Origin: Actinotalea solisilvae
Lineage (GTDB): Bacteria > Actinomycetota > Actinomycetes > Actinomycetales > Cellulomonadaceae
NCBI RefSeq assembly: GCF_016464425.1
Contig: NZ_JADDKQ010000001.1
Location: 434,001 to 498,000 of the forward strand
Length of the DNA: 64,000 nt
Direction of reading: 5' to 3'
Made by a program: the position numbers and the translations under genes. Positions 1 to 64,000 of this stretch are shown piece by piece. The first letter of the stretch is position 1. Every line of letters starts with the position of its first letter. The notes below the pieces were generated by a model. That model did no database searches. It saw only the letters and a list, made by a program, of their open reading frames with translations, and had not been told where the DNA came from.

Positions 1-3000
1 AGGACGACGTCCGCGTGCGCCTTGGCGACGCCCGCCGCGACCGTGCCCACGCCGAACTCCGACACGAGCTTGACGTGCACGCGCGCCGCCGGGTTGGCGT
101 TCTTGAGGTCGTGGATGAGCTGGGCGAGGTCCTCGATCGAGTAGATGTCGTGGTGCGGCGGCGGCGAGATGAGGCCGACGCCCGGCGTCGAGTGCCGGGT
201 GGCCGCGATCCACGGGTACACCTTGTTGCCGGGGAGCTGGCCGCCCTCGCCGGGCTTGGCGCCCTGCGCCATCTTGATCTGCAGGTCGTCGGCGTTCGTG
301 AGGTAGTCGGCGGTGACGCCGAACCGGCCCGACGCGATCTGCTTGATCGCGCTGCGCCGCTCGGGGTCGCGCAGGCGCGCCGGGTCCTCGCCGCCCTCGC
401 CGGTGTTGGACCGCCCGCCGAGCCGGTTCATCGCGACCGCGAGCGTCTCGTGCGCCTCGGCCGAGATCGAGCCGTAGGACATCGCTCCCGTGTTGAACCG
501 CTTGACGATCTCGCTGACCGGCTCGACCTCCTCGAGCGGGACCGGCGGCCGCACGCCCTCGGCGAAGGTGAGCAGGCCGCGCAGCGTCGCCAGGCGGTTC
601 GCCTGGTCGTCGACGCGACGCGTGTACTGGCGGAACACGTCGAGCTGGCGCGTGCGGGTCGAGTGCTGGAGGCGGAACACCGTCTCGGGGTCGAAGAGGT
701 GCACCTCGCCGTCGCGGCGCCACTGGTACTCGCCGCCGACCTCGAGCCGGCGGTGCGCCTGCGGGTTGCCGCTCGCGGGGTACGCGTCGGCGTGCCGCGC
801 GCGGACCTCGGCCGCGATGACGTCGAGACCGACGCCGCCGAGCCGGCTGGTCGTGCCCGCGAAGTAGCGGTCGACGACGTCCTGCGAGAGGCCGAGCGCC
901 TCGAACACCTGCGCGCCGCGGTAGGACGCGATCGTCGAGATGCCCATCTTGCTCATGACCTTGAGCACGCCCTTGCCGAGCGCCTTGATGAGGTTGGCGA
1001 CCGCCTTGTCGGGCGAGACGGCACCGAGCGAGCCGTCGCGCGCGAGGTCCTCGACCGACTCCATGGCGAGGTACGGGTTCACCGCAGCGGCGCCGAAGCC
1101 GATGAGCAGCGCGACGTGGTGCACCTCGCGCACGTCGCCCGCCTCGACGACGAGGCTCACGCGGGTCCGCGTGTGGCGGCGCAGGAGGTGGTGGTGCACC
1201 GCGCTCGAGAGCAGCAGGGACGGGATCGGGGCGTTGTCCGCGTCCGAGTGGCGGTCCGAGAGCACGATGAAGCTCACGCCGTCCTCGACCGCGCGGTCGA
1301 CCTGCTCGAAGATCTCCTCGAGCCGTGCCGCGAGGGCCTCCTCGCCGCCCGCGACCTTGAACAGGCCGCGCACGGTGGTCGACCGGAAGACCCCGCCCAC
1401 CGTGGGGTCGCGGTCGATCCGGACGATCTTGGCGAGCTGGTCGTTGTCGAGCACCGGGAAGGGCAGGACGAGCTTGCGCGCGTGCTCGGGCACGTCGGCG
1501 AGCAGGTTCGGCTCGGGGCCGATCGCGCCGCCGATCGAGGTCACGAGCTCCTCGCGGATCGCGTCGAGCGGCGGGTTGGTGACCTGCGCGAACATCTGCG
1601 TGAAGTAGTCGAAGAGCAGGCGCGGACGCGCCGACAGCACCGCGATCGGCGTGTCCGAGCCCATCGCGCCGAGCGGCTCGCCGCCCGTCGCGGCCATGGG
1701 CGCGAGGAGGATCTTGAGCTCCTCCTCGGTGTACCCGAACGCCCGCTGGCGACGGCGCACCGACGCGGGGCTGTGCTGGACGTGCTCACGCTCGGGCAGC
1801 TGGTCGAGGAACACCGAGTGGTCGGCGACCCACTGCGCGTAGGGGCGCTGCGCGGCGAGCTGCGCCTTGATCTCGTCGTCCGCGATGACGCGGCCCGCGC
1901 CCGTGTCGACGAGGAACATGCGGCCGGGCTCGAGGCGGCCCTTGTGCACGATCGTCGCCGGGTCGAGGTCGAGCACGCCGGTCTCGCTCGCGAGCACGAC
2001 GAGGCCGTCGTCGGTGATCCAGTAGCGCCCGGGCCGCAGGCCGTTGCGGTCCAGCACGGCGCCGATGAGGGTGCCGTCCGTGAAGGTGAGCGCGGCGGGG
2101 CCGTCCCACGGCTCCATGAGGTTCGCGTGGTACTCGTAGAACGCGCGCCGGTCCGGGTCCATCTCGGTGTGGTTCTCCCACGCCTCCGGGACCATCATGA
2201 GCACCGCGTGCGGCAGGCTGCGGCCCGCGAGGTGCAGCAGCTCGAGCACCTCGTCGAACGTGCCCGAGTCGCTGCTGCCGGGGCTGCACACGGGGAGCAG
2301 CGGGCCGAGGTCGCCGAGCGCGTCGCTCGCGAGGGTCGACTGGCGCGCGGCGATCCAGTTGCGGTTGCCACGGACCGTGTTGATCTCGCCGTTGTGCGCG
2401 AGCAGGCGGAACGGCTGGGCGAGCGGCCACGACGGGAAGGTGTTCGTCGAGAAGCGCGAGTGCACGAGCGCGAGCTCGGACGCGTAGCGGGGGTCGGACA
2501 GGTCCGGGAAGAAGGGCTCGAGCTGCGCCGTCGTGAGCATGCCCTTGTAGGTCAGGGTGCGGGCCGAGAGCGACGCGAAGTAGACGCCCAGCTCGTGCTC
2601 GGCGCGCTTGCGCACCCGGTACGTGCGCCGGTCGAGCTCGAGGCCGGCGAGCGCGCGCGCCGGGTCGGCGACGACGAGCTGGCGGAACACGGGCATGCTC
2701 GCGCGCGCCGTCGGCCCCACGAGGCCCGCGGTCACGGGGACGTCGCGCCACGCGAGCAGCTCGAGGCCCTCGTCGACGACGAGCTTCTCGATGCCCTCGA
2801 CGGCGTGGTGCTGCGCGTCCTGGTCGGTCGGCAGGAACGCCATGCCGATCGCGTAGCGGCCGGGGGCCGGGAGCTCGGCGTCGACCACGTCGCGCAGGAA
2901 GGCGTCGGGGATCTGCGTGAGGATGCCCGCGCCGTCGCCGCTGTCCGTCTCGGCGCCGACGGCGCCGCGGTGGTCGAGGTTGAGCAGCGCGGTGAGCGCG

Positions 3001-3134
3001 GCGTCCACGATGTCGCGACCGGGCGTGCCACGGAGCGTCGCGACGAACGCGACCCCGCACGCGTCGTGCTCGGCCGTCGGGTCGTACAGGCCCGCCGCCT
3101 GGGGTGCCGCGGTGTGGTGGAGCGCCCGGCTCAT
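1..3134 (-). CDS. gltB: glutamate synthase large subunit GltB (partial, C-terminus outside window)
   Basis: Large subunit of NADPH-dependent glutamate synthase (GOGAT), which transfers glutamine amide nitrogen to 2-oxoglutarate. About 1044 codons are visible of a family length near 1500. The N-terminus reads [19 protein letters not shown] followed by EHDACGVAF; the Cys at residue 26 is the expected glutaminase nucleophile exposed after propeptide removal. The class-II glutamine amidotransferase domain continues with HNGEINT and SSDSGTFDE, then the central domain; the window edge falls in the FMN-binding synthase domain ([17 protein letters not shown]). ATG start with GAGGA about 12 bases upstream. 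The gene lies 171 bp after lgt on the same strand, with a CRP-like dyad in the gap. gltD would be expected downstream, outside the window. Confidence 0.95.
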
Positions 3135-3259
3135 GTGCACCGTCCTCGCTGGACCCGGCCTCGAGAGACCGGGTTCGGGATCATGGGGAAGTACCGGGAC
3201 GCCGTCGGCCCAAAAGCGTGGAGACGATACCGGCGCGGCCGGGGCCTCGTCTGCCCTGA

Positions 3260-3285
3260 GGACGGGTGACATATCTCACCCGTCC
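3260..3285. promoter_or_regulatory. 26-bp perfect dyad with GTGA-N6-TCAC core upstream of gltB
   Basis: Two 10-base arms (GGACGGGTGA / TCACCCGTCC) flank CATATC. The core GTGACATATCTCAC matches the core of CRP/GlxR-type operators (TGTGA-N6-TCACA). It lies 126-151 bp upstream of the gltB start and 21-46 bp after the lgt stop. It could therefore be a cAMP-receptor operator for gltB or an lgt terminator hairpin; there is no T-run after it. Confidence 0.45.
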
Positions 3286-3305
3286 GGTGCGTGCTGCCTC
3301 GCGTG

Positions 3306-4388
3306 TCAGCGCTGGTCGGCGCTCGTCGTGGCCTCGTCCGTGTCGCGCGACGTCGGGGAGCCCGGGTCGGGCGAGGGCGTCGATGCGGAGCGCTCGTCGT
3401 CCGTCCGGTCGTCCACGGCGGGGCGCGCCGCGGGGTCGTGGGCGGCGCCGTCGGCACCGGCCGTCCCGTCAGCACTGTCCTGCTCGGTGGCACCGTCCTG
3501 CTCGGTGGCACTGTCCTGCACGGTGGTCTCGCGCCCGGGGTGGCGACGTCCGACCAGCACGAATGCTACCAGCGCCCCCACGAACACCAGTATCGACGTC
3601 CAGACGTTCAGGCGGAGCCCGAGCACCTGCTCGGCGGGGTCGATGCGGAGCAGCTCGATCCACAGCCGGCCGACGGTGTAGAGCATCACGTAGAGGAAGA
3701 ACACGCGGCCGTGCCCCAGCCGCAGGCGGCGGTCGACCACGACGAGGACGACCGCGCACGCGAGGTTCCACACGAGCTCGTAGAGGAACGTGGGGTGGAA
3801 GAGCGTGTCGGGCGGGAAGCCGTCGGGGAACGTCGGCCCGTCGGGGTCGATGCGCAGGCCCCAGGGAAGCGTCGTCGGGCCGCCGAACAGCTCCTGGTTG
3901 AACCAGTTGCCGAGGCGGCCGATCGCCTGCGCGACCAGCAGTCCCGGCGCGACGGCGTCCGCGAACACCGCGAACCGCACGCCCTGGCGGCGCGTGCCGA
4001 TCCAGGCGCCGACGGCGCCGAGCGCGATCGCGCCCCAGATGCCGAGGCCGCCCTCCCAGATCCACAGGGCCCGCACGGGGTCGCCGTCGGGGCCGAAGTA
4101 CGCGTCGGGCGAGCTGAGCACGTGGTAGATGCGACCGCCGACGATGCCGAACGGCACGGCCCAGAACACGATCTCCAGCACGGTGTCCGCCTGGCCCCCC
4201 CGCTCGACCCAGCGCCGTCGCGTCAGCCAGAGGGCGGCGAGGATGCCGGCCATGATGGAGAGCGCGTAGGCGCGCAGCGGGAAGGGGCCGACGTACCAGG
4301 TGTGCTCGGGCGGGCTCGGGATCTCGGTCGGCAGGCGCACGAGCGCGGGGGCGGCGAGGTCGACGAGACCCGTGAGCACGGCGCTCAC
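3306..4388 (-). CDS. lgt: prolipoprotein diacylglyceryl transferase Lgt
   Basis: Transfers diacylglyceryl from phosphatidylglycerol to the lipobox cysteine of prolipoproteins at the cytoplasmic membrane. The 360-residue product contains the Lgt signature GRLGNWFNQELFG, plus GGRIYHVL, WEGGLGIWG and HPTFLYE, within a polytopic membrane protein. GTG start at 4388, 28 bases after the trpA stop; longer readings begin inside trpA. After the last membrane segment comes a hydrophilic Asp/Glu/Ala/Thr-rich tail of roughly 80 residues, longer than in most Lgt proteins and containing an 18-bp repeat. It is last in the trp gene run. Two predicted lipoproteins in this window are likely substrates. Confidence 0.93.
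   Translation of the reverse strand: MSAVLTGLVDLAAPALVRLPTEIPSPPEHTWYVGPFPLRAYALSIMAGILAALWLTRRRWVERGGQADTVLEIVFWAVPFGIVGGRIYHVLSSPDAYFGPDGDPVRALWIWEGGLGIWGAIALGAVGAWIGTRRQGVRFAVFADAVAPGLLVAQAIGRLGNWFNQELFGGPTTLPWGLRIDPDGPTFPDGFPPDTLFHPTFLYELVWNLACAVVLVVVDRRLRLGHGRVFFLYVMLYTVGRLWIELLRIDPAEQVLGLRLNVWTSILVFVGALVAFVLVGRRHPGRETTVQDSATEQDGATEQDSADGTAGADGAAHDPAARPAVDDRTDDERSASTPSPDPGSPTSRDTDEATTSADQR
3474..3527 (-). repeat. three 18-bp tandem repeats in the lgt tail
   Basis: Three near-identical 18-base units (3474-3491, 3492-3509, 3510-3527; unit ACTGTCCTGCTCGGTGGC on the plus strand) encode a degenerate ATEQDS/G repeat in the acidic cytoplasmic tail of Lgt. Length is a multiple of three, so copy-number change would stay in frame. 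Confidence 0.85.
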
Positions 4389-4416
4389 CGCGTGCTCACC
4401 GGCTGCGCCAGGAGCG

Positions 4417-5268
4417 TCACGCGCGCGCCGTCCGGACGCCCTCGGCGAGGTCGGCGACGACACGCGCGAGGCCGCGGCGGCCCTCCTCCGCGGTCGCGGA
4501 CTCCACCAGCGGGCGCACGAACGCGCTGCCGACGATGACGCCGTCGGCGTACCGCCCGACCTCGGCCGCCTGCTGGGGCGTGCTCACGCCCAGGCCCACG
4601 CACACGTGCTCGGCACCGGCACGGCGGGTGTCGGCGACGAGGCGCTCGGCGTCCGCGCCCACCGACGCCCGGGTCCCGGTGACGCCCATGGTCGACGCCG
4701 CGTAGACGAAGCCGCGCGCGGCCCGGGCGGTCGTCGCGAGCCGCTCGGCCGTCGAGCTCGGCGCGACGAGGAACACCCGGTCGAGCCCGTGCGCGTCGGA
4801 CGCGGCGAGCCACTCCCCCGCCTCGTCCGGGATGAGGTCCGGGGTGATCATGCCCGCGCCGCCGGCGGTCGCGAGGTCGCGCGCCCACGCGTCGACGCCG
4901 TACCGCACCACGGGGTTCCAGTAGGTCATGACGAGCACCGGCGCACCGGTCGCGGCCACGGCCTCGACGGCGCGCAGCGTGTCCCGGACGCGCACGCCGC
5001 CGGCCAGCGCGCGCTCGACGGCGCGCTGGATGAGCGGCCCGTCCATCACGGGGTCGGAGTAGGGCACGCCGAGCTCGACGACGTCGACGCCCGCGTCGAC
5101 CATGGCGCGGGCCGCCTCGATCGAGGCGTCGACGTCGGGGAAGCCCACGGGGAGGTAGCCGACGAGCGCGGCGCGGCCCTCGGCGCGCACGCGGTCGAGC
5201 GTCGCCGCGGTGCGCGACGCCACCTCGGGCGCGGTCGTGGCGGGGGCGGCGTCGGGCGCTGCGCTCAC
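4417..5268 (-). CDS. trpA: tryptophan synthase alpha subunit
   Basis: Cleaves indole-3-glycerol phosphate to indole and glyceraldehyde 3-phosphate, passing indole to TrpB through the complex tunnel. The 283-residue TIM barrel shows [10 protein letters not shown], the catalytic Glu region [16 protein letters not shown] (catalytic Asp in the same stretch) and [12 protein letters not shown]. The GTG start at 5268 overlaps the trpB stop as GTGA, giving translational coupling. Followed 28 bases later by lgt. Confidence 0.96.
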
Positions 5269-6548
5269 CGGGCGGCCTCCTCGTCGAGCAGCGAGAACCA
5301 GGACGCGGCCGTCTCGACGTCCTTGTCCCCACGGCCGCTGAGGTTGACCAGGATGATCTCGTCCGTGCGTCCCTGCGCCGCGGCCTCGCGGCCGAGCGCC
5401 ATGGCGCCCGCGAGGGCGTGCGAGGACTCGATGGCGGGGATGATGCCCTCGGTGCGGCACAGGAGCCGGAACGCCTCCATGGCCTCGGCGTCCGTCACCG
5501 GGCGGTACTCGGCGCGCCCGCTCGCCGCGAGCCACGAGTGCTCCGGCCCGACGCCGGGGTAGTCGAGGCCCGCAGAGATCGAGTGGCTCTCGATGGTCTG
5601 GCCGTCCTCGTCCTGCAGCAGGTAGGAGCGCGCACCGTGCAGCACGCCGGGCTCGCCACCCGTGATGGTCGCGGCGTGCCGGCCGGTCTCGACGCCGTCG
5701 CCGCCCGCCTCGAGCCCGACGAGCCGGACCGACGGGTCGTCGAGGAAGGCGTGGAAGATGCCGATCGCGTTGGACCCGCCCCCCACGCACGCCGCGACGA
5801 CGTCGGGCAGGCGGCCGGTGAGGTCGAGCACCTGCTGGCGCGCCTCGACGCCGATGATGCGCTGGAGGTCGCGCACCATGGCGGGGAACGGGTGGGGCCC
5901 CGCGACCGTGCCGAAGACGTAGTTCGTCGTCGCGACGTTGGTCACCCAGTCGCGCATGGCCTCGTTGATCGCGTCCTTGAGCGTGCGCGAGCCCGTCGTG
6001 ACGGGCACGACGGTCGCGCCGAGGAGCCGCATGCGCGCGACGTTGAGCGCCTGGCGCCGCGTGTCCTCCTCGCCCATGTAGATGGTGCAGTCGAGGTCGA
6101 AGAGCGCCGCCGCGGTCGCGGTCGCGACGCCGTGCTGGCCGGCGCCCGTCTCGGCGATGACGCGCTTCTTGCCCAGGCGCCGGGTGAGGAGCGCCTGGCC
6201 GAGGACGTTGTTGATCTTGTGCGAGCCCGTGTGGTTGAGGTCCTCGCGCTTGAGGACCACCCGCACGCCGCCGCAGTGCCGCGCGAAGCGCGGGACCTCG
6301 GTGATGATGCTCGGCCGGCCCGTGTAGGTGCGGTGCAGGCGGGAGAGCTCCTCGGCGAAGGTCGGGTCCGCCTTGGCCTTGCTGTACTCGGTGTCCAGCT
6401 CGTCGAGCGCCTCGATGAGCGCCTCAGGGACGAACCGGCCGCCGAACTCGCCGAAGTACGGCCCGGAGCCGGCCTCCGCCGTCACGGGGCCCGGCGCGTC
6501 CGGGGCCGTCTCGGCGAGGTGGTCGACGGGGTGCTCGCTCGTCGTCAC
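5265..6548 (-). CDS. trpB: tryptophan synthase beta subunit
   Basis: PLP enzyme condensing indole with serine to give tryptophan. The 427-residue product carries the PLP lysine motif [23 protein letters not shown] with the catalytic Glu, the phosphate loop GGGSNA, and the C-terminal SGRGDKD. A GTG start at 6548 overlaps the trpC stop as GTGA. About 30 residues precede the conserved [12 protein letters not shown] start of the fold, a short variable N-terminus. Confidence 0.96.
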
Positions 6549-7351
6549 TGGCGCACCGCCCGCAGGGACGGGTGCGCGCCGGCGGCGACGAGGTCCGCGA
6601 CGGCCGCGCGGGGGTCGCGGCCCGTCACGAGGGTCTCCCCCACGAGGACCGCGTCGGCGCCCGACCGCGCGTAGTCCATGACGTCGTGCGGGCCGCGCAC
6701 GCCGGACTCGGCGACGCGCGCGACGCCGTCGGGGATCATCGGCGCGAGGCGCGCGAACGTCGTCCGGTCGACCTCGAGGGTCTTGAGGTTGCGCGCGTTG
6801 ACGCCGATGCAGCGCGAGCCCGCGTCGAGCGCGCGGCTGACCTCGTCGACGGTGTGCACCTCGACGAGGGCCGTCATGCCGAGCGAGTGCACGCGCTCGA
6901 CGAGCGAGGTGAGCACGGTCTGCTCGAGCGCGGCGACGATGAGCAGGCACAGGTCGGCGCCGTGCGCGCGCGCCTCCCACACCTGGTACGGCGTGACGAT
7001 GAAGTCCTTGCGCAGGACGGGCACGTCGACCGCGGCGCGCACGGCGTCGAGGTCGGCGAGGCTGCCGCCGAAGCGGCGCTGCTCGGTGAGCACGGAGATG
7101 GCGGTCGCGCCGCCGGCCTCGTACTCGGCGGCGAGCGCGGCCGGGTCGTCGATCGAGGCGAGCGCGCCCTTGCTCGGGCTCGAGCGCTTGACCTCGGCGA
7201 TGACGGCCACGGCCTCGTCGTCGTGCAGCTGGCACTCCTTGGCGTCCGGGACGCGCGCCGCGCGCTCCTTGACCGCGGCGAGCGGCACGCGCTCCTCACG
7301 CTCGGCGAGGTCCTCGCGGACCCCCGCGATGATGTCCTCGAGGACCGTCAT
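6545..7351 (-). CDS. trpC: indole-3-glycerol phosphate synthase
   Basis: Converts carboxyphenylaminodeoxyribulose phosphate to indole-3-glycerol phosphate. The 268-residue product has the family motifs [44 protein letters not shown] and VAESGV, covering the catalytic Lys and Glu residues. ATG at 7351 has a strong upstream GGGGGAGG. A TACGAT box about 46 bases upstream suggests a secondary promoter for trpCBA-lgt. No trpF is present; in many actinobacteria PriA (HisA) supplies that step. Confidence 0.96.
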
Positions 7352-7397
7352 GTCGCCACCTCCCCCGCGGGCCCACCCCCGCGAACCCGTCCCGGCC

Positions 7398-7403
7398 ATC
7401 GTA
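7398..7403 (-). promoter_or_regulatory. candidate -10 box (TACGAT) for trpC
   Basis: TACGAT on the minus strand in the 97-bp DUF2752-trpC gap, the largest gap in the run from hisI to trpA. A separate promoter here would allow trpCBA-lgt expression apart from trpE. No convincing -35 was found. Confidence 0.35.
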
Positions 7404-7448
7404 GGGCCGCGCGCGGGACGCCCCCGCCACGCCCACGTGCTGGGACCG

Positions 7449-7844
7449 TCAGGGCGCGAGCCAGGGCGCGAGGGCCGGCACGTTGCGGCCGACGGTGAAG
7501 GCCACGAGCACCACGAGGACGGTGGTGAGCGCCCAGGGCGGCGCGGCCCAGCGGCGGGGTCGTCCGGTCCACGCGCGCACCGTCCAGGCGACCCAGGTCG
7601 CGACGGCGAAGGGCGCGAGGAGGAGCAGGAGCGGGTTCATGTCCCACGCCCCGGCGAGGTCGAGGTGCACGAGGCTGTGCACCGCGCGCAGCGTGCCGCA
7701 GCCCGTGCAGAAGAAGCCCGTGAGGGCGAGCACCGGGCACGTCGGGAAGTGGCCCGGCTCGTAGGGGTTCGAGGCACCGACGACGATGGCCGCGGCGGAG
7801 GCCGCCGCGGCCATCGTCAGGGGTGCGAGGAGAGCTCGTCGCAC
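7449..7844 (-). CDS. DUF2752 family small membrane protein
   Basis: 131-residue protein of the DUF2752 family, recognised from the Cys-rich core [28 protein letters not shown] followed by two hydrophobic segments. The paired cysteines around [10 protein letters not shown] are the family hallmark; their function is unknown. GTG at 7844 is preceded by a weak AGGA; an ATG ten codons into it is an alternative start. It follows the dispanin gene by 25 bases and precedes trpC, so it appears co-transcribed inside the tryptophan operon. DUF2752 and dispanin genes are often adjacent in actinobacteria. Confidence 0.8.
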
Positions 7845-7869
7845 GGTGTCCTGCGGGTCGTCCCGAGGA

Positions 7870-8256
7870 TCAGTACGTCGTGGTGGACAGGCCGCCCGCC
7901 ATGACGCCCGCCGCGAGCAGGCCGAAGTAGAGGACCAGGCCGACCGCGCCGACGATGGTCGCCCACAGCGCGAACTGCTTCGCCTTGCGGGACGACTCCT
8001 GCGCGCCCGCCGCGTCGCCCTGGGCCCACTTGGTGTTGACCTGCGTCGAGAAGATGATCGCCGGGATCGCCAGCGGCCAGCACAGGAACACCGAGATGAT
8101 CGCCCACACCAGGTAGTTCGGGGGCGGGCTGCCGGCGGGCTGGTAGCCGCCGCCACCGCCGCCGTACGACGGGGGCGGCGGGGTCGAGCCGTAGGACGGC
8201 TGCTGACCGTACGGGTCCGCGCGGTTCGGGTCCTGGGGTCCGGGGGGTGTGCTCAT
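7870..8256 (-). CDS. dispanin / CD225 family membrane protein
   Basis: 128-residue protein with a Pro/Gly/Tyr-rich N-terminus (PPPPSYGGGGGG) and a CD225 domain of two hydrophobic segments: YLVWAIISVFLCWPLAIPAI, then a charged loop (STQVNTKWAQGDAAGAQESSRKAK) and FALWATIVGAVGLVLYFG. ATG at 8256 with AGGAGAG upstream; an upstream in-frame start has no ribosome site. Bacterial members have no established function. It lies between the HGxxPAAW protein and DUF2752 in the trp operon. Confidence 0.85.
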   Translation of the reverse strand: MSTPPGPQDPNRADPYGQQPSYGSTPPPPSYGGGGGGYQPAGSPPPNYLVWAIISVFLCWPLAIPAIIFSTQVNTKWAQGDAAGAQESSRKAKQFALWATIVGAVGLVLYFGLLAAGVMAGGLSTTTY

Positions 8257-8281
8257 GCACTCTCTCCTGGGTGTCGTGGGA

Positions 8282-8566
8282 TCACGCCGCGGCCTTGTCC
8301 GCGTCGTGGGACCCGGCACGCTGGCCGGGCTGGCCGAACCCGAGCATCTTCAGCACGCGTCCGAGGACGAGTGCGACGACGACGACACCCAGGCCGACCC
8401 AGAACAACCACGCCTCGGCCACGACCACGCCGAGCGACGACACGACCGCACCGACCAGCACCAGGGTCACCGTGACCCAGGCGGCCGTGGTGTGGCCGTG
8501 GTTGCGGGGCGGAGCAGCCGGCGGGAGGTAGCTGACCTCGCCGGAGCCGTCGTGTGTCTCACGCAT
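8282..8566 (-). CDS. HGxxPAAW family membrane protein
   Basis: 94-residue small membrane protein with motif NHGHTTAAWV, the HGxxPAAW signature with Thr in place of Pro, followed by two hydrophobic segments and a short polar tail. These proteins occur next to trpE/trpC in many actinobacteria; the role is unknown. ATG at 8566 has GAAAGG upstream. The gap to the preceding membrane protein stop (8676) is 109 bases. Confidence 0.82.
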   Translation of the reverse strand: MRETHDGSGEVSYLPPAAPPRNHGHTTAAWVTVTLVLVGAVVSSLGVVVAEAWLFWVGLGVVVVALVLGRVLKMLGFGQPGQRAGSHDADKAAA

Positions 8567-8675
8567 GCGTCGTGCCTTTCGTGGAGTGGTCGAGAGCCTA
8601 GCGAAACAGCCGCACGACGGCGTCCCGGCGCGCGGCGGTGGACACCGCGTGCCGCGCGGCGTCGTCGGCACGGTC

Positions 8676-9278
8676 TCAGGTCGGGTCCTCGCCGCGCGAC
8701 AGCGCGTCCCAGGAGTCGTGGTCGTCGGGCGGCGCGTCCGCCGACGAGGCCCCCCGAGGCCGGGCCGGCGCGCCCGCCGCGGGCGCGGCTGGGGCGTCGT
8801 GCCGCGCGGAGGGTGCCGCCCACCGCGCGGCCCGCGCGAGCGCCCACGCCCCGGCGGCGACGAGCACCACGCCGGCCGCGACCGCGAGCCAGGGCAGCGC
8901 GGTCACCTCGACGTCGGCGGTGAGGGTGGCCACGCCGACCGCGTCCGACGCCGCGGACGCGGCGGCCCGCTCCGGGTCGGCCAGGCCGCCCAGGGCGGAG
9001 CCGACGACGAGCGCGCCCGCGAGCAGGATGCCCGCGCCCGCGAGCCGCGCGCCCCACCGGCCGCCCAGGGCGAGGGCGACCGCGGCGGCGAGGGCGAGGA
9101 GCCCGCCCGCGTTGACCCCGGGCGCGACGACGGAGCCGACGACCGCGACCGGCACCTCGCCCTCCACCGGGCTCGTCGTCGCCGAGCGCAGCCAGACGGC
9201 CGTGCCCGTGACGAGGGCCGCGGCCCCGGCGCCGAGCGCCACGAGCACGGTCCGGCGACGGCTCGGGCCGCGCGTCAT
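8676..9278 (-). CDS. Trp biosynthesis-associated membrane protein (TIGR02234-like)
   Basis: 200-residue integral membrane protein with about four hydrophobic segments, an N-terminal basic stretch ([22 protein letters not shown]) and a disordered Pro/Ala-rich C-terminus. Position directly after trpE, coupled by an ATGA overlap (ATG 9278, trpE stop 9275), and segment layout match the TIGR02234 family. Its function has not been established; a role tied to tryptophan biosynthesis is inferred from conserved context only. Confidence 0.8.
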   Translation of the reverse strand: MTRGPSRRRTVLVALGAGAAALVTGTAVWLRSATTSPVEGEVPVAVVGSVVAPGVNAGGLLALAAAVALALGGRWGARLAGAGILLAGALVVGSALGGLADPERAAASAASDAVGVATLTADVEVTALPWLAVAAGVVLVAAGAWALARAARWAAPSARHDAPAAPAAGAPARPRGASSADAPPDDHDSWDALSRGEDPT

Positions 9279-10852
9279 CGCGCCGGGCGCAGCCGGGACG
9301 CCAGCTGGACCGCGCGGACCGCCGCGGCCGCCTTGTTGCGGGACTCGGCGTACTCGAGCTCCTCGACGGAGTCCGCGACGATGCCGCCGCCCGCCTGGAC
9401 GCTCGCCCGGCCGTCGCGGATGAGGGCCGTGCGGATCGCGATCGCCATGTCCATGTTGCCGGCGAAGTCGAAGTAGCCGACCGTGCCGCCGTAGATGCCG
9501 CGACGCGCGGGCTCGAGCTCGTCGATGAGGGCGATGGCGCGCGGCTTCGGGGCGCCCGAGAGCGTGCCGGCCGGGAACGTCGCCGTGAGCGCCTGCAGGG
9601 ACGTCGCCCGCTCGCGGAGCCGCCCGACCACGGTCGAGCAGATGTGCATGATGTGGCTGAACCGGCGGACCGCCATGAGCTCGACGACCTCGACGCTCGT
9701 CGGCTCGCACACCTTGACGAGGTCGTTGCGGCTGAGGTCGACGAGCATGATGTGCTCGGCGCGCTCCTTGGGGTCGGCGAGCAGCTCCTCCCCGAGCGCG
9801 GCGTCCTCGGCCGGCGTGGCGCCGCGCGGGCGCGACCCGGCGATGGGGAACGTCACGACCTGGCGGTCGGTCACCTTGACCAGCGTCTCGGGGCTCGAGC
9901 CCACGACGGCGAACGGCGCGCCCGACGCGTCCTGGAGCGCGAAGTAGTACATGTACGGGCTCGGGTTGATGGTCCGCAGCACGCGGTAGACGTCGAGCGG
10001 GTCGGCCGGGCAGTCGAGGTCGAGGCGTTGGGAGATGACGACCTGGAACACCTCGCCCTCGCGGATCGCCTCCTTGCCGGCGCGCACGGCGGCCGTGAAC
10101 TCCGACCGCGGGCTGCGGAACTCGAGCTGCGGCTCGGGCTCGTCGACGAGCACGGCGGGCGCGAGGGGCACCTGGTCGACGAGCTGCGCCTGCATCGCGT
10201 CGAGCCGCGCGACCGCGTCGGCGTGCGCGTCGTCGACGCGCGCGTCCGTGTCGTCGAAGTTGATCGCGTTCGCGACGAGCCACACGGACCCGTCGACGTG
10301 GTCGACGACCGCGAGGTCGCTCGCGAGGCAGAGCGTCAGCTCGGGCACGCCGAGCTCGTCGGGCGCCTTGGCGGGCAGCGTCGGCTCCCAGTGCCGCACG
10401 ACGTCCCAGCCCAGCGCGCCCACCAGGCCGCCCGTGAGGGGCGGCAGGCCGCCGATCGCGGGCGTGCGCAGCGCCTCGAGCGTCTGCGCGAGCACGTCGA
10501 GCACGTCGCCCTCGCGCGGCACCCCCACGGGCACGTCGCCGAGCCACGCGGCCTGCCCGTCGGCGACCGTGAGGGTCGCGCGCGACGCGACGCCGACGAA
10601 GGACCAGCGCGACCACGTCCCGTCCACCTCGGCCGACTCGAGGACGAACGTGCCCGGGCGGCCCTGGGCGAGCGTCCGGTAGAGACTCACGGGCGTGACC
10701 TCGTCCGCGAGGAGCCGGCGCACGACCGGGATGACGCGCCGGTCCCCGGCCAGCTCGCGGAAGAGCGGCAGCTCGGGCCACGTCGTGCCCCAGGGCAGGT
10801 CGCCGACCGCGCGGGCGTGGGCCTCGGGCGCCTCCGCGGGCACGGCGCTCAC
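9275..10852 (-). CDS. trpE: anthranilate synthase component I
   Basis: Converts chorismate and ammonia or glutamine to anthranilate, the first committed tryptophan step; the glutaminase TrpG is not in this window. The 525-residue chorismate-binding enzyme shows [31 protein letters not shown], the metal-binding [36 protein letters not shown] and [13 protein letters not shown] at 10852 overlaps the hisI stop (GTGA). An LES near residue 75 lies where the feedback-binding site is expected, so tryptophan inhibition is likely. Confidence 0.96.
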
Positions 10853-11238
10853 CGCGCGCCCTCCGCCGACGACCCGACCACGGCGCCCAGGTCGCCGCCG
10901 GCCTCGAAGCACGTGCGCGCGCCCGTGTGGCAGGCCGCGCCCACCTGCTCGACCTGCACGAGCAGCGCGTCACCGTCGCAGTCGATCGCGACCGACCGCA
11001 CGTGCTGGGCGTGCCCGGACGTGTCCCCCTTGCGCCAGTACTCCTGGCGCGACCGGCTCCAGAAGGTCACGCGGCCGCTCGTCAGCGTGCGGTGCAGCGC
11101 CTCGTCGTCCATCCAGCCGACCATGAGCACCTCGCGTGTCGCGTGCTCCTGCACGACGGCGCACACGAGGCCGTTCGGGTCCCGCGTGAGGCGGGCGGCG
11201 ACGGCGGGGTCGAGGGCGGAGGCAGCGGGTCCGGGCAC
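10849..11238 (-). CDS. hisI: phosphoribosyl-AMP cyclohydrolase
   Basis: Third step of histidine biosynthesis, opening the purine ring of phosphoribosyl-AMP. The 129-residue product has [11 protein letters not shown], the Mg-binding DCDGDALL and the Zn-binding CHTGARTC. Monofunctional, with no HisE domain, as in most actinobacteria. GTG start; a CAGGAT box six bases before it may give a leaderless message. It overlaps trpE by 4 bases, linking histidine and tryptophan synthesis. Confidence 0.95.
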
Positions 11239-11309
11239 CCGCGAATCCTGCCACGCACCGGCCGCCGGACGCCCCGCGCGTCCGTCCGGCCGACGGGCGC
11301 GAGCCGCGC

Positions 11310-13139
11310 TCAGCGTGTCTGGGCGAGCCAGGCCGCGTGCATCGCGGCGTACGGGCCGTCCTGCGCGAGCAGCGCGTCGTGCGGCCCGACCTGGACCACG
11401 CGTCCCTCCTCGACCACGACCACCATGTCCGCCGCCTCGGCGGTCGACAGCCGGTGCGCGATCGTCAGCGTGCTGCGGCCCGCCGTGAGCTGGTCGAGAG
11501 CTCGCGCGATGCGCACCTCGGTCGCGGGGTCCACGGCCGACGTCGCCTCGTCGAGGACGAGCACGTCCGCGCCCGCGAGGTGGGCGCGCGCGAGGGCGAC
11601 GAGCTGGCGCTCGCCCGCCGAGAGGCGCTCGCCGCGCTGGCCCACGTCGCTGTGCACGCCGTCCGGCAGGTCCGCGACCCAGTCGGTGAGGCCGAGCTCG
11701 GCGAACGCGCGCGCGACGGCCGCGTCACGGTCCGGCAGTTCGTCCTCGCGCGCGCCGTACGCCACGTTCTCGGCGATGGTGCCCTCGAAGAGGAAGCCCT
11801 CCTGCGGCACGAGCACGACGCGGTGGCGCAGGTGCTCGAGCGTCAGCTCGCGCAGGTCGACGCCGTCGAGCAGGACCGCCCCGCGCGCGGGGTCCACCAG
11901 GCGCGTGACGAGCTTGGCGAGCGTCGTCTTGCCCGAGCCCGTCGCGCCCACGACGGCGACCTTGGCGCCCGCGGGCAGGTCGAGGTCGACGTCGCGCAGC
12001 ACCGGCGGGCCGCCCGGGTAGGCGAACGTCACGCCGCGCAGCTCCACGCGCGCCGCGCCGCGGGGGGTCGTCCGGCCGCCGCCGACGGGGTCCGCGACCT
12101 CGACCTCGGTGTCGATGACGCCGAGCACGCGCCGCCAGCCCGCGATGGCGTTCTGGAGCTCGTTGAGGATCTCCGTGGCCATCTGCACGGGGCCCGTGAA
12201 GAGCTGGACGAGGAAGAGGAACGCGAGCAGCGCGCCGACCGAGATCTCGCCGTTGACGCCGAGCAGGGTCCCCACGACGACGACCGCGCCGAGCACGGCG
12301 TTCGCGACGAAGGACCCGCTCGAGAAGACGAGCGCGACGCGGACCTGCGCGCGCACCATGGCGTCACGCGTCGCCGCGACCGCCGCGTCGATCCGGCGCT
12401 GCGTCCGGCCGCCGACCCCGTACGCCCGGATGGTCTCGGCGCCGACGACCGCCTCGGAGATCGCGCCGAGCATCGCCCCGACGCGCTCGCGCACGACGCC
12501 GTACGCGGCGCTCACGCGCTTCTGCGCCGGCCGGAGCACGAGGAACAGGGGGACGAAGCACGCCCACACGACGAGCGTGAGCTGCCACGAGTACACGAGC
12601 ATGAGCGCCGTCGCGACGAGGATCTGCAGCACCGAGACGAGCAGCATGATGCCGCCCCACTGCACGAACAGCGAGATCGTGTCGACGTCGGACGTCACGC
12701 GCGAGACGAGGCTGCCGCGGCGCTCGGTCCCCTGGGTCAGCGCCGAGAGGTCGTGCACGTGCCGGAACGCGCGCACGCGCAGCTGGGCCAGGCCGGCCTC
12801 GCTGCTGCGGAACAGCCGGATGTTGACGAGCGCCGAGCACGTCCCGGCGACCACGAGGCACAGGGCCGCGAGGCCCACGAGGACCGCGACCCGGTCCGTC
12901 TGCGGCCCGCCCGGCGCCAGGATCGCCGTGTCCATGGTCTGCTGCACGGCGACGGGCACGACGACGCGCCCCGCGGCCGCGGCGACCGCGAGCGCGGCCG
13001 TGACGCCGAGGCCCTGGACGAGCTGGGGCGAGACCTGCACGCCGCGCCGCAGCGTGGCCATGGCCCCGAGCGCGCTGGTGCGCTCGAGGCGCACGCCCTC
13101 GGCGCCCGGCGCGTCGCGGTCGTCCGTCGCGGCGCTCAC
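11310..13139 (-). CDS. ABC exporter half-transporter, catalytically canonical NBD
   Basis: 609-residue type-IV ABC exporter half: six-segment transmembrane domain (about residues 30-320) then a nucleotide-binding domain with Walker [10 protein letters not shown], Walker [13 protein letters not shown] with the catalytic Glu, and H-loop TIAHRLST. The signature is LSAGE rather than LSGGQ. GTG at 13139 overlaps the partner gene stop as GTGA. It is predicted to form a heterodimer with the product of 13136-15118. Substrate is unknown; lipid or drug export is a family-level guess. Confidence 0.9.
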
Positions 13140-15118
13140 TCGGCCACCCCCCGTCCGGCACGTGCGGGCGCGGGCACGTCGTCCTCGGGCATCCCGTCCT
13201 CGGGCAGGTCGTCCTCCGTGAGGTCGTCGTCGGCGCCGCGCTCGGCGGCGCGCCGCTCGGACTCTGCGAGGTAGGCGGTCGCGAGCTCGCGGTAGCCCGG
13301 GTCCCGCTCGAGCAGCTCGGCGTGCGTGCCGCGGTCGGCGACCCGCCCGCCCTCGAGGTGCACGACCTCGTCGGCGAGCAGGACGGACGACATCCGGTAG
13401 GCGACCATGAGGACGGTGGGCACGCCCGGCGCGCCGTCGGCCGCCTCCCCGGCGGCCCCACCCCGCCGCAGGCCGGTGAGGATCGCCTGCTCGACGCGCG
13501 GGTCGACCGCCGACGTCGCGTCGTCGAGCACGAGCAGCCGCGGGCGGCGGACGAGCGCGCGGGCGATGACGAGGCGCTGCCGCTGGCCGCCCGAGAGGTT
13601 GGCGCCGCGCTCGCCGAGCGGCGCGTCGAGCCCGCCGGGCAGCGCGCGGACGACGCCGTCGACGCGGGCCAGGCGCAGCGCGTCCCACACCGCGTCGTCG
13701 TCGGGCGCGTCGGGGTCGTCCGCGTCGGCGAGCGTGACGTTCGAGCGCACCGTGTCCTCGAAGACGAACGCGTGCTGCGGCACGAGCGCGACCTGCGCGG
13801 CGAGGTCGGCGGGCCGGACGTCGCGCAGGTCGACGCCGTCGAGGCGGACCGTGCCGGCGTCGGGGTCGCGCAGCCGCGCGAGGAGCGACACGAGCGTCGT
13901 CTTGCCCGAGCCGGTCACGCCCACGAGGGCGACGGTGCGGCCCGGGGCGAGCTCGAGGTCGACGTCGTGCAGCAGGGGCTGGGGGCCGTCCTCGCCCGGG
14001 ACCAGCACGCCGACGCCCTCGAGCGTGAGGCGCGCCCCGGTCGGGGCGGGCGGCAGCGGGGTCGAGCCGGGCGGCATGGTCACCGGCGCGTCGAGCACGC
14101 GCGCGATGCGGTCGTAGCCCACGAGCCCGCGCGGGAGCTCGCCGAGCACCCAGCCGAACGCCCGCACGGGGACCGCCATGATCGTCAGGAGGTAGGCGGC
14201 CGAGACGACGTCGCCGGTGTCGACGGCGCCCGCCGCGACCCGGGCCGTGCCCACCAGCAGGACGAGCAGGGTCCCGAGGCTGGGCAGGAGCTCGATGACC
14301 GGGTCGAAGACGGCGCGCACGCGCCCGACGTGGATGTTCGCGTCGCGCAGCGTCCGCGTGCGCTCGGCGAACCGCCGCTCCTCGCGGTCCTCGGTGCCGA
14401 GGGACTTGACGAGCAGCGCGGCCTCGAAGCTCTCGTGCGCGACGTCGGCGACCTCGGCGCGCAGCTGCTGCGCGCGGGTCACGGCGGGCGACATCGCGCG
14501 CTGGAAGACGACGTTGGCGAGCACCGCGAGCGGCAGGACGCCGAGGGCGGTGAGCGCGAGCCACCCGTCGACGCGGAGGAGGGCGACCGCGGCGACGCCG
14601 ATCATCACGACCACGCCGAGCGCGAACGGCAGCGGGTTGAACACGCCCGTCGCCGCCTCGACGTCGGAGCTCGCGTTCGACAGGAGCTGGCCCGTGGGGT
14701 GGCGGCGGTGCCACGACATCGGCAGTCGGAGGTACTGGCGCGTGACCGCGCGGCGGTGGTCGGCCTGGATGTCCGCGTAGCCGACGCCCGCGAAGATGCG
14801 CCGGCCGGCGACGGCCAGCGCGAGCGTGAGGGCGACGCCGAGCAGCGCGAGACCCGCGAGCCACACGCGCCCGCGCGCGTCGCCGTCCCCCTCGAGCGCC
14901 GGGACGACGACGCTGTCCGTGACCGCCCCGAGGGCCTGGCTCACGCCGACCATCGCGGCACCGAAGACCGCCGACGTCGAGATGGCGAGGAGGTACGTGC
15001 GCGGCTGGCTCCGGATGCCGCGCACGATGAGCTGCACCGAGCGACGCACGGCACCGCCGGTCAGCTCGGCGCGGCGCGGCGCGTCGGCCGGTACCTCGTT
15101 GGAACGATTCGAGCGCAC
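13136..15118 (-). CDS. ABC exporter half-transporter with degenerate NBD
   Basis: 660-residue ABC exporter half: transmembrane domain (about residues 40-330) and NBD with Walker A GVTGSGKTT and intact signature LSGGQRQR, but Walker B ends LLVLDDATSAVD (catalytic Glu to Asp) and the H-loop is MVAYRMSS (His to Tyr). An acidic tail of about 30 residues (DDDLTEDDLPEDGMPEDD) ends the protein. GTG at 15118 is preceded by GGAAGGA; ATG at 15160 is in frame but lacks a spaced ribosome site. Divergent from 15183 across 64 bases. Confidence 0.88.
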   Translation of the reverse strand: MRSNRSNEVPADAPRRAELTGGAVRRSVQLIVRGIRSQPRTYLLAISTSAVFGAAMVGVSQALGAVTDSVVVPALEGDGDARGRVWLAGLALLGVALTLALAVAGRRIFAGVGYADIQADHRRAVTRQYLRLPMSWHRRHPTGQLLSNASSDVEAATGVFNPLPFALGVVVMIGVAAVALLRVDGWLALTALGVLPLAVLANVVFQRAMSPAVTRAQQLRAEVADVAHESFEAALLVKSLGTEDREERRFAERTRTLRDANIHVGRVRAVFDPVIELLPSLGTLLVLLVGTARVAAGAVDTGDVVSAAYLLTIMAVPVRAFGWVLGELPRGLVGYDRIARVLDAPVTMPPGSTPLPPAPTGARLTLEGVGVLVPGEDGPQPLLHDVDLELAPGRTVALVGVTGSGKTTLVSLLARLRDPDAGTVRLDGVDLRDVRPADLAAQVALVPQHAFVFEDTVRSNVTLADADDPDAPDDDAVWDALRLARVDGVVRALPGGLDAPLGERGANLSGGQRQRLVIARALVRRPRLLVLDDATSAVDPRVEQAILTGLRRGGAAGEAADGAPGVPTVLMVAYRMSSVLLADEVVHLEGGRVADRGTHAELLERDPGYRELATAYLAESERRAAERGADDDLTEDDLPEDGMPEDDVPAPARAGRGVAE

Positions 15119-15182
15119 GCGGACGCAGTCCTTCCCATCTCTCGTCGGGGGATGACCCATCCTCGCATGTGACCATGGACCC

Positions 15183-15824
15183 ATGCCCTGGAACCCCCTG
15201 GAACGCTCCGCGCTCGTCGACGCCCTCACCGAGTCCGGGCCGGGCGCGCCCACCCTGTGCGAGGGCTGGCGCACCGAGCACCTCGCGGCGCACGTCGTGC
15301 TGCGCGAGTCGTCCCTCGTGGCCGCGGGCGCGGCGGTGCCGGCGCTCGCGCCGCGCGCCGAGGCGGCGATCCAGGACCTCGGCCACCGCTCGGCGTCGCC
15401 CGCCAACTACGCGGCGCTCGTGGCGCGGCTCGCGGACGGGCCCCCACGCCGCCACCCGATGCGGTTCGCGGGCGACACGGTGAACCTGCTCGAGCTCTTC
15501 GTCCACACCGAGGACGTCCGGCGCGGCGTCCTGGGCGCCGCGGCGCCGGCGCGGAGCCGATCGACCGAGCACGCCGCGGCGCTGTGGCACCACCTGCGTC
15601 GCATGGCCCGGCTCGCGCACGCCCGCTCCCCCGTCGGCGTCGTGCTCGCCGCACCGCAGGGCGAGGTCCGCGCCGCCCCGGCGCGCGGCCGCGGGGAGGT
15701 CGTGGTGCGGGGCGCGCTCGACGACGTCGTGCTGCACACCTTCGGCCGGCGCGGCGCCGCGCGGGTCGAGGTCGAGGGCGACCCGGCCGCCGTCGCGGCG
15801 TTCACGCGGCGCGACGCCCGCTGA
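15183..15824 (+). CDS. TIGR03085 family metal-binding protein (DinB / maleylpyruvate-isomerase-like)
   Basis: 213-residue protein of the TIGR03085 family: N-terminal four-helix metal-dependent domain (PTLCEGWRTEHLAAHVVLRE, with His residues; NLLELFVHTEDVRRG) and a C-terminal sterol-carrier-like part. Some related proteins use mycothiol as cofactor, consistent with the mshC gene in this window; the reaction here is unknown. ATG start, divergent from the ABC exporter, convergent with hisF (26 bases between stops). Confidence 0.82.
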   Translation: MPWNPLERSALVDALTESGPGAPTLCEGWRTEHLAAHVVLRESSLVAAGAAVPALAPRAEAAIQDLGHRSASPANYAALVARLADGPPRRHPMRFAGDTVNLLELFVHTEDVRRGVLGAAAPARSRSTEHAAALWHHLRRMARLAHARSPVGVVLAAPQGEVRAAPARGRGEVVVRGALDDVVLHTFGRRGAARVEVEGDPAAVAAFTRRDAR

Positions 15825-15857
15825 CGGTACGCCCGCGCGGCGCAGGCGCGTCAGCGG
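15818..15857. terminator. inverted repeat spanning both stop codons of convergent genes
   Basis: CCGCTGACG (15818-15826) and CGTCAGCGG (15849-15857) are perfect 9-base complements. They contain the TGA of the TIGR03085 gene and the TGA of hisF. The 22-base centre is GC-rich. Likely a bidirectional terminator hairpin. Confidence 0.45.
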
Positions 15858-16618
15858 ACCGCGACGCCCGCCTCGCGCAGCGCGGCCTTGACCTCGCCGA
15901 TCGTCAGCGTGCCGAAGTGGAAGACGCTCGCGGCGAGGATCGCGTCGGCACCGGCGAGCGCGGCGTCGACGAAGTGCTGGGCGGTGCCCGCGCCGCCGCT
16001 CGCGATGAGCGGCACGCGCACGCGCGGGCGCACGTCGGCGAACATCTCGAGGTCGAAGCCGGCGGTGGTGCCGTCCGCGTCCATCGAGTTGAGCAGCACC
16101 TCCCCCGCACCGAGCTCGACCGCGCGCACGGCCCACTCGACCGCGTCGATCCCCGTGCCGCGGCGGCCGCCGTGGGTCGTGACCTCGTAGCCCGACGGCG
16201 TCCGGGCGTCCACGGCGCGCCGCGCGTCGACCGAGAGGACGAGCACCTGGCTGCCGAAGCGCTCCGCGATCTCGGAGATGAGCTCGGGGCGGGCGATCGC
16301 AGCGGTGTTGACGCCCACCTTGTCGGCGCCCGCGCGCAGGAGGCGGTCGACGTCGTCGGCCGAGCGCACGCCGCCGCCGACGGTGAGCGGGACGAAGACC
16401 TGCTCCGCGGTGCGCCGGACGACGTCGTACGTGGTCTCGCGGTTGCCCGACGACGCCGAGACGTCGAGGAACGTGATCTCGTCCGCGCCCTCGGCGTCGT
16501 ACCGGCGCGCGAGCTCGACCGGGTCCCCCGCGTCGCGCAGGTCGGCGAAGTTGACGCCCTTGACGACGCGTCCGGCGTCGACGTCGAGGCACGGGACGAC
16601 GCGTACGGCGGGAGCCAT
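15851..16618 (-). CDS. hisF: imidazole glycerol phosphate synthase cyclase subunit
   Basis: Cyclase half of the HisFH complex, forming imidazole glycerol phosphate and AICAR. The 255-residue TIM barrel has catalytic Asp residues in [13 protein letters not shown] and NSMDADGT, plus [15 protein letters not shown] and IASGGAG. ATG at 16618 lies 2 bases after the stop of the FKBP lipoprotein gene, so translation is probably coupled to it. hisH and hisA are not nearby. Confidence 0.95.
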
Positions 16619-16620
16619 GC

Positions 16621-17511
16621 TCAGCCCTCCGTCGGGCCGCCGCTGGCGGCGAGGATGTCCACGACGAAGACGAGCGTCTCGGCCGCGAGCTCGTTGTCGG
16701 TGCCGCCGTAGCCCTGGCTCGGCGGGACGACGAGCAGGACCTGGCTGCCGACGGTCTGCTCGACGAGGCCGGCGTCCCAGCCCTCGATGACCGAGCCGAC
16801 GCCGATCGGGAACGGCGCCGGGAGCTTGCCCGGGCCCCAGCTCGAGTCGAACTCCGAGCCGTCCGACCAGCGCACGCCGGTGTACTGGACCGTGATGACC
16901 TGGCCCGGGGCCACCTGGGGCCCGGACCCGCGCAGGAGCGGCTGGACGACCAGGTCGGCCGGCGGCTCGGTCGCGGGGATCGTGATGCTGGGCGCGCCGT
17001 GCTCGCCGAGCTCGACCGTGGGGATGCCCTCGCGCGGGGGGACGGGCTCGCCGTCGGCACGCGTCGGCAGGAGGTCGAAGACGGCCACCGTCGGCGCCGA
17101 CTGGCCCTCGGCGGGCGGGACGAGGTGCAGCACACGCGCACCCACCCGCTGCCCGCGCAGCGCCTCGAAGATGTCGATCCCCAGGGCCTCGGCGGTGAGC
17201 AGGTACGCCTTGGGCTCCCCGCTGTAGGTCTCGCCCACGACGGCCCCGTCGCCGCCCGCCTCGGCGAGGTAGTCCACGAGGATCGGCTGGCCGTCGACGA
17301 GCTCCGGGCCCGTGCCCTCCCAGACGACCTCGACCACGGGCTCGACGACCGTGAGCGGCATCTCGTACTCGAGGTCGGGCATCGCGCCGGGCTCACCGGT
17401 GACGGTGACCTCGGGCGCGGGCTCGGGCTCGGGGGTGCAGGCCGCGGCGCTCAGGGCCGCCGCGGTCGCGACGAGCGCGGCACCCATGCGGGCCAGGGCA
17501 CGACGGCGCAC
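16621..17511 (-). CDS. FKBP-type peptidyl-prolyl isomerase lipoprotein, two FKBP-like domains
   Basis: 296-residue exported protein with a basic Arg-rich start, a hydrophobic segment and a lipobox-like LSAAAC, so probably a lipoprotein. The C-terminal FKBP domain (about 195-290) has [37 protein letters not shown] and [12 protein letters not shown]. An upstream segment (about 75-140: [34 protein letters not shown]) follows the same pattern and looks like a divergent FKBP domain. GTG at 17511 has GAGGAGGG. In many actinobacteria an FKBP gene lies next to pafA. Confidence 0.88.
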
Positions 17512-17620
17512 GGCGATCCCTCCTCTGCACGCGGGCGACCGCCCACGGCGGACCACTGTAACGGCCGCGGGAGCCGGCCCCGCGCGCCCGCCCGGACCGC
17601 CGGGCGTCCGCCCCGACCGC

Positions 17621-17914
17621 TCAGGAGCGGGCGGCGACGACACTCCGGCCCGGGACCTCCGGGGCCACGTCCGGGACGGTCTCCGTGGGGGCGTGCCACC
17701 CGCCCGAGCCGACGCGGCGCCACGCGTGGTCCGGCGCGACCTGCTCCGCGATGACCTGCTTGCGTCGCAGGCCGGCGCAGCGCACGCGCTCGTAGAGCTC
17801 GGGCGAGACGCCGCGGTACTCGTACGCCGCCCAGCGTGTGCGGCTCGGGGTCGCGTAGGTGGCCGTGAGGACGGTGGTCGACGGGTCGTAGGCGAGGGCG
17901 TCCAGCAGGAGCAT
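17621..17914 (-). CDS. small KTSC-like protein of unknown function
   Basis: 97 residues. LAYDPSTTVLTATYATP followed by YEYRGVSPELYERVRCAG resembles the KTSC domain (a short beta-strand unit ending in YxYxxVxxxxYxxl), then a Trp/Arg-rich tail. The assignment is by eye and weak. ATG at 17914 has GGAGG only one base away. It lies 61 bases after pafA and 109 before the FKBP gene; whether it belongs to the pafA transcript cannot be seen. Confidence 0.6.
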   Translation of the reverse strand: MLLLDALAYDPSTTVLTATYATPSRTRWAAYEYRGVSPELYERVRCAGLRRKQVIAEQVAPDHAWRRVGSGGWHAPTETVPDVAPEVPGRSVVAARS

Positions 17915-17975
17915 GCCTCCAGCGTGGCCCGGTCACCGGCCGCGGACCTGGGACCTCTGTCGGGTCCCGGACGTC

Positions 17976-19337
17976 TCAGAGGGTCTCGAGCAGGCGGTCC
18001 ACGCGCTCGTCGACGCTGCGGAACGGGTCCTTGCAGAGCACCGTGCGCTGCGCCTGGTCGTTGAGCTTGAGGTGCACCCAGTCCACGGTGTAGTCGCGGC
18101 GCGCCTCCTGGGCCTTGCGCACGAAGTCCCCGCGCAGCTTGGCGCGCGTGGTCTGCGGCGGGACCGCCGTCGCCTCGAACACGTCGAGGTCGTCCACGAC
18201 CCGCTCGACCATGCCGCGGGCCGCGAGCAGGTTGTACAGGCCGTGCGTGCGCGAGATGTCGTGGTACGCGAGGTCGAGACGCGCGATGCGCGGGTCGTCG
18301 AGCGTGAGCCCGTGCTTGGCCTGGTAGCGCTCGAGGATCCGCAGCTTGATGACCCAGTCGAGCTCGCGCTCGACGAGCGAGAGGTCGCCGCTGCGCAGCG
18401 CGCGCAGCCCCCGCTCCCACAGCTCGAGCGTCTGCTTGATGACGGGCGTGAGCTCGACCGAGGACGCGACGTGGTCCTGGACGCGCGCGAGGAACTCCTC
18501 CTGGATCTCCACCGCCGTCGCCGTCCGCCCGTTCGCCAGCTGCACGGGCTTGGTGCCGGTCACGTCGTGGCTGATCTCGCGGATCGCGCGCATGGGGTTC
18601 TCGAGCGCGATCTCGCGCATCGGGAGGCCCGCCTCGACGAGCCGGAGCACGAGGTCGGTCGCGCCCACCTTGAGCAGCGTCGTCGTCTCGGACATCGACG
18701 AGTCGCCGACGATGACGTGCAGGCGCCGGTACGACTCGGCGTCGGCGTGCGGCTCGTCGCGCGTGTTGATGATCGGCCGCGACCGCGTGGTCGCGCTCGA
18801 GACGGACTCCCAGATGTGGTCGGCGCGCTGCGACAGCGTGTACTGCGCGCCGCGCGACGTCGGCAGGACCTTGCCGGCGCCCGTGAGGACCTGCCGCGTG
18901 ATGAGGAACGGGACGAGGACGTCCGCGAGCCGGCCGAAGTCTCCCTGGCGGCGCACGAGGTAGTTCTCGTGGCAGCCGTAGGAGTTGCCGGCCGAGTCGG
19001 TGTTGTTCTTGAACAGGTGGATCGTGCCCGGCACGCCCTCGTGCTCGAGGCGCTGCTGGGCGTCGACGACGAGGCCCTCGAGGATCCGCTCGCCGCCGCG
19101 GTCGTGCGCGACGAGCTGGCGCACGTCGTCGCACTCCGCCGTCGCGTACTCGGGGTGCGAGCCGACGTCGAGGTACAGCCGCGAGCCGTTGCGCAGGAAG
19201 ACGTTCGACGAGCGGCCCCAGGCCACGACCTTGCGGAACAGGTACCGCGCGACCTCGTCCGCCGAGAGACCGCGCCCGGACTCGACGGCGCAGGTGACGC
19301 CGTACTCCGTCTCGAGCCCGAAGATCCGGCGGTCCAC
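17976..19337 (-). CDS. pafA: Pup--protein ligase PafA
   Basis: Attaches the C-terminal Glu of deamidated Pup to substrate lysines, marking them for the proteasome. The 453-residue carboxylate-amine ligase fold shows FGLETEYGV at the N-terminus (nucleotide/Mg-binding Glu), [19 protein letters not shown] with the catalytic Asp, [19 protein letters not shown] and [15 protein letters not shown] at 19337, one base after the prcA stop, matches the compact operon. Confidence 0.96.
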
Positions 19338-19338
19338 G

Positions 19339-20205
19339 TCAGGCCCGCTCGTCCGTGCCGTGCTCGCCGGTCGGACGGCCGTCGTGCGCGGCGTCGGTCT
19401 CGAGTCCCGTCGTCGACGGCTCCCCGGGCGTGGGCCGCTGCGTGAGCTCGTGCGCGGCGTCGTCGCCCGGCCCGGATCCCTCGGCGGCGCCGGCCCGCCC
19501 GTCCCCGCCCGCTGCCCGTCCGAGGAGCTCGGCGAGCAGCGGCGCGTGCAGCCGCCGGAACGCGCGCCGCGGGCGTGTCCGGTCGAGCACCGCGACCTCG
19601 AGCTGCTGCGGCGCGAGGGTCCGGTCCTCGCCGTCGGCGACCGTGCCCAGCACGCGGACCGCGAGCCCGACCACCTCGGCGAGGTCCATGCCCGGTCGCC
19701 AGCTCTCCTCGACGGCGCGCGACAGGCTCTCGGCCTGCCCGCCCATGACCACGTGCCCGTGCTCGTCCGCGACGGACCCGTCGTAGCTGAGCCGGTAGAT
19801 CTGGTCCGTGTCGGGCGAGCGGCCGACCTCGGCCACGACGAGCTCGACCTCGAGCGGCTTGGACTCGGTCGTGAAGACCGTGCCGAGCGTCTGGGCGTAG
19901 GCGTTGGCGAGGCCCCGCGCGTTGACGTCGGTGCGGTCGTAGGAGTAGCCGCGCAGGTCGGCGTACCGGACGCCCGCCACGCGCAGGTTCTCGAACTCGT
20001 TGTACTTGCCGACCGCGGCGAACGCGATCCGGTCGTAGATCTCGGAGATCTTGTGCAGCGCGCGCGACGGGTTCTCGGTCGCGAACGCGATCCCGTCGTC
20101 GTACTGGAGGACGACGACCGACCGGCCGCGCGCGATGCCCTTGCGCGCGTAGTCGGCCCGGTCCTTCATCAGCTGCTCGGGCGAGACGTAGAACGGCATG
20201 CTCAT
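19339..20205 (-). CDS. prcA: 20S proteasome alpha subunit
   Basis: Forms the outer gating rings of the actinobacterial 20S proteasome. The N-terminal gate region [23 protein letters not shown] and the fold motifs are typical. The 288-residue length exceeds the usual approx. 250; the last 60 or so residues are a Gly/Ala/Asp-rich tail ([15 protein letters not shown] onward) with no visible fold. ATG at 20205 overlaps the prcB stop as ATGA. Confidence 0.95.
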
Positions 20206-21032
20206 CGGGCTGCTCCCCCGTGGTCCTCGGCGCGGCGCAGACCCTCGATCTGGGTCACGACGTCGGACAGCGCGTGGTCGTCGACCCGCTGGTAGCCCGC
20301 GGCGCTCACGACCGCGACGACGGGCCAGATGCGGCGCGTCGCGTCGGGGCCGCCCGTGGCGGAGTCGTCGTCGGCGGCGTCGACGAGCGCGTGCACGGCC
20401 GTGCGGACGGCGTCGCCCGCGTTCATGCCGGGCCACCACAGCTTCTTGAGCGAGCCGCGCGCGAACGTCGAGCCCGAGCCGACGGCGTGGAACTCCGTCT
20501 CCTCGTAGCGCCCGCCCGTGACGTCGAACGAGAAGATGCGGCCGCGGTCCCGCTGCAGGTCGAACCCGCCGAAGAGCGGGACGACCGCGAGACCCTGCAT
20601 CGCGAGGCCGAGGCTGCCCCGGACCATGGTCGCGAGGCGGTTGGCCTTGCCGTCGAGCGACAGCAGCGTGCCCTCGATCTTCTCGTAGTGCTCGAGCTCG
20701 AGCTGGAACAGCCGGACGAGCTCGAGCGCGAGGCCGGCCGTGCCGGCGATGCCGATCGCGGAGTACTCGTCCGCGGGGAAGACCTTCTCGATGTGCCGCG
20801 AGGCGATCATCGAGCCGGCGGTCGCCCGGCGGTCACCCGCCATGACGATGCCGCCGTCGTACGTCAGGGCGACGATCGTCGTCGCGTGCGGTGCCTGCGG
20901 CACCTCACCTGAGGGCAGCGTGCGCCCGTGCGGGAGCAGCGACGGGTCGTGCGAGGCGAGGAAGTCGAGGAACGAGGACGTGCCGGGCGTCGTGAAGGAC
21001 CGCGGGAGGCGGCCGGTGAGGTCCTGGCTCAT
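20202..21032 (-). CDS. prcB: 20S proteasome beta subunit
   Basis: Catalytic subunit made as a proprotein. The propeptide is about 50 residues; autocleavage before Thr51 in [15 protein letters not shown] would expose the nucleophile. [19 protein letters not shown] holds the supporting residues (the catalytic Lys of the family lies in the following strand). 276 residues. Start ATG lies 6 bases after the pup stop and overlaps prcA at its end, the standard pup-prcB-prcA order. Confidence 0.96.
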
Positions 21033-21038
21033 CGAGGG

Positions 21039-21233
21039 TCACTGACCGCCCTTCTGCACGAACCCGCGCACGAAGGACTCCGCGTTGGACTCCAGCACCT
21101 CGTCGATCTCCTCGAGCAGCGCGTCGACCTCGGCGTCGCGGGCCTGGGCGGCCGGGGCGGCGGGCGCCGGCTCCGGGAGGTCCGCGGGCTCCTCGTCGCG
21201 ACGGTCGTGCCGCTGCTGGTCCTGACCGGCCAT
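21039..21233 (-). CDS. pup: prokaryotic ubiquitin-like protein Pup
   Basis: 64-residue disordered Glu/Asp/Ala/Pro-rich protein with the conserved C-terminal half (VDALLEEIDEVLESNAESFVRGFVQKGGQ region) ending in GGQ. The terminal Gln must be deamidated by Dop before PafA ligation. ATG at 21233 with GGGAGG upstream. A TAGGAT promoter box lies about 73 bases upstream. Confidence 0.97.
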   Translation of the reverse strand: MAGQDQQRHDRRDEEPADLPEPAPAAPAAQARDAEVDALLEEIDEVLESNAESFVRGFVQKGGQ

Positions 21234-21305
21234 GGTGACCTCCCGGTGCTGCGTCGTGCGAGCGGCCGCTGCCGGCCGCTGCGGGCAAGGTCGCCGCGCT
21301 CCTCG

Positions 21306-21311
21306 ATCCTA
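21306..21311 (-). promoter_or_regulatory. candidate -10 box (TAGGAT) for pup-prcBA-pafA
   Basis: TAGGAT on the minus strand in the 204-bp dop-pup gap, the largest gap in the proteasome block. It would give pup, which is needed in excess, its own transcript. No clear -35 consensus is visible. The rest of the gap shows only GC-rich short repeats. Confidence 0.45.
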
Positions 21312-21437
21312 GGCGGGAGTGATCGACGGGGGCAGGTCGTCCCACCGCGTGTCCGCCCACAGCGCACCGCCCGCCCGCACGGCGGCGGGCGCGGTGGCGG
21401 GCGCCGCGGGTCGCCCGGCGGTCGACGCCCCGTCGCC

Positions 21438-23111
21438 TCAGGGGCCCGCGAGCCGCTCGACGAGCTCGCCGGCGTCCGCGCAGCCGTCGAGCAGCGCGGC
21501 CACGTGCGCGGCCGTGCCCCGGTGCGGGTCGCGCAGCGGGATGCGGCGCAGGCTCGGCAGCGCCGGCACGTCGAGCACGACGGAGTCCCACGACGCGGCG
21601 CGGACCTGGTCCCCGAAGCGGCGCACGACCGTCCCGCGGAAGTAGGCGCGCGTGTCCCGCGGCGGGTCCGTCACCGCCGCCTCGGCGTCGCCCTCGGGCA
21701 CGAGCCGCTCGACCGCGCCCGCGGCGAGCAGCCGGTGGTACAGGCCGCGCTCCGGACGCACGTCCGACCACTGGATGTCCATCGCGGCGAGACGCGGGTG
21801 GTCCCAGGCCAGGCGGTCGCGCGAGCGCATGCCCTCGAGGAGACGCAGCTTGGCGACCCACTCGACCTCGCGGGCGCACAGCGCCGGGTCCCGGGCGAGC
21901 CGGTCCAGGACCGATCCCCACCGGTCGAGCACGGCCGCCGTCGCCTCATCGGGCTCGTCGCCCGAGGCGCCCAGGGCCGCCCGGACGGCGTCGAGGTAGG
22001 CGCGCTGGACCTCGAGCGCGGTCAGGCGCCGGCCGTCGGCGAGCTCGAGGCGCCGGCTCAGCGTGAGGTCGCGGCTCACCTCCTGCACGGCGCCCACGGG
22101 GTCGCTCAGGCGCAGCCCGACCAGGGCGTCGACGAGGTCGGCGTGCGCCTCGGCGTGCTCCGCGAGCCAGAGCACGAGCGACGTCGTGCCGAGGCGCAGG
22201 TAGGTCGCGACCTCGAGCAGCGTCGCGTCGCCGATGATGAGGTGGAGCCGCCGCCAGCGCGTCCGGTCGGCGTGCGGCTCGTCGCGCGTGTTGACGATGG
22301 GCCGCCGCAGCGTCGTCTCGAGGCCCACCTCGGCCTCGATGTAGTCCGCGCGCTGCGAGAGCTGGAAGCCCGCCTGCTGCCCGGCCTGGCCGAGCCCGAC
22401 GCGCCCGGCGCCCGTGAACACCTGCCGCGTGACCAGGAAGGGCGTGAGCAGCGCCACGAGGTCCTCGAACGGCACCGACCGGTCCACGAGGTAGTTCTCG
22501 TGCGTCCCGTAGGACGCGCCCTTCCCGTCGACGTTGTTCTTGTACAGGACGACGTCGGGCATCGCCGGGTTGGCCGTGAGCAGCCGGACCGCGCGGAGCA
22601 TGACGTGCTCGCCGGCCTTGTCCCAGCGCACCGCGTCGAGCGGCGTGGTGACCTCGGGCGAGGAGTACTCGGGGTGCGCGTGGTCCACGTAGAGGCGCGC
22701 GCCGTTGGTGAGGATCGTCGTGGCGGCGCCCGGGTCCTCGTACTCCTCGACCGCGGGGCGGTCGACGGCGGCGGCGTCCAGGCCGCCCTCGGCCGGGCGG
22801 TCGCCCGTGCCGTCGTCGCCCGCGGCGCCCGGGGCTCGCGACGCGGGACCCGCCGGGGCGGCGTGGTCCGGGTCGTCCGTGAGCAGCGACGGGTGCGCGG
22901 CGGCGCGCTGGAGCCGGAAGCCGCGCGCGTCGGCGAGCGGGTCCTCGTCCGCGTAGTCCCAGCGGGCGCGCGGGCCGTGGCCGTCCCGCGTCGCCCACGT
23001 GGCGTACGCGGCCACGACGTGGCTCGAGAGCAGCATCGGGTTGGCGAGGGGCCGGCCCGGCTGGACGACGCCGTACTCGGTCTCGACCCCCATGACCCGA
23101 CGCACGCTCAC
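21438..23111 (-). CDS. dop: Pup deamidase/depupylase Dop
   Basis: Deamidates the C-terminal Gln of Pup and removes Pup from substrates. Paralogue of PafA: VMGVETEYGVVQPGRPLANPM, NGARLYVDHAHPEYSSPE with the catalytic Asp, YKNNVDGKGASYGTHENYL and [15 protein letters not shown] at 23111 is six bases after TACCCT, indicating a leaderless start; GTG 23105 is two codons later and also plausible. At 557 residues it is longer than the usual approx. 500, mainly from an Ala/Gly/Asp-rich insertion at about residues 80-125 in the loop preceding the catalytic strand. Confidence 0.95.
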   Translation of the reverse strand: MSVRRVMGVETEYGVVQPGRPLANPMLLSSHVVAAYATWATRDGHGPRARWDYADEDPLADARGFRLQRAAAHPSLLTDDPDHAAPAGPASRAPGAAGDDGTGDRPAEGGLDAAAVDRPAVEEYEDPGAATTILTNGARLYVDHAHPEYSSPEVTTPLDAVRWDKAGEHVMLRAVRLLTANPAMPDVVLYKNNVDGKGASYGTHENYLVDRSVPFEDLVALLTPFLVTRQVFTGAGRVGLGQAGQQAGFQLSQRADYIEAEVGLETTLRRPIVNTRDEPHADRTRWRRLHLIIGDATLLEVATYLRLGTTSLVLWLAEHAEAHADLVDALVGLRLSDPVGAVQEVSRDLTLSRRLELADGRRLTALEVQRAYLDAVRAALGASGDEPDEATAAVLDRWGSVLDRLARDPALCAREVEWVAKLRLLEGMRSRDRLAWDHPRLAAMDIQWSDVRPERGLYHRLLAAGAVERLVPEGDAEAAVTDPPRDTRAYFRGTVVRRFGDQVRAASWDSVVLDVPALPSLRRIPLRDPHRGTAAHVAALLDGCADAGELVERLAGP

Positions 23112-23153
23112 CCGGTCAGGGTAGTGGCCGGGCCCCACCGCTCCGGCGCCGGG

Positions 23154-24923
23154 TCAGAGGTACTGGCCGGTCGGGGTGAGCGTCTCGATGGTGCGGCCGC
23201 TCTCCTTGCCGCTCTTGCCCTGGACGATCGTGCGGATGAAGACGATGCGCTCGCCCTTCTTGCCGGAGATCCGCGCCCAGTCGTCCGGGTTGGTCGTGTT
23301 CGGCAGGTCCTCGTTCTCCTTGAACTCGTCGACGCACGCCGTGAGCAGGTGCTCGACGCGGATGCCGCGCGTGCCGGTGGCGAGGAAGTCCTTGATCGCG
23401 GCCTTCTTCGCGCGGTCGACGACGTTCTGGATCATCGCTCCCGAGCTGAAGTCCTTGAAGAACAGGACCTCCTTGTCGCCCGAGGCGTAGGTGACCTCGA
23501 GGAACTCGTTCTCGGGCGACTCGGCGTACATGCGCTCCACCGCCGACTGGATCATCGCGTCGACCGTCGCGCGGGTGTCCCCCGCGTGCTCGGCCAGGTC
23601 GTCGGGGTGCAGCGGCAGGCCGCCGGTGAGGTACTTGGCGAAGATCTCGCGCGCCGCCTCGGCGTCGGGACGCTCGATCTTGATCTTCACGTCGAGGCGG
23701 CCGGGGCGCAGGATCGCGGGGTCGATCATGTCCTCGCGGTTCGAGGCGCCGATGACGATGACGTTGTCCAGCCGCTCGACGCCGTCGATCTCGCTGAGCA
23801 GCTGCGGCACGATCGTCGTCTCGACGTCGCTCGAGACGCCCGTGCCGCGCGTGCGGAACAGCGACTCCATCTCGTCGAAGAAGACGACGACGGGGTTGCC
23901 CTGCGACGCCTTCTCGCGGGCCCGGGCGAAGATCAGGCGGATGTGCCGCTCCGTCTCGCCCACGTACTTGTTGAGGAGCTCGGGACCCTTGACGTTGAGG
24001 AAGTAGCTCTTCGCGGGCGTGCCGTCGGTGCTGCGGCCGCGCGTGTCGGCGAGCGAGCGCGCGACGGCCTTGGCGATGAGCGTCTTGCCGCACCCGGGCG
24101 GGCCGTACAGCAGCACGCCCTTGGGCGGGCGCAGGCCGTGCTCGCGGAACAGGTCGGGGTGCAGGAACGGCAGCTCGACGGCGTCGCGGATCTGCTCGAT
24201 CTGCGGTCCCAGACCGCCGATGTCGGCGTAGTCGATGTCGGGGACCTCCTCGAGCACGAGCTCCTCGACCTCGGAGCGCGGGATCCGCTCGAACACGAAG
24301 CCCGTGCGCGTCTCGACCGTGAGCGCGTCGCCGACCCGCACCGTGTCCTCGAGCAGCTGCCCGGCCAGGCGCACGACGCGCTCCTCGTCGGCCCGCCCGA
24401 CGACGAGCGCGCGGTCCTGACCCAGCAGCTCCTTGACCGTGACGATCTCGCCCACGGCCTCGTAGCGCCCCGCCTCGACGACGGTGAGTGCCTCGTTGAG
24501 CTTGACCTCCTGGCCGGGGCGCAGGGCGGCGACGTCGACCGACGGTGACGTCTGGACCTGCATCTTGCGCCCCGAGGAGATGATCTCCACCGAGCCGTCC
24601 TCCCGTGCCGCGAGGAATGTCGCGAACGTGGCGGGCGGCTTGCCGAGGTCCTCGAGCTGCTGCTGGAGCTCGACGATCCGGTCGCGGGCCTGCCGCAGGG
24701 CGTCCGCCAGGCGCTCGTTCTTCGCCGCGAGCAGCGCCGCCTGCCGCGCGTCCGGCGCGTGGGGTGCCGACGACGACGCGTGGAACGGCGACGCCGAGCG
24801 CGCCGGGGCGTCCTGGGCGGTGCGTTCGGGGAGGGCACCGCCGACCGGCGTCGCGTCGTGACGGCCCGCGGCCGCCTCGTCCGTGCTGTGCCGCGCGGGC
24901 GCGCGGTCCGGTCCGTCGGTCAT
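23154..24923 (-). CDS. mpa: proteasome-activating AAA ATPase Mpa/ARC
   Basis: Hexameric unfoldase that binds Pup and feeds pupylated proteins into the 20S core. 589 residues: disordered N-terminus (1-57), coiled coil that recruits Pup (about 58-95), tandem OB domains, AAA domain with Walker A GPPGCGKT (274-281) and Walker [11 protein letters not shown], and a C-terminal GQYL tail that docks in the alpha ring. ATG at 24923 has GGGAGG; a TAGGGT box about 35 bases upstream is a plausible promoter. The disordered N-terminus is longer than in M. tuberculosis Mpa. Confidence 0.96.
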
Positions 24924-25039
24924 GGTGCCTCCCGCAGGCGCTCGGCGTGCTCCTCCGACCCTAGGCCGAGGTCGCCGCGCCGCGCAGGGACGTCCAGCCC
25001 GTGTCGCTCAGGGCGAACACGGCGCTGCGCCGTCGGCGC

Positions 25040-26131
25040 TCAGCCCTCGCGGTCCGCGTCGTCGGGGCCGGCCGCGCCCCGGCCCGCGTCGGAGCCGGCG
25101 TCCGGCAGCGGGGCCGCGCCGAGGTCGCGGCGCACGCGCCGCACCTTCTTGTCCGAGATGGCGCGCTCGCCCAGGTCCTCGGGCGTCCACTCCTCCTCCT
25201 GCGCGGCGTAGCCCTTCGACGGGCGCCGCCGGCGCACCGGCGCGGCGATCCCGCCCGCCATGCGCCGCGTGGTGAGCAGGAACCCGGTGTGCCCGACCAT
25301 CCGGTGCTCGGGGCGCACGGCGAGGCCCTCGAGGTGCCAGCCGCGCACCATCGACTCCCACGCCTGCGGCTCGGTGAAGCGGCCGTCGTCGCGCAGGTCC
25401 TCGGCGAGGCGCGAGAGCTGCGTGGTCGTCGCGACGTAGGCCACGAGCACCCCGCCGGGAGCCAGCGCGTCGGCGACCGCGTCGACGTTCTCCCAGGGCG
25501 CGAGCATGTCGAGCACCACGCGGTCCACGCTCCCCGCGGGCGCCGTGCGCGGCAGGACGTCGCTGAGGTCGCCGACCGTGAGCGACCACGCCGGGTGCGG
25601 TGCCCCGAAGAAGCCCTCCACGTTGGCCCGCGCGATCGCCGCGAAGTCCTCGCGCCGCTCGATCGAGTGCAGACGGCCGCTGTCGCCGACCGCGCGCAGC
25701 AGCGACATGGTCAGCGCGCCGGAACCGACGCCCGCCTCGACGACGGTCGCGCCGGGGTAGATGTCGGCCATGGCGACGACCTGCCCCGCGTCCTTGGGGT
25801 AGACGACGGCGGCGCCGCGCGGCATCGACAGGACGTAGTCGGACAGCAGCGGGCGCAGCGCGAGGTACTCGACCCCGCCCGTCGAGGTGACGACCGATCC
25901 CTCGGGCGCGCCGATGAGCGCGTCGTGGCGGAAGTACCCCTTGTGGGTGTGGAAGGTGGCGTCCGGCGCGAGCGTGATCGTGTGCAGCCGGCCGCGCGGG
26001 TCGGTGAGCTGGACCCGGTCCCCGACCCGGAGCGGCCCGCGCCGCACGTCGGCGCCCGTGGGCCGCGCGGGGACGCCCTGCTCGGACTGCTGGGCCTGCT
26101 CGGACGCGTCGGACTGCTCGGGCTCGGTCAC
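25040..26131 (-). CDS. trmI: tRNA (adenine-58-N1)-methyltransferase TrmI
   Basis: SAM-dependent enzyme making m1A58 in the T-loop of tRNA. The 363-residue product has the TrmI N-terminal beta domain (THKGYFRHDALIG), the SAM motif VVEAGVGSGALT, the motif VDRVVLDMLAPWE, and a basic C-terminal tail. GTG at 26131 is eight bases after TAGACT, so probably leaderless; that box overlaps the stop codon of the upstream protease gene. Located before mpa, as in mycobacteria. Confidence 0.93.
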   Translation of the reverse strand: MTEPEQSDASEQAQQSEQGVPARPTGADVRRGPLRVGDRVQLTDPRGRLHTITLAPDATFHTHKGYFRHDALIGAPEGSVVTSTGGVEYLALRPLLSDYVLSMPRGAAVVYPKDAGQVVAMADIYPGATVVEAGVGSGALTMSLLRAVGDSGRLHSIERREDFAAIARANVEGFFGAPHPAWSLTVGDLSDVLPRTAPAGSVDRVVLDMLAPWENVDAVADALAPGGVLVAYVATTTQLSRLAEDLRDDGRFTEPQAWESMVRGWHLEGLAVRPEHRMVGHTGFLLTTRRMAGGIAAPVRRRRPSKGYAAQEEEWTPEDLGERAISDKKVRRVRRDLGAAPLPDAGSDAGRGAAGPDDADREG

Positions 26132-26142
26132 GGTGCGTGAGT

Positions 26143-27324
26143 CTAGGCGCCGGGCGGCGGCGGGCCGGCCGGGCCCGTCGGGGCGTCCGGCCGGAGAGCG
26201 GCGACGACGTCGCGCGCGTGCAGCAGGCCGAGCACCGCGCCGTCCTCGACGAGCACGAGCACCGGCGACGCCGCCGCGCCCTCGGCGACCGCGCGGAGCG
26301 CGTCGGCGCCCGCGAGGCGCGCGTCGACCACGCACCCCGCCGGCAGCGCGCGGGCGACCGCCCCGAGCGGCGTCGTGGCGCGCAGCGACGCCGGGACGCG
26401 CCCGGCCGCCGCGCGGTCGACGACGGCGACCGGCTCCCAGCCCGCGTCGAGCAGCACGACGTCGACGTCGTCGCCCAGCGCGTCGAGGTCGGCGAGCGCG
26501 TCGTCGGCCGGCACGCCCACCGCGGGCACGGCGAGCCGTCGCAGGTCGAGCGCCGCGACGCGCCGCGCGGACCGGCCCGCGCGCAGCGACGCCCCGGCGG
26601 CCGTCCAGAGGAACGCCGCGCCGATGGCGGCCCAGACGACGACGACGAGGTCCGGCCGCGCCCCCGCGAGGAGCGGGCGCACGACGAGGACGAGCGGCAC
26701 GAGGACCGCGAGCACCCGCCCGCCCCACGCGCTCGCGACCGTCCCCCGCACCCGGTCCCCCGTCGCGCCCCAGACCGCGGCCGCGAGCACCTTGCCGCCG
26801 TCGAGCGGCGCGGCCGGCAGGAGGTTCATCGCCCCGGTCGCGCCGTTGACCACGGCGACGGCGAGCAGCGACCACCGCGCGATCCCGCCCGGCGCCGCGG
26901 CTGCCGCGGCCGCCCACGCGAGGCCGCCGAGCACGAGGCTCACGGCGGGTCCGGCGAGCGCGACGAGCGCCGTCGTGCCGGGGCGCAGCGCACGCTCGTC
27001 GAGCGCCACGCGCGCTCCCCATGCGGTGATCGTCACGCGCTCGACGGCGACGCCCGCGCGGCGCGCCACGACCGCGTGCGCGATCTCGTGCGCGAGCACG
27101 GACCCGACGACGGCGACGCCGACGAGGGACGCCGCGAGCAGCAGTGCGCCGAGCGGCGCGAGCACCTGCCCGGCGAGCAGTCGCAGCACGACGAGCACCA
27201 CGACGACGAGGGTCGCGCCCGCCCAGGGGCTCACGACGAGCGGGGCGCCCGCGACCCGGCCGAGCGGGCGCGCCGGACCGCCCGGGCGCGGGCTCGTCGC
27301 GGGCGTGCGGTCGGCGGGATCCAC
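26143..27324 (-). CDS. M50 (site-2) zinc metalloprotease with CBS domains
   Basis: 393-residue intramembrane protease: HEIAH zinc motif at residues 79-83 in a membrane helix, second metal motif NLLPAAPLDGGK (LDGG 174-177), and C-terminal CBS-type sequence (about 275-375; VVLLDAGWEPVAVVDRAA, VLVLVEDGAVLGLLHARDV). CBS domains in this subfamily probably sense nucleotides. GTG at 27324 follows TAGGGT by six bases (leaderless). Divergent from the RecB-type nuclease. Substrate unknown. Confidence 0.9.
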   Translation of the reverse strand: MDPADRTPATSPRPGGPARPLGRVAGAPLVVSPWAGATLVVVVLVVLRLLAGQVLAPLGALLLAASLVGVAVVGSVLAHEIAHAVVARRAGVAVERVTITAWGARVALDERALRPGTTALVALAGPAVSLVLGGLAWAAAAAAAPGGIARWSLLAVAVVNGATGAMNLLPAAPLDGGKVLAAAVWGATGDRVRGTVASAWGGRVLAVLVPLVLVVRPLLAGARPDLVVVVWAAIGAAFLWTAAGASLRAGRSARRVAALDLRRLAVPAVGVPADDALADLDALGDDVDVVLLDAGWEPVAVVDRAAAGRVPASLRATTPLGAVARALPAGCVVDARLAGADALRAVAEGAAASPVLVLVEDGAVLGLLHARDVVAALRPDAPTGPAGPPPPGA

Positions 27325-27410
27325 ACGCGCACCCTAGGCGGCCGCGTCGCCGGCAGCCGCCCGCGGGTCGCACCGGCGGTCGTGTCGGGGGCACGACGTA
27401 CCCTGCTCGC
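27325..27410. promoter_or_regulatory. divergent leaderless promoters for the M50 protease and RecB-type nuclease
   Basis: Minus strand: TAGGGT (27331-27336) six bases before GTG 27324. Plus strand: TACCCT (27399-27404) six bases before GTG 27411. Neither start has a ribosome-binding site, so both messages probably begin at the start codon. Confidence 0.6.
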
Positions 27411-28328
27411 GTGCTGACCGACCCGGCCCTCGACGTCCCCCTCGAGCTCGCCCCCGACGACGCCCCCGACGGCCCGCCCCGGGCGGGCGACGCGGAGCCC
27501 CGCAGGCGGCGGCCCGGGCTGTCGCCCTCACGCGCCAACGACTACATGCAGTGCCCTCTGCTCTTCCGGTTCCGCGTCGTCGACCGGCTGCCCGAGCCCC
27601 CGAGCGCGGCCGCGGTCCGCGGGACGCTCGTCCACGCCGTGCTCGAGCGGCTGTTCGACGCCCCCGCGGGCCGCCGCACGCTCGACGCGGCGCGTGCCCT
27701 CCTGCCCGGGACGTGGGCCGCGGTCGTCGCCGACGCGCCGGAGTGCGCGGCGGTGCTGCCGGACCCGACGGACACGGCGGCGTGGTTCGACGAGGCGGGC
27801 GCGCTGCTCGAGCGCTACTTCACGCTCGAGGACCCGAACCGCCTCCAGCCGGCCGAGCGCGAGCTCGCGGTGTCGACCGAGCTCGAGGACGGCTTCGAGC
27901 TCCGCGGCATCATCGACCGCCTCGACGTCGCACCGAACGGCGCGATCCGGGTCGTCGACTACAAGACGGGCCGCTCGCCCAGGCCCGGCTTCGAGGGCGG
28001 CGCGCTCTTCCAGATGCGCTTCTACGCCCTCGTCCTGTCCCGCCTGCGGGGCACGGTGCCCGCGATGCTCCAGCTCGTCTACCTCGGCGACGGCACGCTG
28101 CTGCGGCACGTGCCGAGCGCCGCCGAGCTCGAGACCACCGAGCGGCGCATCCGGTCCGTGTGGGCGGGCATCCGCTCGTCGGCCGAGAGCGGCACGTGGG
28201 CACCGCGGCCGGGTCCGCTGTGCGGGTGGTGCAGCCACCAGGCGCTGTGCCCCTCGTTCGGCGGCACCCCGCCCGAGATCCCGGCCGGTGCGGTCGAGGT
28301 CGCGCTGGGCATCCGCCCCCCGGCCTGA
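27411..28328 (+). CDS. RecB-family PD-(D/E)XK nuclease with Fe-S cluster motif
   Basis: 305-residue nuclease of the Cas4/AddB-like RecB family. Catalytic motifs: RGTLVHAVLERL, FELRGIIDRLDV and VVDYKTGRSP (Asp and Lys of the nuclease core). Four cysteines arranged as in Fe-S-bound RecB nucleases: YMQCPLLFRF at the N-terminus and CGWCSHQALC near the C-terminus. GTG at 27411 is leaderless. The M. tuberculosis counterpart also lies by trmI and mpa; a DNA-repair role is inferred. Confidence 0.88.
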   Translation: MLTDPALDVPLELAPDDAPDGPPRAGDAEPRRRRPGLSPSRANDYMQCPLLFRFRVVDRLPEPPSAAAVRGTLVHAVLERLFDAPAGRRTLDAARALLPGTWAAVVADAPECAAVLPDPTDTAAWFDEAGALLERYFTLEDPNRLQPAERELAVSTELEDGFELRGIIDRLDVAPNGAIRVVDYKTGRSPRPGFEGGALFQMRFYALVLSRLRGTVPAMLQLVYLGDGTLLRHVPSAAELETTERRIRSVWAGIRSSAESGTWAPRPGPLCGWCSHQALCPSFGGTPPEIPAGAVEVALGIRPPA

Positions 28329-28381
28329 GCCGACGGTCTCCCCGCGGCTCCCGGGTCTCGGTCGCCCGGTCCGCGCCCGCC

Positions 28382-29128
28382 TCAGGCGGCGGGCGCCTCG
28401 AGCAGGTCGAGGACGTCGCCGCGGACGATCGCGCGGAGCTCGTCGAGGCCGACGCCGGCGAGCGTGCCGGCACGGCTGAGGCCGGGCTGCGCCTCCACGG
28501 GTGCGATGTGCTGGACACCGAGCGTCCGCGCGCCGGCGGCGAGCGCCGACGCGATGCCCGGAGGCGAGTCCTCGATCGCGACGCAGCGGGCGACGTCGAC
28601 GCCGAGCAGCTCGGCGGCGCGGAGGTACGGCTCAGGGTGCGGCTTGCCGTGCGTCACCTCGTCCCCGGTGACGACGACGTCGAACGTCCCGGGCGGCCCC
28701 TGGGTGAGGACGGCCTCGGCGAACTCGCGGTACGACATCGTCACGAGCGCGCACGGCACGCCGGCGTCGCGCAGCGCGGCGAGCAGCTCGAGCGCGCCGG
28801 GCTGCCAGGCGAGGTGCCGCCCGACCGCGTCGACCACCGACGCGACGAGCCGCTCCCCGATGACGTCGACGGGCAGGTCCACGCCGTGCGCCTGGAGGAT
28901 CGCGGCCGCCGGCAGCAGCGGCATCCCGATCATCTGGAGCGCGTCCTCGTGCGTCCAGACGCCGCCGAACTCCTCGACGAGCGACGCCTCGGCGGCCATC
29001 CAGGCCGGCTCGGTGTCCACGAGCGTGCCGTCCATGTCCCACAGCACGGCTGCCGGGAGGTCGGTCCCGGGGGCCGGGTCGACGGGACGGTCGGGCGCGA
29101 GCGGGAGGGAGGTCTCGGGGAGGGGCAC
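28382..29128 (-). CDS. HAD-superfamily phosphatase
   Basis: 248-residue HAD subfamily IA hydrolase with motif I LWDMDGTLVDTE (nucleophile Asp), motif II ALVTMSYREF, motif III HGKPHPEPYL and motif IV IEDSPPGI; a helical cap follows motif I. Likely a sugar-phosphate or phosphoglycolate-type phosphatase; substrate cannot be read. GTG at 29128 is preferred: TAGGAT lies seven bases upstream and the alternative ATG at 29137 falls inside that box. Confidence 0.88.
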   Translation of the reverse strand: MPLPETSLPLAPDRPVDPAPGTDLPAAVLWDMDGTLVDTEPAWMAAEASLVEEFGGVWTHEDALQMIGMPLLPAAAILQAHGVDLPVDVIGERLVASVVDAVGRHLAWQPGALELLAALRDAGVPCALVTMSYREFAEAVLTQGPPGTFDVVVTGDEVTHGKPHPEPYLRAAELLGVDVARCVAIEDSPPGIASALAAGARTLGVQHIAPVEAQPGLSRAGTLAGVGLDELRAIVRGDVLDLLEAPAA

Positions 29129-29272
29129 CTGACCCATCCTACGTCCGCGCCGGGGACGGCCCCGGGGCGCCGGGCGAGCCGGGGAGGCGTCCGTCGCCGG
29201 GACCTCCGGGCACTTCCGCCGGGTCGCGGCTGGGTGTTCAGTGGCCTCAGAGGGGCCGACCGAGGAGCGCCC

Positions 29273-31368
29273 ATGAGCACCACCGACCCACGCCCGCCCG
29301 CCCTCGTCGTCACCCGACGGACCGTCCTCAAGGCCGCGGGCACCGGGCTGGGGCTGTACTTCGTCACGACCGTCGGGGGCCGCGCCGTCGCGATGGAGGC
29401 GGCCGCCGGGGGCGCTGCCGCGACCCTGCTCGACGCCGCCTCGGTCCCCCAGTTCGTCTCCCCGCTCCTCGTGCCGCCGGTCATGCCCCGTGCCGGGACC
29501 GCCGTCGTGCGCGGTGGCAAGAACGCCGACCTCTACGAGGTCTCGGTGCGCCAGGTCGTCCAGCAGGTGCTGCCTCCGCCGCTGCCCGCGACGACCGTGT
29601 GGGCGTACGGCCCCCGGTCCGCCGCGCGACGGCGGGCCACCCTGCTGCACCACGCGCCGAGCCTGACCATCGAGGCCGACTGGCGGCGCCCGGTGCGCGT
29701 GCGCTGGGTCAACGAGCTCGTGGACGACGCCGGGCGGTGGCTCCCCCACCTCCTGCCCGTCGACCCCACGCTGCACTGGGCGAACCCGCCCGGCGGCGAC
29801 GCGGGGCGCGACAGCCGTCCGACGTTCGACGCGGTGCCGGGCCCCTACCGCGGCCCCGTCCCGCTGGTCACGCACGTGCACGGGGCGGCGGGCGTCGGGG
29901 ACGAGAGCGACGGCTACCCCGAGGCCTGGTACCTCCCGGCCGCTTCCGACCTGCCGCCGGGCCACGCCACGACCGGCACCTGGTACGCGTTCTTCCGGGC
30001 GCGCGCGGCGGAACGGTCGGGCACGCCGTGGGCCCCGGGGTCGGCCACGGCCGAGTACCCGAACGACCACCGGGCGTCGACCCTCTGGTACCACGACCAC
30101 ACCCTCGGCATGACGCGCCTCAACGTGTACGCCGGCCCCGCGGGCTTCTACCTGGTGCGGGGCGGCCCCGAGGGCGACGACGCCGTGCTCGACTCCCGGA
30201 CGGGTGGGCGCGCCGTCCTGCCCGGTCCCGCACCCCGGGCGTCGGACGCGGGCCCGCGGGACTACCGGGAGATCCCGCTCGCGATCCAGGACCGCACCTT
30301 CACGACCGACGGTGCGCTGTTCTACCCCGACTCGCGCGCGTACTTCGACGGCACGGTGGGCCCCTACGTCCCGGAGGGCGACGTGCCGCCCATCTGGAAC
30401 CCCGAGTTCTTCGGGTCGGCGCTCATGGTCAACGGCCGCACGTGGCCGTACCTCGACGTCGAGCAGCGTCGCCACCGCTTCCGGCTGCTCAACGGCTGCA
30501 CGTCCCGGTTCCTCGTCCTGGACTTCACCGCGATCCCGGGCGTCGACGTGTGGCAGATCGGGTCCGAGGGCGGGTTCCTCGCGGCCCCGGTGCACGTCAC
30601 GGGTGCGCTGGGGGGCGCCTCCTGCTGGGGCCGGCCGAGCGCGCCGACGTCGTCGTCGACCTCACGGCCGTCCCCGAGGGCTCGTGGGTGCTGCGCAACG
30701 TCGGGCCCGACGAGCCGTTCGGCGGCGGCGAGCCCGACGAGGACTTCGACGTCGCCGACCCGGCGACCACGGGCAGGGTCCTGCAGCTGCGCGTGCGGGC
30801 GTCGGCGTCCCCGGACGACACGACGCCGCCACGCTTCCTCGTCCTGCCCGTCGTCGCGCCGCTCGTGCCCACCGTCACGCGCCGGCTCGCGCTCGTCGAG
30901 GAGATGTCGACCGCGCCCGCGCTCGCGGACGACCCGCCGCCCGTCGCGGCGATGCTCGGGAGCCTGGACGCGGCCGGCCGCTGGACCACCGTGCCGTGGG
31001 AGGCGCCCGTGACGGAGTCGCCCGCCGTCGGCAGCACCGAGCTGTGGGAGATCCACAACACGACCGCCGACGCGCACCCGATCCACGTCCACGAGGTCCA
31101 GTTCCAGGTGGTCGACCGCGAACCCGTCGCCGTCGACGAGGCGGCACGCACCGTGCGGGCCGTGGGCGGCGCGCGCCCGCCCGAGCCCGGGGAGCGCGGG
31201 TGGAAGGACACCGTCGTGGCGTACCCGGGAGAGGTGACGCGCATCCGCATGCGCTTCGACCGGGCCGGCCAGTACGTCTGGCACTGCCACGTCGTCGAGC
31301 ACGAGGACAACGAGATGATGCGACCGCTGCGCGTCGGCCCGAGGCAGCCCGGGCAGCCCGACGCCTGA
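29273..31368 (+). pseudogene. Tat-exported multicopper oxidase, interrupted by a -1 frameshift in a G6 run
   Basis: CotA/bilirubin-oxidase-like multicopper oxidase. Tat signal TRRTVLKAAGTGLG near the N-terminus, after ATG 29273 (GAGGAG upstream). Copper motifs HVHGA and WYHDHTLG are in the first frame; HPIHVHEVQF and WHCHVVEHEDNEMM are in another. The first frame is sound to codon 446 (GSEGGFLAAPVHVTGALG) and must shift at the G run 30610-30615 to reach GRLLLGPAERADVVVDL. One extra G restores a continuous protein of about 698 residues. Unshifted, translation ends at 31012 and lacks two copper motifs. Real mutation, phase-variable tract or sequencing indel cannot be told apart here. Confidence 0.88.
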
Positions 31369-31471
31369 GCCCCGTGCGGGTCCATGCGGTCGGTGCCCGG
31401 CGTCGCGGGGGGCGGGCGTGCCGCGCCGTCCGCTCCCGGGCACGCCCGCACCGACGGCCTAGGCTGCACCC

Positions 31472-32344
31472 ATGAGCGACGCCCTGCCCGTCTCCGGACC
31501 CCTGCGCGGCCCCGTGATGCTGGCCGCCTTCGAGGGCTGGAACGACGCGGGGAGCGCCGCGACCCAGGCGCTCGTCCACCTGCACGAGGTGTGGGGGGCC
31601 GAGCAGGTCGACGAGCTGGACCCCGAGGAGTACCACGACTTCCAGGTGAACCGGCCGACGATCGCCCTGGGCGAGGACGGCCGCCGCGAGATCACCTGGC
31701 CGACGACGTCGATCGCCGTCGCCGCCCGCCCCACGTCGCGCGACGACGTCGTCCTCGTGCACGGCATCGAGCCGTCGATGCGCTGGCGCCGCTACAGCGC
31801 CGAGCTGCTCGACGTCGCCGAGCGCCTCGGGGTCACCACGGTCGTGACGCTCGGCGCGCTGCTCGCCGACGTGCCGCACACGCGCCCGATCCCCGTGACC
31901 GCGACGTCGGACGACCGCGCGCTGCAGGACCGGCTGGGCCTCGACGCGAACACCTACGAGGGGCCCACGGGCATCGTGGGCGTGCTCCAGCACGAGGCGC
32001 AGCGCCGCGGACTCAGCGCGCTCTCGGTGTGGGGCGCGGTCCCGCACTACGTGGCCCACCCGCCGTCGCCCAAGGCGACGCTCGCCCTGCTCGTGCGCCT
32101 CGAGGAGCTGCTCGGCGAGCCGGTGCCGCTGGGGGACCTCGCGGAGGACGCCGAGGCCTGGCAGCACGGCGTCGACGAGCTCGCCGCGGAGGACGCGGAG
32201 ATCGCCGAGTACGTCGCGCAGCTCGAGGAGGCCAAGGACACCGCCGAGCTGCCCGAGGCCACCGGCGAGGCGATCGCGCGCGAGTTCGAGCGCTACCTGC
32301 GCCGCCGGGACCGCGGTCCGGGGTCGGGCGGCGGCGGGGCCTGA
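31472..32344 (+). CDS. PAC2 family protein
   Basis: 290-residue PAC2 (proteasome assembly chaperone 2-like) protein: LAAFEGWNDAGSAAT, VLVHGIEPSMRWRRYS, VTLGALLADVPHTRP, GPTGIVGVLQHEA and SVWGAVPHYVAHPPSPKAT are family-conserved stretches. The C-terminus is a charged helix. ATG at 31472 is six bases after TAGGCT: leaderless. Actinobacterial members are commonly linked to mshC and the proteasome region as here; a direct proteasome-assembly role is unproven. Confidence 0.9.
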   Translation: MSDALPVSGPLRGPVMLAAFEGWNDAGSAATQALVHLHEVWGAEQVDELDPEEYHDFQVNRPTIALGEDGRREITWPTTSIAVAARPTSRDDVVLVHGIEPSMRWRRYSAELLDVAERLGVTTVVTLGALLADVPHTRPIPVTATSDDRALQDRLGLDANTYEGPTGIVGVLQHEAQRRGLSALSVWGAVPHYVAHPPSPKATLALLVRLEELLGEPVPLGDLAEDAEAWQHGVDELAAEDAEIAEYVAQLEEAKDTAELPEATGEAIAREFERYLRRRDRGPGSGGGGA

Positions 32345-32358
32345 CGGGCCCCGGCCCG

Positions 32359-32379
32359 CCGGCCGACGCGGTCGGCCGG
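32359..32379. terminator. hairpin between convergent PAC2 and mshC genes
   Basis: CCGGCCGAC / GTCGGCCGG, perfect 9-base arms around GCG. It lies 15 bases after the PAC2 stop and 42 after the mshC stop. No T-run on either side; a bidirectional GC-rich terminator is likely. Confidence 0.55.
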
Positions 32380-32420
32380 GCGCCGCGCCCCCTCGGGCCG
32401 CCGCTCCTCGAGCCGGATGC

Positions 32421-33680
32421 CTAGAGCCGGATGCCGAGCAGCGCGTCGAGCGCGCGGGCGACCACGCCCGGCGCGCCCTCGACGTCCCCGCCGACGCTCG
32501 ACGACGCGTCGGCCCAGGTGTCCATCGCCCGCAGCGCGGCGGGCGCGTCGAGGTCGGCGGCCAGCGCGGCACGGATGGCGGCCACGGTGCTGTCCGGGTC
32601 GGGGCCGCCGTTGCCGGAGACGGCGTCGCGCCAGCGCGCGAGGCGCGCCTGCGCCTCGGCGAGCACGTCGTCGTGCCAGGTCCAGTCCTCGCGGTAGTGG
32701 TGCGCGAGGACGGCGAGGCGCACGGCCATGGGGTCGACCCCCTGCCGGCGCAGCTCGGAGACGAGCACGAGGTTGCCGAGCGACTTGCTCATCTTCTCGC
32801 CGCCGAGGCCCACCATGCCCGTGTGCATGTGGACGCGCGCACCCGCGCCCCCGAGGGCCCGCGCGTGCGCGGTGCTCATCTCGTGGTGCGGGAAGACGAG
32901 GTCGCGCCCGCCGCCCTGGACGTCGAACGACGTCCCGAGCGCCTGCTCGGCGATGACCGTGCACTCGATGTGCCAGCCCGGCCGGCCGTCGCCGAGCACG
33001 CCGCCCGGCCACGAGGGCTCGCCCGGACGCTCCCGGCGCCACAGCGCCGGGTCGAGCGGGTCGCGCTTGCCCGGGCGGTCGGGGTCGCCCCCCCGCTCGG
33101 CGAAGAGCGCGACCGTCTCGTCGTGGTCGAGGCCCGCGACGGAGCCGAAGTGCGGGTCCGCCTGGATGTCCGCGTACACGTCGCCGAGGTCGGGGCGGTC
33201 GCCGCCCGCCCCCTCCTCGAGGGGCACGCGGTACGCGAGGCCCGCGTCCAGCAGGCTCGCGACCGTCGTCGCGATCGTCGGGATGGTCTCGACCGCCCCG
33301 AGGTAGGTGTGCGGGGCGAGGACGCCGAGCGTCGTCATGTCCTCGGCGAAGAGCGCCGTCTGGTCCGCCGCGAGCTGCTCCCAGTCGACGCCGGTCGCCG
33401 CGGCGCGCTCGAGCAGCGGGTCGTCGACGTCGGTGACGTTCGAGGCGTAGTGCACCTCGAGGCCGGCGTCGAGCCACGCGCGGTGCAGCAGGTCGAAGGC
33501 GATGTACGTGGCAGCGTGGCCGAGGTGCGTCGCGTCGTACGGCGTGATGCCGCACACGTAGAGGGTCGCGCTCGGCCCCTCGGCGGCGGTCACCAGGGTG
33601 CCCGTCGCGCTGTCGAGGACCTTCACCTCGCCACCGCGGCCAGGGATGCTCGGGACATGCGGCGAGGGCCAGGTACGCAC
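32421..33680 (-). CDS. mshC: cysteine:1D-myo-inosityl 2-amino-2-deoxy-alpha-D-glucopyranoside ligase MshC
   Basis: ATP-dependent ligation of cysteine to GlcN-Ins in mycothiol synthesis. The 419-residue product begins [14 protein letters not shown] as in other MshC, with [14 protein letters not shown] (HIGH-like motif and Zn Cys), [16 protein letters not shown] and KMSKS in [11 protein letters not shown]. It is distinguished from cysteinyl-tRNA synthetase by the N-terminus and short C-terminus. GTG at 33680 is six bases after TAGGCT (leaderless). Confidence 0.95.
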
Positions 33681-33750
33681 GTGCGCAGCCTAAGCCAGTC
33701 GTGGGACGTCCACCGACGCGTCCGGGACCCCGGCTCCGCGCGGCCGCCCG

Positions 33751-34626
33751 TCAGACGGCCGCGTCGCTCACGGGCTCGAGGGCGCCGACCCAGATCAGCA
33801 GCACGACGACGACCGCGAGCGCCAGCCGGTAGACGACGAACGGCTGATAGCTGTAGCCCGAGACGATCTTGAGGAAGGCGATGATGACGAGGTAGCCGAC
33901 GGCGAACGCCACGACCGTCGCGAGGACGATGAGCCCGAGCGACGGCGTCCCGGCCGAGCCGAAGTCGTCCAGGCTCGTCACGAGCTGCTGCAGGCCGGAG
34001 CCGAGCACGGCGGGGATGGCCAGCAGGAACGAGTACCGCGCCGCGGCCTCGCGCGTGTAGCCGAGGAGGAGCCCGGCGGTGATCGTCCCGCCCGACCGCG
34101 ACACCCCCGGGACCAGCGCCATCGCCTGCGCGAGGCCGAAGAGCACCGCGTCGCGCCCGGTGAGCTGGTCGAGCGTGCGCGTCTTGGCGCCGACGCGGTC
34201 CGCCCAGCCGAGCGCGACCGCGAACACGGCGAGCGTCACGGCCACGAGGTAAAGGTTGCGGAACGGTCCCGTGATCGAGTCCTCGAAGGCGAGGCCGAGG
34301 ACCACGATGGGCACCGACCCGAGCGCGATCCACCACGCCATCCGCGCGTCCGGGTCGCCCGCGCCGAGCCGCTCGCGCCGGCCGGTGCCGTGCGCCCCGG
34401 TCAGGGCGCGCCACCAGGCGACGCAGATCCGCGCGATGTCGCGCCGGAAGTAGAGCAGCACGGCCGCCTCGGTCCCGATCTGGGTCACCGCGGTGAAGGC
34501 CGCCCCGGGGTCGCCACCGCCGGGGAGCAGCTCCCCGACGATGCGCAGGTGCGCACTCGAGGAGACCGGGAGGAACTCGGTGAGTCCCTGGACCAGGCCG
34601 AGGACGACCGCTTCCCACCATGTCAC
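33751..34626 (-). CDS. uppP: undecaprenyl-diphosphatase UppP/BacA
   Basis: Regenerates undecaprenyl phosphate for peptidoglycan synthesis. 291-residue polytopic protein with [18 protein letters not shown] and [10 protein letters not shown], the two catalytic motifs. GTG at 34626 gives the family-typical [14 protein letters not shown] start and is eight bases after TAACGT, so leaderless; a TTG at 34635 would fall inside that box. Confidence 0.95.
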
Positions 34627-34670
34627 GTGCGGCAACGTTACCGTCGCCCGGACCGGTAGCGTGCACGGCC
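34627..34670. promoter_or_regulatory. compact divergent leaderless promoters for uppP and an aldo/keto reductase
   Basis: Minus: TAACGT (34635-34640), eight bases before uppP GTG. Plus: TAGCGT (34657-34662), eight bases before ATG 34671. The two starts are 44 bases apart, so each promoter's -35 region overlaps the opposite gene. Confidence 0.55.
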
Positions 34671-35630
34671 ATGGAGGAGCGACTGCTGGGCCGGACGGGC
34701 CTTCGGGTGTCCGCGATCGGCCTGGGCACGCTCACGTGGGCGCGGGACACGGACGAGCAGGAGGCCGCGGAGCAGCTGCGCGACTTCGTCGACGCGGGCG
34801 GGACGCTCCTCGACACGGCGGCGTCCTACGCCGACGGCGGCGCCGAGGAGCTCATCGGCTCGCTGCTCGGCACCGTCGTGAGCCGCGACGACGTCGTGCT
34901 GTGCACGAAGGGCGGCGTGCGGCGGACGGCTGACGGCGGCGTGGTCGACGCGTCGCGCGGCGCGCTCCTCGCCTCGCTCGACGCGTCGCTCGCCCGGCTC
35001 GGCACCGACCACGTGGACGTGTTCCTCGTCCAGTCGCCCGACCCGCGCACGCCGCTCGCCGAGACGGCCGCGGCGCTGCGGCACGCCGTCGACAGCGGCC
35101 GCGCCCGGTACGCGGGACTCTCCAACCACGCGGGCTGGCAGACGGCCCGCGTCGCGACGCTCCTCGAGCACGAGGCGCCCCTCGCGGCCGTCGAGGTCGA
35201 GTACTCCCTCCTGCAGCGCGGCGTCGAGCGCGAGGTGCTGCCTGCGGCGTCGGCCCTGGGCCTGGGCGTGCTCGCCTGGTCACCGCTGGGGCGCGGCGTG
35301 CTCACCGGCAAGTACCGGCGCACGGTGCCCGCCGACTCGCGCGCCGCGTCGGCGCACCTCGCGGGCTTCGTCGCGCCGTACCTCGGGGCGCCGTCGGCGC
35401 GCGTGCTCGACGCGCTGCTCACGGCCGCGGACGGCCTCGAGCGGTCCGCCCTGGAGCTCGCGCTGGCGTGGGTGCTGTCCCGACCGGGCGTGGCGTCGGC
35501 GCTGGTCGGCGCGCGCACCGCCGCGCAGCTCCGCACGGCCCTCGACGCCGACACCCGCCTGCCGTCCGCCATCGGGGAGGCGCTCGACGAGGTCAGCGTC
35601 CCCGCGACGGGCTACCCCGAGGCGCGCTGA
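34671..35630 (+). CDS. aldo/keto reductase with substituted active-site His
   Basis: 319-residue TIM-barrel oxidoreductase: [28 protein letters not shown] (tetrad Asp and Tyr), VLCTKGG (Lys), GLSNHAGWQ and [18 protein letters not shown]-binding C-terminus [11 protein letters not shown]. The fourth tetrad position, normally His in a xHxxDPxTP context, appears as Gln in [11 protein letters not shown]. Catalysis may differ or the substrate class may be unusual. Leaderless ATG. Confidence 0.87.
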
Positions 35631-35652
35631 CGCCGGCCCGCGCGGGCGCCGC

Positions 35653-35982
35653 TCAGCGGTCGGCGCCGTCCAGCTCCGTGCCGTCGAGCAGGTCGTCCTC
35701 GAGGTCGTCGAGGTCGTCCTCGTCCACCTCGTCGTCGTCCTCGTCGGCCTCGTCGTCGTCGGCGTCGTCGTCGTCCGCCTCGTCGTCCGCCAGGTAGAAG
35801 GGCAGCGTCTCGCCGTGCACGCGCAGCAGCGCGTTGTCGTAGACCTCGAAGGCGTCCGCGAGGACGTCGTACGCGTCGTCGACCACCGGGTCGTCGTCGC
35901 CCCGCCGGGTGCTCACGGCGTGGAAGTGGGCCTCCAGTGCGGCGAGCAGGCGGTCGAGCGCGGCGCGCGGGTCGTCGGTCAT
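35653..35982 (-). CDS. small conserved protein with polyacidic C-terminus
   Basis: 109 residues. An N-terminal helical part (RAALDRLLAALEAHFHAVSTR, VVDDAYDVLADAFEVYDNALL) and a C-terminal tail of over 40 residues that is almost all Asp and Glu. Reads as a small scaffold with an acidic tail; I do not recognise a characterised family. ATG at 35982 is seven bases after TACGGT (leaderless). Convergent with the upstream reductase (22 bases between stops). Confidence 0.75.
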   Translation of the reverse strand: MTDDPRAALDRLLAALEAHFHAVSTRRGDDDPVVDDAYDVLADAFEVYDNALLRVHGETLPFYLADDEADDDDADDDEADEDDDEVDEDDLDDLEDDLLDGTELDGADR

Positions 35983-36051
35983 GCCACCGACCGTAGCGCC
36001 GCAGCGTGCACAATGGCACGTGATCCGCGCGAGCCGGTGGAGGTACGAGCG

Positions 36052-36282
36052 TTGAGTCCGAGCACGGTGCCGGTCCGCGACGGCTGGCACGCCCAGGGTG
36101 GGCAGTACGAGTACCGCGTCCTCACGATCCCCCGCTCGACGAGCCGCGGCGACGCGCGCCGGCTCCTCACGGAGCAGGCGGAGTACGGCCGCTGGGAGCT
36201 CGCGCGCACGAGCCTCTACGCGGGCGGCGAGCGCAAGGTGTGGCTGCGCCGCAAGATCATCCGCGTCCGCAGCACGCTCTGA
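36052..36282 (+). CDS. DUF5703 family protein
   Basis: 76 residues with the family core EYRVLTIPRSTSRGDAR, LLTEQAEYGRWELARTSLY and RKVWLRRKIIRV. Function unknown. TTG at 36052 is chosen because GGAGG sits eight bases upstream; in-frame GTG 36037 and ATG 36013 are longer alternatives, the latter lacking a ribosome site. Confidence 0.8.
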   Translation: MSPSTVPVRDGWHAQGGQYEYRVLTIPRSTSRGDARRLLTEQAEYGRWELARTSLYAGGERKVWLRRKIIRVRSTL

Positions 36283-36286
36283 CGCC

Positions 36287-36305
36287 GCGCGGCCGTCGGC
36301 CGCGC
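36287..36305. terminator. hairpin between convergent DUF5703 and M20 genes
   Basis: GCGCGGCC / GGCCGCGC with loop GTC, within the 36-base gap between the stop codons. Likely bidirectional terminator without a T-run. Confidence 0.5.
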
Positions 36306-36318
36306 CCGCCGCCCCGGC

Positions 36319-37677
36319 TCAGCAGGTGGCCAGCAGGCGGTCGAGGACGCGCGTGCCGAAGCGGAGCGACTCGACCGGCACGCGCTCGTCGACGCCGTGG
36401 AACATCGCCGAGAAGTCGAGCGACGCGGGCAGGCGCAGCGGCGCGAACCCGTAGCCCGTGATCCCGAGCCGGGCGAGCGACTTGTTGTCCGTGCCGCCCG
36501 AGAGCGTGTAGGGCAGCACCGTGGCGCCCGGGTCCTCGGCGTGCAGCGCCGCGACCATGGCGTCGACGAGGCCGCCGCTGAAGGGCACCTCGAGCGCGAT
36601 GTCGCGGTGCACGTCCTCGACCCGCACCCGGGGGCCGGCGAGCTCGGCGATCGTCGCGCGCGCCTCGTCCTCGTGACCGGGCAGGAAGCGCGTGTCGAGC
36701 ACGGCCTCGGCCGAGCCCGGGATGACGTTGGCCTTGTAGCCCGCGCTGAGCTGCGTGGGGTTGGCGGTGTTCCGCACGGTCGCGCCGACGAAGCGCGCGG
36801 CGGGTCCGAGCGCGTCCACGAGGCGGGCGACGGCGTCGGGGTCCTCGAGGTCGAGCGGCAGCCCCGTGAGGTCCGCGACGCCCGTCAGGAGCGCGCGCAC
36901 GGTCGGCGTGATCTGCAGCGGCCACGCGTAGGTGCCGATGCGCGCGACCGCGGCGGCGAGCTCCGTCACCGCGTTCTCGTGGTTCACCTGCGAGCCGTGC
37001 CCCGCTCGGCCCTCGGCGACGAGCCGCAGCCAGCCGATGCCCTTCTCGGCCGTCTGCAGCAGGTAGGCGCGCGACCCGCCGACGTCGACGGAGAAGCCGC
37101 CGACCTCGCTGATCGCCTCCGTCGCGCCCTCGAAGAGCTCGGGCCGGTGGTCGACGGCGTAGCGCGCGCCGAAGCGGCCGCCCGCCTCCTCGTCGGCGAA
37201 GAACGCCACGACGACGTCGCGCGCCGGACGCCGGCCCTCGCGCGCCATCTGGCGCACGACCGCCAGGATCATCGCGTCCATGTCCTTCATGTCGACCGCG
37301 CCGCGGCCCCACAGCAGGCCGTCGCGCTCCTCGCCGCCGAAGGGGTCGACGGTCCAGTCGTCCGCGGCCGCGGGGACGACGTCGGTGTGGCCGTGCAGCA
37401 CGAGGGCGCCGCGCGAGGGGTCGGTGCCCTCGAGCCGCACGACGACGTTCGCCCGGCCCGGCGCGGACTCGAACAGCTCGGGCTCGAGGCCGACCTCCGT
37501 CAGGGCGCCCAGGACGTACTCCGCGGCCGCGCGCTCCCCCGGGCCGCTGCCGTCGCCGTAGTTGGACGTGTCGATCCGGAGCAGGTCCTGGCAGAGCCGG
37601 GCGACCTCGTCCTCGGCGGCGGGGTGGCCCGCGGGTGCGGCGGCGGTGAGCGTGGGTCGGGCGTCGGCCGAGGTCAT
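36319..37677 (-). CDS. M20 family metallopeptidase
   Basis: 452-residue Zn-dependent exopeptidase or deacylase: metal ligands in LVLHGHTDVVPA, WGRGAVDMKDMDA and FFADEEAGGRFGA, the dimerisation domain insert (GRAGHGSQVNHENAV) and C-terminal His in SAMFHGVDERV. Close to the succinyl-diaminopimelate desuccinylase / M20-M25-M40 group; exact substrate not readable. ATG 37677 is seven bases after TAGCGT; the alternative GTG at 37686 falls inside that box. Confidence 0.9.
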   Translation of the reverse strand: MTSADARPTLTAAAPAGHPAAEDEVARLCQDLLRIDTSNYGDGSGPGERAAAEYVLGALTEVGLEPELFESAPGRANVVVRLEGTDPSRGALVLHGHTDVVPAAADDWTVDPFGGEERDGLLWGRGAVDMKDMDAMILAVVRQMAREGRRPARDVVVAFFADEEAGGRFGARYAVDHRPELFEGATEAISEVGGFSVDVGGSRAYLLQTAEKGIGWLRLVAEGRAGHGSQVNHENAVTELAAAVARIGTYAWPLQITPTVRALLTGVADLTGLPLDLEDPDAVARLVDALGPAARFVGATVRNTANPTQLSAGYKANVIPGSAEAVLDTRFLPGHEDEARATIAELAGPRVRVEDVHRDIALEVPFSGGLVDAMVAALHAEDPGATVLPYTLSGGTDNKSLARLGITGYGFAPLRLPASLDFSAMFHGVDERVPVESLRFGTRVLDRLLATC

Positions 37678-37707
37678 GCCCGCCACGCTACCCGCCGCCG
37701 CGCGCGC

Positions 37708-39801
37708 TCAGGACAGCCCGCGGCGGGCCAGCAGCGGGGCGATCTCGGGGTCGCGCCCGCGCAGCTCGCGGAAGGTGTCCATGACGTCGAGCGAGCCGCC
37801 GCGCGCGAGCAGCACCCGCCGGAACCGGTCGCCGTTCTCGCGGCGCAGACCGCCGTTCTCCTCGAACCACGTCACGGTGTCCGCGTCGAGCACCTCGGAC
37901 CAGATGTAGGAGTAGTACGCCGCGGCGTAGCCGCCGCCGAAGACGTGGTTGAAGTACGTCGTCCGGTAGCGCGGCGGCACCGCCGGCACGGCGATGCCGG
38001 CCGCCTCGAGCGCGCGGGCCTCGAACCCCTCCACCTCGTCGACGTCGGTCGGGACGTCCTCGGGCGCCAGGGTGTGCCACGCCTGGTCGAGCAGCGCCGC
38101 CGCGAGGTACTCGGTCGTCGAGAAGCCCTCGTTGTACTGGCGCGACGCGAGCATCGTCCCGACCCACTCCTGCGGCATCGCCTCGCCCGTGCGGTGGTGC
38201 ACCGCGTAGCGCCGCAGGATCGACGGCTCCCACGCCCACATCTCGTTCACCTGCGACGGGTACTCGACGAAGTCGCGCGGCACCTCGGTGCCCGACTGGC
38301 TCGGCAGCCGCACGTCCGAGAACAGGCCGTGCAGCGCGTGCCCGAACTCGTGGAAGAGCGTGATGACCTCGTCCCACGTGAGCAGGGTCGGCTCGCCCGC
38401 GGGGGGCTTCGGGATGTTGAGGTTGTTGACGACGACGGGCCGGTGGCCGAGCAGCGCGCTCTGGTCGACGAGGTTGTTCATCCACGCCCCGCCGCGCTTC
38501 GACTCGCGCGTGTACCAGTCGGCGAGGAACAGGCCCAGCTCGCTGCCGTCCGCGTCGACCACCTCGAACACCTGGACGTCCGGGTGGTAGCCGACGAGGT
38601 CCGGGCGCGGCGCGAAGCGCAGGCCGTAGAGCTCGCCGGCCGCGGCGAAGACGCCGTCGTGCACGACGCGCTCGAGCTCGAGGTAGGGGCGCAGGACGGC
38701 GTCGTCCAGGCGGTACCGCTCTTGACGGACCCGCTCGGCGTAGTAGGGCCAGTCCCACGCCTCGAGGGTCGCGGCCGGGTCGCCGACGTCGGCGCGCAGG
38801 GCGGCCTCGAGGTCCGCGGCCTCGCGCGCAGCGTTCGCGGCGGCGGCGGGCGCGAGGCGCCCGAGCATGCCCGCGACCGCCTCGGTCGTCCGGGCGGTGC
38901 CGTCCTCCGCGACGTAGGCGGCATGGTGCTCGTAGCCGAGCAGCCGCGCGCGCTCCGCGCGGAGCCGGGCGAGCTCGAGGAGGGTCGCGCGCGTGTCGTG
39001 CTCGCCGCCCCGGCCGCCCCGCCCGACCGACGCCTCGTGGACGCGCTGCCGGACGTCCCGGCGCCGCAGCGTCGCCAGCACGGGCTGCTGGCTGTAGAGC
39101 ATGAGCTCGACGAGGTACCCGCTCTCGTGCCCGCGGTCGGCCGCGGCCTGCCGGGCGGCCGCGACGGCGTCGTCCGGCATGCCCTCGAGGTCGGCGGCGT
39201 CCTCGAGCAGGACCGCGCTCGCGTTCGTCTCGGCGAGGAGCTCGCGGCCGAACCCGGTCTCGAGCGTCGTGATCCGCGCGTTGAGCGCGCGCAGGCGGAC
39301 CTGGACCTCCTCGGGCTGGGCCGCGCCCGCCCGCACGACGTCGCGCCGCAGCTCGGCGAGCAGCCAGGCGGCGTCGGGCGCCAGCTCGACCTCGCCGGCC
39401 TCGACCCGCCCGTGCAGCTGCTCGAGCCGCTCGTAGAGGCGGCGGTCCAGGTAGATCGCGTCGTGGTGCTCCGACAGGCGCGGCGCGACCTGCTCCTCGA
39501 TGGCGTCGAGCTCGGGCGTCGTGTCGGCGCTCGTCCGGTTGAAGAAGACCGTCGCGACGCGGTGGAGCAGCCGTCCCGACCGCTCGAGCCCGAGCAGCAG
39601 GCCCTCGTCGGGCGCGTCGGTCGACGCGAGGAGGGCCTCGACCTCGGCGCGCTCCTGCGCCATGCCCGCCTCGAAGGCGGGCAGGTAGTGCTCGTCGCGG
39701 ATCCGCGCGAAGTCCGGCAGCGCGTACGGCAGCGTCGAGTCCTGGGCGAAGGGGTTGGTCGGGTCGAGGTCCGCCACGGTGGCGTGGGTGGTGTCGGTCA
39801 T
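37708..39801 (-). CDS. M3 family oligopeptidase (Dcp-like)
   Basis: 697-residue cytosolic zinc peptidase with LFHEFGHALHGLFSD (HExxH plus downstream ligand region), FVEYPSQVNEMWAW with the third Glu ligand, and HVFGGGYAAAYYSYIW near the C-terminus. Length and motifs match peptidyl-dipeptidase Dcp / oligopeptidase A. ATG at 39801 with GAGAGGA upstream. Adjacent to the M20 peptidase on the same strand (30-base gap); together they could complete peptide breakdown downstream of the proteasome. Confidence 0.93.
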   Translation of the reverse strand: MTDTTHATVADLDPTNPFAQDSTLPYALPDFARIRDEHYLPAFEAGMAQERAEVEALLASTDAPDEGLLLGLERSGRLLHRVATVFFNRTSADTTPELDAIEEQVAPRLSEHHDAIYLDRRLYERLEQLHGRVEAGEVELAPDAAWLLAELRRDVVRAGAAQPEEVQVRLRALNARITTLETGFGRELLAETNASAVLLEDAADLEGMPDDAVAAARQAAADRGHESGYLVELMLYSQQPVLATLRRRDVRQRVHEASVGRGGRGGEHDTRATLLELARLRAERARLLGYEHHAAYVAEDGTARTTEAVAGMLGRLAPAAAANAAREAADLEAALRADVGDPAATLEAWDWPYYAERVRQERYRLDDAVLRPYLELERVVHDGVFAAAGELYGLRFAPRPDLVGYHPDVQVFEVVDADGSELGLFLADWYTRESKRGGAWMNNLVDQSALLGHRPVVVNNLNIPKPPAGEPTLLTWDEVITLFHEFGHALHGLFSDVRLPSQSGTEVPRDFVEYPSQVNEMWAWEPSILRRYAVHHRTGEAMPQEWVGTMLASRQYNEGFSTTEYLAAALLDQAWHTLAPEDVPTDVDEVEGFEARALEAAGIAVPAVPPRYRTTYFNHVFGGGYAAAYYSYIWSEVLDADTVTWFEENGGLRRENGDRFRRVLLARGGSLDVMDTFRELRGRDPEIAPLLARRGLS

Positions 39802-39893
39802 CGGGCCATCCTCTCAACGCACGCGCGGCCGGTCGCGCAGGAGCTGCGCGAGCGTGGGCACCCAGGTCGCCCCGCGCGGGCGCGCCCGACGAC

Positions 39894-41012
39894 TCAGGCG
39901 AGCACCGACGCCGCGCTGCCCACGGGCAGCCCGTGCGCCTCGGCGACGCCGGGCTGCAGCAGCGCGCCGTCGTGCGTCGTCAGGCCGGCGGCGAGCGACG
40001 GGTCGTGCGCGACCGCGTCGCGCCAGCCGCGGCGGGCGAGCTCGAGCACGTACGGGAGCGTCACCGCCGTGAGCGCGTGCGTCGCGGTCACGGGGACGGC
40101 GCCCGGCATGTTGGCGACGCAGTAGAACGTCGAGCCGTGCACGCGGAACGTCGGCTCGGCGTGCGTCGTCGGGCGCGTGTCCTCGAAGCAGCCGCCCTGG
40201 TCGACCGCGATGTCGACGAGCACCGAGCCCTCGCGCATGCGCGCAACCGTGGCGTTGGTGACCAGCGTGGGGGCGCGGCGGCCGGGCACGAGGACGGCGC
40301 CGATGACGAGGTCCGCCGCGAGGACGGCCTCCTCGACCGCGAGCGGGCTCGACGCGATCGTCCGCACGCGCCCGCCGTAGGCGGCGTCGAGCTCGCGCAG
40401 GCGTGGCAGGTTGACGTCGAGCACGGTGACGTCCGCGCGCAGCCCCACCGCAATGTCCGCGGCGTGCCGTCCGGCGACGCCGCCGCCGATGACGACCACG
40501 CTCGCGGGCGCCACGCCCGGCACGCCGCCGGGCAGCAGCCCGCGGCCACCCTGACTGCGCATGAGGTGGTAGGCGCCGACCTGGGTCGAGAGCCGGCCCG
40601 CGACCTCGCTCATGGGGGCGAGCAGCGGGAGCGAGCCGTCCGCGGCCTGGACCGTCTCGTAGGCGATCGCGGTGGTGCCGGCCGCGAGGAGCGCGTCGGT
40701 GCACGCGCGGCTCGCCGCGAGGTGCAGGTAGGTGAAGAGGACCTGGTCGCGGCGCAGGAAGCCGTGCTCCTGCTCGACCGGCTCCTTGACCTTGCACACG
40801 AGCTCGGCGGCCCACGCGTCGGCCGCCTCGGGCACGATCCGCCCGCCGGCCGCCACGTACGCGTCGTCGGGGATGTTGGACCCGCGGCCCGCACCGGCCT
40901 GGACGAGGACCTCGTGGCCCTCGGCCGCGAGCGCGTGCACGCCGGCCGGGGTCAGGGCGACCCGGTACTCGTGGTTCTTGACCTCGCTGGGCACACCGAC
41001 CTGCACCGTCAT
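39894..41012 (-). CDS. ald: alanine dehydrogenase
   Basis: NAD-dependent oxidation of L-alanine to pyruvate and ammonia. The 372-residue product shows GVPSEVKNHEYRVALTPAG, KVKEP, FTYLHLAA with the catalytic His, MSEVAGRLSTQVGA, the Rossmann motif VVVIGGGVAGRHAA, VDIAVDQGGCFE and VANMPGAVPVTATHALT. ATG at 41012 with AAGGG upstream. Two palindromes directly upstream may be operators. Confidence 0.96.
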   Translation of the reverse strand: MTVQVGVPSEVKNHEYRVALTPAGVHALAAEGHEVLVQAGAGRGSNIPDDAYVAAGGRIVPEAADAWAAELVCKVKEPVEQEHGFLRRDQVLFTYLHLAASRACTDALLAAGTTAIAYETVQAADGSLPLLAPMSEVAGRLSTQVGAYHLMRSQGGRGLLPGGVPGVAPASVVVIGGGVAGRHAADIAVGLRADVTVLDVNLPRLRELDAAYGGRVRTIASSPLAVEEAVLAADLVIGAVLVPGRRAPTLVTNATVARMREGSVLVDIAVDQGGCFEDTRPTTHAEPTFRVHGSTFYCVANMPGAVPVTATHALTAVTLPYVLELARRGWRDAVAHDPSLAAGLTTHDGALLQPGVAEAHGLPVGSAASVLA

Positions 41013-41037
41013 CCCACGCCCTTCGTCGGGTCCGATG

Positions 41038-41070
41038 GTGCGAGAATCGCACGTCGCGGGCCATCGCGAC
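41038..41070. promoter_or_regulatory. two adjacent palindromes upstream of ald
   Basis: GTGCGA-GAA-TCGCAC (41038-41052) is followed without a gap by GTCGCG-GGCCAT-CGCGAC (41053-41070), 26-58 bp upstream of ald. This is a plausible operator pair for an Lrp/AsnC-type regulator such as AldR, which controls ald in mycobacteria; no regulator gene is adjacent here. Could also act on the divergent kinase gene at 41191. Confidence 0.4.
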
Positions 41071-41190
41071 AGTCCCCCTCGCCCGTCCGGCAGACCAGGA
41101 CCCACGGATTTCGTCGTCGCGCGGCGTCTTGCCCTCGGAATCGCGCCCCCGCGCGGGACGCGGCCGCCTCCTGCGTGGTCGACTGGCGCG

Positions 41191-41982
41191 ATGACGACGC
41201 CGCCTGCCCGCCACGTCAAGCGCCGTGCCGACGCGCCCGCGGGGTTCTTCGCCTGCGAGGCGGCCGGCCTGCGCTGGCTCGCCGAGGCGCGCGGGGCCGC
41301 CGTCGTCCGGGTGCTCGACGTCGCCGACGACGCGCTCGTGCTCGAGCGGCTCGAGGCGGTCGCGCCCACGGCCGCCGCGGCGCGCGCCCTCGGTGCGGGC
41401 CTCGCCCGGACGCACGACGCCGGTGCGCCCGCGTTCGGCGCCCCGCCGCCCGGCTGGCCGCGCGACGGGTTCTTCGGACCGCTCGACGCGCCGCTCCCGA
41501 TGTTCTCGGGCCACCACGAGCGCTGGGGCCCGGCGCTCGCCGACCTGCGGCTGGACCCGCTCCGCGAGCACCTGCGCGAGCGCGGCGCGGGCACGCCCGC
41601 GATCGACGCCGCCCTCGACCGCGTGGCCGACGCGCTGCGCGACGGCGCGTGGGACGACGACGACTCCCCCGCCCGGCTCCACGGCGACCTGTGGTCCGGC
41701 AACGTGATGTGGACCGCCGCGGGCGCGGTGCTCGTCGACCCGGCGGCCCACGGCGGCCACCGGCTCGCCGACCTCGCGATGCTGCACCTCTTCGGCCTGC
41801 CGCACCTCGACGACGTCGTCGCGGGGTACGTGGCGGTGCACCCCCTGCCCGACGGGTGGCGGTCGCTGCTCGGCCTGCACCAGCTCTACCCGGTCGGCGT
41901 CCACGCCGTGCTCTTCGGCGGCGGCTACGTCGGGCAGCTCGAGCGGCTCGCGGCGCGGTACGCCGACGGCCGCCGGCGCTGA
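41191..41982 (+). CDS. fructosamine kinase family protein
   Basis: 263-residue protein-kinase-like fold: FFACEAAGLRWLAEA near the N-terminus, HDAGAPAFG and the catalytic LHGDLWSGNVMW (catalytic Asp and metal-binding Asn) followed by VLVDPAAHGGHRLADLAML. Family members phosphorylate ketosamines on glycated proteins or amino acids. Slightly shorter than usual (approx. 280) at the N-terminus. ATG 41191; no ribosome site seen. Convergent with DoxX. Confidence 0.88.
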   Translation: MTTPPARHVKRRADAPAGFFACEAAGLRWLAEARGAAVVRVLDVADDALVLERLEAVAPTAAAARALGAGLARTHDAGAPAFGAPPPGWPRDGFFGPLDAPLPMFSGHHERWGPALADLRLDPLREHLRERGAGTPAIDAALDRVADALRDGAWDDDDSPARLHGDLWSGNVMWTAAGAVLVDPAAHGGHRLADLAMLHLFGLPHLDDVVAGYVAVHPLPDGWRSLLGLHQLYPVGVHAVLFGGGYVGQLERLAARYADGRRR

Positions 41983-42016
41983 GCGTCGGCGGCCGTCGGG
42001 CCCGCGGACCGGTCGG

Positions 42017-43099
42017 TCAGGCGCGGGTCGCCGCGGCGACCGCGGCGGGCCGGCGGCCCGGGCGCAGCTCGCGCAGGCGGCGGAGGTCCGCCACCGACGG
42101 GAGCCAGGCGACGCCCGGCGCCGTGCTCGGGTTCGAGCCGTAGACGAGGAGGGTGAGGAACACGCCGTACACCGGCAGGTGGCCGACGACCTCCGTCGTG
42201 CCGAAGAGGAGGAGGGTCGCGTTGAACGGCACCATCGCGACGAGCACGGCCACCTGGGGCATGGCGCCCGAGATGACGAGCAGGCCGAAGAGCAGCTCGA
42301 CGGCACCGGCGACGGCGATGAACGTGTCGACCGGCACCTCGATGCCGACGAGAGCGAACACGTCGAGCTGCGGGTACGCCTCGAGGGTGTTGCGGGCGAG
42401 CTCGGGGTTGGTGAACTTCTCGCTGAACGCGAGCGTGATGAGCGCCGTGCCCACGAGGACGCGCAGGGCGAGCAGCGCGACGCGCAGCCGCTCCGGGCTG
42501 GGCTCGACGCGGCCGAACGTCGCGTCCGACGGCGGCACGACGGCGAGGAAGAGCGCGATGCCGAGCAGGCCGGCCGTCTCCAGCAGGGCCACGGGCCCTG
42601 CGGTGAGGAGGGCCGGCGGGCCGAGGAGCACGACCCCGAGCGCGGCGGCGCGCAGGCGGATGCCCGTGATGAGCCAGATGCCGATGACGGCCTGGACGAC
42701 GCCGGCGACGTAGCGGCCCGGCACGTCGTCGAGGGGCAGCGACGGCGTGAGGAACGCGCCCGTCACCGAGAAGACGAGGAGCGAGATGCCGAGGTGGATC
42801 GCGAGCAGGCGCGGGACGTACGGCGCGAGCCGGCCGAGCGGGCGCAGCACCCCGAGCTCGGGCCGCGGCAGGCGGGTCGCGACCAGGCGCCAGACGACGG
42901 TCACGACGGCCATGAGCAGCGCGAGACCGAGCGGGAGCGCGGAGAAGAAGAAGCCCCAGTCGCCGCCGTCGGTGTTCTCGGTGAACCAGCGCTCGTGCGC
43001 CGAGGCGGGCACGGCGCCCGCGACGACGACGGCACCCGTGAGGGCTGCGGTCGCGACGAGCCGCGTCCGGCGGCGGGCGGGGGCGAGGAGGTGCGTCAT
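42017..43099 (-). CDS. DoxX-family integral membrane protein with N-terminal signal sequence
   Basis: 360-residue membrane protein: cleavable-looking signal (ending near ASAHERW), then about eight hydrophobic segments. The C-terminal portion, VLVGTALITLAFSEKFTNPELA with VELLFGLLVISG, matches the DoxX pattern. Redox or terminal-oxidase association is reported for the family; function here is unknown. ATG at 43099 follows the alpha/beta hydrolase by 55 bases, so they may be co-transcribed; TAACCT over the hydrolase stop is an alternative promoter. Confidence 0.8.
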   Translation of the reverse strand: MTHLLAPARRRTRLVATAALTGAVVVAGAVPASAHERWFTENTDGGDWGFFFSALPLGLALLMAVVTVVWRLVATRLPRPELGVLRPLGRLAPYVPRLLAIHLGISLLVFSVTGAFLTPSLPLDDVPGRYVAGVVQAVIGIWLITGIRLRAAALGVVLLGPPALLTAGPVALLETAGLLGIALFLAVVPPSDATFGRVEPSPERLRVALLALRVLVGTALITLAFSEKFTNPELARNTLEAYPQLDVFALVGIEVPVDTFIAVAGAVELLFGLLVISGAMPQVAVLVAMVPFNATLLLFGTTEVVGHLPVYGVFLTLLVYGSNPSTAPGVAWLPSVADLRRLRELRPGRRPAAVAAATRA

Positions 43100-43154
43100 G
43101 GTGGTCCCAGGGTCGGCGCGGGTTTGACCCGGCTGCTCCGGGGCAAAACCGAGG

Positions 43155-43841
43155 TTAGGAGCGAGCCGACGCGACGACCTGGGACGTTGGTCCGATCACA
43201 GCCCCGCCGTCGGTCGCCTCGCGCAGGGCGCGCAGCAGCACACGGTTGAACGCGAGCGGCGCGTGGCTGTTGACGTCGTGCCCGGCCCTCGGCACGACGT
43301 GCAGGCGTGCGCGGGGGTGCGCGAGGCGGAACCGCCACTCGTCGAGCCGGAGGGGGTCGCGCACCCCGTTGACGAGCCAGACCGGCATCCGCAGCCCCCG
43401 CAGGTCGGCGAGCGCCGAGTAGCCGCGCATCGCGGTGAGCATGTCCGCGACGACGTGCCACGTGTGCCCGGACGGGCGCAGCGTCCGCGCGACGCGCAGC
43501 GAGAGCGCACGGTACGCCGCAAGCGGCTTGCCCCGGATCTCCGTCGAGCAGCCCGCCAGCACCAGGCCGGCGACCTTGCGCGGGTGACGGGCCGCGAACG
43601 CGAGCGACGCGTACCCGCCCAGCGACAGCCCCACGAGGAGCACCGGGCCCGGGACGCTGTCGACGGCGCGGTCGATCGTCGCGAGCGCCTCCGCGAACGT
43701 GAACGTCTCGCCCGCGCGACGGCCGTGACCGGGCAGGTCGACGGCGAGAGCGGCGTGGCCGGCGTCCCGCACCGCGCTCATCTGCTGGTGCCAGATGGCC
43801 GACGACGTCCGGGTGCCGTGGACGAACACGACGGGGATCAC
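43155..43841 (-). CDS. alpha/beta hydrolase
   Basis: 228-residue alpha/beta-hydrolase fold protein: oxyanion region FVHGTRTSSAIW, nucleophile elbow GLSLGGYA, acid VNGVRDPLRLDEW and catalytic His in RAGHDVNSHAP. Substrate unknown. GTG start at 43841. Divergent from the ABC-F gene over 164 bases in which no clear operator was found. Confidence 0.9.
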   Translation of the reverse strand: MIPVVFVHGTRTSSAIWHQQMSAVRDAGHAALAVDLPGHGRRAGETFTFAEALATIDRAVDSVPGPVLLVGLSLGGYASLAFAARHPRKVAGLVLAGCSTEIRGKPLAAYRALSLRVARTLRPSGHTWHVVADMLTAMRGYSALADLRGLRMPVWLVNGVRDPLRLDEWRFRLAHPRARLHVVPRAGHDVNSHAPLAFNRVLLRALREATDGGAVIGPTSQVVASARS

Positions 43842-44005
43842 GCGTCACGCCTCCGCCCTGCGCGCGGTACGGCCCGGCCACGCCGGGACTCGTCCGGCAC
43901 GCGCGCTGTGTGCCGGTGGGGATCCGATGGTAGGTCGGTACGGCGCCCGGCGCCCGGCGGCGGTCCGCCGACGGCCCGGGTCCCGCGGCACGGGACAATG
44001 GCCTC

Positions 44006-45652
44006 ATGAGCGCCACCGTGCAGGTCAGGAACGTCGGGGCGGCCTACGGCGACCGGACCCTCTTCACGGGGGCCGAGCTCGTCGTCGCGCCGGGCGACGT
44101 CGTCGGCCTCGTCGGCCCCAACGGTGCGGGCAAGTCGACGCTGCTGCACATCCTCGCCGGGCGCCGCACGCCCGACGAGGGCGCCGTGGCGGTCTCCCCG
44201 CCCGACGCGCAGCTGGGCCTGCTCACGCAGGAGGTCGAGCGGCGCGACGGCGAGTCGGTGTGCGCCCACCTCGAGCGGCGCACGGGCGTGGCCGACGCGC
44301 AGGCCGCGCTCGACGCCGCCGCCGATGCGCTCGCGACCGACGCACCGGACGCGGGCGACGCCTACTCGGACGCGCTCGAGACCTGGCTGCGGCTCGGCGG
44401 CGCGGACCTCGACGCGCGCATGGCGACGGTCGCCGAGGAGATCGGCCTGGGCGTCGACCTCGACCTGCCCATGACGGCCCTCTCCGGCGGGCAGGCAGCG
44501 CGCGTGGGCCTCGCCGCGCTCCTGCTCTCCCGGTACGACCTCTACCTGCTCGACGAGCCGACGAACGACCTCGACGCCGCCGGTCTCGCACTGCTCGAGG
44601 ACTTCGTCGACCACGTGGAGGCTCCCGTCGTCGTCGTGAGCCACGACCGGGAGTTCCTCAGCCGGACCGTGACGGCCGTCGTCGAGATCGACCGGAGCCT
44701 GCAGCGGGTCCAGCTCTACGGCGGCAGCTACGACGCCTACCTCGAGGAGCGGTCCGTCGCTCGGCGCCGCGCCCGCGAGGCGTACGAGGAGTACGCCTCG
44801 CGGCGCGAGGCGCTCGAGGCCCGCGCCCGCACGCAGCGCGCCTGGATGGAGAAGGGCGTGCGCAACGCCCGGCGCAAGGCGACCGACAACGACAAGCACC
44901 TCAAGCACTTCCGCGGCCAGACGTCCGAGAAGCAGGCCGCGAAGGCCCGCCAGACGGACCGCATGATCAGCCGGCTCGAGGTCGTCGAGGAGCCCCGCAA
45001 GGAGTGGCAGCTCCAGCTCACCATCGCCTCCGGCCCGCGGTCCGGCGCGGTCGTGGCCGTGGCGCGCGGCGCGTCCGTGCGCCGTGGCGACTTCGTGCTC
45101 GGCCCGGTGGACGTGCAGGTCGACTGGCAGGACCGGATCGCCGTGACGGGACCGAACGGCGCGGGCAAGTCGACGCTCCTCGCCCTGCTGCTCGGCCGCC
45201 TGGAGCCGACGTCGGGCGCCGTGGACCTCGGCGCGGGCGTGCTGGTCGGCGAGGTGGACCAGGCGCGCCGGGCGTTCGAGGGCGACGAGCCCCTCGTGAC
45301 CGCCTTCGCGCGCGAGGTGCCGGACTGGCCGACGGCGGACGTGCGCACGCTGCTGGCCAAGTTCGGCCTCGGCGGGCACCACATCCACCGGCCCGCCGTG
45401 TCGCAGTCCCCCGGCGAGCGCACGCGCGCCGCGATGGCCCTCCTCCAGGCCCGCGGGGTCAACCTGCTCGTGCTCGACGAGCCGACGAACCACCTCGACC
45501 TGCCGGCGATCGAGCAGCTCGAGGCGGCGCTCGACGCCTTCGACGGCACCATCCTGCTCGTCACGCACGACCGGCGGATGCTCGAGACGGTCCGGCTGAC
45601 GCGGCGCCTGCACGTCGAGGACGGTCAGGTCACCGAGGTCACGCCGGGCTGA
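44006..45652 (+). CDS. ABC-F family ATPase
   Basis: 548-residue soluble protein with two ABC domains and no membrane domain, typical of ribosome-associated ABC-F proteins. NBD1: GPNGAGKST, LSGGQ, YLLDEPTNDLD. The charged linker (EARARTQRAWMEKGVRNARRKATDNDKHLKHF) is the region that reaches the peptidyl-transferase centre. NBD2: GPNGAGKST, LLVLDEPTNHLD, with signature QSPGE in place of LSGGE. Subfamily cannot be assigned by eye; antibiotic protection or translation-factor roles both occur. ATG with GACAAT six bases before it. Confidence 0.92.
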   Translation: MSATVQVRNVGAAYGDRTLFTGAELVVAPGDVVGLVGPNGAGKSTLLHILAGRRTPDEGAVAVSPPDAQLGLLTQEVERRDGESVCAHLERRTGVADAQAALDAAADALATDAPDAGDAYSDALETWLRLGGADLDARMATVAEEIGLGVDLDLPMTALSGGQAARVGLAALLLSRYDLYLLDEPTNDLDAAGLALLEDFVDHVEAPVVVVSHDREFLSRTVTAVVEIDRSLQRVQLYGGSYDAYLEERSVARRRAREAYEEYASRREALEARARTQRAWMEKGVRNARRKATDNDKHLKHFRGQTSEKQAAKARQTDRMISRLEVVEEPRKEWQLQLTIASGPRSGAVVAVARGASVRRGDFVLGPVDVQVDWQDRIAVTGPNGAGKSTLLALLLGRLEPTSGAVDLGAGVLVGEVDQARRAFEGDEPLVTAFAREVPDWPTADVRTLLAKFGLGGHHIHRPAVSQSPGERTRAAMALLQARGVNLLVLDEPTNHLDLPAIEQLEAALDAFDGTILLVTHDRRMLETVRLTRRLHVEDGQVTEVTPG

Positions 45653-46133
45653 GCGGCGGACCGCCCGGGTCGGCGCGCGCACCCGCGACGACGCGGTCGA
45701 AGAACGCCGACTTGCGCTCCTCGTAGCCGGCGGCGTCGCCGGTCTTGAGGGCGTTGTACTCGGCCAGCAGGGCCGGCTCGGCGGCGACGCGGCGCCACGT
45801 CACGGTAAACCGGACGTCGTGCTCGCTGCCCACGGGCGTCACGGCGACGCCCGTGGGCAGGGGCGCGTCGGGCACCGCGAACGTCGCGAGCGTCGGCTGC
45901 CAGATCTCGGGGTGCACGACGTCGTACACCGTGCGGAGCGTCCGCACGGCAGCGGCGAGGAGCGCAGGCTCCACGCGCAGGTGCAGGTCGACGTCGCCCC
46001 GGGTCAGCGCGCCGGGGACGCTCGACCCGCCCACGAGCTCGAGGTCGCCGCCGACGCCGAGCGCCGCGAGGCGCTCGCGCTCGGCGGCGAGGATCGTGCG
46101 TGCCGTCGGGAGCAGGTCGTCCGACCGCTGCAC
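45639..46133 (-). CDS. GrpB family protein (nucleotidyltransferase-like)
   Basis: 164 residues with the GrpB/UPF0157 pattern: VGGSSVPGALTRGDVDLHLRV (nucleotidyltransferase-like GS and DxD), FTVTWRRVAAEPALLAEYNALK and YEERKSAFFDRVV. Function unknown. GTG at 46133 with GGGGAGG upstream. Its 3' end overlaps the convergent ABC-F gene by 14 bases. Confidence 0.82.
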   Translation of the reverse strand: MQRSDDLLPTARTILAAERERLAALGVGGDLELVGGSSVPGALTRGDVDLHLRVEPALLAAAVRTLRTVYDVVHPEIWQPTLATFAVPDAPLPTGVAVTPVGSEHDVRFTVTWRRVAAEPALLAEYNALKTGDAAGYEERKSAFFDRVVAGARADPGGPPLSPA

Positions 46134-46187
46134 GCCGCCTCCCCGGGTCGCCCGCGCGGGTGCGCGGTCGACGTCAGCGAACCACGC

Positions 46188-46736
46188 TCAGCCGACGGGC
46201 GCGCCGTCGAGCCCGAGCGCCGTCCGGATGAGCTGCGCGGCGGTGCCGGGCACGGGCAGCTCCGCCAGCCGGTCCGCGGTGTCCTGGTCGGTCCCGGCGT
46301 CGGCGATCGCCTGCCAGGCGGGGACCTCGGCCTCGAGCTCGAGGGCGAGCGCCTCGACCGCGGGCGCGACCTCGGCGGGCCAGACGGCCGTGCGCAGCCC
46401 CTCGACGAACTCCTCGTACCCCTGGGCGAGCTCGCCCGAGACGTCGCGCAGGCCGGGCATGTCGCTCACCGCGATCGCGGCGTCGAACTCGTCGAGCAGG
46501 GTGTTCGTCGGCTCGACGAGGACGAGGTAGTACTCCCCCGCCTCCTCGACCGTCATCGGGACGTCCGCAGCCTGCGTCGTGGCGTCCTCGTCCGACGTCG
46601 TCTCCGCGACGACCGAGCGCTCGACCGCGACGGTCGACGCGCTCTCGTCGGCGGCGGGCGCCGGTGTGCACGCGGCCAGCGCGAGGGCGACGACGGCGCC
46701 CAGCAGGGGCGCGGCGGCGACGGCTCGGCGGGTCAT
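46188..46736 (-). CDS. putative lipoprotein of unknown function
   Basis: 182 residues: Arg-containing N-terminus, hydrophobic segment and lipobox ALAAC (Cys at residue 23), then an Asp/Glu/Thr-rich spacer and a helical domain (VEEAGEYYLVLVEPTNTLLDEFDAA; FVEGLRTAVW; PAWQAIADAG). Probably surface-anchored after Lgt processing. I recognise no family. Last gene before the tRNA terminator on this strand. Confidence 0.75.
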   Translation of the reverse strand: MTRRAVAAAPLLGAVVALALAACTPAPAADESASTVAVERSVVAETTSDEDATTQAADVPMTVEEAGEYYLVLVEPTNTLLDEFDAAIAVSDMPGLRDVSGELAQGYEEFVEGLRTAVWPAEVAPAVEALALELEAEVPAWQAIADAGTDQDTADRLAELPVPGTAAQLIRTALGLDGAPVG

Positions 46737-46822
46737 ACCGTGTTCATCGACCCGCCCGACGGCGGTCTTGACCCGTCGGCGGGGGTGATTGTCCCGACGA
46801 GCGCCAGGGACGGGCGCCGCAC

Positions 46823-46864
46823 ACGACGAAGGCCCCCGACCGGCGGGTCAGGGGCCTTCGTCGT
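46823..46864. terminator. strong hairpin terminator downstream of tRNA-Leu
   Basis: 14-base perfect arms (46823-46836 and 46851-46864, ACGACGAAGGCCCC and complement) with an inner GACC/GGTC pair. It lies 16 bases beyond the tRNA 3' end in its direction of transcription. Symmetry makes it work on both strands. Confidence 0.8.
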
Positions 46865-46880
46865 CGCTGTCTCAACGAGT

Positions 46881-46963
46881 GTCCGGAGGGGGACTTGAAC
46901 CCCCACGCCCTATACGGGCACTAGCACCTCAAGCTAGCGCGTCTGCCATTCCGCCACCCGGAC
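46881..46963 (-). tRNA. tRNA-Leu (anticodon GAG)
   Basis: 83-base tRNA: acceptor stem GTCCGGG with TCCGGAC (one G-U pair), D-arm GGCGGAATGGCAGACGC, anticodon arm CTAGC-TTGAGGT-GCTAG with GAG, a long variable arm (TGCCCGTATAGGGCG), and T-arm GGGGGTTCAAGTCCCCC. The long variable arm fits a class II tRNA. CCA is not encoded. TATCTT about 40 bases upstream is a plausible -10. Confidence 0.95.
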
Positions 46964-47110
46964 AGGTGGTCTGTCAGGACCTCGTCGGTCCCTCCAGCGC
47001 GGCAGCAAAGATAGCACGCGCCGACGCGGTCGGATGACCAGGCCGGCGGGGTCGGGCTGCGGCACACTGAGCCCGACGGCGTCGTGGGCGCCGGCCGAGC
47101 GGGAGGTGCG

Positions 47111-48382
47111 ATGTCCGACCAGGACGACACGACGACGGCCACCGAGAGCGAGCGCGGACGGCTCTCCCTGCGGCACCTCGCGGCGGCGAGCCCTGCGGCG
47201 AAGCGCGTCGCCGGCGCCCGGCGCAACCCCAGCGTCGTCGGCTACGAGGAGACCGCTCCGCACTGGCTGCGGGTCGTCGCCGGCTGGTCGTGGCGCGTGC
47301 TCGTCGTCGTCGCCGCGGTCGCGCTCGTGTTCTGGGCGACGTCGCGCGTGCTGCTGCTGTTCATCGCGGTCTTCATGGCACTCGTCTTCACCGCGGTGCT
47401 GCGCCCGATCGTCGACTTCCTGGACCGGTTCATGCCGCGCGGGCTCGCGACGGCCCTGTCGATCCTCGGGTCGATCCTCGTCGTCGCGGGGCTCTTCACG
47501 TACGTGGGGCTCTCGGTCGCGAACCAGTGGGAGTCGCTCGGCGAGCAGTTCAACTCCGGCATCGGGACGATCCTGTCCTACCTCGAGGACAGCCCCCTGC
47601 ACCTCACGGTCACGGCCGAGGACGTGCAGGGGTGGATCGCGTCCGGCCAGGAGTGGCTCCAGCAGAACAGCAGCACGGTCGCGAGCCAGGCCCTGACGAG
47701 CGCGGGCTCGGTGGCCCAGGTATTCACGGCCCTCGCCCTCGCGACGTTCTGCACGGTGTTCTTCGTCACGCGCGGCACGGAGATGTGGACGTGGTTCCTC
47801 AACCAGCTGCCCATGCGCAACCGGGAGTCGTGGCACGTGGGCGGCGGCGTGGCCTGGTACACGTTCTCGGGCTACACCCGGGGCACGTTCATCGTGGCGG
47901 CGGCCGACGGCGTCCTGGCCGTGATCATCCTGCTCGCCCTGGGCGTGCCGCTCGCGGCACCGCTCGCGGTCCTCGTCTTCATCGGCGCGTTCATCCCGCT
48001 CATCGGCGCGCCGCTGGCGATGGTCGTGGCGATGGTCGTCGCGCTCGCGGCGAACGGGATCGTCAACGCGATCCTCGTGGGCATCGGGATCGCGCTCATC
48101 GGCCAGTTCGAGGGGCACATCCTCACGCCGCTGGTCATGGGCAAGCAGGTCTCGCTGCACCCGGTCGCGGTCGCGCTGGGCGTGACCGCGGGCACGCTCG
48201 TCGCGGGCATCCTCGGCGCCGTCATCTCGGTGCCGCTCATCGCGGTGGCGTGGGCGGTGTTCGCGCGGCTGCGCCACCTCGACCCGCCGACGGACTTCAG
48301 CGACGAGGAGCTCGAGCACGAGCCGCCGCCCGAGAGCGACCGGATCGCCGACGGCGAGCCCGTCGGGGACGCCGCGCGCTGA
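47111..48382 (+). CDS. AI-2E family transporter
   Basis: 423-residue polytopic protein of the AI-2 exporter family (TqsA/YhhT-like): paired hydrophobic segments at about 60-110, a large soluble loop (130-210), and conserved SGYTRGTFIVAAADGVL, IPLIGAPLAMV, IGQFEGHILTPLVMGKQVSLHPVAVAL and GILGAVISVPLIA. Whether it exports AI-2 or an ion cannot be told; the Phe-Glu-rich region resembles Na+/H+ antiporter members. ATG at 47111 with GGGAGG. Charged tails at both ends. Confidence 0.9.
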   Translation: MSDQDDTTTATESERGRLSLRHLAAASPAAKRVAGARRNPSVVGYEETAPHWLRVVAGWSWRVLVVVAAVALVFWATSRVLLLFIAVFMALVFTAVLRPIVDFLDRFMPRGLATALSILGSILVVAGLFTYVGLSVANQWESLGEQFNSGIGTILSYLEDSPLHLTVTAEDVQGWIASGQEWLQQNSSTVASQALTSAGSVAQVFTALALATFCTVFFVTRGTEMWTWFLNQLPMRNRESWHVGGGVAWYTFSGYTRGTFIVAAADGVLAVIILLALGVPLAAPLAVLVFIGAFIPLIGAPLAMVVAMVVALAANGIVNAILVGIGIALIGQFEGHILTPLVMGKQVSLHPVAVALGVTAGTLVAGILGAVISVPLIAVAWAVFARLRHLDPPTDFSDEELEHEPPPESDRIADGEPVGDAAR

Positions 48383-48436
48383 CGCCCGGGCGCTGCCGGT
48401 CCGGGCCACGTCGCGCGGCCTCCGGACGCCGGGCCG

Positions 48437-51917
<3,481 letters not shown>

Positions 51918-51925
<8 letters not shown>

Positions 51926-53564
51926 AGCGCGCCTCGACCGCCCAGACGCCCTCGCGCAGCACGAGCAGGACGGCCCGCCCGTCCCCCAGCGTCGCCTGGA
52001 CGTACACCAGGCGGCGCGGCTCGGGACCCCACCAGCGCTGGACCACCGGCCACGGCCCCGCCCAGCCGGTGACCGGGGTCTCGCGCTCGGGCAGGTCGCC
52101 CTGGGCGGGCCACCACACGACCGCGGGCTCGGCGCTCACCTGCAGGCGCGCGTCGACCTGCACGCGGCGCCCGTCGGCGCCCACGAGCTGGACCACCTGC
52201 GGCTCGACGAGCACGGTCGCGGGCGCCGGCCGCGGCAGGCGGCCGGGCCACGGCGCCGTCGTGGGGCGGGACGACGGCGGCTCCTCGCCCCACGGGACGA
52301 GCCGGACCTGGTCGCGCACGTCGCGGCCGCCCTGGAGCGCCGGGCTGAGCACCTTCTCGGCCCCGATGAGGCCCTGGACGCGGTGCAGGGCGCGCTGGGC
52401 GCGCAGGTCCGAGCCGCTCGGGTTGCCCCACAGCCGCCCCTGCTCGGCGCCGACGGCGACGACCTCCTCGGCGCGCAGCCCGAGCCGCACGAGCGGCGCG
52501 GGCTCCGGGTCGTGACCGGCGCCGGCACGCGTGCCCTGGCGGGTCAGCCACCCCTCGAGCTGCCAGCGGACCCGGTCCGTCATGCGCGCCACCGACATGC
52601 CGCCGAGGGCGGCGTCCGTGCGCCACGTGCGGACCAGCTCGTGGCCGTCCTCGGTGCGCGCGGTGATCTGCAGCCGGCCGCAGCCCGCACCGCGCGCCTG
52701 GAGCTGGGCGTGGAGGTCCTCGGCGAGGCGCCGCGCGGCGAACGCCGCGGCCTCGACGCGCTCGACCGGCGGGTCCATCTCCTGCTCGACGGCGACGTCC
52801 GCCTCGAGCCGGCGCAGCGCGGTCGGCCGGTCGTCCCGGCCGGACGCCACCGCGTGCGCCCACGCGCCGAGCCGCCCGAACCGGGCCAGGACGTCGGCCG
52901 CGGGCAGGCGCGCGAGGTCGCCCAGCGTGCGCAGGCCGAGGCGGTGCAGCAGGTCGACCAGGTCCGGGACCTGGGCCGCGACGTCCCCCGTCGCGACGTG
53001 CAGCAGCTCGCCCACCGCGAGCGGCGCGAGGAAGCCCGCGGCGCGGCCCGGGGGCACGAGGCGTGCGGACCGGGCGGCGAGCACGGCCGCGCCGGAGCCG
53101 TCGGCGACCCCCACCTGCGCCTCGTAGCCCGTGAGCTCGGCGACCTGCGCGACCAGGCGCTCCGCGAGCACCTCCTCCGAGCCGTGGTACCGCCCCGCCC
53201 CCTCGGCCGGCAGCAGGAGCAGCCCGGGTCGCGCGACCTCGATGCCCGCCACCACCGTCTCCGCCGCGGTCGCGACGGGCTCGAACAGCCGCACGTCGCG
53301 GCCGGGGTCGGCCGCGAGCAGCGCGAGCTCGGGGCAGCACTCCTGCGCGTGACGCCGGCGCATCCCCCGGCGCACCCCGGCCCGTCGTGCGGGTGCCGAG
53401 ACGGCGACGACGCGCCGCCCGTCGTGCACCGCGGCGGGCTGGTGGGCGTCGACGTCCTCGGCGGTCATCGCGGCGAGGACCGGCCAGTCGGGCACCCAGA
53501 CCGCGGCCGTGCGCACGGGCACGGCCGAGGGCGCGGCACCACGCGTCCGGCCGGGCGCGGTCAC
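51918..53564 (-). CDS. imuB: Y-family polymerase homologue ImuB
   Basis: 548-residue Y-family-like protein acting as adaptor between DnaE2 and the sliding clamp. Polymerase acidic motifs are lost: VWVPDWPVLAAM stands where DxDxFFAxVE is expected, and LLPAEGAGRYHG where SxDE lies, so it is probably not catalytic. HhH region LLHRLGLRTLGDLARLPAADVLARFG is intact. GTG at 53564 overlaps imuA' (GTGA). Confidence 0.92.
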
Positions 53565-54463
53565 CCCGCCCTCCGGACGCCCGCGGCCCCGGGCACGTCC
53601 GAGGTGGTCGACGTCCCGGGCGCCCCCAGGCCACCCGGTGCGCCGACCACCTCGAGCACGGGAACGGCCTCTGCTCGCCGTTCCGCCACCGCCCGCGCGT
53701 CGGCGGGCAGGTGCACCTGCGCCCGCACCGGCTGCGCGGCGCTGCCCCGCCCCTGGCGCTCCACGACCAGGCGACGCGACCGCAGCCGGCCGTGCCCGCG
53801 GCCGAGGCCCTCCCACTCCTCGGAGCGCGCGGTGAGGACCACGTGCGCCCCGGGCCACGGCGTCGTCGGCAGGAGCACCGACGAGCGCTCGCGCGCCCGC
53901 GCGCTCAGCCGGCGACGGTCGCCGTCGGCCAGCGCGGCACCCGGACCGACGACGACGACGTCCACGCCGTCCAGCAGGGCCGCCACCACGGTCGGGCCGT
54001 CCGCGCCCGGGTCGGGGACCAGGACCACGCGGTCCAGCGCGATCCCCAGCTCGTGCGCCGCGAGCACCCCCACGCCCGGCAGGCCGACCAGGGCGACCCA
54101 GCTGCCCGCGCGGGACGCCTCGGCGAGGAGGCCGAGGACGAGCGACGTCGACCCGGCGACGACGACGGTGCTCCCCCGCTGCAGCGCGCCGAGCGGGAGC
54201 AGGCCCGCGAGCGCGTCCGGCACCGCGAGCAGCCGCTCGGGCGCCTCGGGGTCGCTCAGCTCCACCTCGGGCGAGGGGCGTGCCGGTGCGAGGACCGGCA
54301 GGGTCGTCGTCGTCCCCCGCGCACGGACGAGCGCCTCGGCGCCACGCGCCCGCACCGGACGGACCCAGCCGGACGTCCCGGTACGCTCCTCGGCACGCGC
54401 CAGGGCCGCCCGGGCGCGGGCCGCCCGGTCGAGGAGATCCGGCTCGTCCGCCACCGCCGTCAT
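53561..54463 (-). CDS. imuA': SOS mutasome accessory protein ImuA'
   Basis: 300-residue RecA-like protein of the actinobacterial ImuA' type. The Walker A position reads VVVAGSTSLVLGLLAEA, lacking the GKT, and a DVVVVGPGAAL strand stands at the Walker B place, so ATP binding is doubtful. It partners ImuB and DnaE2 in damage-induced mutagenesis. ATG at 54463 with GAGGGAGG upstream. First gene of the SOS-controlled operon. Confidence 0.88.
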   Translation of the reverse strand: MTAVADEPDLLDRAARARAALARAEERTGTSGWVRPVRARGAEALVRARGTTTTLPVLAPARPSPEVELSDPEAPERLLAVPDALAGLLPLGALQRGSTVVVAGSTSLVLGLLAEASRAGSWVALVGLPGVGVLAAHELGIALDRVVLVPDPGADGPTVVAALLDGVDVVVVGPGAALADGDRRRLSARARERSSVLLPTTPWPGAHVVLTARSEEWEGLGRGHGRLRSRRLVVERQGRGSAAQPVRAQVHLPADARAVAERRAEAVPVLEVVGAPGGLGAPGTSTTSDVPGAAGVRRAG

Positions 54464-54528
54464 GCGCGCGGGCCTCCCTCGTCCGGGGTGCGCGGGGGCG
54501 CACCGAGCCGTGGTGACGAACGTGATGT

Positions 54529-54544
54529 TCGAACACCTGTTCGA
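54529..54544. promoter_or_regulatory. LexA SOS box for imuA'-imuB-dnaE2
   Basis: TCGAACACCTGTTCGA: both half sites match the actinobacterial/Bacillus-type SOS box TCGAAC-N4-GTTCGA exactly. It lies 66 bases upstream of imuA' and at about +2 to +17 relative to the promoter's predicted start. GAAC-GTGAT-GTTC (54518-54530) adjoins it, with a 5-base spacer, as a possible weak second site. Confidence 0.93.
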
Positions 54545-54552
54545 TCCCCTCC

Positions 54553-54581
54553 AGTACACGCCGCCCCGCGCACGGTGTCAA
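54553..54581 (-). promoter_or_regulatory. promoter of imuA'-imuB-dnaE2
   Basis: TTGACA (54576-54581) and TGTACT (54553-54558) spaced by 17 bases on the minus strand. The start of transcription would fall at about 54546, inside the operator. The 313-bp gap 54464-54776 holds this promoter, the SOS box, the arsR promoter region and no gene. Confidence 0.75.
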
Positions 54582-54723
54582 TCGGCCCGGCGTGGCGCCC
54601 GGCGCGCCGCTCACCCGGACGCCGCAGAGGCCCTGATCCCGCCCGCGCGACCGACCGGCGCCCCGTCGGTCACCACCCGCGACCTCCCGGCGCCCCGTCC
54701 CGGCCGCGGCCTCACCCATGCGC

Positions 54724-54757
54724 TAGCCTTCTGATGGTTTGATGGAAACACTTAAGT
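54724..54757 (+). promoter_or_regulatory. arsR promoter -10 and candidate operator
   Basis: TAGCCT (54724-54729) is a likely -10. After it, an AT-rich patch, unusual here, contains GTTT-GATGG-AAAC (54737-54749) followed by the palindrome ACTTAAGT (54750-54757), 20 bases before the arsR start. Autoregulation by ArsR is the natural reading. Confidence 0.45.
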
Positions 54758-54776
54758 CGTCACACGAGGACCGCCG

Positions 54777-55139
54777 ATGCCCACCGCCCGCGGCGAGACG
54801 CCGCTCCACGAGATCAAGGCCGAGCTGTTCAAGGCCCTCGGCCACCCGCTGCGCGTCCGGGTGCTCGAGCTGCTCGCGCCCGGCGAGCGGCCCGTCAGCG
54901 CCCTGCTCGCCGAGACCGGGCTCGAGGCGTCGCACCTGTCCCAGCACCTCGCCGTCCTGCGCCGCACCGGGCTGGTCACCGCGCGCCGGGACGGCAACGC
55001 CGTGCACTACGCGCTCGCGCACCCCAGCGTCGCCGAGCTGATGACGGCCGCCCGGACCTTCCTCCTCGACTCGCTCGCCGGGACGCGCGCCGCGCTCGCC
55101 GACCTCGAGGAGCCCTTCGGCCGGACCGGCTCCCGGTGA
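54777..55139 (+). CDS. ArsR-family transcriptional regulator
   Basis: 120-residue winged-helix protein: LFKALGHPLRVRVLELL, recognition helix EASHLSQHLAVLRRTGLV, wing RRDGNAVHYALAHP. No Cys residues, so classical thiol metal sensing is unlikely; His residues could still bind metal. ATG with GAGGA upstream. Its stop overlaps the start of the SulP transporter gene (GTGA), which it probably controls; ArsR-SulP pairs are common in bacteria. Confidence 0.92.
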   Translation: MPTARGETPLHEIKAELFKALGHPLRVRVLELLAPGERPVSALLAETGLEASHLSQHLAVLRRTGLVTARRDGNAVHYALAHPSVAELMTAARTFLLDSLAGTRAALADLEEPFGRTGSR

Positions 55140-56908
55140 GCGCGTGGGCCCGGCGCACCGCAGGCACAGCAGGCACAGCAGGCACAGCAGGCACCGCGGT
55201 GGGCGCCGCCTGGTCCGCCGACCTGCGGGCCGCGCTCGGCACGGCCGCCCGGCGCACGCTCCCCCGGCGCTCCGACTACGCCGGGCTCGCGCGCTCGTGG
55301 CGGGCCGACGCCGTCGCGGGCGTGACCGTCGCCGTCGTCGCGCTGCCGCTCGCGCTCGGGTTCGGCGTCGCGTCCGGCGTGGGCGCCGCGGCCGGGCTCG
55401 TGACCGCGGTCGTCGCCGGCCTGGTGGCCGCCGTCCTCGGCGGCTCGTCGCTGCAGGTCTCGGGTCCCACGGGCGCGATGACGGTCGTGCTCGTGCCGAT
55501 CGTCGCGCGGCACGGGACCGACGCGGTCGCGGCCGTCGCCGTCATGGCCGGCGGCCTGGTGCTCCTGGGCGGTGTGCTCGGCGTGGGCCGCCTCGTCGCC
55601 TACATCCCGTGGCCCGTGGTCGAGGGGTTCACGATGGGCATCGGCGTCGTCATCGCCGCGCAGCAGGTGCCGCTCGCGCTCGACACGCCGCGTGCCGAGG
55701 GCGAGAACGCGGCGCTCGTCGCGCTGCGCACGGTCGCCGCGGCGGACTGGTCCGCGGCGTGGCTCCCGCTGCTCGTCGTCGCCGGCGTCGTCGGCGTCAT
55801 GCTCGTGCTGCCGCGGCTCCACCGGACCCTGCCCGCCTCGCTGCTCGCCGTCGTCGCCGCGACGCTCGCCGCCGAGGTGCTCCACCTCGACGTCGCGCGC
55901 ATCGGCCCGCTGCCGTCCCTGGTCACGGCGCCGAGCCTGCCCACGCTCACCCCCGAGGCCACGAGCGCGCTCGTGCCCGCCGCCGTGGCGGTCGCGGCCC
56001 TCGCCGCGCTCGAGAGCCTGCTCTCGGCGCGTGTCGCGGACGGCATGGCCGACGACCTCCCGCGCACCGACCCCGACCGCGAGCTCACCGGGCAGGGCCT
56101 GGCCACGATCGCCGCGGGACTCGTGGGCGGCATGCCCGCGACGGGGGCCAACGCCCGGACCGCGGTCAACGTCCGCGCCGGCGCGCGCACCCGGGCCGCC
56201 GCGGCGGCCCACGCGGTCGTCCTCGCCGCCGTCGTGCTCGTTGCCGCACCGCTCGTCGCGCGCATCCCGCTCGCGGCGCTCGCGGGCGTCCTGCTGGTCA
56301 CGGCCGCGCGCATGGTCGACGGGCGCACCGCGCGCGCGATCTGCCGCTCGGGCCGCTCGGGCGCGACCGTCTTCGTGCTCACGCTCGCGACGACGGTCGT
56401 GTTCGACCTCGTCGTGGCCGTCGAGCTCGGCGTCGCGCTGGCGGGCGTGCTCGCGCTGCGAGCCATGGCCCGGACCAGCGGGCTGCACCGCGAGGAGCTC
56501 GACCTCGGCGAGGTCGACGCCGAGTCCGAGCGCGCCCTGCTGCGCGAGCACATCGCGGTCTACCGCATCGACGGCGCGCTGTTCTTCGCCGACGTCCGAC
56601 GCTTCCTCGACGAGCTCGCCGCGGTGACGGACGTGCGCGTCGTGGTGCTGCGCCTGTCGTCGGTGCGCGTGCTCGACGCGAGCGGCGCCAACGCGCTCGG
56701 CGAGATCGTGGCGGACCTCCAGCGCCGCGGCGTCGTCGTGCTGCTCAAGGGGCTGCGCCCGGAGCACCGGAGGCTCGTCGAGGCGGTGGGTGCGCTCGAC
56801 GCCCTCCAGCACGAGGCGCACGTGTTCGACCGGCTCGACGACGCCCTCGCGCACGCGCGCAGCCACGTCCACCGGGCGGTCGCCGCGTCCCGGGCGCCCG
56901 CCGCCTGA
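55136..56908 (+). CDS. SulP family anion transporter with STAS domain
   Basis: 590-residue SLC26/SulP protein: about 10-12 hydrophobic segments (residues 55-440) with VAGVTVAVVALPLALGFGVASG, GSSLQVSGPTGAM and GMPATGANARTAVNVRAGARTR, and a cytoplasmic STAS domain (about 475-575; LRLSSVRVLDASGANAL). Anion may be sulfate, bicarbonate or other. GTG start overlaps arsR. The N-terminus contains a short Thr-Ala-Gly repeat encoded by a 9-base tandem repeat. Confidence 0.92.
   Translation: MSAWARRTAGTAGTAGTAGTAVGAAWSADLRAALGTAARRTLPRRSDYAGLARSWRADAVAGVTVAVVALPLALGFGVASGVGAAAGLVTAVVAGLVAAVLGGSSLQVSGPTGAMTVVLVPIVARHGTDAVAAVAVMAGGLVLLGGVLGVGRLVAYIPWPVVEGFTMGIGVVIAAQQVPLALDTPRAEGENAALVALRTVAAADWSAAWLPLLVVAGVVGVMLVLPRLHRTLPASLLAVVAATLAAEVLHLDVARIGPLPSLVTAPSLPTLTPEATSALVPAAVAVAALAALESLLSARVADGMADDLPRTDPDRELTGQGLATIAAGLVGGMPATGANARTAVNVRAGARTRAAAAAHAVVLAAVVLVAAPLVARIPLAALAGVLLVTAARMVDGRTARAICRSGRSGATVFVLTLATTVVFDLVVAVELGVALAGVLALRAMARTSGLHREELDLGEVDAESERALLREHIAVYRIDGALFFADVRRFLDELAAVTDVRVVVLRLSSVRVLDASGANALGEIVADLQRRGVVVLLKGLRPEHRRLVEAVGALDALQHEAHVFDRLDDALAHARSHVHRAVAASRAPAA
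55157..55192 (+). repeat. four 9-bp tandem repeats in the sulP N-terminus
   Basis: Four units of ACMGCAGGC (first ACCGCAGGC, then three ACAGCAGGC) encode TAG x4 near residue 8 of SulP, followed by a fifth imperfect unit. In-frame copy number may vary between strains. Confidence 0.85.
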
Positions 56909-57017
56909 CGCGGCGACGCCACGCAGCCGACGTGCGGCACGCGACGTCGTGCGCGTGAATGGGGCCACGAGCCGAGTCCCGCCCGACGGCGGCTGACGCG
57001 GCGGACGAGGAGGAGCC

Positions 57018-57545
57018 GTGGACCTGTCCCGACCGATCGCGCCGGAACCGTACGGGCTGCTGCCCCGGCTGCCCGCCCTGGCCGTGCGCAGCGACGACCT
57101 CGTCGACGGCGAGGCGATGCCGCACCGGCACACGGCTGCCGGCGGGAGCACCTCGCCGCACCTGGCGTGGGAGGCGCCCGAGGGGACGCGCAGCGTGGTC
57201 GTCTCGTGCTTCGACCCCGACGCGCCGTCGCCCGCGGGCTACTGGCACTGGACCGTGTGGGACCTCCCGGCGGGCACGACGTCGCTGCCCGCCGGCGCGG
57301 GCTCGCCCGACGGCGCGGGCCTGCCCGCGGGCGCGCGGCAGGCCCGGAACGACGGCGGTGGCGTCGGGTACACGGGCGCGGCACCGCCCCGGGGCGACCA
57401 CGAGCACCGCTACGTGTTCGCGGTCCACGCGCTCGACGTCGAGACGCTCGACCTCGGCCCGGACCCGACGCCGACGTCGGTGGCGATCTCCGCGCTCTTC
57501 CACGCGCTCGCGCGCGGGACCCTCACGGTGACCTGCCGGCCCTGA
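57018..57545 (+). CDS. YbhB/YbcL (PEBP) family protein
   Basis: 175-residue phosphatidylethanolamine-binding-like protein: SPHLAWEAPEG, the anion pocket VVSCFDPDAPSPAGYWHWTVWDLPAG and GYTGAAPPRGDHEHRYVFAVHALD. Cytosolic, ligand unknown. GTG at 57018 with GAGGAGGAG upstream. Confidence 0.9.
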   Translation: MDLSRPIAPEPYGLLPRLPALAVRSDDLVDGEAMPHRHTAAGGSTSPHLAWEAPEGTRSVVVSCFDPDAPSPAGYWHWTVWDLPAGTTSLPAGAGSPDGAGLPAGARQARNDGGGVGYTGAAPPRGDHEHRYVFAVHALDVETLDLGPDPTPTSVAISALFHALARGTLTVTCRP

Positions 57546-57579
57546 CCGGCGCCGCCGGGGGCGGCCGTGGCATCGCGCC

Positions 57580-58050
57580 ATGGAGTGCGGGGTGCTCGGC
57601 CCCTCGTCCTGCGGTACGCAGCCGGTGCCGTGACCGTCGAGGGCGCGCGCCGCCGCGCCCTGCTGGCCGCGCTCCTCGCCAGCCGACGGCGAGGTCGACG
57701 CCGACGTCTTCACGAGCGCCTGCGGCGCAGCGCCCCGGCCGGCCCCGCGGACGCCGTCCGGCTGCTCGACGACGGGCTCGCGCTCACCGCGCGCACGACC
57801 GCCGCGGCGCCCGGCCGACGGCGTCGCCGCGGACGCCCGCGCCTCCGCGGCGCTCGGCGAGCTCGGCCTGCTGCCCTCGGCCGACCTGCGCTCCGCGCAC
57901 ACCGAGGCCCTGCGCGCGCCGACCGGGACCCGGACGGCCGCGGCGCCCGGCGGACCGCCGGCGCCCTCGGCGCGCCCGGCTTGCGGGGTGCGAGCGCCCC
58001 GGCTTGCAGCGGTGCGAGCGCCCCGACGGGCGGCGCGCCAGGATGGGCGC
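57580..58050 (+). pseudogene. decayed BTAD/SARP-type transcriptional regulator remnant
   Basis: No single frame gives a protein, but pieces of an AfsR/SARP regulator are readable in order. ATG 57580 gives MECGVLGP; one base is missing near 57600 and the next frame gives LVLRYAAGAVTVEGARRRALLAALLAS (57603-57683). A third frame gives GEVDADVFTS (from 57688), then ADAVRLLDDGLAL about 57748, and ARASAALGELGLLPSADLRSAH later. The DNA-binding part between the second and third piece is deleted. This fills the 505-bp gap between the PEBP and YbaK genes. Confidence 0.65.
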
Positions 58051-58608
58051 ATGCCGATCGACGCGCTCGCCTGGACGCCCGCCCTCGACCGCCCCGACCT
58101 CGTCGCCCCCGCGACCGCGGACGCCCTGCGCCGCTGGGCCGACGTCGAGCCCGCCGTGGCCACCGGCGTGCGCGTGGCCGCGATCGACCCCGACCTCGCC
58201 GACACGGCGGCGCTCACCGCCGCCTACGGTCTGGCGCTCGACGCCTCGGGCAACTGCGTGCTCGTCGCGGGGCGGCGCGCGGGCGAGGAGCGCGTGGCGG
58301 CCGCCGTCGTGCTCGCGAGCACGCGCGCGGACGTCAACGCGGCGATCAAGCGCCTGCTCGACGTGCGCAAGGCGTCCTTCATGCCGATGGACCGCGCGGT
58401 CGAGGAGTCGGGCATGGAGTACGGCGGCATCACGCCCGTCGGGCTGCCCGCGGGCTGGCGCGTGCTCGTGGACGCGCGCGTGCGCGACGCGGGCGACGTC
58501 GTCGTCGGCAGCGGGCTGCGTCGCTCCAAGCTGGCGCTGCCGGGCGACCTCCTCGCGACCATGCCGGGCGCCGAGGTCGTCGAGGACCTCGCGGTGACGG
58601 CGCCGTGA
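58051..58608 (+). CDS. YbaK/EbsC family aminoacyl-tRNA deacylase-like protein
   Basis: 185 residues of the YbaK/ProX editing-domain fold: NCVLVAGRR, VVLASTRADVNAAIKRLL, catalytic-type Lys in DVRKASFMPMDRAVEESGMEYGGITPVGLP and VVVGSGLRRSKLALPG. Likely trans-editing of mischarged tRNA (Cys/Ala-tRNA-Pro); specificity not readable. ATG at 58051 follows CAGGAT by six bases. Overlaps the acetyltransferase gene (GTGA). Confidence 0.88.
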   Translation: MPIDALAWTPALDRPDLVAPATADALRRWADVEPAVATGVRVAAIDPDLADTAALTAAYGLALDASGNCVLVAGRRAGEERVAAAVVLASTRADVNAAIKRLLDVRKASFMPMDRAVEESGMEYGGITPVGLPAGWRVLVDARVRDAGDVVVGSGLRRSKLALPGDLLATMPGAEVVEDLAVTAP

Positions 58609-59321
58609 GCGCCGCCGCCTCCCCGGCCCTCGTCGCGGCCGCGCGCACGCGCTGGGCGCACCTCGCCGGCCCGGACGTGACGTTCCCGGACGACGGCGCC
58701 CGCGTCGTCGTCGCGCCCGCGTCGCGGCTGTGCCCGCCGGGCTGGTTCGGCGTCGTGCGCGTCGGCGGCGCGACGCTCGTGTCCGTGCCGGACGACGCGA
58801 CGGCCGCCGCGGTCGTGCCGCTGCTCGCGCTCGACGGCGACGACCTCACCGACCCGGACGCGGTCGGCGCCGTGCTGCGGCTCGACGCCGTCCTCGGCCC
58901 TGCGCGCCTGGCGTACCTCGACCCCGCGGCCTCCCTGCCGTCCGCGCCCGCCTGCGAGGCCGTCGCGGTCGACGACCCGCGCGTGACCGCGCTGCTCGCC
59001 ACGGACCCCGACGGCACCGACGAGAGCGGGCTCGAGGACGCGGGCTCGCCCCTGTTCGTGGCACGCGACGGCGACCGGCTGCTCGCCGCCGCCGGGTACC
59101 ACCGGTGGCCGTCCGACACGGCGCACGTCGGCGTGCTCGTCGCACCCGAGGCGCGCGGGCGACGCCTCGCGGCCGTGGTCGGCGCGGCCGCGAGCACGCA
59201 CGCCCGGGAGGCCGGCCTCCTGCCGCAGTGGCGCGCGCGCATCCCGGCGTCGATCCGGACCGCCGCCACGCTCGGCTACGCCGACGTGGGCGCGCAGCTC
59301 AGCGTGCGCCCGGCCCCCTGA
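58605..59321 (+). CDS. GNAT-type N-acetyltransferase
   Basis: 238-residue protein; the C-terminal GNAT motif A is HVGVLVAPEARGRRLAAVVGAAASTHAREAGLLPQWRARIPASI, followed by the LGYADVG end typical of the fold. The N-terminal 130 residues are a second alpha/beta domain of unclear kind. GTG at 58605. Its 3' end overlaps the convergent surface-protein gene by 23 bases. Substrate unknown. Confidence 0.82.
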   Translation: MSAAASPALVAAARTRWAHLAGPDVTFPDDGARVVVAPASRLCPPGWFGVVRVGGATLVSVPDDATAAAVVPLLALDGDDLTDPDAVGAVLRLDAVLGPARLAYLDPAASLPSAPACEAVAVDDPRVTALLATDPDGTDESGLEDAGSPLFVARDGDRLLAAAGYHRWPSDTAHVGVLVAPEARGRRLAAVVGAAASTHAREAGLLPQWRARIPASIRTAATLGYADVGAQLSVRPAP

Positions 59322-60561
59322 GGCGCGGACCCCGGACGGGCGTGGGGCGCCGCCCCCCGGCGACCTGCGCCCAGGCGACGCACGCGAGCCCGAGCAGGCC
59401 GAGGGCGAGCGCCGCCCCTGCGAGGCCGACGTCGGGGCCCGTGGCGGGGAGCTCGGGGCGGCAGCCGCGCAGCGCGAACCCCACGGACCGGGCGCGCTCC
59501 ACGCCGTCGACGAGCACGGCGCCCCAGTAGGTCCCGGACGGCGGGCTCGCGAGCGCCACGGCCGCCGGCGCGATCGCCCCGGCGGCGTCGGGCAGCACGG
59601 AGACGGGCCCCGCTACGACGGCGCCGCGGCTGTCGACGACGGCGACCGCCACCGCACCGCCCCCCGCCCAGCCCGACCCGGCGACGGACACGGTCGTGCA
59701 GCTCGGCGCGGAGACCTCGACCGTCGGCGCCGCGGGCGGCGGCTCGGGCGCGGCGGTCACGGTGACGACCCGCTCCCACCACACGAGCGCCCCGTCGAGG
59801 AGCGCCCCGAGGCGCAGCGTCGACGGGCCGGGCGTCGCGCCGACCGGCAGCCGCACGGAGGCCGGCGCCGCCGCGAGGTCCTGCCGCACGGGCACCGCGC
59901 GACCGTCGAAGCACGCGACGGCCCACAGGGTGTCGTACTCGTCGAAGTAGATCCGCGCGGCGTCGCCGAGGTCGGTCAGGCCGACGGTGAGTGCACCACC
60001 CACGACGGCGGCGTCGTCGCCCGTGAGGCTCCCCCGGGGCGCCGGGGCACCGGGAAGGGCGCACGCAGGGCCCGCGACCGCGTCGACCGGTTCCGACGTG
60101 ACCGTCACCGACGCACTCAGGCGTGCGAACGTCCGCTCCCCGGGCGGCGCCTCGGGACCCTCGAAGAAGACGACGCTCACCGCGTAGGTGCCCGGGGGTG
60201 TGCCCGCCGGGACGTCGAGGAGGAACAGCCCGACGTCGGCGGTCGTCACCAGCGCCTCGGCGTCGCCGAGCGGCAGCCAGGGCGCGCAGCTGAGGAACGT
60301 CTCGCCGGACCCGCCCCCGATGAGCCCCGCCGGCCACTGCGCGAAGTCGCTGAGCACGCCGAGGATCGGGGTCCCGGCCTGCACGACGTCGGCGTCCAGG
60401 GTGAGCGTGCCGTCGATGGCCACGGGCACATCCGTCGCGCAGGCGGGTTGCACCGCCGCCGGGAGCACCGCCGGGGGCCCGGGGGCGGCGGCAGCCGCAG
60501 CCGGGGACGCCAGGGCGGCGACACCCACGAGGACCGATGCGATGCGGCGGACCGGACGCAT
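59299..60561 (-). CDS. secreted surface protein with LPXTG-like anchor
   Basis: 420 residues: signal peptide (MRPVRRIASVLVGVAALASPAAAAA), beta-rich extracellular region with six or more Cys residues (disulphides likely), a Pro/Ala hinge (TAAPEPPPAAPTVEV), and a C-terminal sorting signal LPATG, hydrophobic segment and Arg-rich tail (RRPTPVRGPRLRGPGAR). Sortase anchoring is predicted; no sortase gene lies in the window. ATG at 60561 is six bases after TAGCGT (leaderless). No family recognised for the exposed part. Confidence 0.8.
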   Translation of the reverse strand: MRPVRRIASVLVGVAALASPAAAAAAPGPPAVLPAAVQPACATDVPVAIDGTLTLDADVVQAGTPILGVLSDFAQWPAGLIGGGSGETFLSCAPWLPLGDAEALVTTADVGLFLLDVPAGTPPGTYAVSVVFFEGPEAPPGERTFARLSASVTVTSEPVDAVAGPACALPGAPAPRGSLTGDDAAVVGGALTVGLTDLGDAARIYFDEYDTLWAVACFDGRAVPVRQDLAAAPASVRLPVGATPGPSTLRLGALLDGALVWWERVVTVTAAPEPPPAAPTVEVSAPSCTTVSVAGSGWAGGGAVAVAVVDSRGAVVAGPVSVLPDAAGAIAPAAVALASPPSGTYWGAVLVDGVERARSVGFALRGCRPELPATGPDVGLAGAALALGLLGLACVAWAQVAGGRRPTPVRGPRLRGPGAR

Positions 60562-60596
60562 ACCTCGACGCTACGCCGGGCGGACGCCCCGCGGGG

Positions 60597-61430
60597 TCAC
60601 TTCAGCGCCCAGAACGCGACGGCCGAGGCGGCCGCGACGTTGAGCGAGTCGACGCCGCCCGCCATGGGGATGCGCACGACGACGTCGGCGGCCTGCACCG
60701 CCGCCCGGGACAGGCCGTCGCCCTCGGTCCCGAGCACCATCGCGAGGCGCTCGGGCGGGTCGGCGGCGAGGGCGTCGAGCGTGACGGCGTCGTCGGCGAG
60801 CGCGAGCGCGGCGACGACGAACCCGTCCGCGCGCAGGTCGTCGAGGCCGCCCGGCCACGACCCGAGCCGGGTCCACGGCACCTGGAACACGGTGCCCATC
60901 GAGACGCGCACCGACCGTCGGTACAGCGGGTCCGCGCAGCGCGGCGACACGAGCACCGCGTCCACCCCGAGCCCCGCCGCGCTCCGGAACACCGCGCCCA
61001 CGTTGGTGTGGTCGACGACGTCCTCGAGCACGGCGACGCGCCGCGCCCCGGCGCCGCCCCGGGCGCCCGCGAGCAGCGCGTGGACGTCGGGCAGCGGCGG
61101 CCGGTGCATCGCCGCGAGCGCGCCGCGGTGCAGGTGGAAGCCCGTGATGCCCTCGAGGACGTCGGGCTCGCCGACGTAGACCGGGACGTCGCCGTCGGGG
61201 CCGGCGCCGACCTCGTCGAGCAGCGCGGCCAGGTCCGGGAGCCATCGCTCCGCCATAAGGAACGACCGCGGCCGGTGCCCCGCGGCGACCGCCCGGCGGA
61301 TCACCGTGGAGCTCTCGGCGATGTACAGACCCTTGGCGGGCTCGTGCTTGGCGCGCAGCGCCACGTCGGTGAGCCGCGTGTAGTCCGCGAGGCGCTCGTC
61401 GTCGGGGTCGGTCACTCGCAGCACGGGCAC
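60597..61430 (-). CDS. TrmH/SpoU family RNA 2'-O-methyltransferase
   Basis: 277-residue SPOUT enzyme: N-terminal substrate-binding domain (DVALRAKHEPAKGLYIAESSTVI) and catalytic domain with DHTNVGAVFRSAAGLG (motif 1), MVLGTEGDGLS (motif 2) and IPMAGGVDSLNVAAASAVAFW (motif 3). Targets rRNA or tRNA ribose; exact target not readable. GTG at 61430 has GGGAGG upstream. Confidence 0.92.
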   Translation of the reverse strand: MPVLRVTDPDDERLADYTRLTDVALRAKHEPAKGLYIAESSTVIRRAVAAGHRPRSFLMAERWLPDLAALLDEVGAGPDGDVPVYVGEPDVLEGITGFHLHRGALAAMHRPPLPDVHALLAGARGGAGARRVAVLEDVVDHTNVGAVFRSAAGLGVDAVLVSPRCADPLYRRSVRVSMGTVFQVPWTRLGSWPGGLDDLRADGFVVAALALADDAVTLDALAADPPERLAMVLGTEGDGLSRAAVQAADVVVRIPMAGGVDSLNVAAASAVAFWALK

Positions 61431-61468
61431 CGGAGCATCCTCCCAGCCCGCGACCTCCCCACGGTCCA

Positions 61469-61520
61469 CCGGTTCTGGAACGGATCCTGCACGGGGACGC
61501 CGGATCCGTTCCAGAACCGG
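61469..61520. terminator. 52-bp hairpin with 19-bp perfect arms
   Basis: Arm 61469-61487 is exactly complementary to 61502-61520 (CCGGTTCTGGAACGGATCC and its reverse complement), loop of 14 bases. It lies 8 bases beyond the ABC exporter stop and 38 bases upstream of the methyltransferase start. A terminator is the simplest reading; the strength and lack of T-run leave regulatory use open. Confidence 0.6.
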
Positions 61521-61528
61521 CCCGGGCG

Positions 61529-63547
61529 TCAGTCGACCGAGGCCGCGGCCGCCGCGAACTGGCTCGCGTAGAGCGCGGCGTACGCGCCGCCGGCGGCGAG
61601 GAGCTCGTCGTGCGTGCCCTGCTCGACGATCGCGCCGCCGTCCATGACGAGGATGGTGTCGGCGTCCCGGATCGTGGAGAGCCGGTGGGCGATGACGAAC
61701 GACGTGCGCCCGTGCCGCAGCGCGGCCATCGCGTGCTGGACGAGCACCTCGGTGCGCGTGTCCACGGACGACGTCGCCTCGTCGAGCACGAGGATCGGCG
61801 GGTCGGCCAGGAACGCGCGTGCGATGGTGATCAGCTGCTTCTCCCCCGCGCTGACGTTGCCGCCCTCGTCGTCGATCACCGTCGCGTAGCCGTCCGGCAG
61901 GGTCCGCACGAAGCGGTCGACGTGCGTGACCTCGGCGGCCGCGACCACCTCGTCGTGCGTGGCCCCCGCGCGGCCGTAGGCGATGTTGTCCTCGATCGTG
62001 CCGCCGAACAGCCACGTGTCCTGCAGCACCATGCCGATCTGGCTGCGGAGCACCTCGCGGTCCATCGCCGCGACGTCGACGCCGTCGAGCGTGATGCGCC
62101 CGCCGTCGAGCTCGTAGAACCGCAGGAGGAGGTTGACGAGCGTCGTCTTGCCCGCGCCCGTCGGCCCGACGATCGCGACGGTCCGCCCGGGCTCGGCGAC
62201 GAGGTCGAGGTGCTCCAGGAGCGGCGCCTGGGGGTCGTAGGAGAACGACACGTCCTCGAACGCGACGCGGCCGCGCACCGGGTCGGGCCGGGGCCCGTCC
62301 GCGGGCTCGGGCGACTGCTCGGGGGCGTCGAGCACCTCGAACACGCGCTCGGCCGAGGCGACGCCCGACTGGAGCAGGTTCATCATCGCGGCGACCTGGG
62401 TGATGGGCTGCGTGAACTGGCGCGAGTACTGGATGAAGGCCTGGACCTCGCCGAGGCTCAGCGCGCCGGACGCCACCCGCAGCCCGCCCACGACGGCGAT
62501 CGCGACGTACGTGAGGTTGGAGACGAACATCATCGCGGGCTGGATGAGGCCGGAGATGAACTGCGCCCGGAAGGTCGCGTCGTGCAGCGCCTCGTTCTCG
62601 GCGTGGAAGGCGGCCGACGCCTGCTCCTGACGCCCGAACACCTTGACGAGCGCGTGCCCCGTGTACATCTCCTCGACGTGGGCGTTGAGGGTGCCGGTGC
62701 GCGCCCACTGGGCCGTGAACTGCGGCTTCGACCGCTTCGCGATGGCGGCCGTGACGAAGCCCGCGACGGGCACCGTGACGAGCGCGATGACCGCGAGCAG
62801 CGGCGAGATCCAGAACATCATGACGAGCACGCCGACGATCGTCAGCACCGCGGAGACGAGCTGGCTCAAGGTCTGCTGGAGCGTCATCGCGAGGTTGTCG
62901 ATGTCGTTGGTGACGCGCGAGAGGAGGTCGCCGCGGGGCTGCCGGTCCACGTGCGCGAGCGGCAGGCGCGCGAGCTTGGCCTGGACGTCGGCCCGCAGCC
63001 GCAGCACGGTCCGCTGCACGACGCCGGTCGTCAGCAGGCCCTGGAGGTACCCGAACGCCCACGCGCCGACGTAGAGCGCCAGCACGAGGAGCAGCACGCG
63101 CGCGAGGGCGCCGGTGTCCACGCCCTGTCCCGGCACCGCGTCGCTCGCGGCGACGACGTCGGCGAGCGCGTCCTGGCCGCGCGCGCGCAGGCCGGCGACC
63201 GCCTCCTCGCGCGTGAGGCCTGCGGGCAGCGACCGGCCGAGCACGCCCGTGAAGACGAGGTCGGTCGCGTGGCCGAGGATCCGCGGCCCGAGCACCATGA
63301 GCGCGACGCTCACGACGGTGAGGCCGACGACGGCGAGCAGCGCGCCCCGCTCCGGACGCAGCACGCCGAGCAGCCGACGGGCCGAGGTGCGGAAGTCCGT
63401 CGGCCTCGCCATGGGCATGCCGAGGGCACCCATCATGCCCATGGGCCCGCGCGGCGGCGGCGCGGCCGGCGGCGCGCCCGCAGCGCCGCCCGCGCCGGGC
63501 GTCGGCGTCCCGGGCCGCGTCACGGGTCCCGCGGGTCCGGTGCTCAT
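61529..63547 (-). CDS. ABC exporter half-transporter, canonical catalytic NBD
   Basis: 672 residues: a Pro/Gly/Met-rich N-terminus (1-50), exporter membrane domain (about 60-390), and NBD with [21 protein letters not shown] and FVIAHRLST; the signature is VSAGE rather than LSGGQ. ATG at 63547 overlaps the partner gene stop (ATGA). Predicted heterodimer with the truncated partner. Substrate unknown; MdlAB/YheHI-like multidrug or lipid export is a family-level guess. Confidence 0.9.
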
Positions 63548-64000
63548 GCCGTCGCCTCCTGCTCGCTGAGCTGGGACAGCACGATCTCGCGGTACGTCTC
63601 GCTCGTGGCCATGAGCCCGGCGTGCGTGCCCGTGCCGACGACGGCGCCGTCGTCGAGCACCACGATCCGGTCCGCCGTGCGGATGGTGCTCACGCGCTGC
63701 GCGACGACGATCACCGTCGCGTCGCGCGTCTCCGGGACGAGGGCGGCGCGCAGCGCGGCGTCGGTCGCGAAGTCCAGGGCCGAGAACGAGTCGTCGAAGA
63801 GGTAGACCGCCGGGCGGCGCACGAGCGCGCGGGCGATCGCGAGCCGCTGACGCTGCCCGCCCGAGACGTTGGTGCCGCCCTGCGCCACCGCGGCGTCGAG
63901 GCCGCCCATCGCGCGCACGAAGTCGGCGCCCTGTGCGACCTCGAGCGCGTGCCACAGCTCCTCGTCGGTCGCGTCCGGCTTGCCGTCGCGCAGGTTGGAC
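63544..64000 (-). CDS. ABC exporter half-transporter, degenerate NBD (partial, N-terminus outside window)
   Basis: Only the last 151 or so codons are present. The NBD has intact VSGGQRQR, but Walker B is [12 protein letters not shown] (Glu to Asp) and the H-loop reads VVAQRVST (His to Gln). The upstream visible sequence ([23 protein letters not shown]) is the usual helical subdomain. The first gene of this pair, transcribed leftward into the gene at 61529-63547. Confidence 0.88.

Follow-up and report, generated by a model that had tools for sequence, protein, structure and literature searches.

AfsR of Streptomyces coelicolor is a large SARP that combines a SARP domain with NOD, arm and TPR regions. 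To our knowledge, large SARPs have seldom been assigned a target outside Streptomyces clusters. In published SARP operators, direct repeats recur every 11 or 22 bp (PMC10936776), and the main operator of PimR consists of three heptameric direct repeats separated by 4-bp spacers (PMC5930380). A search of a limited body of literature returned no account of a SARP/BTAD or large-SARP pseudogene, nor of a Cellulomonas SARP regulator or SARP-methyltransferase pair. Broken regulator genes are common, and what the locus described here adds is the type of regulator, the existence and place of its intact orthologues, and a hypothesis for its target that names a specific operator.

The window, by which we mean the whole 64-kb stretch of DNA that was analysed, contains a gap of 505 bp (57546-58050) that runs from the stop of a PEBP gene (57545) to the start of a YbaK-type gene (58051). 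The features in and around this gap are as follows.

57018..57545, + strand: intact upstream neighbour, a PEBP / YbhB-YbcL family protein of 175 aa (Pfam PF01161, E 1.8e-35; TIGR00481 over cut-off)
57580..57680, + strand: N part of the regulator remnant, aa 1-34, in frame 1 and then in frame 0 from 57609 (frame-tolerant alignment)
57753..57788, + strand: middle part of the remnant, doubtful, aa 114-125, frame 0 (collinear in the frame-tolerant alignment)
57808..57921, + strand: C part of the remnant, aa 200-237 (the BTAD end), frame 1 (HMMER, blastn and shuffles)
57988..58018, + strand: two GTGCGAG 7-mers (57988 and 58012), 24 bp apart, in the opposite orientation to the methyltransferase operator of relatives
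58051..58608, + strand: intact downstream neighbour, a YbaK-type aminoacyl-tRNA editing domain protein of 185 aa (Pfam PF04073, E 3.9e-15)

Against the YbaK_EbsC model the downstream protein reaches 31.5 of 153 bits, far under the cut-off.

Tolerating changes of frame, we aligned the gap with residues 1-300 of a 967-aa BTAD regulator that is encoded at the same locus in a congener (genome G014). The two are homologous: an ordered match begins at 57580 (aa 1) and reaches 57921 (aa 237), weaker pieces beyond it being disregarded, with a score of 215.6, a value reached by none of 400 dinucleotide shuffles (mean 85.7, maximum 120.2) and by none of 800 stretches of 505 bp drawn at random from the same 64 kb (maximum 125.4), while the reverse complement scored 82.8 and the reversed protein 90.6. 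An earlier note on this DNA had read ordered fragments of a SARP/BTAD regulator into the gap, with at least two changes of frame, and this holds; the remnant passes from frame 1 to frame 0 at 57609 and back to frame 1 at 57790 (main piece from 57808). HMMER likewise matched 57805-57969 to the regulator (E 1.1e-6, 62% identity), and blastn aligned the gap with G014 at 82% across 112 bp. For the C part tblastn gave 6.9e-11 with composition correction off, a setting at which chance hits elsewhere in the window went down to 8.4e-5; with default filters and the regulator as query it found no match in the window at 1e-8, gap included, which we count against our reading. The one single-frame reading tested, 57567-58049, had no Pfam match.

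The fragments were also scored piece by piece (N, middle, C and tail) against four orthologues (those of G014, G033, G004 and C. fimi), with 200 shuffles each. For the N part (57575-57740) no shuffle reached the score against three of the orthologues, and 13 of 200 did so against C. fimi, a marginal result; by eye only, this part may continue in frame 1 to about 57740. The C part was reached by 0 of 200 shuffles against each of the four. The middle fragment, 'AVRLLDDGLALT' (57753-57788), is collinear, yet 71, 38, 36 and 3 of 200 shuffles reached its score, so that it is not significant alone and is marginal against C. fimi only. Of the three fragments that had been proposed, the first and last are therefore secure and the middle one is not. 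Together the secure pieces account for about 72 of the 967 residues of the regulator (aa 1-34 and 200-237); aa 35-199 are largely missing from the alignment to aa 1-300, and full-length searches recovered nothing secure beyond aa 260. The tail after 57935 has no reliable similarity to the four orthologues (132, 15, 34 and 19 of 200 shuffles reach its score), which, like the weakness of the middle fragment, counts against our explanation. A possible trace of the regulator's last residues in this tail, at 57936-57973 and about 82% identical to the end of the G009 regulator (blastn E 2e-4 against a database of 2.9 kb), was rejected, as 150 of 200 shuffles scored equally well or better on the first 3.6 kb of G009. 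Repeats at the remnant amounted to one direct pair (73%) and two inverted pairs (73% and 80%), which we judged to reflect composition.

On these comparisons the gap very probably holds what decay has left of a large AfsR-type SARP gene, a pseudogene of a familiar kind and a case of ordinary gene loss. The estimated contamination of the window's genome, 8.17%, counts against this explanation. Two other readings bear on the state of the remnant. Small indels are a common error in very G+C-rich DNA, and the frame changes might have arisen in sequencing or assembly, the gene itself being functional; we regard this as the least probable of the alternatives, given that most of the gene is absent, with 505 bp standing in place of a regulator gene of about 2.9 kb and a methyltransferase gene of about 1.15 kb in G014. 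It is also very improbable that a short functional peptide or regulatory RNA, such as a YbaK leader, was kept from the old gene. Two direct repeats do precede YbaK, and the composition of the C part is still coding-like by codon position (98% G+C at the third position in 57801-57980), as would be expected of a young pseudogene too; yet frame changes separate the parts, and among the 18 other genus genomes the remnant DNA has a match at 1e-9 in G014 alone, where the gene is intact. We take the remnant itself to be without function. Under the pseudogene reading, deletions would have removed the interior of the winged helix and of BTAD together with everything recognisable past about aa 237, and small indels would have shifted the reading frame of what was left.

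The intact orthologue that the earlier note proposed to look for at this place in related genomes does exist. In G014 the 967-aa regulator begins about 70 bp past the PEBP gene and lies between PEBP and YbaK, and in G009 the regulator stands before a methyltransferase gene and YbaK. The G014 protein has an OmpR-type winged helix (Trans_reg_C, PF00486, E 6.8e-8, aa 23-75, over cut-off) and a BTAD domain (PF03704, E 2.7e-28, aa 93-231), followed by a putative ATPase region, where AAA_16, AAA_22 and NB-ARC match with E values between 4e-5 and 4.4e-4, each below its curated cut-off. The regulator alignment contains the motif GPGGVGKTR, which we take to be Walker A. The single TPR match, TPR_16 at aa 160-214, falls inside BTAD and below its cut-off. 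The lost product would probably have joined an OmpR-like winged helix and BTAD to a STAND-type ATPase. Orthologues 48-63% identical to that of G014 occur in G033 (1000 aa), C. fimi HM71 (955 aa), G009 and G004, the last two cut by contig ends, and relatives at 36-42% identity lie on other contigs in three further genus genomes (G002, G015 and G016). Counting the window's own genome, 12 of 19 genus genomes have a BTAD match; the window's genome itself has none at E 0.001. Judging by the one named neighbour, C. fimi HM71, the genus is probably Cellulomonas or one close to it.

The size of these orthologues bears on what kind of SARP was lost. That recognisable sequence reaches only to about aa 237, the BTAD end, would suit a small SARP of the DnrI type (about 270 aa), and short open frames that encode BTAD proteins (265-276 aa; G014, G017, G006 and G015) do occur in congeners. 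We nonetheless consider a small SARP unlikely, as the orthologues of this neighbourhood are large or cut by contig ends and the sole DNA match at 1e-9 among the 18 other genus genomes is the large regulator of G014. Because the intact orthologues measure 955-1000 aa where complete, the lost gene probably encoded a large AfsR-like SARP; of the proposed AfsR/DnrI-type assignment, the first half is thus the probable one and the second not. The DNA-binding segment, previously described as lost, is cut rather than wholly gone, with aa 1-34 remaining and the Pfam winged helix spanning aa 23-75, and since the orthologues are large AfsR-type SARPs, most of the regulator gene has gone and not this segment alone.

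By sequence the best solved relatives of the G014 regulator are AfsR and EmbR (E 1e-24). The likeness to AfsR extends over aa 2-570 (E 2.1e-28), taking in the winged helix, BTAD and the putative ATPase region, and to the repeats at 11-bp spacing before the partner gene, as for the SARP operators in PMC10936776. Unlike AfsR, the G014 orthologue reaches just 123 of 1430 bits, far under the NCBIfam AfsR cut-off; its probable target is the adjacent methyltransferase gene and not afsS; and the gene is broken in the window.

The order of genes around PEBP and YbaK differs among relatives as follows.

G014: PEBP-regulator-methyltransferase-YbaK
G009: regulator-methyltransferase-YbaK, on a contig that starts inside the regulator (5' end missing) and has no PEBP
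G004: PEBP-YbaK-regulator, on a contig that ends inside the regulator
C. fimi: PEBP-YbaK-regulator-methyltransferase
G033: YbaK-GNAT-regulator-methyltransferase

Matches to both PEBP and YbaK lay within one fetched stretch in 12 of the 18 other genus genomes. Nine of these have just 13-75 bp between the match ends, G014 has the cassette of regulator and methyltransferase, G007 has another open frame and G015 has about 1.65 kb. As for the remaining six, G009 has YbaK only, G002 and G017 have PEBP without YbaK in the stretch, and G006, G010 and G013 fall outside this comparison. It seems that the PEBP-YbaK spot is open to insertions. The open frame in the G007 gap (L032, 1697-2356) encodes 219 aa and looks by eye like a membrane protein; the G015 interval lies in L040 between 1889 and 3538.

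In all four cassettes whose sequence continues to the far end (G014, G009, G033 and C. fimi HM71) the regulator stands tail-to-tail with the gene of a SAM-dependent methyltransferase, and the cassette methyltransferases are 61-72% identical to that of G014. This partner resembles TnmJ and Rv2258c: it matches the PDB sequences 8g5s (TnmJ, E 1.1e-40) and 5f8c ('Methyltransferase', E 8.4e-31), the latter being presumably Rv2258c, and it carries PF21320, the winged helix of Rv2258c-like proteins. AfsR-like proteins do not in general have this partner, to judge by their neighbourhoods: among the best 80 named regulator relatives listed, some of which end at contig ends, it stands at only one locus, that of C. 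fimi HM71 (L080, at E 1e-10), and we count this against our explanation. The same goes for the gap itself, in which we detected no remains of the methyltransferase gene. In 57922-58050, forward scores for such a remnant lay within those of shuffles (150 and 62 of 200 reached them), and on the reverse strand the best score against G009 was 46, with shuffles at a mean of 40.4 (sd 4.2, maximum 55).

Each of the four cassettes has three similar 7-mers, repeated every 11 bp, in the 150 bp upstream of the presumed start of the methyltransferase gene; the array ends about 54-64 bp short of the start codon (L160 1-245, L031 5147-5300, L162 3411-3584 and L080 9963-10162). The 7-mers read GTGCGAG three times over in G014 and G009, AGCGACC/TGCGACC/TGCGACC in C. 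fimi and TGCGATC/TGCGAGC/TGCGAGG in G033. The period of 11 was noticed by eye first and tested afterwards; none of 1000 shuffles reached the repeat score in the promoters of G014, G009 and C. fimi, and 13 of 1000 did so in G033. The geometry is that of PimR-type SARP-LAL regulators as described in PMC5930380, where the PimR heptamer is CGGCAAG; the cassettes differ from PimR in having GTGCGAG (G014 and G009) or TGCGACC (C. fimi), and in their partner gene. Genome-wide, the exact triple TGCGA-N6-TGCGA-N6-TGCGA occurs in 6 of 59 genomes, the window's own among the 59, and a backward control pattern in 2 of 59. In G009, G014 and G033 it is found once per genome, each time at the cassette methyltransferase promoter. 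The other three genomes, G017, G023 and G043 (L169, L172 and L173), have different spacers, and we count them, like the hits of the control pattern, against our explanation. The G017 triple precedes what looks by eye like an OmpA-like protein, with no cassette in the surrounding 3 kb; G017 has no match to the regulator, but about 35 kb from the triple it has two short open frames with BTAD. In the window's genome the triple operator had no match with up to one mismatch.

Most likely, then, the intact regulator would activate the methyltransferase gene by binding the three direct 7-mers in its promoter. The earlier note had left the former target as either a neighbour or gone; it was most probably both, namely the adjacent convergent methyltransferase, although this is less firmly drawn than the pseudogene itself. 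We infer that the ancestor of the window's genome also carried the methyltransferase, as we do the order of events, in which the cassette would have been lost in this lineage and deletions would have taken the methyltransferase together with its operator. More tentatively, and with somewhat more doubt than conviction, we suggest that the relatives carry a self-contained cassette, in which an AfsR-like STAND-SARP has the triple repeat ahead of the convergent methyltransferase gene as its one strong operator genome-wide, that this cassette has been acquired, relocated and lost in one piece around PEBP-YbaK, and that the window records a recent loss. If this is true, a dedicated one-target SARP with no evident biosynthetic cluster around it would offer a simple way to learn what STAND-SARPs sense. 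In the window's strain, nature would have deleted the entire regulator-target circuit. The relatives combine an intact regulator with a single methyltransferase and a clear candidate for the operator, which allows target and binding site to be tested together.

The secure fragments give some indication of age. Relative to G014, differences at codon positions 1/2/3 number 7/4/15 in the N part (aa 11-34, 24 codons) and 5/7/11 in the C part (38 codons), with 43/32/74 in intact PEBP (174 codons), 25/26/62 in intact YbaK (180 codons) and 3/3/3 in the doubtful middle piece (12 codons). As the secure fragments have an excess at the third position much like that of PEBP and YbaK, the decay looks recent, and most of the divergence probably predates it, although the numbers are small. 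The close relative G007 (84% identity in YbaK, 79% in PEBP) has no match to the remnant and a different open frame in its gap, which we count against our explanation and which makes any date for the loss tentative.

Two smaller observations concern the partner. The window contains 13 copies of GTGCGAG, 11 on the + strand and two on the - strand, and those at 57988 and 58012 are the only same-strand pair within 40 bp. Among 15 relatives, the 13 without a cassette there have no GTGCGAG in the 150 bp before YbaK, while G014 and G009 have three each, on the other strand. The pair could be what remains of the methyltransferase operator; its spacing and orientation differ and it may be due to chance, so that it is suggestive only. 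No close copy of the cassette methyltransferase was found in the window's genome, where the nearest protein is encoded at C12:404890-405924 and 39% identical to that of G014. This gene was considered as a moved cassette methyltransferase and is taken to be a paralogue, at 39-40% identity to those of G009, G033 and G014 against 61-72% among cassette members. It lies 28 kb before the window (L163), beside what appears by eye to be a partial ATPase regulator gene.
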